A DNA stretch of 64,000 nucleotides from Geosiphon pyriformis (Eukaryota > Glomeromycota > Glomeromycetes > Archaeosporales > Geosiphonaceae): the NCBI GenBank assembly GCA_016748015.1, contig JAAOMT010000664.1, positions 1,364,756 through 1,428,755 on the forward strand, in the 5' to 3' direction. The notes under the pieces are model-generated. The model made no database searches. It was not told where the DNA came from and saw only the letters and a program-made list of their open reading frames with translations. Shown piece after piece: positions 1 through 64,000 of the stretch (its first letter is position 1; each line of letters opens with the position of its first letter). A program made the position numbers and the translations under genes.

Positions 1-486
1 TCAAAATGAATATGCTATTTCAACTATTAATGCGAGAATATTGATTGTTTAAATAGTCAATTAACATTATAAAAAAGATTTTATACTTTTCTACCTACTT
101 CCTTGAATATTTAGCTCTTTTGATAATATTTTTGATCAATTAAATAGAGATTCGACTTTTTAATTGATTAGAAAGCCAACAACCCAATCTCCTATTTCGG
201 ATTAGGTTTAATTATTTTGCTTTTAAATATTTAACAATAAAAAAACTTTTCACTCCAAATAAAAAATTTATTAAACCTCTCAAGATTCTTTTAAATGGCT
301 CTAAATTTAAGTATTATAAAAATAAAAATCAATCTGAAATAAAATTTCTAAAATTTAGGAGAGAATTTTTGTAGCTAAATGAATTACAAAATTTTGTTTA
401 ACATTTAAAAATATAATAATATAGATTTATTAAGCTAATAAATTAAGGACTTCTGTTTTATTATATCTTTAAAAGTTAAAAATTTA
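1..486. other. A+T-rich flank, no gene seen
   Basis: This stretch is A+T-rich and carries frequent stops in all frames. It lies just upstream of kinase debris and may hold the unrecognisable N-terminal half of that gene, but nothing in it can be aligned by eye. Confidence 0.5.
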
Positions 487-1055
487 GGGAGATTTTAATA
501 GTAAATAGCTATAGCTAGGATGGTATGATTGATTAAAAGGAATATTTGGTGTGATTCCATACATTCCACCAGAAGTATTAAGAAGAAAAAAGTTTACTCC
601 AGCTGGTGATATTTATAGTTTTTGAATGTTATTATGGGAATTAGCAACAGGAAAGCCTCCCTTCCATGATCGTGAACATGATCACCTTATAATGGTTATG
701 TTAAATGGTCAAAGACCTAAGATTACCTCCCCACTTATTTCATCTTGTATCGCTGAACTCGCTGAAAAGTGTTGGGATGTTAATCCTGAGAATCTTCCTA
801 ATGCTTGGTAAGTTTACCTAAAGTTGGAAAAACTTAACTGAATATATAAGGAGAATTTAAGTAAGAAGTCTACAGATGAAGAATATAAAACTGAGTCCTG
901 AAATCGAACAGTTTTTAGAATCTGATAAATATGTAGAAGAAATGGCAGATGGCGACGACTTAATGACAACAACAGCGATAACTCGCATTCATCCAGGAGC
1001 AGTCTATACAAGTCGTCTTTTAACTTTGCAAATGATCGATTTTTCTAAAGGTTAA
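487..1055 (+). pseudogene. Broken tyrosine-kinase-like protein kinase, C-terminal lobe
   Basis: Frame +2 reads GVIPYIPPEVLRRKKFTPAG from 548, then DIYSF, an in-frame TGA at 623-625, then MLLWELATGKPPF and AEKCWDVNPENLPNAW up to a TAA at 809-811. These correspond to kinase subdomains VIII (PPE in place of APE), IX (D of GDIYSF) and X-XI. After another stop the reading continues in a different frame from about 861 (SPEIEQFLESDKYVEEMADG ... HPGAVYTSRLL), which resembles the C-terminal tail usual in the large Rhizophagus kinase family. A faint match to the catalytic loop (NILIVNSYS) lies near 490-515. The glycine loop and the VAIK and HRD segments are not found. TGA stands where family members usually have a Gly codon, so one substitution plus at least one frameshift have broken the gene. 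The family match is fairly sure; the pseudogene state is clear. Confidence 0.75.
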
Positions 1056-3225
1056 TTTAGCTATTTTTGTATTGATTAACTCATTGATTTAATTATTAGA
1101 CAGTAAATTAAAATTTTATTTCATCTTAATTTTCTCTAATATTTAAAAGAGTTAGTCTATTTACCTGAAGGTAAGAAGTTAAAAAAAAAGGTTGAATATA
1201 ATTATGTACTTTACATTCTAATATTTTAACCGTTATTTTACTATTTATTATATATTAGACGACTCTTAATAGATCTAATCGTAATCGGGTATCTTTATAT
1301 TCTATTCGTCTCTAAAATGAGATTAATTTTATTACTTATTTAAAGGATATATTTTAGATAGGGTTTATTGCAATCCCAAATTTTAATTATATTAGTTACA
1401 ATATTTATTAGATTCATTTCAATATATATTTTATTAATTTATTATAAAGCATATTCTGTCTCACCTAAAAAATAATATTCAAACAAATAGTGATTATTTG
1501 AGAATAGTTTATCTTCAAGAGGAACTATAATAACTAATAATAATTATGATAATTATAACTAATAATAATAACTAATAATAATAATAATAATAATAAAGTG
1601 ATTCAAATATAGAAATATTAATTAGATAAACCAATTAAACTTGAAACTTTTATAAAAAAGCAATCACTAAAACTTTTATTTATTAATCTTTTTAAAAATA
1701 AGATCTCATAGTTGATTTTAATTTAAAAGAGCGAGTTTTAATGAATTCATATATAATTTCAAATATGACATTTCTAAATGTGTTACGCATATAATAAAAT
1801 GAAGGGTAAATATCAATTGGTATCTGTTTTATTTAGTAATTATCCAAAAAAAAATTATTTAATTGATAAAATATGTGAATAAACAATAAAAATTTTTAAT
1901 CTCTTAATATATATGTCAGTGTAATTTGTTTCAATGATAATTATTAAAAGTAGAATTAAATTTCTCAATTCGTGATCAAATACGATTATAATTTTTTTAA
2001 ACTCGATAATATAAATGAATAGGATATTATGTGATTAAGTTTTTTATCTTTTAATTAAAAATATCATATTTCTCATTTTTTTTAGCACGTCCTTTAAAAA
2101 TAAAGCTAGAAGTTGAGTTTATTAGCTAAATTTAAATAGCTTTTGTTCATAGCTATTAAAAAACTGCGTGTGTAGTTAATTAATTAAAATCTAATTACTT
2201 AAAACAATAATTGCAAAATATCTTTTGTTTTAATATATAATATTATCATTAACCAATAAAAATAATAAAAAGATATTACAAGTTAAAAGTAAGATTACCT
2301 TTAAAAAAAAAGTAAAAATTCTATTTATTTAAATTTTTTTAAATTTTAATTATTGATAACTATATTGTTAAATTAGTTAAAAATTGAAATAAAAACACAA
2401 CAATTAAAAAAAAATTAATAACTAAAAAACAATATTGTTTTTTTTTAGATTACAATTTATTTGTATTATGAATTATTTAATTATTATTAATCACGAAATT
2501 AAATCTATATTATTATATTTTTTTAAATATTGAAAAAAAAATTATTTAATTAAAATAATATTCAAAAATATGTATATTTTAAATTGTAAATATATGTTTT
2601 ATTTTATAATTTTAATAATTTATAAGCTTTAACAATAATAATTATTTAATATTTTACTTTTAAGTTTTTGTTAAATTATTTTAACAAATTAATATAATTA
2701 CTTAATAAAAAAAAATCTTTTTTAGAATGATGTTTTATGCTTAAATACAATAATTAATTTTTTTTATAAACCGTTATTTAACAAAATTAAATATAAATTG
2801 ATTCAATATTTGAACTTGGTCTAATTTATAATTGTTAATATATATCTATTTTATTATTTACATATACTTAAATATTGTGTTTTTTAAAATAATACAACTG
2901 TCTAAATTTTAAACAAATTAATATTAATATAAAATTTTATCTTTTTATTTATTTTTAGCTTTAAAAAAGTATTAGTTATTTTATATTTAAATATATTTAT
3001 TTATTTTTATTAAAATTAAAATAAAATTTTATTCAAAATAAAAATCATTTTTTTATTTAAATTTACAAAGTTTCTTAACTGTAACTAATATTTGTAGTCA
3101 ATTTTAATTTCTAAAAAAATTTAATAATCTAAACTAATAATTTTGTTTAAAAATTATTTATAGACTATTAATTGTTTTGTTTAAAATTTAAATTCATAAA
3201 TTTTAATTATAAAAAACAAGCTATT

Positions 3226-3256
<31 letters not shown>

Positions 3257-4319
3257 ATTTCACAACACAAATTGCAATATTAAGAAAAAATATTTAAAAG
3301 CAGCTTTAAGTAAAAATACAATTTGAAATATAAGAATTTAGGAAATTTTCTTAAAAAAAAAAAAAATACAAAAAAAAAATACAAAAAATTAAAACAAACA
3401 ATTTTGATAAAAAAACAATAAAACATTAGCATTATTGTTATATACATAATTAAATAAATTATCTTATCTATTATTAATAAAATAGTTTACAAAATTAATC
3501 TTCAAATTATTAATATTAAAAAAGTTTAAACTAAAAATTAATACTTTTAAATACTAAAATTTATTTTTATAACGCTAAAAGTGTTTGTACTATTAATAAT
3601 ATTTATTAGAACTTGTAATAATGCTTTTTTAATCTTGTTCTTAAATATTGTATTTTTAAAAATACCCAGTTCTTTTTTTCAAATTATTATAATTATAGTT
3701 TGTAAAAAACTAAAAAAAGTTTTACAGAAATCTCTGTTCATAAACTATTTGTTATTGTATTTGTATATAAATATGCCTAGCGTTGGTTTTTTTTGTATTA
3801 AAAAAATATATTTTTAATTGCCGTGTTAAAGTTAATTTTTAAAGAATTACAACCAGTCTAAGATATTTGTTTATAAATTAAAAAATATATATTTTGTGTA
3901 GATGTTAAATTTAAATTATTTTAAAGTTAAACAATTTATACTTTTAAAGTATAAAATATAAAATAAAATAAATTTATCAGTCTACTAAAATTAATAACTA
4001 ATCAATTTTAGAGTTATTAGTTTATAGTATAATAAAATAAATTTTAAAGAAATAGATAAATTTTATTTTTTTGTGTTTTGATTTAAATTTGTATTTTTTA
4101 TCGTAAGTGTAAAAATATCTTAAATATTTTTGTAAACTTTCAATATTATATAGTTTGGGTATTGGATAATCTAATTATAGGATTTAATTACACTTGTATA
4201 TTATACAAATTGGGTTATTAATCAAATAAAAATCATTAGTAATTTGGCTAAATAATAATTGAAAAATATATAATAAAATGTGCAATGATAATGTATACTA
4301 ATTGATAATATAAATTAAA
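1056..4319. other. A+T-rich desert with (AAT)n tracts
   Basis: A gene-free stretch of very high A+T content. It holds short AAT/TAA tracts near 1550-1597 and 3229-3256. The open frame at 3581-3817 is hydrophobic low-complexity translation of A+T sequence and is not taken as a gene. No transposon ends or coding remnants could be recognised. Confidence 0.6.
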
Positions 4320-5385
4320 GAGATAATTTCATGCTACCTTTGTTACAAATTTCAAATGATAAAATAATTTCATCCTCAATACTCAGCTCCATTAAAGTCC
4401 CAATACTTTGTTAATAATCTAATCTTTTTAATCTGAAGATAAAGCTAAGGAAAAAGAAGCACAAAAAGGAGATGTGGAAAGTTGAGAAAAAAGAAGCGAA
4501 AGTTTTAAAAGTGAGCAAAAATAGATGATAGTTGCAGATTCAAAACCTATAAAATGCATTAATACCAATTTCATAACTCGGATATTAGGACATAGAGTAG
4601 AGCTTAAAAAATTTGTAAAATTAGATGTTTTTTGGAAAAAATAACCATATTTCTGGTATATACTATTTGTGATTTATTTTATTTCTTCCTGTTATTATTA
4701 TTATAAAATTCTTTTGCTTCTATTGATAAATATTTATTTATTTTCTGCTTTTCATTGAAAAATTATCTGTTCCAGAATTATTTATCAAAATAAATTGTCA
4801 TCTGTAAATGTCCTTTGTTATTTCTACCCGAAAACTAGATCTTGATTTGCGCAGGATAAGATAAATGTATGTTTGATTTAGACTAACAGCAAGAGCAACA
4901 ACAACAACAACAAAAACAATAGTATTTTTAATAATATTAACAAAATTTACTTTGAAAATAGTTTACATTTATTGTGTGGAGACGAAATTGTTAAATCTTA
5001 ATTTTTTGCTTAAATTTACGTCGCTGATATTTCAGATACGTACCTTTTCAAAAAAGCAAAAAATTTTGTGAGATGTAACGATCAAAAATTAATAATAAAA
5101 TTAATAGTAATATTCATTTTTTATTTATAAAATGATATTCGTAAAGCCAATTATCATTTTGTTAGGCTCATCGGATTTTAATATTACACCTATTGATGAG
5201 AGAGGAAAGATTATTGTAAAGATTAATTTAAATATATAAAGTAAAAACAAAAGTCCGTTCACATCCTATTCGTAAATATCCAAAAAATAAATACCATGTA
5301 TTTCAAACTTCACAATTATTGAGCAGTTAATAAAAGTATATTAAAAGATAAGGAAGGCTAAACGTAGTACGATCGTTTAAGTAAG
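4320..5385. other. Intergenic, with a charged coding-like scrap
   Basis: The base composition is less extreme than in the desert before it. From about 4431 a + frame reads SEDKAKEKEAQKGDVES, a stop, then a further stretch containing ADSKPIKCINTNFITRILGH. This looks like a fragment of a lysine/glutamate-rich protein interrupted by stops, but no family is recognised. The remainder is the probable promoter region of the lipase-like gene that follows; no motif could be assigned. Confidence 0.3.
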
Positions 5386-6860
5386 ATGCGATTTGAAATC
5401 CTAAACCACAAGATGATGAAATTCAAAAAAAAATTCTTTTTCGACCAAATATTTTTAATACTCCTTTTATCTTTAATTGTTCTTTACACATTCTCATGCT
5501 TGTCAAAATTCACTACACTTCTAAAGGATAAAAAACATAAATCACTTTCGAAATATGCTGCTCATATGTATCTTAAAAAACCAAAATTCCCGCTAAATTA
5601 CCTTGATTTAGCCATTGGGAAAAATTTTTTACAACAACGATCGCTTCGACGTCCACCCAATGTTGATAATAATTCTACTTTCACTCTTTTGGCGGATTAC
5701 TCAATGGCAGCCTATTGTTTGAAAACACTGGATGTGTCTGAAGAGTTTCTGATTTATCGTTAAGGATTCTTCCAAGTTTTTGCTTTTAGAAAATATTTAA
5801 CTCCACGCTTTTTCTCAATAACAATTTTTGCAAATTTTAGCCTTGAGACCTTCCCGTATATACATCGTCGCTTTTCCAGGTATATGTTCTTATAAGAACC
5901 AAACCTTGCTGATAATTTTATCATGAATTTTAATGTACTATATCTATCCAGGATCCAATTTAACTAAGAATGAATGGGAAACCAGGGATTTTACAATGGT
6001 CCCATATGTAGTAAATGGGCTTAAATCAAAACCTTTAATTCAAGTAGTAGAAATGTTTCAAGCGGAATTCCTTCAACTCAAGGATATGTTTTTTTCAAGG
6101 CTTGAAGAGTTACTTCGAGCAGAAGAGAGTCTAATAGAAAAAATTTATTTTACTGGATGGGGGATTGGTGGTGGTACGTTTTATCAATATATTGAGCGCC
6201 TAATCCACATTTAACAATTGCTATTCTCAATTTTATTTAAAAGCATTGGCAGTTATCGCCGCCCTTACCTGGGAACTAGAATCCTACATAAAGGACCAGG
6301 AAACCCCTTCAAGTAGCTTCAAATTATCCCATTTCCAAGTCGAAGCGATCACATTTGGTGCTCCTCGACTGGGAAACACATATTTCGCTCGTTTGATTAA
6401 CAAATTTCTAGATATCAAAAGAGTAACATATCTTAATGATCATGTTCCTCATTTTCCGGGGAGAGAAATTGCAATGCACCATGAACTTGAAATCTGGATA
6501 GACCCTAACTGTGATTGCTCAAGTAATCCTGTTATTTTGGAATGTCCAGGTTTTGATTATACTGGAAAGGCACCGCGACAAGTGGGAGTGTCTGATGAAT
6601 CATTCTTCCCAGACAGTATAATGTCAGGGGAAAATCAGGTTTTTTAAATTTGTTTGAGAATGATTTTTTCATTGTATTATTAACAGAAGCTTATTTTATT
6701 TAATCATGTTTTATTTTCATAAAATATTTTTAAGGAATGTAATGCTGGCCAATCAATTGTAAATGTGCCATTGACCTTTATCCATGATGGACCATATTTT
6801 GGCTATCACATGAGAGATTGCGGGAGTATGTTTAACCAATTATATAACCGACGGCATTAA
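5386..6860 (+). CDS. Class 3 lipase-like protein lacking the catalytic serine (5 exons)
   Basis: Exons 5386-5758, 5841-5879, 5952-6173, 6244-6638 and 6735-6860 join in frame through GT-AG introns and give 384 residues. A hydrophobic segment at about residues 18-42 suggests a signal peptide or anchor, so the protein probably enters the secretory pathway. The fold is that of fungal class 3 (Rhizomucor-type) lipases: RIYIVAFPG (130-138), the nucleophile elbow, TFGAPRLGN, TYLNDHVPHFP with the probable catalytic Asp277, and IHDGPYFG with the probable His360. The elbow reads G206-W-G-I-G210, so Gly208 stands where the serine should be. The intron after the elbow's GGG leaves no alternative reading that restores it. 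The other conserved parts look intact, and exon phases all fit, so this appears to be a maintained pseudo-enzyme and not a decayed gene. Function unknown; it could bind lipid or protein without hydrolysing it. The start was chosen as the first ATG of the open exon; M11 is an alternative. Confidence 0.85.
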
Positions 6861-7825
6861 ATTAAAAATTGTCGGAAACATATTAATGGAAAGGCAAAAA
6901 GTAACAGATTTTTATTGAAAAAATTTACTCTCGATAATCAACTCGTGTTGAATTTATCGTTCCCAAATCTGGAACATTCATATTTTGTGACATTCTTCTT
7001 TTTTATTTCATGTTTCAATGATTTTGAATATAATTGTCATCAAAGTCTCAAAGCAATTCATTCTTATCTCTGCCGAGTATTCTTTGAAAATTTAGGTTTA
7101 AAGAAGACAAAGGAATTTCAGTGAGCTTTGCAAGTTTCTGTTAATTTCTTGGACAAATCTTTTATAAGGATTTTCTGATATTCTAACTCATTGCTAAAGT
7201 CTTTTTATCAATTTTCCCTCACTGCTATATTTTCATACTTCTTAATTATCAAATTGAAATTCCCATGTTTTTGATTTATAAATTCAACAAACAAAATAAA
7301 GTTGAATAGAATACTAGATTTTTTCTTTACAAAAAATACAGGGACAAAAGATTGATACAATAAACTCGTCATTTGAAATTAAACGATAACAGCTTTACTA
7401 AACATATCTGGTGAGCATTAAAAAATTATTGACCATTTTGCTCACAAAAAAGAAAGCATTCCAAATATAGAATACTAATTCATAAAATAAAATAGCCTTA
7501 TTGTATTCTTAAAACATATTATTATCAAAAGATCAAAGGTTAAGGTTTTATAGATTTCGACATGTAAAAACATTTTTGCTTGATTTCGTTATTGATTTTT
7601 AATGTTATAAAACTTTTTATCAGGAGTAAAAGTGGTTTCAATAAAGGAAATGATAGAATTAATTGAATTTAATATTATGGAAAAATGAGAGTGTGCATGA
7701 AGCAAGGATTTATGGTTAAAGAAAAAACTCTCAAAATATTACACTTTTAAATAGTGATATAGTGAATGGAAGAGAGAGACCATAAGCCACAAAAATTAAA
7801 TTGAAAAAAAATTATTATTGACAGA
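6861..7825. other. Intergenic between the lipase-like gene and BTB-TLDc copy 1
   Basis: The stretch probably holds the 3' end of the lipase-like transcript. The open frame at 6915-7124 has no recognisable features. The rest is ordinary A+T-rich spacer up to the sharp start of the duplicated promoter block. Confidence 0.4.
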
Positions 7826-7933
7826 ATTAATTGATCAATCGATAATGTGCAGATTAACATGTGACTTGAGCTCCGGATAAGTAAACGACTGTGTAGGAGA
7901 AAAAGACCTCACTCAGACTTCTCATATTTACCA
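7826..7933 (+). promoter_or_regulatory. Promoter block shared by the BTB-TLDc copies
   Basis: The 108 bases before the ATG are nearly the same as those before copies 2 and 3. The block starts with a core containing overlapping palindromes (TTGATCAA and ATCGAT, in TTGATCAATCGATAATG), then TTAACATGTGAC, and ends with CAGACTTCTCATATTTACC just before ATG. In all three copies the similarity stops abruptly at the same base upstream of this core. Function as a promoter is inferred from position and conservation. Confidence 0.6.
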
Positions 7934-9435
7934 ATGTCACCCCAACAATACTTTCACGCTTTATCCAATGATTTTGGAAATTTATTTGACAGTCAGAAAT
8001 TCTCTGATATTAGAATTATAGTTGGCGAAGCTCCAAATATTAGAACCTTTCATGCTCATTCCCAAATTTTAGCAGCAAGATCACCATATTTTGCTGTAGC
8101 ACTCTCTAGCAATTGGATTAAAAGGGAAAATAATATCATTATCTTCCCTAAACCTAATATTTCACCAAAGATTTTCGAAATAATTCTCAGGTAAGGTTTT
8201 TATTTGCTTCAAAGTAATTTTGCCAACATGAAATTCACTGATTTTATTTCCTGAACAGATATATTTATAATGGCGAGATTTCTCTTGATAAACATGGAGT
8301 ACCTACTATTTTAGAATTGCTTGTTACCGCTGACGAGCTTATTCTAGAAAACATAATTGATCACCTTGAAGACTATTTGATTGAACACCGTGCAAAAGAG
8401 CTAAAGGAAAATTTTGCCACTTTGCAAAAAACTTCATTTTTGCATGATTCTTTCAAGAAGTTACAAGTATTCTGCACCGAAATAGCTGCTAACAATCCAG
8501 CCATAGTTTTCGATTCGCAAGATTTTACCTCTCTTAGTGAAAAGGCTCTTGTCTCAATTTTAACCCAGGATGATCTAAATATAGAAGAATCTGAAATATG
8601 GGAAAAGATTGTAGAATGGGGAATTGCTAAATTAGATAACAATATTCAGACGAAAAAAGTTCCTTACTGGACAGATGAAAACTTTAACGCCTTTAAGGAA
8701 TCCATCGAAAGGCTTCTACCTTTAATCCGCTTCTTTAACATATCTTCAGTTGACTTCTATCACAAAGTAAAACCATTTGCGAGAATTTTACCTGGAACTT
8801 TATATGAAGATCTTTTACATCATTATCTCGTACCGGGTAGTCATCAAAAATCTGTAGACGCTCAGCCATTACGTTTTTCCCGATTAAATATTGATTCAAA
8901 TCTTCTTCGATCATATAATATAAAACAGCTTGATCATTGGATTCAAGGCAAAAACAAAAATACTCCTTTTGAAAGCAAACTTGGAAATGATTTTAAATTG
9001 TTACTTCGAGGCAGTCGAGACGGATTTACTCCAGCCGATTTTCATCGATTATGCGATGATAAAGGAGCAACAATTAGCGTAATCAAAGTGAAAGGAACTG
9101 GTCAGATAATTGGCGGCTTTAACCCACAATCTTGGCACTCTCGAGGTGAATTTTTAAATGGAGAAAGAAGTTTTATTTTTTCTCTTGGAGATGACAATGC
9201 TGAAAATGCTATACTTAGCAAATTTGTTACAGGATATGGACCTTATGGTGGAAAAGATTTGGGACCCTATTTTGGAAATCTCAATATGAGTTTGAGTGGC
9301 GACTTTAAAAATAGTTCAGGGTGCTATTGTCAAAAGACAATTAATTATGAGCATGCTTTAATGCCTGGGTCAGAAAATCAAGAGATGAATTTTTCTGTCG
9401 AGGAGTATGAAGTTTTTCAAATTATAAAAAGATAA
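7934..9435 (+). CDS. BTB-BACK-TLDc protein, copy 1 (intact, 2 exons)
   Basis: Exons 7934-8190 and 8259-9435 with a 68-base GTAAG...CAG intron give 477 residues. An N-terminal BTB/POZ domain covers roughly residues 10-125 (SDIRIIVGE, FHAHSQILAARSPYF), a BACK-like helical region follows (about 130-240, containing WEKIVEWGIAKLD and LIRFFNISSVDFY), then a linker and a C-terminal TLDc domain from about 320 to the end (LLLRGSRDGFTPADFHRLCD, GTGQIIGGFNP, SFIFSLGDD, NFSVEEYEVFQ). BTB-BACK proteins usually act as substrate adaptors of cullin-3 ubiquitin ligases; TLDc domains occur in oxidation-resistance and V-ATPase-interacting proteins. Target and localisation are not visible from sequence; there is no signal peptide or membrane segment. 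This is the only ungapped copy in the window and serves as the reference for the others. Confidence 0.9.
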
Positions 9436-10535
9436 ATTTGCTTTAATTAAATTTTATACTTTTGAAGGTTGTGCTGTCTATCTTAGAAACTTTCAATAGC
9501 GAAATATTTTATAGCCTACCATTTTAAGTTCAACAATAAAGTTGAAAGAATAACATTATCTATTTTAAAACATCAAAGAACTTTAAAAAAGACTTTTTAT
9601 TAAACAACTATTAATTTCTAAAGTATAGGTTTTATCACAAGTTAAGCTATAAACTGCTCTTTAGCTGAATAGCATTAGAAATAAAACTTTCAAATATATA
9701 CTTATGTTTCTCCACTAATTAAAATTATTAGATGGTGCTTTAGTTTTATACTGTACAATGATATAAACAAATGATTTTAATAAATATTTAATAAAGAGAC
9801 TCGAAAAGAGTAAAAGTTATCAATAAAAATAAAATAGTTTTCTATTAAACCATGTTTTTTAATATCAATTTATTTTCTTTTTTTTTGAAATTCCCAGAAA
9901 TGCCTTACAAACTATAAGTGGCATTTCATTTTTTTGTTTTATAATAGTTTTTTCTTACTTTTCCTATAAATATAGAATTATTAATAATAGCAATTTCAAT
10001 TAGATAATATTTATATTCCCAAGAATTGGATACAACTTTATTATCAGTTTCAAAATTTTTTTTCTAGGATCATATACTTCTATACCACCGACCAGACCAT
10101 TAGTATTTTTTAAGATAACTTTCATTCTTTTTTCTTAAAGGTTGATATTCTCTTTTCACATAATTTGCAATAGTTTACCTTGGTGTCAATTAAAATAATC
10201 AAACCAATTTTTTTATTTAAAATCATAAATTATCAATATCGATTAACAGCAATTAGTTTCACACGTTGAAAACCACAGTCTTGGTATATATTCAAAATAT
10301 AATTTCACTTTTCGCATTCACTAATATTTTTGGATAAATATTAATGAATGTGAAAATTTTCTCTAGATATGGGTTTTTCAAAGAGATACGAGTAATTGTT
10401 CGATACATAGCTACTAAATCACTCGGAGTATTTTCTCTATTATACTTTAGGCCTCCTAAGAAAAGATCTTTGAGAAACGGGAAATCCTTACAAGAATTTT
10501 TTCTATTTTAAATTACTTGGCTAAGCGCGTGTTGC
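9436..10535 (+). repeat. Duplicated 3' flank of BTB-TLDc copy 1
   Basis: This matches the sequence next to copies 3 and 4 in inverted orientation: 9436-9840 corresponds to about 35340-35752 and 63040-63444, and 10250-10535 corresponds to about 35030-35335 and 62340-62635. A middle piece (about 9845-10245) is present here and in the copy 4 flank but missing from the copy 3 flank. It contains, on the minus strand, a 41-codon frame from 10135 (contains TNGLVGGIEVYDPRKKIL) that is kept in block B with only two residue changes. No protein family is recognised for it. Confidence 0.7.
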
Positions 10536-10541
10536 TGTAAC

Positions 10542-10932
10542 ATGGATGCAATAGACAAATATAATGAGAGAATTTATGAAGATATTATAGAGGAGGAGGG
10601 GAATGTGGTTTGTTTTGATGTAGATAATATAAATATAAATCTTGTAAGAAGGTTTATTCGTTATTTTCTATTAGAAAGTCTTGAATGTCTCTATCTAATT
10701 AAAATGCTGATTGGATTTTTACTTCTCAATCAAAGGAACCTTGAATTTCACCAAAATTAGAGACACTTAAAGATTAATTAGTTTCAACCATTTTAGTTGA
10801 AAAGGAAGTATCGAAATCCTTGATCAAAAGATTACGATTTCAAATTTCTTGAACAAGTGATTCAAGATACAGGTTTCTACATGAAATTTTTGGGTTCCAA
10901 GTTAAATGTGAGTGAGTATTAATTAATTATCA
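10542..10932 (+). other. Coding-like scrap of unknown family
   Basis: An ATG at 10542 opens 72 codons (acidic start, NERIYEDIIEEEGNVVCFD, then hydrophobic). After stops another + frame reads KDYDFKFLEQVIQDTGFYMK to a TAA near 10922. Both scraps start just outside the duplicated flank, so they belong to local unique sequence. Amino-acid use looks like real protein, but no domain is recognised and the frames are not joinable by an obvious intron. Confidence 0.25.
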
Positions 10933-11129
10933 ACATTAAATTTCTATCAAATTGTATATCATTTGCCATTTTTTAAACGTACGGTTTTTTTAGGAAATTT
11001 TTAGGCAGATATTTATTATTTAAACGGAAAAATGAGATTTTAAAGGGACAGAGCGAAAAATAGAATGTCACTAATAGTTCTGGAAGGCATTTTAAATTGC
11101 ATTTCTTCTGAATAATGGCAAATTTCAAT

Positions 11130-11345
11130 CGCAGTCTGTTAAAAAAACTTTATTTAATAGAAAATTATTTTATTTTTATTTTTATTTTTGAAAACTTTTA
11201 CTCTTTTCGAGTCTCTTTATTAAATATTTATTCAAAGTATTTTCTTTATATCATTGCAAAGTAAAAAGTAAAATACCATCTAAAATTTATAATTTTAATT
11301 AGAGGAGAAACACAAATATCCATTTAAAAGTTATATTTCTAATGC
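11130..11345 (-). repeat. Relic of the BTB-TLDc 3' flank (inverted relative to copy 1)
   Basis: From about 11150 (AATAGAAAATTATTTTATTT) through TTTTACTCTTTTCGAGTC to GGAGAAACA and TTCTAATGC, the sequence follows 35340-35515 and 63035-63205, in the same orientation as those copies. It then stops being similar before any coding part would begin. It looks like a truncated fifth copy of the family unit, more diverged than the others. Confidence 0.6.
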
Positions 11346-14300
11346 CCTGGACCGCCTATTATGCCTTACGTAGATTATTTTAATAGTTAGACATATTAGC
11401 TCTCAAATTTCAGTCAGAATGGAAGCTTTTTCTCTTATTATTGTTCTCAAAAACAAAAGCAAGTTTCATAATGCTTGTTGGCTTTTTTAATTTAGTTTAT
11501 TCTTAATTAACGAATAAATTTGCTAGCTATTAAATCATTGTTTTGATGAGAAGCTCTATATATATATATTAATATTTGAGCGAAAAACATCCACTTTTAC
11601 TGAATTGAAGGGTTTCAATAATTTTGCAAATTTATTGAAAAATTTTCAATATTTAATTGAGAATATTCTGTTCCTAACACTATTCGTCATGATCGGATGA
11701 AAAATTTTTCAATTTATAACTGACTGTCTTAAAAAAAATATAATAGTGCTAGGAGCAAAGGCTATTGCAAAAAAATAGAGGTGATTTTTCTTCAATCACT
11801 TTAAACTGCATATTTAATGTAACGAGGATGGTAACCCTTTTGCAAAAGAAGTTTATTCAACTTCAGTTTTTAAAAACAAAAAAATTGTAGAGTATTTAAA
11901 TTTGCAAAATTAAATAAATTCAAATTATCTCCTAAAACTGTATTATTGACAAAACAATGATCTAAAACTCCATTAATAAAACCAAAAATAAGAATATTTT
12001 TAAAAAGCAGTTGAAATTTTTTATGATTTAAGTAAATATTAATGAATAAATTATAATTATTTTAAATCTACAATTTTAAAAAACAAACAAACATGTACAT
12101 TATAAAAAAAAACTTTTTTTCTTTTTTATAAAATTACGTTTATATGTATATATTTTCTCTAAAAAAAATTAATTATGATACACAGTAAAATGATTATTTC
12201 TTAGAGAAATTTATTAATTTAATAACAAAATTCATAAAAATGAGATTATAAAACTTTAGCCAAATATTATACATAAGTAAAATTTGATTAAAGGAATTTT
12301 TTTGATGTGAATATTTAAAAATCAATTTATTGAATTTATTTTGAATGTAAATATTAAAAAAAATCTTTGCCAATTTTAAATATATAGATAATATGCAAAT
12401 CAAAATTTACAAAAAACAATTTCTTCAAAATGTTTTTGATTTGCATATGCCAAATATATTAAAAAAATAAGATTTCTAAAATGTGTTACCAGTTTTAACT
12501 TATAAGTTACAGGATTAACCTGATAAGTTATTTAAAATAGTCTGAGTTTTTTATATTCTAACTTATCACAAAGTCGAGTTGTTTTAATGTTGTATTGCAA
12601 AAGCCAAATTTTATTATCTATTTCAAATTTAGATGTTTCTTAATATCATTTATCCACTTTTTTGTATTTATTAATACCATTTTCAAGCTTACAAATTAGC
12701 TCCTTCTAAATTTCTTTAATTTTAATGATGAATTTTTTAGCAACAGAGTTAACTGATTCTTTGACCATAGAAGTATTAAATCAAAAATTTTATCTGTAAT
12801 ATGTAACAAATAATGTCATTATAATTAAAGTTTAAAATATGTTATTATATGCAAATTTCATTCAAAAAACCATGCAATTTAACAATATTTTAAAAACCAA
12901 TTAAGTTAATTTCTTTATAATTATATTTTTTAAGCATAGAAAAAAATAAGCTATCTTAGTTAAATAATTTATTATTATTAAAACTGCATTTTTTCTAAAT
13001 CTAAATATATTTATATGAAATCTATAAAAATTGATTTCCAAAGCCATTTTAAAATAGACAGAAGTTAAAACAAATCAAAAAGCAGATAACAAAAAAGTTT
13101 AAACCGAAAACAAATATTACATAATTTTGTATATATTTTTAAAAATTTCTTTTGCTGTGGCTGCCAAACATTTTTAGCAACTAATTCAAAGATTTTACCA
13201 ACTCCAAAATGCTTAAAAAGTAGAATATTATAATTGTTATTCAAATTTACAATTATTTCAAATATAAATTTATTAATGTATCTATATTTTATAATAAATA
13301 AAATAGAATTTGAAATGTTATTAATAATTTTTCAGCAAATTTATTAATACTTGTAGCTTGTTAATTGCTTCAAAAAGCTTTAAAATAACACAATAATTTA
13401 TCATTGCTTAGCTTTGAGTTATATAGTTTTTTGTTGATCATAAATTTTATCATCTTTTTAGATTTAAATTTCAAATAATATAAAAAAATATCTGTTTTGT
13501 TCTATAATAAACTGGAATAATAAATTATTAAGCTTAATACTAATAAAATTCTAAAAAATTTTATGATTACAAAAAACAATAATTAGATATTAAATGCCAA
13601 CAAAATTATAATATTATTGCTCGAAAATGACAATAATTGTCAACAGTTTCTTATTAAAAATCTATAATTAATTCTTTAAACAAAAAATTTACTCAAATAG
13701 AAAACATTTAAATATAATTGATTATTATTTTTTTGGTTGTAATAAATAGCTTCAAAAACAAAATCCAAAATATTAGTTTTAATAATATATAATTTAACAA
13801 AATTAATATAAATTAATATAAAAACAAAAATAAAAACTTGTTTTAAAAATTTAAATATATTATTAGTTTGTAATAATCATATTGATAGGTTTTTATCTTG
13901 TTATAGTAGTTAATAATATTACTATATTTGAATAAGTTTTAATAAACTGTGAATAAAAATTAGCAAATTTAAAAAAAATTAATATCTTTACCAAATAGAA
14001 TATTCTCCAATTTAAAATTGTTTAAAATTCATCTAAATATCTTTAAAAGAGATAATATATCCAAAAAATTTAATTTAAAATTGGTTGAATGCATATTTTT
14101 TATAACTTATATTGTTATAAGTGTTTTTAACTGCTTTAATATTAAATATCTAAAAAAGACGTTATTTTCTTAACAATAAGTATTAAGATTTTTATTAAAG
14201 ATCTAAAATGATAAATAAAACTTTTTTTCTAATTTTTTTCTATGTATTTACAAAGAATCTTTAATTTCAGTTCTAAAAAGTTGTCAATTGGATCAAAATA

Positions 14301-16165
14301 ATATTTTACTTTTTACAATTTAATTAAAAAAATATACAAACAATTCTTTAACAATAGATTATTTTATTTTTTATTAAACATGTTAACTATTCTTTATATT
14401 TAACTAATAATTAAAAATTATTAAAAAATTCTAATTTATTTTTTTATTAATATACTAAAAACAGTTTTAATAAACAAATCTTTTTTAAAAATTTTAAATG
14501 TATTTAAAAAAGTTTAATACTATATGGTTTTTAATTAATTAATAGATTATACAATTATAATTAAGATAATTTATAAATAATAATATAATATAAACTTTTA
14601 ACAATATTAAAAATAATTTTTTCTTAATGCTTGATAATATTAAAAATTAGCCATTGGGTTTTTTGACTAATATTTTCTAAAATAATAAGATATTTGCTAA
14701 TAATTTTTAATAATATAAAATACTGTTTTTGATAATATAATATTAAATTATATTGCAAAATTTTTATAAATAGAGCAAAAAAATACATTTAAGTTAATTG
14801 ATACTTCTATAATTATATTAAAACTAAAATTTAGCAGTTAATTTTAATAATACAACTAAAACCAAATACAGAATTAGATATTAAATAATAATTTTTATTA
14901 AAAATAGTACTTTTACAAAACATCTGACAAAACAAAAAATCTAATATTAAATTGTTAAAAAATTTTGAACTCAAAACTAGAATAAAAATTTGCTTTAGTA
15001 AAATTTTAAATACTAAGTCTAAAAACTAAAATGTTTAAATATATAGTTTTTATTGTATTTAAACTTATTTGTTTATTAATGAGACTGCCAAAATTTTTTT
15101 ACTTTTTTCACTAGAATTAACAAAAAATATGGCCAATTTTTTTTTAATATAAACAAAAATTATTAGATTGTTAAAATTTTTCTGCTTTTATAAATGATTT
15201 GTAATAAGTCATATTAATTTGTAATGTTTTATTTCAAAATACAACTAATAGTTAACTGTTTACAAAAATTAAACAAATATAAAATTATTACTTTTAACAA
15301 TATTTAAAAAGTTATTTATTATAATAAACTCTATTTCTAATAATTTTATTTAATATATTAGCATTAATAAGATTAACAAATAATCTTGAATATTATTACA
15401 CAATTCAAAACAAAATTGGTCAACTAATGCTTTTTTTCTCCAATTAAAATTACATGTAAACTGCCAAAATTTTATATTACATATTGTAGCAATCTAATTT
15501 TTTTGTCAGAAATAATATAATTGGTTGGCTGGCTAAGACTTAAGCTTTTTTGTATCTTCTTATTTTAAATTTTCAAAGAATTTTTATACAATAAAAAAGA
15601 TTTCTTAATTAACAACACTAACTAAATAAAAACTGTTTCTTAACTAATTTACAAATTAATCCAACTTGACTTGTATTATCTGAATAACAATAAAATTAAA
15701 GTTGAACAATAAGTTATATCTTATTTATAAAATCTTAAAATTTAAGAACAATTATCATCAAACTTTTCAGATAAGCTAATTTTTAATTTATAAGTAGTAG
15801 TTCGAAGTGGAATAGCTTAAACATGTTGTAGTTATAAGAAGATATTCTTAGCTAGATGTTTTTTTTGGTTAACTACTTACAGTATTTAACAATTTTAACA
15901 AGATTAATTGTTTTTAAAACATGATTAAGAATTAAATTGTTATGAATTATGCAAATTGGCAAAAAAAGATAAATAGACAATCAAGTTGGAAACCAAAAAA
16001 AATAGTATAAACAATTTAATTTACTTAAAAAATTAAAACCAAATCTGACTGGTCTTTTTATTTATACTCAAAAAATTATAGATTTATTGCTAACCAAATT
16101 AGCAAGCTGATTTACAAATGTTTTAAAATAGTTAGAATTTCTCTGATCGATCATTTCTTTTTAAA
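11346..16165. other. Spacer and long A+T island
   Basis: Up to about 11880 the composition is moderate with no gene seen. From about 11880 the sequence is dominated by A and T runs, with stops in every frame. The open frame at 12194-12403 is low-complexity. By analogy with the delimited insertion at 27252-33966 this island may be an old, decayed element, but no ends or coding remnants were recognised here. Confidence 0.5.
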
Positions 16166-16395
16166 ACCTGGGAAATATTCATGCAAACTTGGAAATTCAG
16201 AAAAGTGCTAACTGTATAAATAATAGCAAACTCGAGAAATATTGATGGAGAACTTGGGAAATAATGAGGGATTCGAGAAATTCAAAATGCAAACACAAGA
16301 AATATCAATTGCAGACTGTGTAAATAATAACGAAATTGGGGAAAAATTAATAGCAACTTATGTAAATATCTCTGTAAATAATGACAGATTTGGAC
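16166..16395 (+). repeat. Degenerate 19-24-base minisatellite, about 10 units
   Basis: Successive units are variants of ACTTGGGAAATATTGATGG-CAA: acctgggaaatattcatg, acttggaaattcag, actgtataaataatag, actcgagaaatattgatg, acttgggaaataatgag, attcgagaaattc and so on up to the GATTTGG at about 16395. Unit length drifts between 19 and 24 bases and identity is modest. The block stands out as higher in G+C than the island on either side. Confidence 0.65.
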
Positions 16396-17228
16396 CAAAT
16401 AATTAATTTAAAATTTCAGTTATAAAACTTTAATTTAAAAAAAACTTAATTGTTAAAGACAAAAATTTTTTAATAATTATGAAATTTAATTATATTAATT
16501 AAATATACTCTTGCAATGGATTTCCAACTTAAAATATTTTTTTCTTATTTGTTTATTTGTTTATTTATTTATTTTAATTATATATATTAATTACTTGATT
16601 TTTAAAATTAATTATTAATTTGAATATTAACTTAATTAATAATTGATCTAATTATTAATTTGGTTATTTACTTTTTTTTATTATAGAAATAAAAAGGATT
16701 TTAAACTGTAAAAAAAAATTTTTAAATGTATATTAAATTTTTTTTATAAATATATATACATTTGTTTGTTCAAATTTTTAATAATAAAAAAACCATAAAA
16801 CTTTTTATAATAATACATTATTTATCAATCTTAAAAATTAAATCAAAAAGATAAAAAATTATTTATTTAAATTATTAATAATATTATTTTAATATTAATT
16901 CATAAATTAAATAAAATAAACCTGAAATAATAATGAGTTGTCAAATATTAATTCAATAAAATAATAATACTTTAATAACTGACTAAATTTTCCATGAAAA
17001 AAACAAATTGTCATAATATTTGAATCTGCCAAGCTGTACATTTACTATTCTTGAATTTATAATTTTTTTTTTTGGTAAAGATAGCATCGATTCAAATTCA
17101 TTACCTGACTACTACCATCCCTTCTTCCAGCACCAGAAAGCTAAAAATTTCATTTTTTTTTTACTAATTCATTCTATCAGTATGGGTAATGAAAAAGCTA
17201 AACTGATTTGTGCTCTCTGAAGTAAATC
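16396..17228. other. A+T-rich spacer
   Basis: This is an A+T-rich stretch leading to the 3' end of the cofactor-carrier gene. The open frame at 17020-17220 has no recognisable features and lies in the probable 3' untranslated region of its neighbour. Confidence 0.4.
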
Positions 17229-17729
17229 TTAAGTATTCGTCAAGAAAGGTAAGAGAGACTTAAGAAAATTTAAACTTTGTTGATATAAACCTGGATTCAG
17301 AGATTCTCGTGGACCGGCTATGTTAAGTACGTTTATGTTGTTACTTTTTACCCATTCAATTATGGAATCAAAATCCTGTTGTTTTGAAAGGTCAATAATT
17401 AAATAAGGCATTCTCTTCTCTTGGACTTCTTTAATGGTTAAATTGGTTCCACCGGTAATTGCCTCAGGTGAAGGTATATTAGGAAGAAGAATTAATGTCC
17501 CATCAGAATCTTTTACGTTTAGTTTTGTCCTTTCGCTAAAATTGCTACTAGTTGTTTCATTTAATGAATATTTCTCAGGAATGCTAGTGCCTAATTCTGC
17601 TAAGCGACCCTTAGGGCACCATCCTCCATGCGGGATTTTTAATTCGATCGCAGCATCTAAGGCTGCACGATCTACTCCCGTTTGTCCGCCTGAAACAACC
17701 TTTTCAATCATCGAAGGCTTGATTTCCAA
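17229..17729 (-). CDS. Putative molybdenum cofactor carrier (YpsA-like, bacterial type)
   Basis: A single uninterrupted frame of 166 codons. Motifs in order: SGGQTGVD (13-20), GGWCPKGR (35-42), a conserved SERTKLNVKDSDGTLIL stretch (65-81), GGT (93-95) and LNIAGPRES (135-143). These mark the 'putative molybdenum carrier' family of the YpsA/SLOG Rossmann-like fold, which binds nucleotide-type ligands or molybdenum cofactor. Full length for the family, with every recognised motif present. It has no intron, unlike its neighbours in this window, and the family is best known from bacteria, so ancient transfer from a bacterium is likely but not proven. The start was set at the first ATG; M7 would also leave the domain intact. 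Whether it handles molybdenum cofactor in the fungus is unknown. Confidence 0.88.
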   Translation of the reverse strand: MEIKPSMIEKVVSGGQTGVDRAALDAAIELKIPHGGWCPKGRLAELGTSIPEKYSLNETTSSNFSERTKLNVKDSDGTLILLPNIPSPEAITGGTNLTIKEVQEKRMPYLIIDLSKQQDFDSIIEWVKSNNINVLNIAGPRESLNPGLYQQSLNFLKSLLPFLTNT

Positions 17730-18329
17730 AATTTAATAGTAGTCACAGTATGTTAAAATTTGGTTTTCAAGAGGCCGGGGAATTAAAGAGTTTAAGAATT
17801 TTCCAATGAAATATCTTTGAGAAAAAGGGCTTATTAATAAGCATATATTGTGGCTTATACTTTTTTTTTATAGCTTTGTACCACCAATCTCAATTTAGGT
17901 AATAAATTCCATCATTGTGATATATAATATGTGTTTGACTCTGATCCCAAAACTTTGAAACAATTGAAATGAATTTAATTTCCATCAAATTTCTATAATT
18001 TTTTTGCTCAAACGAGAAAAAAATTTTAAAATAAAATTCATTTGGGTTTTTTGAAAAGCTATCCACGTACCCTAATTTCATTCTTTGTCTTGGTAAAGAA
18101 AACTTGAGCCAACGTTGCAGAATTATAATATTATTTAGGTGTGGGGTAGATTAAATATTTTGTAAAGTTTCTAAAGTTGTAAATCCTTATTGTACCTTAT
18201 TTTCATTTTAGAACAGTTTCATAAATAAAAATCATGATATCTCTATCAATTATTGAAAGGAATCATTGTTTAAAAGAAAATTTTTATTTTTCTCAAATCT
18301 TCTTAGATAAAAGTGTGTAATGACTTATT
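17730..18329. other. Intergenic, upstream of the cofactor-carrier gene
   Basis: A minus-strand frame at 17890-18081 (63 codons, containing FWDQSQTHIIYHNDGIYYLN) has protein-like residue use but no recognised family; it could be a scrap or chance. No promoter motif could be assigned. Confidence 0.3.
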
Positions 18330-18706
18330 TCAGAAAAAATTCAAAATTTCACTATCTGAATAATCTTTAAAGGAACTCAAATTGTTTGCCTTCTTCTTAA
18401 GTACACTGTAAATTTCTAATTCATCTACATTGAACGATATTGGCGTATAATCACCCAAAAGATTTGGTTCAAAATATTTTTGCTCATACCAGCATGATGA
18501 ATCAATGTTACAATTGTCACCAAAGTATAAATCTAGACTAGATGTAAAGTCACCGACTGAATAATTCCCATATAGACCTCTCGCCTGCTTGGAAAATTTG
18601 ATGTCTGTTCCATTACCAAATGTAAATATAAATATATCTGGGGTATATTCGTAGTTTTGCTTAGATTCTTCACGTCTATTAGTCCAAATACTGGTATAAT
18701 AGCCTA
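18330..18706 (-). CDS. C-terminal TLDc exon of a divergent gene (partial)
   Basis: Beginning after an acceptor (TTATAG at 18707-18708), the minus frame stays open for 125 codons to a TGA at 18330-18332. It reads GYYTSIW, FIFTFGNGTDIKFSK, DLYFGDNCNIDSSCWYEQ and FNVDELEIYSVLKK, which follow the second half of a TLDc domain (compare GGFNP..W, SFIFSLGDD, GPYFG and NFSVEEYEVFQI in the near-identical copies). It is clearly a different subfamily from those copies. The matching upstream exons were not found: the sequence immediately beyond carries a BTB-BACK pseudogene on the other strand. It is therefore either the surviving tail of a broken gene or the last exon of one whose remaining exons are unrecognised. 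Confidence 0.6.
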
Positions 18707-19058
18707 CTATAATAGAGAAAATTCTGTATCAATTAAATAATCTTGTTGAGAAGAAAAAAAATTTTTTTTTTTGAACACATTTCAGGAACCTCAGTTTAAG
18801 TATATCAGAAGTTAAGAGGCACAAACTTTTTAGAATAGAAATAAAATGAACAAAAGAAAAAAACTCCCACGTTAGATTATTTCAATATTTTTTTTACTTT
18901 CTATAATATCCATTTTAACATGGTTAAATTTTAGTAGTAAACTTTAGGGTGCTTTTAAAAAAGCTCGAATGATTATGATATAGTTACTGAGATAGGGGAA
19001 AATTCACAGATTAAAAAGTTTCATACACTCTTTTATCCTAGGCTCACATTCAACCTGT
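18707..19058. other. Spacer between opposed TLDc and BTB fragments
   Basis: A+T-rich sequence between the minus-strand TLDc exon and the plus-strand pseudogene. Upstream exons of the TLDc gene were searched for by eye here and none was found. Confidence 0.35.
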
Positions 19059-20020
19059 TTTAGAAGCGCATTTTCAAAGAATCTCCTAGCAAAAGTGTGA
19101 TATGTCAATACTCAAAAATATTGAATATTATCCGGAGATTATTCTCAAGTGAGTTTTTCTTTAAAGCATAGTAAAATACTTTTTTAAAAAATTTTGAAAA
19201 TAAATATTTTAAATTCAGTATAGAAATATCTATGCTAAATCTGTAAATTTAGATCAATAACTTGTCGTCACCGACGAAACTTGTGATTCATGAATTAATC
19301 GGCTACAGCCAACACCATCTCATAAAGAAAAAATTGAAATGGTTATAAAAACATCTTCCAATCATAAAAATGTGGAAGTTTACGCTTAAAAAAATTACTG
19401 AAAAACTACATCTGGTTTTCAAATCAACTGACTTACCTTCATTAAAAGAATCAATTTTGTTTCTTTAATCAAAAGAGGAGATCTTGAAATTGAGTTTTTA
19501 GAATTTTTGATAAAAATGGTGCATTGGGAAAAACTTTGTGAACTGGACTACAACCGATTTTTTCGCTCTTAAAAAGACACTTCCCGATATTTATGTTAAT
19601 CAAAATACCTTTACATCTCTAGGGTTTAAATTCTTCAAATTTGATTTTGTATTTATCTTCTTCAATAAGTAATGATAGGGACGATTATTTTGATCAAGTG
19701 ATGCCATATAAAAAAAATATTATCCAAGGAATTAAAGAAGAAATATGTGTATACCATCTTAAGATTACATCTCAATCACCGATCCATATTCTTTTACCTT
19801 AGAATGGTATCATTGATTCTGAAAATATTATCAAATATCGCCATATAAATCTCATCAATTCATTGATAGATAAGAATGATGCTGCAGTTTATATTATAAA
19901 TCACCCTAAACCTTTAAATTTTTGTAGTGAGGAAGCTATTGGTTAGATATTTTCAAAATCTATAAGGAAATCAGATAAAAACTGTTGTTATAGCTATGAT
20001 AAACGGAACAGGAAAAAAAA
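19059..20020 (+). pseudogene. Decayed BTB-BACK-TLDc gene
   Basis: Pieces in the family order are seen on + with frameshifts and stops between them: FRSAFSKNLLAK (from 19059), NIEYYPEIILK just before a former exon-1 donor (about 19120-19150), VVTDE/LVIHELIGY (about 19262-19310), then NWTTTDFFALKKTLPDIY (about 19540-19590, BACK), MPYKKNIIQGIKEE (about 19703-19745), IIDSENIIKYRHINLINSLI (about 19810-19870) and TVVIAMINGTGK (about 19980-20015, start of TLDc). The corresponding pieces in copy 1 are FEIILR, LVTADELILENIIDHLED, YWTDENFNAF, VKPFARILPGTLYEDLL and ATISVIKVKGTG. Much older than the four near-identical copies. Confidence 0.7.
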
Positions 20021-20805
20021 ATTGTTAGACAGTATAATCTATATACAGTACTATTATCATTTTAAATTCTTTGAATTAAAATTTCAATAACTCTGTTCAA
20101 ATTTTTCCGGATTCCTATATACTTTTATAAAAAATCTGATTAGGCTTATGATTCAAAGTGGAAGAAACCACTATATATATTAAATCCTAAATAATATTTT
20201 TCGAAACTTGCGAAAACTTTTAAATATTTAATCCTTTAACCTTTAACCTTTAACCTTTAACTAGTTCTATCAAAAAGATAATTTTTCGTGATTGAGAATC
20301 ATTTCTTAAAAAAATCTTGAATTTTATCCAAAAAATTTTAAAGTTTAAGATATAAGATATAAAATATAATATAATATAATATTAAATTCGAAAAAAAGTT
20401 AAAGTATTAATATAATTTTTTTTCATTATATGATTTTGTAAAATCACTATAACTATTAAAAAAAAAAAAAAAATAAACGATGAAAATTTAAAATTTTATT
20501 CAAAAAAGCTAAAAAAAAAAAAAACTACAAACTTTTAAATTTTATTTCAAATATTAAAATTCAATTTTTCTCTTCTTCTTTTAAATCTTTATTCCAAGAA
20601 TGGATAAGAATGAGTCAAGTGATTTGCCCTCTTTAAGGTTTGAAAAGGTATCACAATTGAATTATATATATATATATAGATATCACAATTGAATTATATA
20701 TATATATATAGATATCACACTGTATGTAATCCACAATATCCTTTCAAAATCTTTTTTTTTAAAAAATTGGAGTTGTACCATTATGTTTCTGCTAATAGTA
20801 AACAC
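20021..20805. other. Spacer with short tandem repeats
   Basis: It contains four units of CCTTTAA (about 20230-20263) and a direct duplication of about 42 bases at 20648-20717, each unit holding TATCACAATTGAATTATAT followed by a TA run and AGA. Poly-A runs are frequent. No gene was seen. Confidence 0.5.
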
Positions 20806-22318
20806 TTAATCGGGAAGTTCAAAGGTTTCCAGTGTAAGATTTCTACAATCTCCAAACGTAGTTCCAAAATAAGGACCAAAGTTTGCTGAAGGGTTTAATC
20901 CATCTGTTCCGGAATTGCAATTCTGAAAGCCAAATATTGTTATTGTTAAAAAAATGAATGTTCCAAATTTAAAACTCTATTGTTTTCAATTATAACCTGA
21001 TTCTCCCCGAATTTTCCATTTTTATTGAAAAATCCTGGACATTTGTAGAGTGCATATGAGTTGGAATAAGAAGGTATTTCATCACAATCACAATCAATAT
21101 CTGATATCCAAAACTCTGTTTCAGCATGTGCATATCGCCTATAATTCAAAAAGTCTCTTTTGGGAAATTGAGGAACGAAGTCATTTCTATTTGTAATGCG
21201 GTATATCGTGAGTCCATCCTTGTTAAAATTTAATGCTTTCGCATGTTTCTCATCCCCAACTCTAGGTTGTCCGAAAGTTAAAAGAGTAACTTTCATCGGT
21301 CGATCAGGGATATAAATATTGAGAATTTCCCGGATCTCAGAAGATACCAACGCCATAGCAGCAATTTGGGCATATGCTAAGAAATATTAAATATAGGAGA
21401 CCCAAAATTATTTCAAAAATCGAGTTGGGATTTTTTGGATTTTTTTGAATTTTTTTTTTTTTCAAACTTTACCTCCACCAATTCCATGACCAATTAAATA
21501 AAAATTAAAACCCTCGCCTTTGGTAACAGTGGAATTGGCTAAACTAATCACTGCATTAATAATTTTTAGCATGACAGGCGAATCTTTGCCGTCAACTGAT
21601 TCAAATTCTTTAGCCCATCTTTCATCCAAGCTCGAACCTGTTTTATATTGTTTTAAAATAAATTTCTCCTTTTCCCACTGTTTACGAGTCATTTCTAAGC
21701 CTAATTATTTTGGTTTTCAAGATAAAAAATAATCCTAAATTCAAAACGAAATAGGCATAAAGAGAAATATCAGAAAAAAAATTATTAAAAAGTTCTAAAT
21801 ACCTCGAAAATATCCTACCATCATTTTTTTATACTTTTCATAAAATACATCGCCTAAAAATTAAAATGAAACAAAATAAGTTTTATATATATATATATAT
21901 ATTAAAAAAAATTTTATCACGTATACGTACAAATAAAATGTTTAGCAACATATAAGTTGTCCTCTATTGGTCTACAATATGGAATATTGGCCATCTGAGC
22001 AAAGTATTCCAAAGATTCAACGAGAACGGAATCAGTAACAAGGGTTTTTGGAGGAGAATTTTTTATCTTTCTTCCAAATCCTTCTGTTGAACGAACGAGT
22101 AACTTATTTAAAGAAAAATTATTATTTCCTAGAGATTCATTATGAAAAAATTTTTTTTCTTGACTATATGTTGAAATAGTAAAAGATTGTTTTATAGCTG
22201 AAACATTTTGAACCATTCGAAAATTTATGCAATATAATAACCAAAATAAATTGATTAAAAAACTTTGATGAGAAAAATAACATGAATTAAACAACATTTG
22301 TGAAATATTTTCCTTCAA
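20806..22318 (-). CDS. Class 3 lipase-like protein lacking catalytic Ser and His (5 exons)
   Basis: Exons, in transcript order: 22318-21931, 21853-21803, 21700-21473, 21376-20997 and 20922-20806, giving 387 residues with phases that all match. A hydrophobic segment near residues 20-32 suggests secretion or anchoring. Motifs: ANIPYCR (exon 1), VGYFRG (143-147), the elbow IGHGIGGAYAQIAA, TFGQPRVGD, ITNRNDFVPQFP with the probable catalytic Asp288, and NFGPYFG at the end. The elbow reads G217-H-G-I-G221, so Gly219 replaces serine. The position of the catalytic histidine in the 5.4-kb paralogue (His360) is Asn363 here. The exon-intron layout is the same as in the 5.4-kb gene: four introns at matching places. 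Well-kept splice sites and frames argue against simple decay. It is most likely a pseudo-enzyme; function unknown. Confidence 0.83.
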
Positions 22319-23665
22319 AGCTAATAAAAACTAAATAATGTAAGGCCTTAAAATCTTTTGAATTTCAATATTAGTTTTTTAATTTTTTTATTTTATCATT
22401 TCTGTTTGCCAAATGAGATAAGTAATCCAAAATATTTGAGAGTATAATTTAATATATACATGGTGACTTTGGTTATACTCAAAAGATAGATAATCCGAGG
22501 ATCAGTAAAACTCGGATTATAGTTTAAAAAATTTTTAATAAATAATAATTAAAAAATTTTCCCTAATCCAATCCAAAATAAGATAATAATTCATTTTTTT
22601 TTTTGTGAATAAATGTACTTTACTTTAAATATTTTATAAAAATTTATTTATTTTAATAAACAAATTTATTTAAATAATTGTAAAAATCATTAAATTTGTA
22701 TTTTTTTTTTTTTTTTTTTACCAATTTACTTTCCAATAAATAAATTATAACAAAAATAATAAATATTAATACATACATTTGAAACTCAAAAAATAAAAAT
22801 ATATTAAAACTTAAATTAAAAATAAATTGAATTTATTAAAAACTTTATTTTTTTATTATTATTATTATAAATTCTATTAATTTTTAATAAACTTTATAAT
22901 TTTAACTTTATTATGTATTATAATAATATTAACATTTTAAAAAATTTTTTTTACTATATATATAATAATTTTATAAAATACTAGTTTTAATAATTATATT
23001 ATCAAAAAAATTTTAAATATTATTATAAATAATCTTTAAATAATATTCGAAATTTTAAGATTAAAATAAAAAAAAATTTAATTATTAACTTAAAAAACTT
23101 AATTAATAATTTTAAAAAACTGTATAACCAAAAAATAATTAACAAATTTGTATTGAATTTATTATAAAAAGCAATAATCTTTTTATTTAAAAAATTCAAA
23201 CACTATTTTTTTTACAAAAACTAGCCAGCAAGCAAAAACAGTACTAATTATCTTAACATATTGCTATAAATTAACAAATTTTAAAGATTTTTTTAAAAAC
23301 ACAAAAAATTTTTAATTTTATTATAACAATGTTTAAAAAAATATTTTACAGAATTACAATAAAAGAAAAAAGACCAAAAACAACGATTATTAAAATTTTT
23401 GCAATCTTAAAAGAAAAAACTAGCAAACTTAATTTTAATATTAATATGTAAAAAGGTCTAAAATACAAATTATATACAAAAAAATTCAAAATTGTTTTTA
23501 AAAACCAGGTTTAAAACTAATAAAACAATAAACAAATTAAAACATAGTTTTATCATAAGCTATTTTGATTCTTGTAATTTTACTAATCATTAGAGTAAAG
23601 ACTATCCACGTAAAAAAATTTAAAAATTAGTAAAAATTTTCAAAGTATTCTTTTATTTTATTAGT
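22319..23665. other. A+T island
   Basis: After about 200 bases of ordinary spacer the sequence becomes extremely A+T-rich from about 22520 to 23650, with no open frame of interest. No remnant was recognised. Confidence 0.5.
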
Positions 23666-23764
23666 CTACACTTCATACCAAGGACTATCCTCATCTAACT
23701 TATAAAAGTCTTTGCCAAATTGTTCTACATCCGAATAACTTGACATTTGGGCATCGCGGTTATG
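23666..23764 (-). other. Short coding-like remnant next to BTB-TLDc copy 2
   Basis: The minus frame reads HNRDAQMSSYSDVEQFGKDF then YKLDEDSPWYEV and a TAG at 23666-23668. It has clear protein-like composition in an A+T-rich setting, and may be the C-terminal end of a lost gene or element. No family is recognised. Confidence 0.3.
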
Positions 23765-23825
23765 TCTACCTATCTTTTAATTAGTTAAAGTTGTATAAAG
23801 AAACATAAATAAAATAAAAGCAAAT

Positions 23826-25144
23826 TTATCTTTTTATAATTTGAAAAACTTCATACTCCTCGACAGAAAAATTCAAATGTTGATATTCTAATCCAGGCAT
23901 TATAGCATGCTCATAATTTGTTGTATTTCGACAATAGCACCCTGAACTATTTTTAAAATCTTTGCCACTCAAAATCATATTGCGATCTCCAAAAAAGGGT
24001 CCATAATTTGGCCCATCAAAAGGTCCATATCCTGTAACAAATTTGCTAAGTATAGCATTTTCAGCATTGTCATCTCCAAGAGAAAAAATAAAACTTCTTT
24101 CTCCATTTAAAAATTCACCTCGAGAGTGCCAAGATTGTGGGTTAAAGCCGCCAATTATCTGACCAGTTCCTTTCACTTTGATTACGCTAATTGTTGCTCC
24201 TTTATCATCGCATAATCGATGGAAATCGGCTGGAGTAAATCCGTCTCGACTGCCTCGAAGTAACAATTTAAAATCATTTCCAAGTTTGCTTTCAAAAGGA
24301 GTATTTTTGTTTTTGCCTTGAATCCAATGATTAAGCTGTTTTATATTATGTGATTGAAGAAGCTTTGAATCAACATTTGATCGTAATGGCTGAGCGTCTA
24401 CAGATTTTTGATGACTACCCGGTACGAGATAATGATGTAAAAGATCTTCATATAAAGTTCCAGGTAAAATTCTCGCAAATGGTTTTACTTTGTGATAGAA
24501 GTCAACTGAAGATATGTGAAAGAAGCGGATTAAAGGTAGAAGCCTTTCGATGGATTCCTTAAAGGCGTTAAAGTTTTCATCTGTCCAGTAAGGAACTTTT
24601 TTCGTCTGAATATTGTTATCTAATTTAGCAATTCCCCATTCTACAATCTTTTCCCATATTTCAGATTCTTCTATATTTAGATCATCCTGGGTTAAAATTG
24701 AGACAAGAGCCTTTTCACTAAGAGAGGTAAAATCTTGCGAATCGAAAACTATGGCTGGATTGTTAGCAGCTATTTCGGTGCAGAATACTTGTAACTTCTT
24801 GAAAGAATCATGCNNNNNNNNNNNNNNNNNNNNNNNNNNNNNNNNNNNNNNNNNNNNNNNNNNNNNNNNNNNNNNNNNNNNNNNNNNNNNNNNNNNNNNN
24901 NNAAAATCTTTGGTGAAATATTAGGTTTAGGGAAGATAATGATATTATTTTCCCTTTTAATCCAATTGCTAGAGAGTGCTACAGCAAAATATGGTGATCT
25001 TGCTGCTAAAATTTGGGAATGAGCATGAAAGGTTCTAATATTTGGCGCTTCGCCAACTATAATTCTAATATCAGAGAATTTCTGACTGTCAAATAAATTT
25101 CCAAAATCATTGGATAAAGCGTGAAAGTATTGTTGGGGTGACAT
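23826..25144 (-). CDS. BTB-BACK-TLDc protein, copy 2 (assembly gap inside)
   Basis: Exon 1 starts at the ATG 25144-25142 and matches copy 1 down to the gap at 24902; exon 2 runs from 24813 to the TAA at 23826. From 24812 to 23826 the frame is open with no stop, so the coding part outside the gap is intact. Missing are the end of exon 1, the intron and the first ~60 codons of exon 2. Relative to copy 1, the BTB and BACK parts are almost unchanged. The linker is four codons shorter in net terms (SNVDSKLLQSHNIKQLNHWI), and the TLDc loops differ: GPFDGPNYGPFFGDRNMILS against GPYGGKDLGPYFGNLNMSLS. Unlike copies 1, 3 and 4, similarity ends within about 10 bases after the stop codon, so the 3' flank was not duplicated with it. 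Role as for copy 1: probable ubiquitin-ligase adaptor. Confidence 0.85.
24814..24902. other. Assembly gap (89 N), undersized
   Basis: In copy 1 the sequence between the two gap edges is about 265 bases long, so the 89 Ns do not reflect true distance, and frame across the gap cannot be trusted. Confidence 0.9.
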
Positions 25145-25276
25145 TGGTAAATATGAGAAGTCTGAGTAAGGTTTTTTTCTCTACGTATTAGGCATTTAGC
25201 TATTGACACACAGTTATATACTTATCCAGAGCACAAGTCACATGTTAACCTGCACATTATCGATTGATCAATTAAT
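25145..25276 (-). promoter_or_regulatory. Promoter block of BTB-TLDc copy 2
   Basis: It carries the same palindromic core (minus strand TTGATCAATCGATAATG, within 25252-25276), GTTAACATGTGAC, and CAGACTTCTCATATTTACC before the ATG. It is about 24 bases longer than the copy 1 block because of extra sequence in the middle. Similarity to the other copies ends at the same upstream base. Confidence 0.6.
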
Positions 25277-25615
25277 GGATTATCTAAGCAGCCCAATTTT
25301 TACCGCCCAAAATGAGTATCACTTTTGATCTCAAAAATTATGTGCAACAAAAAAAATTGTTTTGAATAAAAAACCTTGGGATAGTTTATTTATCAATTTT
25401 ATATTTCAATATACCATATAATAATAACATGGTAAAAACATATATTTCATATATTGTTTATATTATTTACATTTTTAAAATTAATTATTATTGAATATTT
25501 TTCTTTGAAATTTTTTTACTTATTAATTAAAATAAAATTATATATTTATTCAATATAAACTTGATTTAATTTTTCTAAAATACATTGTATTTTTTAACTG
25601 CATATTCTGCAAGTT
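25277..25615. other. A+T-rich spacer
   Basis: No gene or motif was seen in this stretch between the copy 2 promoter and the transposase debris. Confidence 0.4.
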
Positions 25616-25990
25616 TGCTACAAATTCTTTTTCTATAGATTCATATAAGATCAAGTTTTTCTAGCAAATCTCTAATTGTAATTAAAGGCACAGATTTGAG
25701 ACTTTGAGATACAATTCTGTCCATAAATAATCACAATTTTCTTTGGCATAACGTTTAGCTGCTCCCCAATATCTCTAATATTCTTTTTCATTATTGCTCC
25801 AATATTCCTCCTCATTATTGCTCCAATGTTCCTTTTTATCGTTCTCCCAATAATCTTCCTTTTAATTTTTCAAATCCTTTTTTTATTATTTTCTTTTTTG
25901 CCCTCTTTTTTTTCGCCATCTTCATTTTTATTATCTCTTCAATTTTTCTCTTCATTATCCCTCAATATTTTCTATCTAGAACATTGTGAG
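25616..25990 (-). pseudogene. Debris of a DDE-type transposase C-terminus
   Basis: The minus frame reads YWENDKKEHWSNNEEEYW, SNNEKEY, a stop, then RYWGAAKRYAKENCDYLW. After a frameshift SVPLITIRDLLEKLD follows. The tail (aKRYakeNCDY ... SVPL.TIR) resembles the C-terminal end of fungal DDE transposases of the Tc1/mariner-like group that are numerous in Rhizophagus genomes. Upstream lies a Lys/Glu/Asn-rich, frame-broken stretch. The YW-SNNE-K/E-E part is itself a short tandem repeat of 27 bases. The DDE residues are not present. Assignment is tentative, from memory of the family tail. Confidence 0.4.
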
Positions 25991-26078
25991 GTTTTTTCAG
26001 GCTGAATTTTCCATCAGATGTTCTTGATTGATATTTAGAGTTTTGTTTTTGCTTTTGAGATAACAGTAGTAAGTTCAA

Positions 26079-27251
26079 TACCTTCCTATAATTTTTAATA
26101 AAACTATCCAAATAATATTAGTAATTATTCTTTAATAAAAGCCTTCATTCAATCTCTTCAAAAGATCTCGAGAAATACATGGTTTCTTTTCCATATCATT
26201 TTCTACTCTATTCAAATACAGTTTAGAATATTATTCAACTTTTTGTTGATTAAGAAACTATAATCTATTAAATTTAGGATTAAAAGATTACATTTTAAGT
26301 TGTAGAATTTCAAAAGGATTTTTTTAAATATAAATAATAACTATAAATAAGTAATCGCCTACTTAATTTCTTAACTTTTTGATACTACTCTTTAATGAGC
26401 GAATCAAATAAACCCCTATCTCCTGTGAAAGATTTTATGAAAGTTTTCGATTTTTGAGTGAATGGTAAAGTTTTTTATTTGATTTGATTTTTAGGCGAAT
26501 CTCATACAATCAATAAAGTTTGTAGTTCCATTTTTTAATAATATCTTAATAATTTTAGGACTGTTTAAAAATAGAAAGCACCGATATAAATTGTAAAGGT
26601 ATCACCTAACTTAGCGAAACTGCATTAAAATTTTTTTAATAAATAACCAATTCACAGCAAATCCCGAGTTATTAAAGAGATATGTCGTACAATAAAAAAG
26701 AAAATTCCACACAAATCATCGAATATCATAGGGTCTGCTAATAATATTGAGAAGATGCAAAATTTCGGAAACTTATGAATAATAAGAATCCGGCCTGGTG
26801 CTTTAGGTAATTTTTTCACGCTATGAATTTTTGCTTTCAAGAATTTCGTTTTGCAAGATATAGTGAGATAAGATGGGCGATGATATAAGGAGAGCCATTT
26901 AATTAAGGTTTATAAATTCCTTAGAAAATCTTATATATATATATATATATAATGCCTTGGTTAACTCAGAGATTAAAAGTAATATAATTAGTTAAAGGTG
27001 TAAAAAGATGTGAAAGATTTAATTAGTTTCATTCGCTTCAATATTTACCTTTGAAATTAACATAATTAGTTAAAGTCGTTTCATTCACATAAATATTTAG
27101 AATTATAAATTTCATTAACTTGCTCAAATAATTGACTAAACTATATTTTACTTTTCGTTAGCAAATTTTTAAAGTCCATAAAATTATTATAATCGAAAAT
27201 TACCAACTGTATTTAAAAATAAATTTGTTTAATAGCACATATAAAATTAAT
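26079..27251 (+). repeat. Duplicated block A, left part
   Basis: Direct duplicate of 60101-61298, starting with ATACCTTCC and differing at a few percent of positions by eye. It contains a TA microsatellite (about 26931-26952) shared with block B. A minus frame at 26652-26840 (KLPKAPGRILIIHKFPKF) is kept in block B at 60691-60885, but its C-terminus differs and no family is recognised. It ends at the 9-base repeat AAAATTAAT (27243-27251) that marks the edge of the insertion. Confidence 0.8.
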
Positions 27252-30200
27252 CTCATCCAAAAATTCTCAAAAGAATTATTTTTGAAAAAAAAGTTTTTTT
27301 GTTTTATTGTTTTGTTGCATCCTTATTACAATTTCACAAAATACTAACTCTTTTGTAATAAACATAATAGCTGTCTCTAGTGTTATTATGCTGAAAAAAG
27401 GCGTCTAAAAAGGCACTTCATGGTTTAGCAAATGATTTTTCTTTCAGAAGAAAAGAGTCCCAATTGGCAATATCAAAGACTTTGATAAGAATAAAAATAT
27501 TTCTTTGGTCAAACTTTTTTCTGGCTTAGATGTATACTTGAATATGAATAATGAGTCTAACAATAATAAAAACAGTATTGTATTAACTGGTGGTGGTGTT
27601 ACAACAAGTAATAATAATAAAGTCCTCTTTGATTTAGTGATTATTACTTCTAAGATAAAAAAAATTAATACTAGTATGATAAGTAGTTCTCTTTTTAACT
27701 CTCTCAGTTTTAATATTAATGAAGATACAGTGTTTTTTCTCTTTTTTGTTCTCTCAAATTCAATGTAAACAATCTAATTAGAAAATTTTTTGCTTTAAAC
27801 ATTAATCTTTTAGCTATTAAGAGTAAATTTTTTAAAGACAAAATTGATATCAATTAGAAATTTTTTTTCAAGTGTAAACGATTTTAGGAGAACTTCGACT
27901 TTCTCAAAATTTAATGAAATTGTCTGTATAACTTTTACATCTAAAGAAACTTTGTTAAAGATATTAAGTTTGGCAAAAATAACTAAGATTGATATAAACA
28001 GTAATCTTAATTGTCCTGGTAAACAACCACATAGATCGGATTGTAATAATCAACGAGAACATTTAAGGTGGCTATGCATGCTGTACTAACTAAATTTAAA
28101 GAAATTATGTCGATTAGAATACAATTGGTTGGATTATGGCAAAAGACATTGGTTAAAATCGATGATCATAGATAAGCTGATCTTCTGGCTTTTAAATAGT
28201 CTATCTTAATTAAAAAAACACTGTTAAAGTAACCAAAACTAATATTGACAAAACATTATAAGATTCCAGAAACATGCATAGAATCTTATTCTACACTTTG
28301 CTAATAAAAATAACAACTTATAATTTGTAAAACATTGTAGAAATAATTAATAAAAAAACATGTATAATCAATTATTATTTAGTTATATATATAAGAGCCA
28401 AATATGTTATATTGTATTTCGAACCAAGAAAAAGCATAATATTAGCATTAACAGTATTTTCAGTTTTAAAAATTCTACTTAAAACAAAAAAAATCCAATT
28501 TAGTCTATTTTAATGTGTAAATATTTCAGTCATGTTTTTTTTATGTGTTTAATCAATACATTACCAACTTTTATGATTAAATCAATCTTTGTTTTTTAGA
28601 TTTAGATAAATACAAACTTACAGTTATTTATATTAAAAAAACAGTCTCAATTGTTTGTTTAGTTTTTTTTGATAAGTTATTATATATTTAAGTTATTGAT
28701 TATAGTGTTTTTAGTTTTTTTTTGAATCTTTATTTCAAGTTATTATTTTTTATGGCTTAATAATTTCTTTTTTTTTTTTTTTTCTTTTTGGACACTTATT
28801 TAAATGTTTTTAAGTAATTTTTAGAGCTATTAACTAACCAGATTTCAGTAATTTTTATCAAATTGGATTTAATTATGGTGTTTCTATTTTTGGTTTTATA
28901 TATTTTACATTTATTAATAATTGTTTTAGCTAAAGTTGTTGTTAATAAAAATATAGAAATTTCAAATTGGTCTTTTTTTTCTTACTTTTGATATTTTAAA
29001 TGGTTTTTAATTTTTAGATTCGTAGTTTAAAAACCAAAATATTAGCATTAAAGAATTTTATTAGTGCTATTTTGGCTCAATTAAATCTTTTGGTTTTTAA
29101 TACTGGTTTTGTTTTTAATCTGGTTTTTCAATAACTGAGCTATATAAAAAGTTATTATATATAATGTGTGTGAATTAAACAACTTTGTTAAACAATTCAA
29201 TATTATTTTTTAACATAAAAGTATGTACAATTTAGTCTCAATAATTTTAAAACAAAGTTAAAAAATAAGATTAAGTTATAAATTATAAATAAGTTTGATA
29301 AAATTAAAGTTTTTATCTAGATATTAATTTTTATTACATAAGTTTTAATATTATTATTATTATGAATATTGATTTAATTCAATATATTTACAAAGTTATA
29401 AAAATAGTTAATTGGTTTTTATCAATATATCTAATATTTAAAAATTATTTTTTGGTCTTAATTTTTAATTAATACATTAATATTACTTTGAAAAAAAAGT
29501 TAAATCAATCTAATAAAGTTAATTTAATAGTAATTATTGCTTTAAATAATAGTTTATTTATAATATTTGGTAAAAATTTTAATAAAAACAAATCTGATTA
29601 TAGTATAAGTTTTAGAAAATTCAGGAATTTAAAACTGTTTAATTTTTTAAATAGATTTTTTTTAGCAAATATCTTATATAATCAAACTTTAAAGGAACCA
29701 AAAAGTATATTAATTTTATTTTAGTTATTAATAATTTTTATAGTTTAATATTTAATCAGCTTATTTATTAATTAGATAAGTTTTTTAATACTAATTATTC
29801 TGTTGTTTTTATAAATATTAGTTTGAAAAGTCTTCTTAATTTTTAGCTTAATTTTATATATAAATAAACTAATAAAAGTATAAAGTTAATAGAATTAATG
29901 TGAGTGTAAAAAAAAATTTAATAATATAACTTTAAATATTACTTTAAACATAATAAATATTTTAATAAATACAAATTGGTTGGTAATCTAATAAAATATG
30001 AGCTTTGCTTATTAAGATAATAAATTTTATGGTTAATATTGTATTATTAAAAACATAATATTAAGATAATAAAATAATTAAAAACACTGTATTTTTTAAA
30101 TTTTACAGTTTAAAATTGCTTGTTTTTAAGATTTTAAAAGTATTTAAGTCGAATAATTTAAATAGGCTTCAGTTTTTGTAAATTAAATAAGTTAGTTTAA

Positions 30201-33200
30201 ATATTGATTGAACTATTGAGTTTGATAAATTTTTTGTAAATAATTTTAATAAGATTAAAATTAAACAGATATTGGCTTAAATCAAAAAAACTTATAGGTT
30301 TTATAAGATAATTATAATAAAATTCGTTAAAAATAGTCATATTAAAACTGTTATAGTCAAATATATAGAGAATTTTATTACAATAAAAATCAAATAATTA
30401 AGAATATTATTAAATTATTTGGTTAATAATAATATATTAATTTTGAAATCTAAACTAGTTAAGTATAAAATAGATTCAATTATGAAAAATTAGACTAGAA
30501 AATATGTTATTAAAAATATAATTCTTTTTATTGACAATAACAATTTGTCTTATTTGTTTATATTAATAATAATGTATTATTTAATATAATAAAAAAAATT
30601 AGTTTTGTCAAATTTTTGCTAATTATTAAAAATTTTTTAAATAATAATACTGCTAATTTGTTTGATATATTCAATAAAATGTTTTTGAGTTTGCTTAATA
30701 AGTGTTTAAAAAAAATAGTTCTTAATATGCGAAAAAAAGCTTAAATATCAATAATTTTAAAGTTTTATAAATAAAAAAGTGTATTTATAAATATAAAATC
30801 TATTGTTTTAATTAAAACTATTAGAAAAAATATTTTTCTAAAATTCTATTTAATTATATTTTGGTGGCTTATAATTCTGTAAATTGGTTATATTTAAACA
30901 ATAATTTAATTAAAATAAAAATATATGTCAAATTTATCAAATTCTTTAGTTATATTTATTATAGTCATATTAATAGAATTATAATTGACTTTAATTTGTT
31001 TAATAAATATATAAGATACATAATAGTTTGAATTAAAGTAAAAGTTTTTCTTTTTTTTTGTAAAAAATCTTTTTTAATATTTTTTCGTTATTAGTTTAAT
31101 TTAAAATTTGTAATAAAAATTAACAAAATTAAATTTAATATATATTTGATATTATTTTTGGCTGTTAATACTTTTATAAATAATATAATTTAAATTGATA
31201 ATAGTATTATAATCGAATTAACAAACTAATAGATAGCAAAAAAAAACAGTATTATATGATAATAAATTAATCAAAAAAAATAATTTAACTTTTAATAAGC
31301 AAATTAAATTAGTAAAAATTTAATATGTAAAATTAGTTTCATAAATATTTCAATTGCTATTCTTTTTAAAAATAACAAAAAAATTTGAAGATAAAAAAAT
31401 AGTCTGTACTGTTAACAAAAAATAATACATTAGTATAATTTTATGTCTTATATTAACATTCTTAAATTTTAATATTAAGTATTAGCTATATTTTTTAATA
31501 AATTTTTATTTAATATACTTTACAAAAATTACAATTATACAAATTAAAAAAAAAAGATAAAAATACAAAAAAAGAAATAAAAAAGTTAATATTATTGTAT
31601 TAATCTAAATATAATTTGAATATAAATACATTTTTATAACTTATTTTAAAAATAGAATGGTTAATTATATAATATTAATAACTAATACATATGATTAATT
31701 ATAATTAAATAAGAATTAAAAAATAAAAGTTTTATCTGTAATAATAGTTATATAATAATACAAATTATTTTAAACATTACTATTAAGTTTTTAAAATTAT
31801 TTTGAATAAAACTGTGATTATACCAATGAATATTAAAATTAAAATATGTTTTTAAGCATAAACAATTTCATAATTTCAATTGTAATAACTAATAAGTCTT
31901 ATTAATATTTGAATATATATTTATTATTTAAAAATTTTTTTGGTTTTAGTTTAAAAAAATGAATTCAAATATAAATTTTTCTCTTTTATAGTTTTATAAA
32001 AAACAATTTTAACAAATAGTTCTTATATTTAGTTTTAGTTATTTTATAACTTATTATTAATTATAAAACTTAGTTTAGTTTTATTAATAAAAATGTTTAT
32101 ATTAGATAAAATTGTTTAATTAAAAAAGATTTAAAATTAAAAACTTATTTTTCTTAAGATTTTCTAAGTGAAGTTATATATTATTTGTTTTTTATAATTT
32201 AAAGCTCTTTAATTAGATTTAAATAGAAAAAAAAAATAGCTTTAATTATGAATTTTATCAATGTTTATAATATTTTAAACAGGTTTTTTAAATATAAATT
32301 GTTAGATTTACAGATTTTAAATAATTTATTTCAGTTTTTAATTAAGTTAAAAATCAATTTACTAAACAATTTTTTGGTTAGCATTACCAAAATTTTTTGT
32401 GCAACAAAGTTTCTTTAATAATCTATATATTTAATATATTTTGTTTTAAAAATAGTGTTTTGGTTTTAAATATTTTGAATTATTTAAAGTATTTTAAGAA
32501 TGTTAAATTTTTTAAAATTAAATAATTGTCTTATTATATACTTTGGCTTGAAAAGTATTTGTTTATTTAAAATTAAAATTTTTATTGATAGTTTAATTAA
32601 AAATCTTAATTTGTTTTATATTATTAGTAATATAATAGCTTATTTTTCTAACTTAAATATAATAATAAGTATAAAAGTCTATGGTTTATTGTTTTTAACT
32701 TTGACTGAATTACAAGTTATAATATTAATTCTTAAATATATTATAGTATTTACCAGAATTTATATAAACAATTAAACTGCTTTAAATACTTGTTAAACAG
32801 AATTAAAATTGATTAAACTAGATTTTTATAATAATTAATAGATAAAATGCTATTATATTATTAATATTATTAATAATAAAAACATTTTTTTAAGATAATC
32901 AAAAATAAAAAATTATTATTGTGTTTTAAATAATAAATATGCTAACAAATTAGCATATTAAACTTTTTTATAATTTAATACTATTAGTAAATATTTAAAA
33001 AAATTTTGTGGTTGTTAATAATAAAGTAATTTTTGATAATATATGTTACTTTATAAAATTGTTAAATAATATAATTTAATGTGTTTTATAGAAAATAAGC
33101 CTTAGTATTAATATTATAAATTGTTTATATATTAATAATATTAAATAAAAAATCACTGTTTTAATTTGGTATTTTGACTTACATATGTTTATTAGATATA

Positions 33201-33975
33201 TTAGCAAGATTACAGTAGAATTATATACATATATAATAAAAATATTACATAAAAAATTGTCTGTTATAATTAAAAAATAACTTTATAGTAAGTACTACTC
33301 AAGTATTTTATGTATATATTATAGTAATATAAAGTTTTTTGATTATAGTTTTATTTACAATTCAGACTTTTCTGCTCATAAAAATCTGTTGGCTAATCAG
33401 CTTAAGCTTTAAAAGTTTTTAACCAGTATAAAATGTTATTATTTTTTGTATTTTAGTTTTTGTATTTTGATATTATTAATATTAATTTATATATGGCATT
33501 AAATAAAGGTTTCATGTTTAAGTTTTGGTTAGCTAAAACTATATTAGTTTTTAAGATCAAGTTGGCCATTTTTTATTTGGTCAATTTTGTGCATAATCTG
33601 ATTATTAATTACAGTGACAGAATTTGGTTGTCTAATTCAAAACTTTGAATGAAAATGGAGAAGAATGGTTCTTTGTCTGTTGTCAAGTTGAAGTCAATTG
33701 ATGTTCAGAGGCTTTTAGGTTGTATTTTGAAAGAAATGACACATTTATTAAAAGTCAGACTGTTTGTTTTGAATCTAGAATTAAGCAATTGTTTTATACT
33801 AGTGCTAGTAACAATGTTTCTGTTAATATAGTTGTATAGTATTGTCTTGACTGACTGAGTGACTGGTCATATGTAGAAAGTGCATGAATTATATTTAATT
33901 TAAAACTTTGGCAGTTGTATTGTATTAAATAGTGATTGGGTCACACTCGGAAAATGAAAAAAAATAAAAATTAAT
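27252..33975 (+). mobile_element. 6.7-kb insertion with 9-base target duplication, probable decayed LINE
   Basis: AAAATTAAT occurs at 27243-27251 and at 33967-33975. In block B the same flanks meet at a single AAAATTAAT (61290-61298), so the sequence between is an insertion. The right end is A-rich (CGGAAAATGAAAAAAAATAA), as expected of target-primed retroelements. Near the left end, coding-like pieces occur: KKALHGLANDFSFRRKESQ (about 27410-27470), an Asn/Ser-rich frame at 27505-27768, and TFKVAMHAVLTKFKEIMSI with QLVGLWQKTLVKIDDH (about 28059-28165). The last resembles the ORF1-type protein of Rhizophagus LINE-like elements. At 33630-33830 two frames look coding-like (NENGEEWFFVCCQ; EAFRLYFERNDTFIKSQT). 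About 28200-33450 is nearly pure A+T with no reverse transcriptase motif left. LINE identity is an inference; the insertion itself is well supported. Confidence 0.75.
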
Positions 33976-35752
33976 AGAAATATAATCATGTGATAAAAGG
34001 CTTTGTTTCTATAACAGGTATTTAGATTCGGTATTTTTTTTACAGAGTGAATTGATAGTTAAAAATTTATTCGAGTAATAATGTATTTGTTAAATCTTTA
34101 TATGCAGTAACTTCATTTTATAGAGCTTTTGATAATTTATTAATTAATAATGATAAAATATTTGGTTTTTTTAAATTAAATGAGCAAGGATTATTTAAAA
34201 TTAGCCATTTTATTTTTATGCATCATATATAGAAAAATTCTAAGCAGTCTATTTTCAACAAAAAACCAGTGTTGAATTAAGCTCATATTTACATAGTTTG
34301 ACTATTTCAAAAAAGGAATATGATTAAAAATTTTTATCTAATAAATTAATGTGCCATTTTTTTCTATATAATACACTCGGGGGCGGAAGAGAATTAAATG
34401 TTACTTTATTATATAATTTTAGATTATAGTCAATATTTAATATTTTACCTTTCTAGATGCATTGTCAATTAATATATTAATTACTGCCAGTCCTAAAATT
34501 TTTTTTTTTTTACAATTGAATGAAATTTTAACAAATTCTAGATTATCTTTGCAAATTTTTTTTAAGTGGGCCTGCCTATGTTAAACCATCTTAATCCATT
34601 TGATTGATTTCGCTTTAAGCCTTTTGTAAATAATAAGGAATTTCGATTTAAAATTATAAATATTAGTAAGCTTCATTAAAATTCTCATGTAAGACTCATT
34701 GGTTGAAAACAAAGGCAAGAAAAAGATGAATGCAATTAAAATCCAAAATCTATGCCCTGAAAAATAAAAATAAATAAAAGAGATAAAATAATGCAACCCA
34801 TAACAAAATAAAATGAAATGGAATTTTGGTATTATTTACAGTAAAACTATAATCGTATTTTCAAATATTCTATATCTAGACTTAATATATGTATTCTATA
34901 GCTCTTTAAGTCTGCATATTCCTCCTATACTTAGTAGGGTTCAGGCTGCTGAGTAGCGTCAGACCAAGTTGAACAACAAGGAAATTAATTTAGAAAGACG
35001 CATCAAAGAAAATTGATATCAAAGGGTTAAAGCAACACACGCCTAGCTAAATAATATAAAAATATGAAAAATTCTTGTAAGGATCTCCAGTTTCTCAAAG
35101 ATCTTTTCTTAGGAGGCCTAAGGTCTAATAGAGAAAATACTCCGAGTGATTTAGTAGCTATATATCGAACAATTACTCGCATCTCTTTGAAAAACCCATA
35201 TCTAGAGAAAATTTTCACATTCATCAATATTTATCCAAAAATATTAGTGAATGCGAAAAGTGAAATTATATTTTGAATATATACCAAGACTGTGGTTTTC
35301 AACGTGTGAAACTAATTGCTGTTAATCGAGAACTGATCTTAATAGAAAACTATTTTATTTTTTTTGATAACTTTTACTCTTTTCGAGTCTCTTTATTAAA
35401 TATTTATTAAAATCATTTGTTTATATCATTGTGGAGTAAAAAACTAAAGCACCATCTAATAATTTTAATTAGCGGAGAAACTTAGGTATATATTTGAAAG
35501 TTTTATTTCTAATGCTATTCAGCTAAAGAGCAGTTTATAGCTTAACTTGTGATAAAACCTATACTTTAGAAATTAATAGTTGTTTAATAAGAAGTCTTTT
35601 TTAAATTTATTTGATGTTTTAAAATAGATAAATGTTATTCTTTTAACTTTATTGTTGAACTTAAAATGGTAGGCTGTAAAATATTTCGCTAGTGAAAGTT
35701 TCTAAGATAGACAGCACAACCTTCAAAAGTATAAAATTTAATTAAAGCAAAT
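33976..35752 (+). repeat. Duplicated block A, right part
   Basis: Continues the match with block B (61299-63444), including GATAAAAGGCTTTGTTTCT, ACACTCGGGGGCGGAAGAG and the ~300-base module at 35030-35335 also present inverted near copy 1. Open frames at 35064-35276 (+) and 35027-35227 (-) lie inside this module. The + frame (contains NRENTPSDLVAIYRTITR) survives in all three copies, but most differences change the residue, so it is not taken as a gene. A piece of about 390 bases present in block B is missing at about 35337. Confidence 0.75.
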
Positions 35753-36827
35753 TTATCTTTTTATAATTTGAAAAACTTCATACTCCTCGACAGAGAAATT
35801 CATATGTTGATTTTCTGACCCAGGCATTATAGCATGCTCATAACTAATTGTCTTTTGACAAGTGCACGCTGAACTATTTTTAAAATCATTGCCACTCAAT
35901 CTAATATCCCATCCAAAATAGGGTCCCCAAACTGTTCCACCATAAGGTCCACATCCTGTAACAAATTTGCTAAGTATAGCATTTTCAGCATTGTCATCTC
36001 CAAGAGAAAAAATAAAACTTCCTTTTCCATCTAGCCACTGATCCCGAGAGTGCCAAGATTGTGGGTTAAAGCCGCCAATTATCTGACCAGTTCCTTTCAC
36101 TTTGATTACGCTAATTGTTGCTCCTTTATCATCGCATAATCGATGGAAATCAGCTGGAGTAAATCCGTCTCGACTGCCTCGAAGTAACAATTTAAAATCA
36201 TTTCCAAGTTTGCTTTCAAAAGGAGTATTTTTGTTTTTGCCTTGAAACCAATGATCAAGCTGCTTTATATTATGTAACTTAAGAAGCTTTGAACCAGTTG
36301 ATCGGAATGGCTGAGCGTCTACAGATTTTTGATGACTACCCGGTACGAGATAATGATGTAAAAGATCTTCATATAAAGTTCCAGGTAAAATTCTCGCAAA
36401 TGGTTTGACTTTGTGATAGAAGTCAACTGAAGATATGTGAAAGAAGCGGATTAAAGGTAGAAGCCTTTCGATGGATTCCTTAAAGGCGTTTAAGTTTTCA
36501 TCTGTCCAGTAAGGAACTTTTTTCGTCTGAATATTGTTATCTAATTTAGCAATTCCCCATTCTACAATCTTTTCCCATATTTCAGATTCTTCTATATTTA
36601 GATCATCCTGGGTTAAAATTGAGACAAGAGCCTTTTCACTAAGAGAGGTAAAATCTTGCGAATCGAAAACTATGGCTGGATTGTTAGCAGCTATTTCGGT
36701 GCAGAATTTTTNNNNNNNNNNNNNNNNNNNNTTCGCCAACTATAATTCTAATATCAGAGAATTTCTGACTGTCAAATAAATTTCCAAAATCATTGGATAA
36801 AGCGTGAAAGTATTGTTGGGGTGACAT
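35753..36827 (-). CDS. BTB-BACK-TLDc protein, copy 3 (assembly gap inside)
   Basis: The ATG lies at 36827-36825. Exon 1 is present for 32 codons (to IIVGE), then 20 Ns, then exon 2 from FCTEIAANNP to the TAA at 35753. The BACK part is nearly identical to copy 1, with His for Asn in LIRFFHISS. The linker (SKLLKLHNIKQLDHWF) and three TLDc loops differ: SRDQWLDGKGSF against SRGEFLNGERSF, GPYGGTVWGPYFGWDIRLS against GPYGGKDLGPYFGNLNMSLS, and SSACTCQKTISY against SSGCYCQKTINY. About 440 bases of copy 1 (rest of BTB, intron, start of exon 2) correspond to the 20-N gap, and the bases at the gap edge (AAAAATTC) do not match copy 1. It is therefore uncertain whether the gene is intact. 3' flank and promoter are shared with copy 1. 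Confidence 0.8.
36712..36731. other. Assembly gap (20 N), undersized
   Basis: The two edges are about 440 bases apart in copy 1. The gap falls in the same part of the gene as the gap in copy 2, which suggests collapse of near-identical reads, or alternatively a real deletion wrongly bridged. Confidence 0.85.
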
Positions 36828-36939
36828 CGGTAAAATATGAGAAGTTTGGGTGAGGTCTTTTTTCCCTACGATCAGTATATATATTTATCCGGAGGTGAAG
36901 TCACATGTTAACCCGCACATTATCGATTGATCAATTAAT
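36828..36939 (-). promoter_or_regulatory. Promoter block of BTB-TLDc copy 3
   Basis: The same core on the minus strand (TTGATCAATCGATAATG, within 36915-36939), GGTTAACATGTGAC, and AAACTTCTCATATTTTACC before the ATG. Similarity to copies 1 and 2 ends exactly at the upstream side of the core. Confidence 0.6.
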
Positions 36940-37586
36940 TCCGAGTCTTTAAAAATTCCCCATTATGTTGGTTCTTTAAACATTATCTCTGAGAGGTCAT
37001 TCTTAATAAAACCGCCTCCAAAGATCACAGCCTCTATTTGAAAAGCATGAAATATCTAAACTGTTAATTTTGAATCCAGATTACTCTTGACTGAAACTTT
37101 TTCTTTATTATATTTACTCTCAAACTATCAAACCATTTAATAAATTAATGAGAATATTTTTTTTTAAAATAAGTTATTCAGAATTGGTCGATTTTGGTCA
37201 TTTTTCCATATTTACATTCATCTTTCCAAATAATTCAGATTGTTTAATAAAGAATTTCTTAATTTAAAGAGAAAAAATATTTTGGCAGTAATTTTTTATC
37301 AATAATAAAAACTAGTGATCAAAGTTTTTTTTAAAGTTCCATTTCAAGATATTGAAATATTTTATTCACAATAAGCAATTTTTTCGAACAAAATTGATTG
37401 ATTCTATTATCGTACTTTTTCATTCTAACTATGATTCTTTTAAATCTTATAGAAAACGAAATCCAAAACTCCATAATTCTTCCTAAATTATTTTAATTTG
37501 TTTTTTCCTAAAACGCTTACAAACTATCAAAAAATTATAAACAAAATTTTTAGGACGACTAAGATTTTTATTCTTCATTAGAATAC

Positions 37587-37587
<1 letters not shown>
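36940..37587. other. Intergenic with a coding-like scrap
   Basis: On the minus strand near 36965-37045 a frame reads QIEAVIFGGGFIKNDLSEIM then FKEPT and a stop; family unknown. The rest is A+T-rich spacer. The open frame at 37483-37707 is mainly translation of the microsatellite that follows. Confidence 0.3.

Positions 37588-37664
<77 letters not shown>
37588..37664 (+). repeat. (ATT)n microsatellite, about 25 units
   Basis: An uninterrupted trinucleotide run of about 76 bases, the longest in the window. Confidence 0.95.
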
Positions 37665-37665
<1 letters not shown>

Positions 37666-38544
37666 AATTATTGTAATCAGTTTCTTGGTTATTGATTCTA
37701 TTTGCAATTTCTAGTCGATATTGTTTTTTGGAATAAGACATTTTAAGCCTAATTTCTACAAAATTGTAAAATACTATCAATCAAAAATTGTATATAATAG
37801 TAGTAATGTAACTTTACAATTAGATTTTTCCTTTATCTATTTCATAGAAAGGTGTTCAGGTACTCTGGAAAATTATAAAATTACTTGCATTAAATGTTTT
37901 TTGCTAAATTAATAAGGATTTATCTGAGAAAATCAGTTGTATTAAAGTATTGATATGTCATAACAAATTGCAAGTTTCAAAAGACCTCATCTATAACAAA
38001 TTGATTTATAATATTCTTTTGTTCAGAGGATAATTCCGTTGCTGATAATCTCTGATCATCTTCAAATATCGAGCTAAAAATCTTCTCTTATTGAATTAAG
38101 GAAAGTTTGTCAGCAAACCTCTCCAGAATAAATTCGTAGAATAAATGTATAACATTCAAGGAAATTCTACCAAAAATTTCGATAATTTTATAATGTATTC
38201 TTTATTGTAATTGTTCAAGTCTTTACATAGCAAAAAAATATGAAAGATTTAATTTTATAGACATTTAAATGATAATTAAAATTAATCAAAGCCAAAAGTT
38301 TTTGAGTATGATATTATTTAGCGTTAAAAATTTATTTAATAGATGCATTATATAATTTTAAATTTCATTATAAGGTTAATAGAAATTTTAGCAAATAAAA
38401 ATTTTAAAATACATATTTTGGTACTTTTCTATATTAAGATAAACGACACTGTTCAAACGCTATTAAATGCAGTCTTACTCGTTTTCTAATGATTAGTTGA
38501 CGAATTTGAAAGACCATTATGAAACTTATCGTTAAATTATTGGA
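37665..38544. other. Intergenic spacer
   Basis: Moderately A+T-rich. The open frame at 37721-37912 has no recognisable features. No gene was seen. Confidence 0.4.
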
Positions 38545-38840
38545 ATAATGCTTTTTTTCAAGATGATAAACCCATGAAATTGCTACATCAAGTAAATATT
38601 CATTATAAAGCAGTTCCTCAACCCCCAGAATGAATGCCTATTTTAATAAGAGCTAGAAATTTTATTTAAATAGGTAGTTTCACTAAATTCATCTTGATAA
38701 AATGAAATTTGAGCTTGACCCAATTAGTTAGTAATAGATTTGGAAAGAGGGGCTTTGAATATGAAAGGAGGAGCTGAAGCTGTTTCCAATTTTTCAAGTA
38801 AATCAACACCATTTGGAGATATTTATCTAAATAGTTTTAT
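38545..38840 (+). other. Frame-broken coding remnant, family unknown
   Basis: The + strand reads NNAFFQDDKPMKLLHQVNIH then YKAVPQPPE, a stop, MPILIRARNF, then in another frame DLERGALNMKGGAEAVSNFS followed by SKSTPFGDIYL. Residue use is clearly protein-like and base composition is higher in G+C than the surroundings. I cannot assign a family. The last piece has a faint likeness to the kinase motif seen at 585-615 (TPAGDIYSF), which is not enough for a call. Confidence 0.3.
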
Positions 38841-41800
38841 TTACTTATTTACATATTCTGCTCTATTTGTTTTTATTTTTTTTAACAAAGTTATTTAATT
38901 TACATGACTTATAAAAAAAGAAAATAAAGTTAATATAATCTATAAAATTAATTCTGTTTTTCATCATACTTAAAATCAAATTTTTAATAAAAAATTTTTT
39001 TTAGCTTCAAGTTATTATATTTTAAACATACCAATATTTTAAATATCTATAACCAGAAAATAATTATTAAATGGAAAACCAAGTTGCAATAGCAACAGCA
39101 GAATAAGCTTAAATATCCACTACAAAATTGAATTAAAAGAAATAAGTTAATCGATAAAAATTATTAATTGTTTTTACAGTTATCATATTCTTAATTCAAG
39201 GTTTCTTCAACAATTATATTTTTAAGGATCTTAAAATTTTTTTAATACACATTCCAGAAATTAAGAATGAATTTAAGATGAACTTGTTTTGCTTTTAAAA
39301 CCGATAATAATTATCTAAAATATATCAAATCAGATAATACAACCAATTGCTAATCCATATTAACTTTAGTAAATATATAATTGTTGCTATTGTTTAAAAT
39401 AAAAACTGGGTTGCTGTTTATAATTAAAAAAAACTAGACATAATAATTAGTATTAATAATACAAAACCAGGAAAACATTAAAAAAACAGAAAAAGCCAAC
39501 GTCCTATTTTTTAAAGAATAAAAACCAGACTTTAATACAATAAAAGTGTTTTAGAAAACATCAAAATAAATTGATTTTCTGGTATCTTAAAAAGAAAAAA
39601 AGAAATTGTTTTCGGGCTATTTTGTTCTTTTTTGCTATTTAAGCAGCAGTAAAAAGTTTTTTTATTATAATATTAAGTTGAATTTATAAGTTAAAATAAA
39701 TATTATTATATTTTTAAAATTAATTGTTAACTTAATTATTTACTCTATTTATTTAAATTTATAAAACAACTTTCAAAATAGTAAAACTCTTTTCATATTT
39801 AATGTTATATGTGAATATATATAACAAAAATAAAAATAATTAATTTAATTAGTTTCAAAATTACAATTACTAATATTTTCAAAAAATCTAAAAATTAAGA
39901 AATAATTTGTGATTTTTAATAAAAGATAATATAATTTTTATAATTTTATGTTTCAGTTAATACTTTTATATTTAAATAACAAATAACAAATATTTTTAAC
40001 AAATATTTATTTAATAAATTACAAAAGCAAGCTTTTTACTTTTAAAGCTAATTTTAATCATGAAAAAAAGATATTAATTTGATTTTTATCTGAAAATAAG
40101 AAAATGTTTTAAGTAGTTTTACTGTCAAATATCCGATAAATTCAAATATTTCTTACAGCTTCAAAAGGTCTTTTTATATATAATTAATTAAAAAAACAAC
40201 TAACCAAATCAACAGTTATGTTTTAATTAAATCAATTACTAATTTAAAATATTAATACTTAATACATAATTAATTGATATAAAATCTTCCACCATAACAA
40301 TTTTATTACAAACTAGAGTAATAAACTACCAAATAGCAAAAAAATTACATTAAAAAAACTTTAATAAATTTTTAAACAATTCAATTAATATAATTAATTT
40401 AAAATAACTTGAAGATAAAAAAATAATTTGTAATTATTAGCAAAAAATAACAGAGGTCTTATAATTTTAAGTCCTATTAGCACTTTTAAAACTTAGTAAC
40501 AGATTAATTGATTAATTATTGTTATTATTTCCAAAAACTATATTAGTAATTATTTGCTGCAATTAATTTTGTTAGTTTGTTTTTAATTTCAATAATATTA
40601 CAAGTATAATTTATTGTTTTTTATTTTTATTGTTAAGAATTTGATTAAAAAATTAAAGTTTTTGTTTGTTTTATAGAAAAATAATATTTAAGATAAAACA
40701 TCAACAACAACAACAAAAACACAAAATAAAAATAGAAATCATGTTAAAGAAATATTTTAATTAAATAAATTAATTGTAAATAACTATATTATATATTTCA
40801 TTAATTATAATTTTTTGCAATATTATGTTTAAAAACAAAACAAAAATTTTTAATAAAACAATAAATGCGGTGTTTTGCTTAGCTGTATTTGTCACTTCAA
40901 AGTATAAAAATCCTATTTTTTGTATGAATATATAATTTTCTTAACAACATAGTTATAAATTATTTTATAATGAATACTAAAAATTGACAGTAAAAGTTAA
41001 AATTTTATAATATAGCTTCAAATAAAATTCGGAATCAAACTAAAAAGCCATTTAAATTTAAAATTAATACCTAATTATTATTGTTTGCAAGCAAAACATT
41101 CAAAAAAAGTTTTGATTTATATATTAATATTCTTTATATTTGTAACTGAAAATTTTCTGCATAAACTCAATTATATACTAGTTTTTTTATTATGAATATT
41201 GTTAACGATAGTTTTAAGTTTATATGAAATTAGTATTACACATAATTTCTTGCAAAACCAAGGAAAGAATTTTCATGTTTGTTTTTAATTTAAAATTTCG
41301 CATCTTTTGATTTAATATTTATTTTCTTACAGTTTTAATTATATAAGCAAATAAAACATTTAAAAAGCTGTTTAAAATTTTGAAAATCTTTTTTTCATAT
41401 TGCAATTGTTATATTACACAAATAGTCTTGTATACACAGAATTCAAATATATGTGATAACATATTTGCACTTTTTTTTAATATAAAACTGTTTTTGTAAT
41501 TTGTATATATTCTAATAATGGTCAAATACCATACCAATAATATTACAAAAAAACTTATTTTAACGGCAAAAAACCTTGATAAGCATGTTATGATTAACAA
41601 AATATATACAAACAAAATATGTAATGGTCGGAAGTGGATATATCCAAAATTCAGAGTGAAAAATGCTTCAATATAAAAAATGCAAATTAATAATAGACGA
41701 AATACTAATAATACTTGAAAAAAAAATTTCAGATTTTGTTGAATGGGGCTATTCTTAATCAAAATAGAAATTTTTTATTCATATATAAATAATATATTTG

Positions 41801-42612
41801 AAGAATAATTTTTTTTTAAAAAGTTTGCCTTTAGCTAATTTGCATTTTGTAAGAGTTTTATTAAGATATTTTTTAAAACCATTTTTAATTTTCAACCGAG
41901 AAAATAATTGAAAAATGTGCCATTGTTATTTTTTAGAATTTAATCTTTTTAATTTAATTCGTAGTTTATTATAATTATTATAAAAACAATAAAATCAAAC
42001 ATGTATTATAGTTTAAAATGAAAATTTATTAATTTGAAAGGTAGCAATTTTCTAATTTAACATAACTAAAGAAAAAATATTATTTCAAAATTCTTATAAA
42101 TAAAATTTATTGCAAATTTGTAAATATAACAAAGATTTTATTGATCAATATTCAAAATACATGTTTTTTTAAAAAAAAATACAAAATAAGTTAAAAATAT
42201 TTTTGGCATGATAATTTTTATTTTATAAAAAAGTTTAAAATAACTAAAATAGTCTTTGCACTAAATATTTTATTTGAAAATTTGATGCAATAATTTTCAT
42301 TAAAATAAAATCTATTGGATTGAATTACAATAGTACATGTATCTTCAAAAACCCTTTTTATTTCTTTTTCTTTAAAGTTTTATAAATATTTGCTTGGGAA
42401 AATATTGAATTTTGATGATTGAAATGTATATTATACATGATTGATTGCTTTAGTGAAATATTGATTTTTTTTACATGTTACCCTTAGAAAATAAAGATTC
42501 CAAGCCCCGTAATTTGCTGACCATGATATTGGCAATTTGAGGATTTAATATACTTCTGTAGCGATATTTAATAATCCCAGAATAAATACCTCCTATCCAT
42601 TTATGCATCTAT
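38841..42612. other. A+T island
   Basis: A long A+T-dominated stretch (about 38870-42560). The one longer open frame, 41409-41762 on the minus strand (117 codons), is hydrophobic throughout with several possible membrane segments. It may be a chance product of A+T-rich sequence and no family is recognised. A short stretch at 42480-42612 near the F-box gene's 3' end has normal composition. Confidence 0.4.
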
Positions 42613-43817
42613 TTACACATCGTGGAATACGACAAACCTTCCCACATTGCGATTAATAAAATCGGTCATTTCTGGTGCAATAGATTCGCATTCAATAACT
42701 TGAAATTCCTCCATCTTTCCAAAATTCGCATCCAAAACCGGTTCAAGAGCTGTCAATGTTAGATTCTTGCATTGAAGAAATGCCAATGATTCCAAGTTCC
42801 GACATTGAGCTATTATTGTCATAGGGGGACAATCCTTGAAATCAACATGTGAAAAGGTGAGATGAGTGACATTTTCAGACTTATTTAGAAGGCCATCGAT
42901 AATAGTATTAATGTTGCCACGAAAATTCCGAAGTGATAGACGTGAAATACGTTTAAGCTGAGCGATTGATGTGCCCAGGTATTCATGATTGTCAGCTCTA
43001 GCTAGGAAAAACCATAATTCTGGAAGGATTTCCAAGCTTTTCTAGATGAATTTTGTATTGAGAGATGAAATTATTTTAGTTTTGAAGTGGAACCTGAATC
43101 ATAAAATTTGTATGAGAAATAAAATAAATTTTATCCACTTACCAAGCATAAATCACTGGTAGGCAATATATCAAACAAAACAGGCCTTTTTAAAAAAGGT
43201 GAACAATCCAATCGACACCAATTAACTCCACTAAAGAACTCTCGAAATTCTGGATTCTCAGCCAAAAAATTACAAAACCCTCCATTCGTATGTGACGTAT
43301 AATCGCCGCTTAATTGCGTTATTTTTGCACCACGAGCCATCATCGCCATTAACACAGCTTTGAAAACATTCGACATTGGTTGTGAAAAATCAGGGTCATT
43401 ATCTCTACACCATCTAGTGATAATTCGATGCATTTTGGTATAATCCAAATGTCGAACAAAATGAGGATAATCAAAAGTCAACGAAGCAGAATTTCTTGGG
43501 CGTTGAACAACTTTCGTCCAGAAACTTCGGCCCCAAAATTCACGTGGTAAAAGGAGACGACGTTCACTATCACTCAAGAAAGCGAGAAAGATTGTGATGA
43601 CTTTGTGATGACGATGACAAATCGCTGCAAATGGACGCTCCCATAAAATTGGCGCAGTAACTTTGCACCATTGTTTGCAAACTAACACACAATTGTAAAG
43701 GTTTTTTGTGTGAAATTGGGAATTGGAAGTTGGTGAGAGATGATTTATAATTTTTTGAAGAATCTCGGGTGGAAGAGCTTCTACCGTTCCTATTGTAGTG
43801 CCAATCAATTCAGCCAT
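42613..43817 (-). CDS. F-box protein with degenerate leucine-rich repeats (2 exons)
   Basis: Exon 1 is 43817-43143 and exon 2 is 43041-42613, with a 101-base GTAAGT...TAG intron; the product is 367 residues. An F-box covers about residues 13-62 (EALPPEILQKIINHLSP, then CVLVCKQWCKVTAPILWERPF). The C-terminal third has LRR-like strands (LKRISRLSLRNF, VTHLTFSHVDF, LESLAFLQCKNLTLTALEP). Such proteins typically recruit substrates to SCF (Skp1-cullin1) ubiquitin ligases. F-box genes of this layout form a very large family in Rhizophagus. The substrate is unknown. No signal peptide or membrane segment is seen. Both exons are open and the splice sites are canonical, so the gene looks functional. Confidence 0.87.
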
Positions 43818-46800
43818 TACTTTTTGACGTAATGACCTGACCTATGGTAAGAAAAAATTGAAAAAATACGAAATATTATTTTGGCATTAGTAAAATAAAA
43901 TTTCGAATATTTTCATATTGGAAAATATCTGCAAAAAAAAGAATTCGTTGTCAGGTTTATGTATTTTCCCACACAGCCCAAAGATTTGCACTTATATAGT
44001 GACACCAAATCTTGGGTTTTGATAAGTTTGATGATTGTAAACAATAATTAGCCAACAATGACATAACACTTTGGATTGATAGGATAACCTTTTTTAGGCT
44101 AAGAAAATAGACACTTCATTTGGTCTTAAGCAATATAAATGTCTTTTTTTTAAAAAAATATTTGAATTTGATGCATAAAACTTTCAACCACTTTAATATG
44201 GAGAATTCAATTTCAGACTCAAAATTTTGAAAATGTCATAAAACAATAGGAAGAGTTTTAATATATTCAATTATTAAATGAAGAAAAATTCTTATTTATT
44301 ATTGAATCTTTTAATTAAATTACTGCATATATCTTATTCATTATTCTTATTACCATTATTATTTTTGTAAAATATTACAAAATACCCAAAAGTTTTATTT
44401 TTATGAATGGAGAATTTATTTATAAAAAGAATAATAAAATTAAAATATTTAAATATTGAGATCAATTACTTTTTATGTTTGATAAAAGAATCAATTTTTT
44501 AGGATCTAATTATTTTCATAATAATTAATTTATTTAAAAATATTAATAAACTTATCATTTCTATCTTATCAGTCTAAAGTAAAAATATTATTGAAATTTT
44601 CATCAGTATAATTCTATTAATATTATTAAATAAGTAAAAGATTAATTTTACAACATAAAAACTCAAATTAAATAACATTAAAAGCTTATTTAGTTTCATA
44701 TTTCAGAGTATTTACAATTATTTTACTAACTAGAAAGTTTATTTTTTGAAAATTATATCCAAATATTTAAATTACAAAAAGTTAAAATTTAATTTTTTAA
44801 ATAATAAAAAGATTTATAATAATTATTTTTTTTAGATTAATAATTAATATATTGTTATTTAAATTAATCATCACATTTACTTGAATTAAATTATGTTTAA
44901 ATTAATTCAAAAACAATAAAACCAATTTTTAATAAAATATAACTAATTAAACAAAAAATATAAAATAATATCATTTTTTAAAGAATTTCAAAGAATAATT
45001 AACTTGTAAAGTAAAATAAAAAACGATAATATTGTAAAAAATTCCAAAGCTTTTGTTTAAATATATATTTGTCACTTGACAGACTTAATGAAAATTACAA
45101 AAATTTAATAAGATTCAATTAACAATAATTTCAGATTTTTTTTGTTAAAATACTTATAGCCAAGGATAACAAAAGATTTTTGATGATTTAAATATCAATT
45201 GAATTAAAAAGTAAATATTTTTGAAAAGTCTTTTAATTGGCTTAAATAGTATTAAAACAAAGTAATTGATTAATTAAAGTTTTATTTTATATTTTTTTGA
45301 AACACTTGAATGATTTATTTTGTACATATTTAAATATATTTTAGAATTATATTTTTATCTCAATAAATAAGGCTTACTTTTGGCTTTTAAATTGTTGTAT
45401 AATTTATTAATTGAAAAATTAAAAATCTCTTATAGACAAAATATATTGGATGAAAAGATAGTAATTTGATATTAAGCAGTTTTTTAATTTTAATTCTTAG
45501 GCTTTTGTTGAATTATATAATTTTATAAATTTTAAAATGTTCTTAAGCTTATTTAAAATGAAAAGAATTCAAAGATTGACCGAGAAAATTGAATGATTAA
45601 AAGTTCCGAAGAAAAGAAAAAATTCAAATTCAATGAAAAAAAGGTAGAATTTAATGTTGAATCTAAATAAACTAATCCATAGATTGTAGTGGCTAATTTT
45701 GCAAAACCAATTCATCACATTAACTTAAGCATCTACGTTAAATTCGTTGATATTGAAAAAAAGTTTAATTTTTATTGGGTTTGTTATAAATGTGATAAAA
45801 TAAAGCCCGAGAAAAAATAGCTTAATTATAACTTTAAATAGGATTAGGTTTTAATTTTTTTGATTCTTATCAGCTAATTGCTTTGCCAAAAATGTTGAAT
45901 TAAATCAATAATTAAAAATTGTCTTTTTAAAGTTTCAAGAATTAAACACGAAAATTTAACTACTATTTTTACATAGTATAGATTTTAAAGTTTGAACATT
46001 TTAAAATTTTGGGTTTGGCCTAAAATTAAAATCAAATGTTGTTTAAGAAACTTAAATAAGTATCAAGAAAAAAATTGTTTTTGAATACGGCAAAGAAAGT
46101 TTACATATATCGATTGTGAAATCCCAAATTGGCAAATTATTTTTTTAATTCAAAAACAAACAAACAAACTAAAAATATAAAAATATAAAAATATAAAAAT
46201 CTTTGAATTTATTTTTATCAAGGTTTTTTGAGTATTAAAAAGAGCTATCTGATTTTTGATACATGAAACTCTTTTATTCTTTTTAAATTATTTATTTTTT
46301 AAAAAAAATTAAAAGCTTAATTTGAAATAAAATAATAGCTTTTAATGTATATATTTTCATTAACATATTATCTAGCACCCATAATTCAAAGCCAGATTCG
46401 CTTTTGGAAATATTTTTGTTAAGCGAATAATAATCAGTTTTTAATATTTAAATAATTCTTAATATTAATTAATTTGAAATGATGCCAAACGTGATTAGAA
46501 TAAAGGAAAATAATCATTCATTCTTCAATCTCGATTAAAGTTTATTAAATATCTCATATCTGACAGTTTTATTTTGTTCACATGTCAAATCTAAAGTCAC
46601 AGATTTTCTCGCTGCAAACAATGCATGCATCATGATAAATGCATACATCATGTTAGTGGCTGATTTTTATTATTTTACCAAATATGCATCTGAAGGGCCT
46701 GGGAGTATCCCGAATGCTTTTTGTGGTTTCGAAACCAGTTACCGCTTCAAACATGTCCGACTGCAAATTACTTTCTTAAAAATGTATGTATGCTATCTTT

Positions 46801-47804
46801 GATAAGAATTAATAAATTGAATAAAATTCGAAAGACATAGAGCTTCCTAAAAAGTAATTCAAACACAGGCTACCAACTCATAATTCTTTAGAGTAATTCA
46901 GGAAATATTTCGAATTGCAGCAAAATAATAATTTAGCTACCAATAATGCGATGTTATTGTTACACTAAATAAACAAAGTTCCTTTAAAAACTGAGCAATA
47001 CAAAATTAGCAAAAGCAATTAATACAATTAAACTTATATTTTCGGTTGGCTTCACAATGAATGTCCTTATGCACAAATGTCCTATAATTATTCAATCCCG
47101 AAGACCTTTTGGGAATATTTTACATGTTGATAGAAAATTCTACCATTTCTTTGTAAACTTTAAAAAGTGAAACAGCCTATAATTCCTTTGGCTTTATATT
47201 TCGCTCAAATCTTGAAGTTGTGTGTAATTTTTCAAGTTCAAAACCTGAAATTTAAACTTCTATTTTACTCATTAAAGATGTAACTTTTTTATGCTATATT
47301 CTTTGAAAAACTAAAGGTATTTAATTATTATTATTATTATTATTATTATTGATGTATTGGAACGTTTCAATATTTCTCTAATTAAACTTTCAGGGCATTA
47401 ATTTAGAACAGTGTTGTAATACAAATATAATACATTCAGTACAATTTGTGGTTTTAGCCCGAAACCACGGGAATAAATCTTATTCGCAGTAATAGCATAA
47501 CACTAATCTGTTTTTTAATACAATTATAAATTCAACTACTTTCCTCTTATCATATTTCCCTCAAGCAGCACCAATCATTAGAACTTCTCAAAGCAATCGT
47601 ACTCGAGCATCAATGAGTGAGTGTATGAACACGGGCTAATTCTGTGCTTGATTAAAAATGCAATAAAAACCTCTATAAAATGAAGACTCACAAATTTTTT
47701 ATTTTGGACATTCAAAAAAACAAAATTAATTTTTGAAAGATGAATGAAGAAAATTTAATTTTATCTTTGATTAATCGGATTATAGAAAGGGTGATTATTT
47801 TTCC

Positions 47805-47848
<44 letters not shown>

Positions 47849-47953
47849 TTCTTCTTCTTCTTCTTTCAAGTTTCCTTTTGCTCGCACCCTGTATAAAGTT
47901 GGTCAATATATTGAATTAATTCCTTCTCATGATTTTCCTTTTCAATTTCTCAG
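43818..47953. other. Intergenic: A+T island, spacer and microsatellites
   Basis: An A+T island runs from about 44270 to 46500; no remnant in it is firm. From 46500 to 47700 composition is closer to genic, and it probably holds the promoter and missing first exon of the RasGAP gene. The sequence contains a perfect 12-base palindrome (GGTTTCGAAACC, about 46714) and a 7-base-stem hairpin (GTGGTTT...AAACCAC, about 47448). A (TTA)n tract lies at about 47324-47350. Confidence 0.4.
47806..47865 (+). repeat. (TTA)n-(CTT)n compound microsatellite
   Basis: About 13 TTA/ATT units followed by about 6 CTT units. It lies roughly 90 bases upstream of the first identified exon of the RasGAP gene, within its probable first intron or 5' region. 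Confidence 0.9.
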
Positions 47954-50900
47954 TTACCATGCAACAGCGGTAAAAAATTAGAAACATTAGAGACCGATCC
48001 GCTGGTGCAACAAACAGTAAATGCAATCGTTGATCTTTCGCGTTTAAAGTTCACCATAATTGTAAATCATTTAACGCAATTACTGGAATCTATATCAGAG
48101 GTTAGAGTTAAATTTACGGACCAAACTACTGGGAAAAAAAGGGTTAGCTTCAAACTTGACAGATAAAAGTTCTTTGTAAATAATTCATTTATTTGGTTTA
48201 TTTAATTTTGAATCGTAGAAATTTGAAATAAAATTCTTTATTCCATCCTTTTGTTTCTTGAAATTGCTGATTTTATTTAAATTCTAAAAATGTTGATGTT
48301 GAAAAATATTTCTGAAATTTTTTTCATTAGAAAAAGAGTTTTAGAAAAACACTACATTCCTCCTCAACGGTTTTTCAAGATCCCCTTCCTTTTGACGTCC
48401 TACATTCTCAGTTGTTCATTTTAAAACTACTGTGCGATTGCATGAACTACCATTGGAAACTTTATCGTGGCTCACAAAAAGAAATACTGGAATGTTCATC
48501 GTCGATAACGAAAATCACCAATGAGATTAGAAAGCAGACTGTTGATGACTCTTCGTCAATAACTCTCGAGAACATCAATGATGATAATGTATCAAATGAT
48601 AATAAATCAAATCCTAGTATTCACACAACCTCATCAACTATTAATCAAATTAAGAACAATTCCAGTCATAAAAACATTCTTACTTCTGATTCATCTTCAA
48701 ATAAGAAAAATCAAAAAACCCTTCCAAGTAATATGATCAATTATAAAAATAATGTTGATATTAAGGATGGTAACAGTCAACAACCAAAAAGATTTTCATT
48801 TAAATTTTCAGAATCATGGGATGATCCACCACAGTTAGACGATTTTCTTGCAAAATATATTTTGAGCGTATTATCACGACTTCTTCATCAGATGGAAAGT
48901 CAAAAAAATAATTTACTAAATAATCAACCTACTCCAGGGACTAGTGCAGCAGGAGTTGTTGGAAATAATGGAAATGTCGCGCCTCATTCTTCCGCTGTTC
49001 ATGATGCCATTTGTGAAATTTTCAAAAATGCTGGTCATGTGATTTTTTATTTAAGTTCCTCCAATTGGGCTGTGGTATTTTCAAGGATTAAGACTAGAAT
49101 TGACCATTTGAAAAGTAGGAAAGATGAATGGCCTGAAACTACCGAATTGAAATTATTGAAATATTCTAATTTTAATTCAAACCGATTATCGATGATACTT
49201 CATGGTATGAAAAATTTAGAAATATTTATTCAATGAATTTTATCTAAATCGGTTTTATCTTTAAAACATAATTGTACTATTGAATTTTTATAGAGCTAAG
49301 TAGCTCTTTTACCCATTTGAAGAGATCGGTACAAGATGTCATAGCAGATGTATTAAAAAAAGCCATTTGGAATTGGATTGAAGTGTTCCCAGCAGAGTTT
49401 GTCGCACTTTATCAATCACAAAAACGAATGAAAGGAGGTCCAGATATTTTATTCAGTTCCTGTGATACTATCACCGATAACGTTCGACGAAGGACTGTTT
49501 TCTGGCCATTACAGACGATGTTATTGATTCTTTGCCCTGATATGTTATCGGGCGCTTTTTCAGATACAAGGATGATTTCAAGAGAGGTATGTTTTCAATA
49601 TGGATCAATAAAATTCATTAGAGATCATTTTCATTAGAGCTATTTAAGAAAAATTTATTGCCTCTGATAATTCCGATTTTAGGCATTGTTTCTGGACTCT
49701 TTAAAAAAATCTCTAAGAAATACTCGATGGGTTAATGTTGCTGCAATATGTTATATTGACATTTGTAAAGCGTCAACATATCTATCGAAAAATGAGTCGT
49801 CTGCATTACGATTCATTGTTCCTGAGATTGAGAATGAACTAAAAGTAAGGAATGACTTGAGTTTCTATAAAAAGAGTAAACAAATGCTAAATTATTTAAT
49901 CTATTTCAATTTCAATTTATCTTGTATATAGGAAAAGTTATTTGATCCAAATAAAACTTTTGATCTACATCCGAATCCACGTCTGATGAGTGACTGCTTA
50001 ACAGCTTTATTTCGTCTAAATCACAGAAATGTTTTGCATTCCTTGTTTCCCGTATGTCTGCAAGAGAATGCACCCAATGCTTTCAAATTGGCATTAGTCA
50101 AGAGTTGCTTTACAATTGTTTCCGAGGTTTTTACTAAATTTCTTCAAACTGTTTGATCTATTCCTTATCAAATATGATGCTTATCGGTTGAAGCCAATTT
50201 CTTTTTAACTTAAGTTTTTCTCAAATTTTATTAGGAACATCAATTGTCCTGGAATCCCACCATCAGCTTAATGTACTCTATTCTAGCGTCACCGCTACGA
50301 AAATTGTTTCAAGATCATATCGTTAACCGCGATCCTCACATAGAACCTAGGAGAAAACTTGGAGCAAAAGTTCAGCGAGAAGAGGGAAACGAGAAAGGAG
50401 AAATTATCTTGAATATTTTAAAATTATTTAAATTCGATCCCACGCTGGCAATAATAGTATGTAATTTCCAAAAAATTCCAAAAATTATGATTTTTCAAAA
50501 ATTAAAATTTCTGAAACGATTTTATTTTACTTTTTAATTAAATAGAGTGATTCATCTGATCAATCAGATAGCAATAAAATGATAATTCATAGAATTACCT
50601 TATGTCTCAATGACTTTAATCCAAATATTCGAACAACTGCCGCTGAAACATTGTTAGAATTCCATGATATTAAACATATCGAAAAATGGGGGCCTGTCGA
50701 AAATAAAATGTATAACTTTTGGTGTATCAGGTAATTAATCGTCTCATCATATTACTTTAATCTCTAAATAGATAGGATTATTAGATACTCCTAATTACTA
50801 TTTACTGTTAATTTTAAAGTTCTCAAGTCATATTGGCTGTAGCCAGGCAAATTTCCGATTCGAAGGAACGTGAAGAGGGTGCGAAATATATGTTGCAACT

Positions 50901-53900
50901 ATTACTCCAATTACTGATTCGACGAAATGATTTTCTCGCAGCAAATCAGGTTAACTTTTTCGTAGTTTCAAAACAAAAAATATCGTTTTACTCATCAACA
51001 AATCCTAAAATAAAATCATAGGAAAGTGCTACACTTGGTATAAATGTTCCTGAGCGCCTTACATCCAATGTTGTATTAGAAATAGCTCTATTATTATTAC
51101 TGTGTTCTGCCGACATCGAAACATATTCTACAGCGGTTACGTGCTTTGGACATTTATGTACTGAAGCGCAATTAACCGAAGATATGGATGAAACACCACC
51201 ATCACAGTTAACAATCGTCGAAAATATGAATGTTTATTTGAAACTATCATCAGCTACTTACATGGTCACTGGTAAGGATCAGATATTATAAAATGATCCT
51301 TCACTTGATAGTTTGCTTGATTTTTTAAATATCTTTGTCAATAAACTAGATCAAATGGCCCAGCAAAAAAGAACCCGAAAATTATTACGCTTGATGAACA
51401 AACCAACCCCCGGTAATCTTGCCGCATGGGAGGAAGCGTGGAAACGTTGGAAACTGTTGACATCTATGATAATTAGACCTACAGATGATAGTACTTCTGA
51501 TGAAACCAGAAAACGCGGAATCATCTCAACATTATCAAGAATAAATTCTTCAAACGTGGCACATATTACAGAGGTGATGATTTGGAAATTTATATTCAAA
51601 TTCAAAGATATTTTAAATTAACTTCACAAAAAATTTTTCTTGAAATAAAGGCACAAATAACAGAATGGCATAATTATACTGGTTTTCTTTCGGCATTGGG
51701 TGGTTGTTGTGTACGCGATAATCAAAAATCTCCAAGTGGGACAAACAGTGATCGAAATCCTTCAACTGTGCATCACAACTCGAATTATCATGCAATGGTC
51801 GAAACATTTATTTCAGAAATGGTACACCTACTAGTATGTGATTCTATGTACGTTCGAGATATTGTCAAAGAAACCCTTGGTGCTGATATGAGTCCAAGAC
51901 TATATGTTATCCTATTTAGTTGTCTGGAATCAATCGTGGGTCGTTTCTTTGATGCTGATGGAGTGGCTACTTGTACTGAACGTTATACTTTATTCGTTGA
52001 GCAAGCAATATCGGTGTTGAAATTGATTCTGGATCGTATTCAAGACGCATCTGAAAATTTACACACAGTTAATTTCGGTGGATTGGTTCTCTCTTTTGCA
52101 CGTTATTTATTTCGACTTGGTACTGGTTACGATGCACATCGAATCAAAATAGAAATGTGTGTACTTGCAGAAACCTTGATGCTAAAAAAAGATTATTTAA
52201 CACTTCGCCAGGAGATAATATTACGTAATAATCTCTCAGAGATTATTCTCGAATGGACATCGGATTTCACTTTGGTATAATTTGAACTATCTGATTGAAT
52301 ACAATTTCTGGCCCATGATTTCATGAAATTATTAACCTAATTCGTTTCATTTGATTTTTAGGAAAATGACACTCAAAGTGGCAGTGAAAATACTCTTAAT
52401 AAAAATGAATGCATGCATCGAGATTTAGATCAAGCTTGCTTGAAAACCCTCGTCGCTTTGTTGCGCCAATTACCTCTTCAACCATCAGATCCAGTGCACG
52501 AACCGGATTTAAGCTTAGCGAAATCGCGTCTTTTTTTGAAATATATTGCATTTTTTATTGGACTTTTGAACAGATTTCATATCTTGAAGGTAAATTTCAC
52601 TTTTCGTATCATGCCCTTATTTTTAAACCCATCTGGCTTTCATAAATTTAAATTCCAATCAATTAAAATAGTCAAAAGAATACGTTAAAGGTCTTGGGCC
52701 CTTGAAATATTATACAATTCAAGCTCTTTCGAATATGCTCAGTGCTAATATCGATTCTGGACTCAGATATTCCCTTTCTATGGGCTACCATGAGGATACA
52801 CAAACTAGGACAGCGTTTATGCAAGTACTGACAAATATTCTTAAACAAGGGACTGAATTTGAAGATCTGGCTGAAGATGTCATACATGATCGCTATGATA
52901 AACTTGTCGAGGTGTGTGTATATATAAGATTTGTTGTTATAATTATTCTCTCAATTGATTTGATCTAAAATTCGTAGAATAACGTGGTTACTTTGATTTA
53001 TTCTTCTTTCCTTTAGCTTATTACCGATTCGGATCTAAATATTGTAATATCTTTATGTGAAGTTTGTCCCGTTTCAGATATTGATGAAGTAACTCAAGTC
53101 TTATTGACTGTCTTTGAGTCACGGAATCGGACGATGCCTCTTTTGAAAGCTTTTATTGAAAAAGAAGTTATCAATACTGGTATATATCTTGAAAGTTAAT
53201 GTTATGAAATCAATTATTAGCCTAGCTTTAATTTAATTGATATATGATTTTCAGATCATCAAATGGAGTTATTCCGAAGGAATTCCATGACAACAAAATT
53301 TTTAACGGCGTTTGGTAAATTATATGGTGATAATTATTTAAGGGAGACTCTACGGCCTTTATTACAAAACTTTCTAAAAATGTCCAATGAATTGAATTTT
53401 GAACTCGACAAAAAAAGAATTCATAAGGCAGAAAATGTTCAAAATAATCTTTCACATGTTCATCAAATGGCGCAAACTTTCTTGGATGAGATTTGTGCGT
53501 CTGCCGACAATCTACCAAGGTAATTTTTATTAATTTTGAAATAAAAGGTTGGCCTTTCAATTATTCTTAATTTTACTTCATGAAATATCTCAAAAAAGAT
53601 CATTTCGAGAGGTTTGTTATTATATTGCTACTGCGGTTGGCGAAAAATTTCCGGATGCCAAATATACAGCTGTTGGCGCTTTTATTTTCCTTCGATTCTT
53701 GTGCCCGGTGATTGTCGCCCCAGATTTGAAATTGATAAATCCTCCCCCAAGTAAAGAAGCTCGACGCGGTCTCCTCTTAATCACCAAAATTATTACCAAT
53801 TTAGCTAATAACGTGTTATTTGACGCCGAAGAACCTTTCATGGCCGTGTTAAACGATTTTCTTCACGATAATACAGTCAAAGTCACTCGATTTTTGCAAA

Positions 53901-56900
53901 ATATATCGGTAAAGAAAGTTTTGATTTTACTAGAGTCTATTCTGAAATTTCTATGTCAATTATCTTAAGTTGAATTAATTCCAGGTGTTAAATAGCGACT
54001 CATATATTGTCGAAACAAGAAACGTCGAAGCCAACCCTATTTCAATATTAGATGACACTAACCATAAAGCGCTTCAAAAGTATTTATTTCTCAACTTAGA
54101 ACGTATGGGTAGAGAGCTTGTTACTCGACGTGCTAAATCAATCAATCCGAGCAATGGAATTTCCGAAATAGATCAAACTCAGGCAAATAAGAGAGCCTAT
54201 GATAAATTGTCCACTCTTCTTGCAAAACTCGGCCCGCCTTCTGAAATTCAGAAACATGAATTTTCAAGTATTAATAATATTGAAACAAATAATCATTTGT
54301 TTTCCAACTTCATGCGACGATATTCAAATCAAAATCTCGAATCAATATCTTCGAAAGGATTGTTTTACGCTGGGGGTGTATCAAAGGTTAATAATAAAAT
54401 TCCTAATCACCTTTGGATTGGTTTACTTCATTATATCTAACCAATCCAAGATTTTACAGGAAAAAAGACCTGTATTTTATTTTATTGCTCATCGATTAAG
54501 TGCTGAATCAACTGACATGGAACTCTTAATGTATCACATACTTCATGTAAGATTTTTTGAATTCGAGATGATTAATTGAGAGTTTTTTTTTTTACTAACT
54601 CGAACCTTAGACCATAGAATCATCGAAAGGAACACCATATGAGTTAGTAGTCGACTTGACACAATTTGGACATACCAATGAAGTAAAAACACAATGGATA
54701 CAAGCATTTATCCAAATTCTTCCTTTGGATGCGGTTGAGAATTTAGGTAATGTATATATGTATAACACCAACACCGCATTCAAGAAATTCTCCAAAAAAT
54801 TGCCACATATCCTTTTCAATATGAACGGAACTTGTTTTTCTTTATATATGGTTAATCAATAGTAACCTTGACAATTAAACACGTCCCTTATCCAATAAAA
54901 TTGGAAAGAAGACAATTTTTATGTGTAGCTTGAACGAATTACACGAACATATTTCTCCCTCAGAGATTCGGTTACCCAAAAGCACAAGTAATTTGAGTTA
55001 TTATTTTATCTTTTATTATAACATGAAATTTAATTGGGTTCTCTCATTTTCCTTAGCTGCATTGGACACTGAAGCATGCGTACAATTTGCACATGTAACC
55101 AAAATATCTCATTATCGAGTTACCATTCCTGTCACAATGAAGATAAGCAATGAGATGATCCAAGTCATAACGGTGAGTTCCGTTGCTTTCTGATACTGCT
55201 CCTATTGTAAACTTGAATTTGATCTTTCAAAAATGACCTGGTCCATCTATATGTACATCCAAAAATTTAACAGTCGAAAAAACAAGATTTGTTTTATGGA
55301 CAACAAGTTACTTTAAACGATGTATACCATATTTGTGAAATCGAGGATATCAGTTTATCATCGCACAAGAATGCCGATAATGAATTTGTTATTAAACAAG
55401 ATAATGGTCGTTCCTCCATCGCTTTCACTAGTCCAAAACGTGATCAGATCATGCAGGTATGACAGTTTATTTGAAAGGTATGAATCTCGAGCATTTACCT
55501 GATATTAATTTTATGTGTTATTTTTAGGTTATACTTGCTTCTAAAACGAGATTTCAGCTTACAAAATCGGCAAATGTGACAGAGAGAGTTATCCGTCCTA
55601 AAGATGTACCAGGAACACTTCTCAATATAGCTTTATTAAATTTCGGCAGCGATGATCCAAATTTACGACTCGCCGCTTACAACCTGCTGGCTGCTTTAAG
55701 TATCAGTTTCAATTTCGATGTGCGAAATCAACTGCTCAGTGCTAAAGGTGCATCTATTTTCATTCTCTTCTTGAAATAGAATAACTTATTAATCATTTCT
55801 CTAATCATTTTTCAAATAGGCTTAGGCATTCCAGCCAATAATAGTTTTGTGGTGACCCTAAGCGAAAGGCTTGCAAGATCCGAGCCACATCTCACCATTG
55901 AATTCTTGGATGAATTCTTTGTGGGTTTCCGTATATCCAGTACACAATCAAAGTATTTTTGTCTTCAATATATGGCCCCTTGGCTGTTAAATTTGGCCAA
56001 TTATAGTCAAAGTGGGTGCCAGAGTCAGCCAAGTATTGGAGAAATAAGAAAAATCCTAAGACAATTAATTGAGCTGACAGCTAAAGAGTCTGAGGTAAGC
56101 GATATTAAACTTTAATTTCTTGTATTTCATTCTTTACTTAATTCTTGTTTCTCTTTATCAGATGAATAACTTGGTTCAATCTAAAGTATGGAGTACATTA
56201 GGAAGAGTTGATAAAATCACTAATCTCATTATTGATGAGTTTATAAACTATGCCATGGATCACGGAATCGGCTCAAGTGAAGCTGAAACTGTTTCAAATA
56301 CCATTGTAACATTATCTTCGATATACATTCGAGGAAAGGTTATTGCGCGACTTCGTAAAGTATGTTGAAATATAAATTTTTTTACCATATCATTTTAATT
56401 TAAAAGATACTCTCTTTTATAAGGTTATCCTGAGAACATTATCAGCACCCACTCAAATCCTAACAGAAAATTCAACCTGGCCAGAAATAGCTGTACTCGT
56501 TCGGTTTAACTTAACCCTCTCATTCAACAACCGCCTCCACATACATGTATATCTTCCCGAATCATTTTATATTGTTTCTATGCTTGTCGGGACTGGGGCT
56601 CCATTAATTCGAGCCTCGATTCATAGTCTTCTCGTGAATCTTATACAATCATTATGTACGGCAATGCCACTTGAAGAAAATAAGTTGAATCGGCTTAATC
56701 TGTTATTGGGCAAAATTTCTGAGTCAAAATTTCGACACCTATTTCGTCTGAAAGAAGTTGGAAATGCTTTCTTAATTTCATCGGATTCTTCATCAGAGGA
56801 AATCCAAGTCATTGAAGAAAATCAATATGAGGCACCTTCAATTGGTTAGTATTTGGTATAGATATTAATATAAATTGCCTCAAATTGAATCATTTCCCTC

Positions 56901-58335
56901 CCTATCTTATGTTTCAGAAACTCCCCTGAGTTTATTAGAGCAATTGGTCCGGGTCTTGGTGGAAGTAATGCAATGTGGAGCACCTTCAATTGGTTGGTAT
57001 CTTTATTGAATTTCCTTATCTAAATTCTGCCGCTATAATCAAAATTCCTTCCACCTTTATTTCACATTTAAGATATTTCAAATACCTGGAAGGCACGTTG
57101 GATGAGCCTGGTGACAAGTACAACATTTCAATATAACCCAGCAATACAACCAAGAGGCTTTGTAACACTTGGTTGCTTGGCAAGTGAAGAAGTTGAAGAT
57201 TTTCTCTTGGATCAGATCTTAATTGTGCTAAAAGGAGCACTTTTTAGGTTTTCTGAGAATGAAATTCAACTAATTGTAAGCATAATTATGTGCTTAACGA
57301 ACATTGTGAAAAATTTATCACCAGAATCAAGATATTTGCGCCCAATGTTTTGGCTGGCTATGTCATTGGTACAAATTGGACATGTCGTGATATTCAAAAG
57401 TGCCATTAAACTTGTCCAAGTGGTTCTAGATAATTTAGATGCCAATGGATTTTTTAAACATGATGACATTGCAACCTGTCTTTTAAAAGCACGATTACCA
57501 ATGGCTGAAGTTTCTATACTTATGGATCTGGAAGCTGGAATTAGTTATGATCATTTTTCTTTTGCTGTTGCGGCGGCCCTATCTAAAGGATTAAACCAAC
57601 CAGCAACAAAAACCGATACTCGAGCCGTACTTATTACTTTTCTGGAGATTTCATCTAAAAGAATTAATCCGCAAGAAGCTATCCTCAATTCAAACATGTT
57701 GGGCTACCTTGCTGCACTATTACCAGGATCAGCAAAGAATAATGATATAAAAGAACTTCTGTGGCTATGTGGAATTCTTGATATAGATGTTGATGTTTAT
57801 GAATTAACCACGATACACGACAAGATTTTTCAAAAACTTAGTACTCTCGATGATTTAATGTCGCTGTTGCTAATTTCTTTGATGGTTGCAATGGTTCAAA
57901 ATGCGGAACACGAACTTGAACGCTTATTCCTGTACCGATTTTTAGCTGATGCCGCTGTGTCAAAGTCTGAAATTTTTTCATTTGTGTATCCTTTTTTCTT
58001 ATTCTCAGCTTCTTTTACTCGACTTGTTCAATAATTCCTTAACATGAAATGAATTTTTTTTTGGTTCCTGATATAGTTATGATAGCCTTCTAACCAAAAT
58101 GAACCAAACTGTTGCCTCCAGTGACACGCTTCCAATACTCTGTGCAGTACAATCAATCATGTATACTATTATCTCGGAATCCACATCTTCCAAACCACAC
58201 GGAAATTATATTGCATTGTTGGAAGATATTGGATTTAAAAGTTTAATTGACTGTGGCTCATTTCACATGGTAAAAGAGAAAATGCATTTTAACGCAGTAT
58301 TATCCAGTAATTTAGTTGATAAAATTATTGGATGA
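47954..58335 (+). CDS. Neurofibromin/IRA-type RasGAP (29 exons joined; first exon missing)
   Basis: Exons: 47954-48100, 48331-49204, 49294-49586, 49683-49844, 49932-50126, 50235-50456, 50546-50730, 50820-50949, 51022-51271, 51350-51573, 51651-52274, 52362-52589, 52672-52911, 53017-53179, 53255-53519, 53599-53908, 53985-54386, 54460-54546, 54611-54850, 54909-54987, 55057-55172, 55274-55456, 55528-55747, 55820-56094, 56162-56359, 56424-56844, 56918-56992, 57073-57985, 58077-58335. All phases fit, giving 2659 residues plus a missing N-terminal exon. RasGAP domain: LFRRNSMTTKFL with arginine finger about R1320 (numbered from the first visible codon), and FLRFLCPVIVAPDL about 1431. A Sec14/CRAL-TRIO-like region (KRPVFYFIAHRL; VYMYNTNTAFKKF; SLNELHEHISPSEIRLPKST) and a PH-like module follow, then a long helical C-terminus (FQYNPAIQPRGFVTLGCLA; HVYLPESFYIVSMLVGTG). 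It should stimulate Ras GTP hydrolysis. Exon 2 carries a Ser/Asn-rich insert. The 54851-54908 intron (58 bases) is the least certain. Confidence 0.92.
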
Positions 58336-60100
58336 TGAGAAAAAGAGATGGGGGATAAAAAATTGTATTATCGATAAAAATATAGTATAGAAATAAAATA
58401 TAGCATAGAAATAAGATCAAATATTTTACTGCTGCTTGAGTTTTAAAAGGATACTTCCAAATTAAATATCAATTCATGATTTTGGATAATTTGGATTCGA
58501 TACAAACTCCATGATCGATTAAAATAAAGTGATTGTCGAATTTTGCACCTTTAAGAAGTAAATAGCAAATTTTAAAGAGTGCTTTAATACAAGATTAATA
58601 TTTAATACAAATATTTAGGAAAAAAAATAATGACCCAGAGCAAAAGTTTAGCATTCTCTTTAAAAGAGATTTTCAAATGCAATACAAGCCAATATTTAAT
58701 ATTTTGTGGTTATATAAACAAATCAAACCTTGAATCTATCGGGTTCCACCCTTAACAGAAATATAAATAGAAAAAATTTTATGAAAATTTCAATAATTTA
58801 GGAAACTCAGATTTAAATAGCATTATCATTTTTGGTATACAAAATTTCCAAAGGAACTATTTTTATATAAACAATCTAAAAATATCTCGATACAATAAAA
58901 TGCTTATGATCTATTTCTCCAAGTTATATATACATAATTAATTGCAACTTATGTATGTATGTAGTTTATTTTATTTTATTTTATTTTTGTTATTTTTTGC
59001 TCAAATGAGTTTAGGCCTTTCGCTGTTTATTTGACACATTTACAATCTCATTTTAATTTCAGTCAAGTATATTTATTTTAATTGATACATTATTTTTTAT
59101 ACAATTGTAGGTAATGATATTTTAAGCTCTATTATTTCATTTTTTGCCTTGATTTCAATCAATCTTGTAAAATCTTTATTATTTTGGTGAATTTTACTTA
59201 AAATAATCAAATATTGGTATGTAGATGATTTAATTATTGCATTTGTAATATATAAATATGATTAAATAAATTAAATAATGTAAAATTAAGAATAATTTTT
59301 TAAAATATTATTATAAGATAAATAAGTTGTTAATATCTATTTAATAATTAATGTGTAAAATTAATTTTTACAATATTTATTAACGCATTCATAATATAAT
59401 TTAAAATTTAGTTAATTTAAACATTTAAAAAACCATATTTTTTTATAATAATTTTTAGAATTGATTTGCAAAATAGAAAATGTATGTAAAAAAAATTAAT
59501 TATTACAAAATATATTAAACTATATTGAATAAATTTATATAATAAAATTAATTATATTTTTTAAAAACCCATGTTTTTAATTAAGATTGGATAATTTTTT
59601 TTAACAGTTTTATTTATACATAAAATTTTATAAAATTAAAATTCTAACATTTCTTAAGAAATATTTGATTTAATTAATAAATTTTAATATGGCTTTTTAA
59701 AAAAACCATTTCTAAGATTTATTAATAATTTATATTTTGTCATTGTGATAGATAAATCAATTTTTAAAATAATGTAATTTTCAGTAATTTTTAATTAAGC
59801 AAATTTTAATTTAAAATAATTAATTTTTTGGAAATTTAATTTAAATGTAGCTTGAAAATAAGGTTTATGAATAAATTGCTTTTAAATGTTCAAATAAATC
59901 AATATAAATATTAAATTATTAAAAAATTTTGGGAACTAAAAGAATTCAACGAAGAGTTTCTTTAAGCATCGGATATACGGAAGTGAGTTAAACTCAGACA
60001 TGTTCATATCTAGCTATTTTATCTAATTCGTCGTGCGCTTTATGCTGAAACTTTGGATGATTGACTAAAATTGTAATAATCCAATATATAATATGTGTAA
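58336..60100. other. Intergenic, with an A+T island
   Basis: The first few hundred bases are ordinary spacer, probably including the 3' end of the RasGAP transcript. About 59060-59930 is an A+T island without open frames. No gene was seen. Confidence 0.45.
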
Positions 60101-63100
60101 TACCTTCCAATAGATTTTAATAAAACTATCCAAATAATAATAGCAATTATTCTTTAATAAAAGCCTTCATTCAATCTCTGCAAAAGATCTCGAGAAATAC
60201 ATGGTTTCTTTTCCATAACATTCTCTACTCTATTCAATACAGGTTAGAATAAGATTCAAATTTTTATTGATTAAGAAACTATAATCTATTAAATTTAGGA
60301 TTAAAAGATTACATTTTAAGTTGTAGAATTTCAAAAGGATTTTTTTAAATATAAATAATAACTATAAATAAGTAATCGCCTACCTAATTTCTTAACTTTT
60401 TGATACTACTCTTTAATGAGCGAATCAAATAAACCCCTATCTCCTGTGAAAGATTTTATAAAAGGTTTCGATTTTTGAGTGAATGGTAAAGTTTTTTATT
60501 TGATTTGATTTTTAGGCGAATCTCATACAATCAATAAAGTTTGTAGTTCCATTTTTTAATAATATCTTAATAATTTTAGGACTGTTTAAAAATAGAAAGC
60601 ACCGATATAAATTGTAAAGGTATCACCTAACTTAGCGAAACTGCATTAAAATTTTTTTTAATAAATAACCAATTCACAGCAAATATAAAATTACTTTTTA
60701 TGCATATCCCGAGTTATTAAAGAGATATGTCTTACAATAAAAAAGAAAATTCCACTCAAATCATCGAATATCATAGGGTTTGCTAATAATATTAAGAAGA
60801 TGCAAAATTTCGGAAACTTATGAATAATAAGAATCCGGCCTGGTGCTTTAGGTAATTTTTTCACGCTATGAATTTTTGCTTTCAAGAATTTCGTTTTGCA
60901 AGATATAGTGAGATAAGATGGGCGATGATATAAGGAGAGCCATTTAATTAAGGTTTATAAAATTCCTTAGAAAATGTTATATATATATATATATATAATG
61001 CCTTGGTTAACTCAGAGATTAAAAGTAATATAATTAGTTAAAGGTGTAAAAAGATGTGAAAGATTTAATTAGTTTCATTCGCTTCAATATTTACCTTTGT
61101 AAACTAACATAATTAGTTAAAGTCGTTTCATTTACATAAATATTTAGAATTATAAATTCCATTAACTTGTTCAAATAATTGACTAAACTATATTTTATTT
61201 TTCGTCAGCGAATTTTTAAAGTCCATGAAGTTATTATAATCAAAAATTACCAACTGTATTTAAAAAGAAATTTGTTTAATAATACATATAAAATTAATAA
61301 AAATATAGTCATGTGATAAAAGGCTTTGTTTCTATAACAGATATTTAGGTTCGGTATTTTTTCTTACATAGAGTGAATTGATATTTAAAGGTTTATTCGA
61401 GTAATAATGTACTCGTTAAATCTTTATATGGAGTAACTTCATTTTATAGAGCTTTTGATAATTTTTTCATTAATAATGATAAAATATTTGGTTTTTTTAA
61501 ATTAAATGAGCAAGGATTATTTAAAATTAGCCATTTTATTTTTATGCATCATATATAGAAAAATTCTAAACAGTCTATTTTCAATAAAAAAACCAGTGGT
61601 GAATTAAGCTCATATTGACATAGTTTGACTATTTCAAAAAGGAATATGATTAAAAAATCTTATCTAATATATTAATGTGCCATCTTTTTCTATATAATAC
61701 ACTCGGGGGCGGAAGAGAATTAAATGTTACTTTATTATATAATTTTAGATTATAGTCAATATTTAATATTTTACATTCCTAGCTGCATTGTCAATTAATA
61801 TATTAATTACCACTAGTCCTTAAATAATTTTCTTTACAAATGAATGAAATTCTAGATTATCTTTGCAAATGTTTTTTAAGTGGGCCAGCCTATGTTAAAC
61901 CATATTAATCCATTTGATTAATTTCGCTTTAAGCCTTTTGTGAATAATAGGGAATTATTTCGATTTTAAAATTATATTTATTCGTAAGTTCCATTAAAAT
62001 TCTCATTTAAGACTCATTCGTTGAAAAACAATGGCAAGATAAAAGTAATTAAAATCCAAATATCAAAGCATTGAAAAATAAAAATATATAAAGAGATAAA
62101 ATAATGCAACCCAAAACAAAACAAAATGGAATGGAATTTTTGTATTATCTACAGTAAAACTATAACTCCTATTTTCAAATATTCTATATCTAGACTTAAT
62201 ATATGTATTCTATAGCTCTTTAAGTCTGCATATTCCTCCTATGTTTAGTAGGGTTCAGGCTGCTGAGTAGCGTCAGACCACGTTGAACAACAAGGAAATT
62301 AATTTAGAAAGATGCATCAAAGAAAATTGATATATCAAAGGGTTAAAGCAACACACGCCTAAAAATATGAAAAATTCTTGTAAGGATCTCCAGTTTCTCA
62401 AAGATCTTTTCTTAGGAGGCCCAAGGTCTAATAGAGAAAATACTCCGAGTGATTTAGTAGCTATATATCGAACAATTACTCGCATCTCTTTGAAAAACCC
62501 ATATCTAGAGAAAATTTTCACATTCATCAATATTTATCCAAAAATATTAGTGAATGCGAAAAGTGAAATTATATTTTGAATATATACCAAGACTGTGGTT
62601 TTCAACGTGTGAAACTAATTGCTGTTAATCGAAAACTGATCTTCTGATATTGATAATTTATGAATTTAAAAATTGGTTTGATTATTTTAATTGACACCAA
62701 GGTAAACTATTGCAAATTATGTGAAAAGAGAATATCAACCTTTAAGAAAAAAGGATGAAAGTTATCTTAAAAAATACTAATGGTTTGGTCGGTGGTATAG
62801 AAGTATATGAACCTAGAAAAAAAATTTTGACACTGATAATAAAGTTGTATCCAATTCTTGGGAATATAAATATTATCTAATTGAAATTGCTATTATTAAT
62901 AATTCTATATTTATAGGAAAAGTAAGAAATAACTATTATAAACAAAAAATGGAATGCCACTTATAGTTTGTAAGGCATTTCTGGGAATTTCAAAAAAAAA
63001 AGAAAATAAATTGATATTAAAAAACATGGATTAATAGAAAACTATTTTATTTTTTTTGATAACTTTTACTCTTTTCGAGTCTCTTTATTAAATATTTATT

Positions 63101-63444
63101 AAAATCATTTGTTTATATCATTGTAAAGTAAAAAACTAAAGCACCATCTAATAATTTTAATTAGCGGAGAAACATAAGTATATATTTAAAAGTTTTATTT
63201 CTAATGCTATTCAGCTAAAGAGCAGTTTATAGCTTAACTTGTGATAAAACCTATATTTTAGAAATTAATAGTTGTTTAATAAAAAGTCTTTTTTAAAGTT
63301 CTTTGATGTTTTAAAATAGATAAATGTTATTCTTTTAACTTTATTGTTGAACTTAAAATGGTAGGCTGTAAAATATTTCGCTATTGAAAGTTTCTAAGAT
63401 AGACAGCACAACCTTCAAAAGTATAAAATTTAATTAAAGCAAAT
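60101..63444 (+). repeat. Duplicated block B (uninterrupted)
   Basis: A direct duplicate of block A that lacks the 6.7-kb insertion: 60101-61298 matches 26079-27251 and 61290-63444 matches 33967-35752. It keeps a piece of about 390 bases (62643-63030), absent in block A but present inverted at about 9845-10245. This piece contains a 41-codon + frame at 62755-62880 (TNGLVGGIEVYEPRKKIL), unknown family. The open frame at 62367-62579 is the counterpart of 35064-35276. Confidence 0.8.
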
Positions 63445-64000
63445 TTATCTTTTTATAATTTGAAAAACTTCATACTCCTCGACAGAAAAATTCATCTGTC
63501 GATTTTCTGACCCAGGCATTATAGCATGCTTATAATTAATTGTCTTTTGACAATAGCACCATGAACTATTTTTAAAGTCGCCACTCAAACTCATATTGAG
63601 ATTTCCAAAATAGGGTCCCAAATCTTTTCCACCATAAGGTCCATATCCTGTAACAAATTTGCTAAGTATAGCATTTTCAGCATTGTCATCTCCAAGAGAA
63701 AAAATAAAACTTCCTTCTCCATCTAGCCGCTGATTCTGAGAGTGCCAAGATTGTGGGTTAAAGCCGCCAATTATCTGACCAGTTCCTTTCACTTTGATTA
63801 CGCTAATTGTTGCTCCTTTATCATCGCATAATCGATGGAAATCGGCTGGAGTAAATCCGTCTCGACTGCCTCGAAGTAACAATTTAAAATCATTTCCAAG
63901 TTTGCTTTCAAAAGGAGTATTTTTGTTTTTGCCTTGAATCCAATGATCAAGCTGTTTTATATTATGTGATCGAAGAAGATTTGAATCAATATTTAATCGG
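63445..64000 (-). CDS. BTB-BACK-TLDc protein, copy 4 (cut by window edge)
   Basis: Only the C-terminal part is in the window: the end of the linker (RLNIDSNLLRSHNIKQLDHW) and the TLDc domain down to the TAA at 63445. The frame is open from the edge to the stop. Most of the TLDc matches copy 1, including GPYGGKDLGPYFGNLNMSLS, but the first loop is SQNQRLDGEGSF, closer to copy 3 (SRDQWLDGKGSF), and the late loop has SSWCYC and NYKHAIMPGSENRQMN. The mix of copy 1-like and copy 3-like loops suggests exchange between copies. The 5' half, BTB domain and promoter lie beyond the window. Confidence 0.85.
   Translation of the reverse strand, partial: RLNIDSNLLRSHNIKQLDHWIQGKNKNTPFESKLGNDFKLLLRGSRDGFTPADFHRLCDDKGATISVIKVKGTGQIIGGFNPQSWHSQNQRLDGEGSFIFSLGDDNAENAILSKFVTGYGPYGGKDLGPYFGNLNMSLSGDFKNSSWCYCQKTINYKHAIMPGSENRQMNFSVEEYEVFQIIKR

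Follow-up and report, generated by a model that had tools for sequence, protein, structure and literature searches.

Three variable TLDc loops on near-constant BTB-BACK proteins: a candidate recognition family in an AT-rich eukaryotic genome

Gene structure and family size

Here we describe a family of BTB-BACK-TLDc genes in a stretch of 64,000 nucleotides (the window; G + C content 24.6%) that corresponds to positions 1364756-1428755 of one contig (C355) in a 124.7-Mb AT-rich eukaryotic assembly. The gene at 7934-9435 (copy 1, + strand) encodes an intact BTB-BACK-TLDc protein of 477 amino acids in two exons. Exon 1 extends from the ATG start codon at 7934 to 8190, a single 68-bp intron (GTAAGG...AACAG) occupies 8191-8258, and exon 2 comprises 8259-9435, including the stop codon. 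The coordinates originally predicted for this gene were exact, and the presence of near-identical local paralogues was confirmed.

All features of copy 1 lie on the + strand. Pfam searches placed the BTB domain at 7973-8388 (aa 14-129, split by the intron; 73 bits, above the cut-off), followed in the expected order by a constant BACK domain at 8449-8637 (aa 150-212; 32 bits, above the cut-off). A BACK-TLDc linker with indels (8851-8931, aa 284-310) precedes most of the TLDc domain (PF07534; 8890-9423, aa 297-474), whose match (E 2.5e-14, 54 bits, cut-off 24.5) covers profile positions 3-169 of 170. Among the Pfam matches to copy 1, TLDc was the sole candidate substrate-type domain, and neither a MATH nor an F-box-linked domain was detected.

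Three further copies in the window lie on the - strand (copy 2, 23826-25144; copy 3, 35753-36827; copy 4, 63445-64000). Copy 4 is represented by its TLDc part, the gene running past the window end to contig position 1429510, where there is an N gap; a fifth copy lies 9 kb past the window end. Copies 2 and 3 contain N gaps at 24814-24902 and 36712-36731, respectively, and because the gaps of copies 2, 3 and 4 all fall in the constant part, these copies cannot be called complete.

Genome-wide, at least 149 TLD matches were found in this single assembly, which has gaps inside near-identical repeats. The closest family was represented by 75 retrieved loci, 40 of which could be modelled over their full length with an intron (63-91 bp) placed as in copy 1, so that the copies are not mostly pseudogenes; the remaining half or so were truncated, frameshifted, gap-containing or ended by a contig edge. 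One TLD match (contig C88, 10082-10498) lies inside an open frame reported as 3502 aa long, compared with the usual 400. A scan of viral contigs for relatives found none.

Several other features were recorded. About 170 bp at window positions 11174-11345 share 84% identity with the 3' flank of copy 1 and are possibly a remnant of the flank of another copy. An F-box-like protein (PF12937) is encoded near the BTB-TLDc copies at 43134-43817 (- strand). An intronless ORF of 166 aa at 17232-17729 (- strand) strongly matches the circularly permuted YpsA SLOG family (PF12694, E 3e-52), which is known mainly from bacteria, and a horizontal acquisition is possible. Elsewhere in the assembly, the only rDNA unit found by pattern search (in the region of position 1045481 of contig C320) has apparent unusual G-to-A and C-to-T changes, seen by eye, at normally conserved 18S positions, and is perhaps a degenerate or RIP-like copy. 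This unit differs at one position from each of two Glomeromycotina primer sites and at four positions from a third. Type I FAS was not found, and the control for that search gave no signal either. The organism is probably an early-diverging fungus.

Variation and selection along the gene

The variation within TLDc was predicted to cluster in three loops, and the five local copies bear this out. Loop 1 (9139-9171, aa 380-390), loop 2 (9232-9291, aa 411-430) and loop 3 (9313-9387, aa 438-462, around a conserved C-x-C) correspond by homology to the beta3-beta4 loop, the beta6-beta7 and beta7-beta8 loops, and the beta8-beta9 loop, respectively, an assignment that we made ourselves from the NCOA7-AS topology in PMC8329711. 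Variable codons made up 8 of 11 in loop 1, 14 of 20 in loop 2 and 14 of 25 in loop 3, as against 0 of 20 in the core segment 391-410; they were rare in the N-terminal part of TLDc (6 of 69, aa 311-379) and in the BACK region (3 of 127, aa 157-283), and the variable sites were not scattered over the core of the fold. In the linker, 12 of 27 codons varied, in addition to the indels. Synonymous divergence was 0.07-0.27 in the loops and 0.006 in BACK, which implies that the loop segments are older than the constant parts, these being either recent or homogenised.

The ratio of nonsynonymous to synonymous changes per site among the five copies was 0.77 in loop 1, 3.2 in loop 2, 1.4 in loop 3 and 0.88 in the linker. 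The original note stressed that nearly all base changes are amino-acid replacements; since about 79% of sites are nonsynonymous, this is close to the neutral expectation, which was clearly exceeded locally in loop 2 only.

Regional pN/pS values were obtained by tree-free Nei-Gojobori counting in two clades of 21 (clade A) and 17 genes (clade B). The constant region had values of 0.36 in clade A and 0.38 in clade B (confidence interval 0.30-0.43 for the two), which places the family outside the loops under purifying selection; pN/pS of the BTB domain in clade A was 0.27-0.34, and dN/dS of BTB and BACK was 0.2-0.34. All loops pooled had values of about 1 (1.10 and 1.02), well above the rest of the gene. 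Loop 2 reached 1.5 and 1.4, and loops 1 and 3 did not exceed 1. Independent pairs likewise gave a loop 2 ratio above 1 (P = 0.018, uncorrected for three loops), but the codon-bootstrap interval for loop 2, 0.87-2.75, spans 1. The linker, which had also been put forward as a selected region, proved to be mildly relaxed (about 0.55-0.6) and not above 1.

Codon sites were tested with our own FUBAR-style implementation. Allowing beta > alpha improved the fit in both clades, by 2ΔlnL = 59.9 (clade A, 33 sites scoring above 0.9) and 22.7 (clade B, 9 sites scoring above 0.9). Selected sites were enriched in the interval 380-463 (Fisher P = 7e-10 in clade A, where it held 21 of the 33 sites, and 4e-5 in clade B), and loop 2 showed the strongest positive selection among the loops. 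Four null simulations returned 0, 0, 1 and 14 sites above 0.9, with 2ΔlnL of at most 7.2. With trees from the loop region alone, such region-specific trees being the only way in which recombination was handled in the selection tests, the signal was kept (2ΔlnL = 44.7 and 22.0) and the sites persisted. Sites 412, 419, 426, 427, 444 and 461 were selected in clade A as well as in clade B, and a single recurrent site could carry as many as nine residue types within one clade. The one-ratio omega from our own implementation (0.54-0.80) was above the counting values, and for this reason we base regional claims on the counts and site-level claims on relative rates. As in families of the MATH-BTB type, selection was concentrated in the substrate-type domain, here TLDc, and the adaptor domains BTB and BACK were constant.

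These values bear directly on the strongest rival explanation, namely that the BTB-TLDc copies have dispensed with an ancestral V-ATPase-binding face. The loops of this face would then be drifting neutrally, and the likeness of the rest of the gene would be due to gene conversion and purifying selection. The whole-loop ratios near 1, the absence of an excess in loops 1 and 3, and the indels present in the loops are what such a relaxation of constraint predicts, and it may lie behind parts of loops 1 and 3. As an account of the whole pattern we regard it as unlikely, since beta/alpha reaches 5-25 at particular sites, many of them common to both clades and retained with region-specific trees, and since loop 2 exceeds 1 in independent pairs. 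Moreover, the loops are not free to drift, because the nearly invariant residues G421, P422, F424, G425, C441 and C443 sit between the variable ones. The evidence argues for positive selection at particular positions and not for a simple release of constraint.

A probable binding face, a putative adaptor arm and mosaic loops

In the structure of pig mEAK-7 bound to the V-ATPase, the named TLDc contacts are Gly276, His277, Pro316, Gln317, Tyr341, Thr354, Tyr367 and Lys384 (PMC9263379), and the numbering of the PDB sequence is consistent with these residues. A profile alignment of copy 1 with mEAK-7 (probability 97.8, 17% identity) mapped the contacts, in order, to copy 1 positions 341, 342, 382, 383, a gap, 413, 426 and 443. 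Loop 1 aligned with Pro316 and Gln317, loop 2 with Thr354 and Tyr367, and loop 3 with Lys384. Of the seven contacts that could be mapped, five are at most one residue away from a selected site, a proximity reached at random with a frequency of 0.0003 for the clade B sites and about 0.03 for those of clade A. Because the mEAK-7 loops contact one partner simultaneously, the three variable loops, judged from this alignment at 17% identity, probably form a single binding face. An AlphaFold model of the four TLDc sequences of the window, built on a shallow alignment, had a pLDDT of 34 and was not used. Together with the site-level selection in 380-463 in two clades, the match of the loops to the partner face of mEAK-7 supports the idea that a constant scaffold carries a diversified surface.

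The same alignment bears on a second alternative, in which the copies are V-ATPase regulators, each with loops tuned to a different isoform, state or complex of the enzyme. Every characterised TLDc protein cited here is a V-ATPase binder, and the contacts involved are the ones with which the variable loops align. V-ATPase subunits, however, are few and conserved, unlike loops that differ in nearly every copy, and the same genome has a canonical mEAK-7-like gene whose contact loops are conserved. The positions aligned with mEAK-7 contacts are mostly variable in the family, which argues, as far as aligned residues can tell, against a common V-ATPase-binding mode. We consider such a specialisation improbable, though somewhat less so than the artefact discussed below. 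A second BTB-TLDc subfamily on the contig of the window (about 1.0-1.06 Mb) varies mainly in loop 1, in both length and sequence, between constant flanks, with insertions of up to about 30 residues; in the separate cluster L083-L088 (about 0.994-1.050 Mb) this loop ranges from short to more than 30 extra residues and is Tyr/Asn-rich.

The phi-X-E motif in BTB domains marks the Cul3 interface of substrate adaptors. Residues 12-200 of copy 1 match KBTBD2 (E 8e-9), but the motif was absent from the BTB domain, the aligned position reading W-I-K or W-V-K in most copies as against L-S-E in KBTBD2. The common ubiquitin-ligase arm that had been proposed is thus not supported by this contact motif, and the receptor role proposed alongside it is putative. 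To judge from the BTB-BACK architecture, a ubiquitin arm is nevertheless plausible, although phi-X-E is absent, and BTB-BACK may dock onto a cullin ligase.

Recombination tests were positive, and neighbouring copies are mosaics in which loop 1 and loops 2/3 group differently. Loop 1 of copy 2 is exactly that of copy 1, its loop 2 is its own, and its loop 3 is close to that of copy 5; copy 4 has a loop 2 identical to that of copy 1 and a loop 1 like that of copy 5. All 9 informative sites of loop 1 group copies 1 and 2 (12|45), and those of loops 2 and 3 group copies 1 and 4 (14|25) with one exception, a site order reached in 2 of 10,000 permutations. The PHI test rejected the absence of recombination in both clades (0 of 1000). 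Loop 2 of copy 3 has no similar copy in the assembly (best 83%), and a recent import from an assembled copy was unsupported for the unusual loop 2 sequences of copies 2 and 3, for which no donor was found, the best match in the whole assembly reaching 83% over the full length. That collapsed or chimeric near-identical copies produced the mosaics is the least probable reading: copies 2, 3 and 4 do have N gaps in their constant regions, but the loops fall within a gap-free stretch of about 250 bp, separated by an identical core of only about 60-90 bp, and intact copies on many other contigs show this pattern too, as does the second clade.

A candidate recognition family and known systems

With moderate confidence, we read these genes as a diversified intracellular recognition family, in which BTB-BACK is the constant arm and TLDc the variable module for many or fast-changing targets. 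They would form a large birth-and-death family of adaptor proteins whose BTB-BACK arm probably dimerises. Recognition would fall to TLDc, in which the beta3-beta4, beta6-beta7/beta7-beta8 and beta8-beta9 loops, the ones that mEAK-7 uses for the V-ATPase, would have evolved into a diversified binding face. Variants would arise from point substitution under positive selection and from reassortment of loop segments between neighbouring copies, with the rest of the gene kept homogeneous. The likely role would be to bind many or rapidly changing protein targets; our guess is that these may stem from viruses, endobacteria or plant partners, or be fungal but non-self, and that they may be sequestered or passed to degradation.

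More tentatively, the family could be an undescribed expanded fungal recognition system, in which BTB-BACK adaptors carry a hypervariable, recombining surface derived from the face with which TLDc grips the V-ATPase. Such a system would be comparable to NLR or MATH-BTB repertoires and would be built on a fold that is not known to diversify for recognition. No description of a TLDc-based variable family was found in the literature searched. If this reading is correct, TLDc, which is known as a V-ATPase regulator and antiviral factor (NCOA7), also serves as a variable recognition scaffold. Should the organism be a fungus of the symbiotic type, as the BTB expansion hints, the residue-level map of constant part, variable face and exchange units would make testable how such fungi discriminate between self, symbiont, virus and plant.

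Parts of this arrangement are known from other systems. Rhizophagus irregularis has expanded BTB/BACK genes, likewise in high copy number and both tandem and dispersed, for which roles in perception of the environment have been proposed (PMC3886924, PMC8647823); a term search of both texts found no mention of TLD. The KLHL/KBTBD adaptors of Cul3 share the order of BTB-BACK followed by a C-terminal domain, but that domain is Kelch, whereas here it is TLDc and the Cul3 motif is absent. OXR, NCOA7, TBC1D24 and mEAK-7 share the TLDc domain, and the same loops are implicated in partner binding; these proteins are few, conserved and V-ATPase-binding, whereas here the loops are hypervariable and TLDc forms part of a large family of BTB-BACK fusions. 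The closest parallel in evolutionary pattern is with the MATH-BTB and F-box adaptors of nematodes, for which positive selection in the substrate-binding and not in the cullin-binding domains has been reported (summarised in PMC4334554, its reference 41). These are also large birth-and-death families that combine a constant BTB adaptor with a positively selected substrate-type domain, and an immune role has been suggested. The present family belongs to another lineage and differs in that its variable domain is TLDc instead of MATH or an F-box partner, BACK intervenes, BTB lacks phi-X-E, and loop segments reassort between neighbours.
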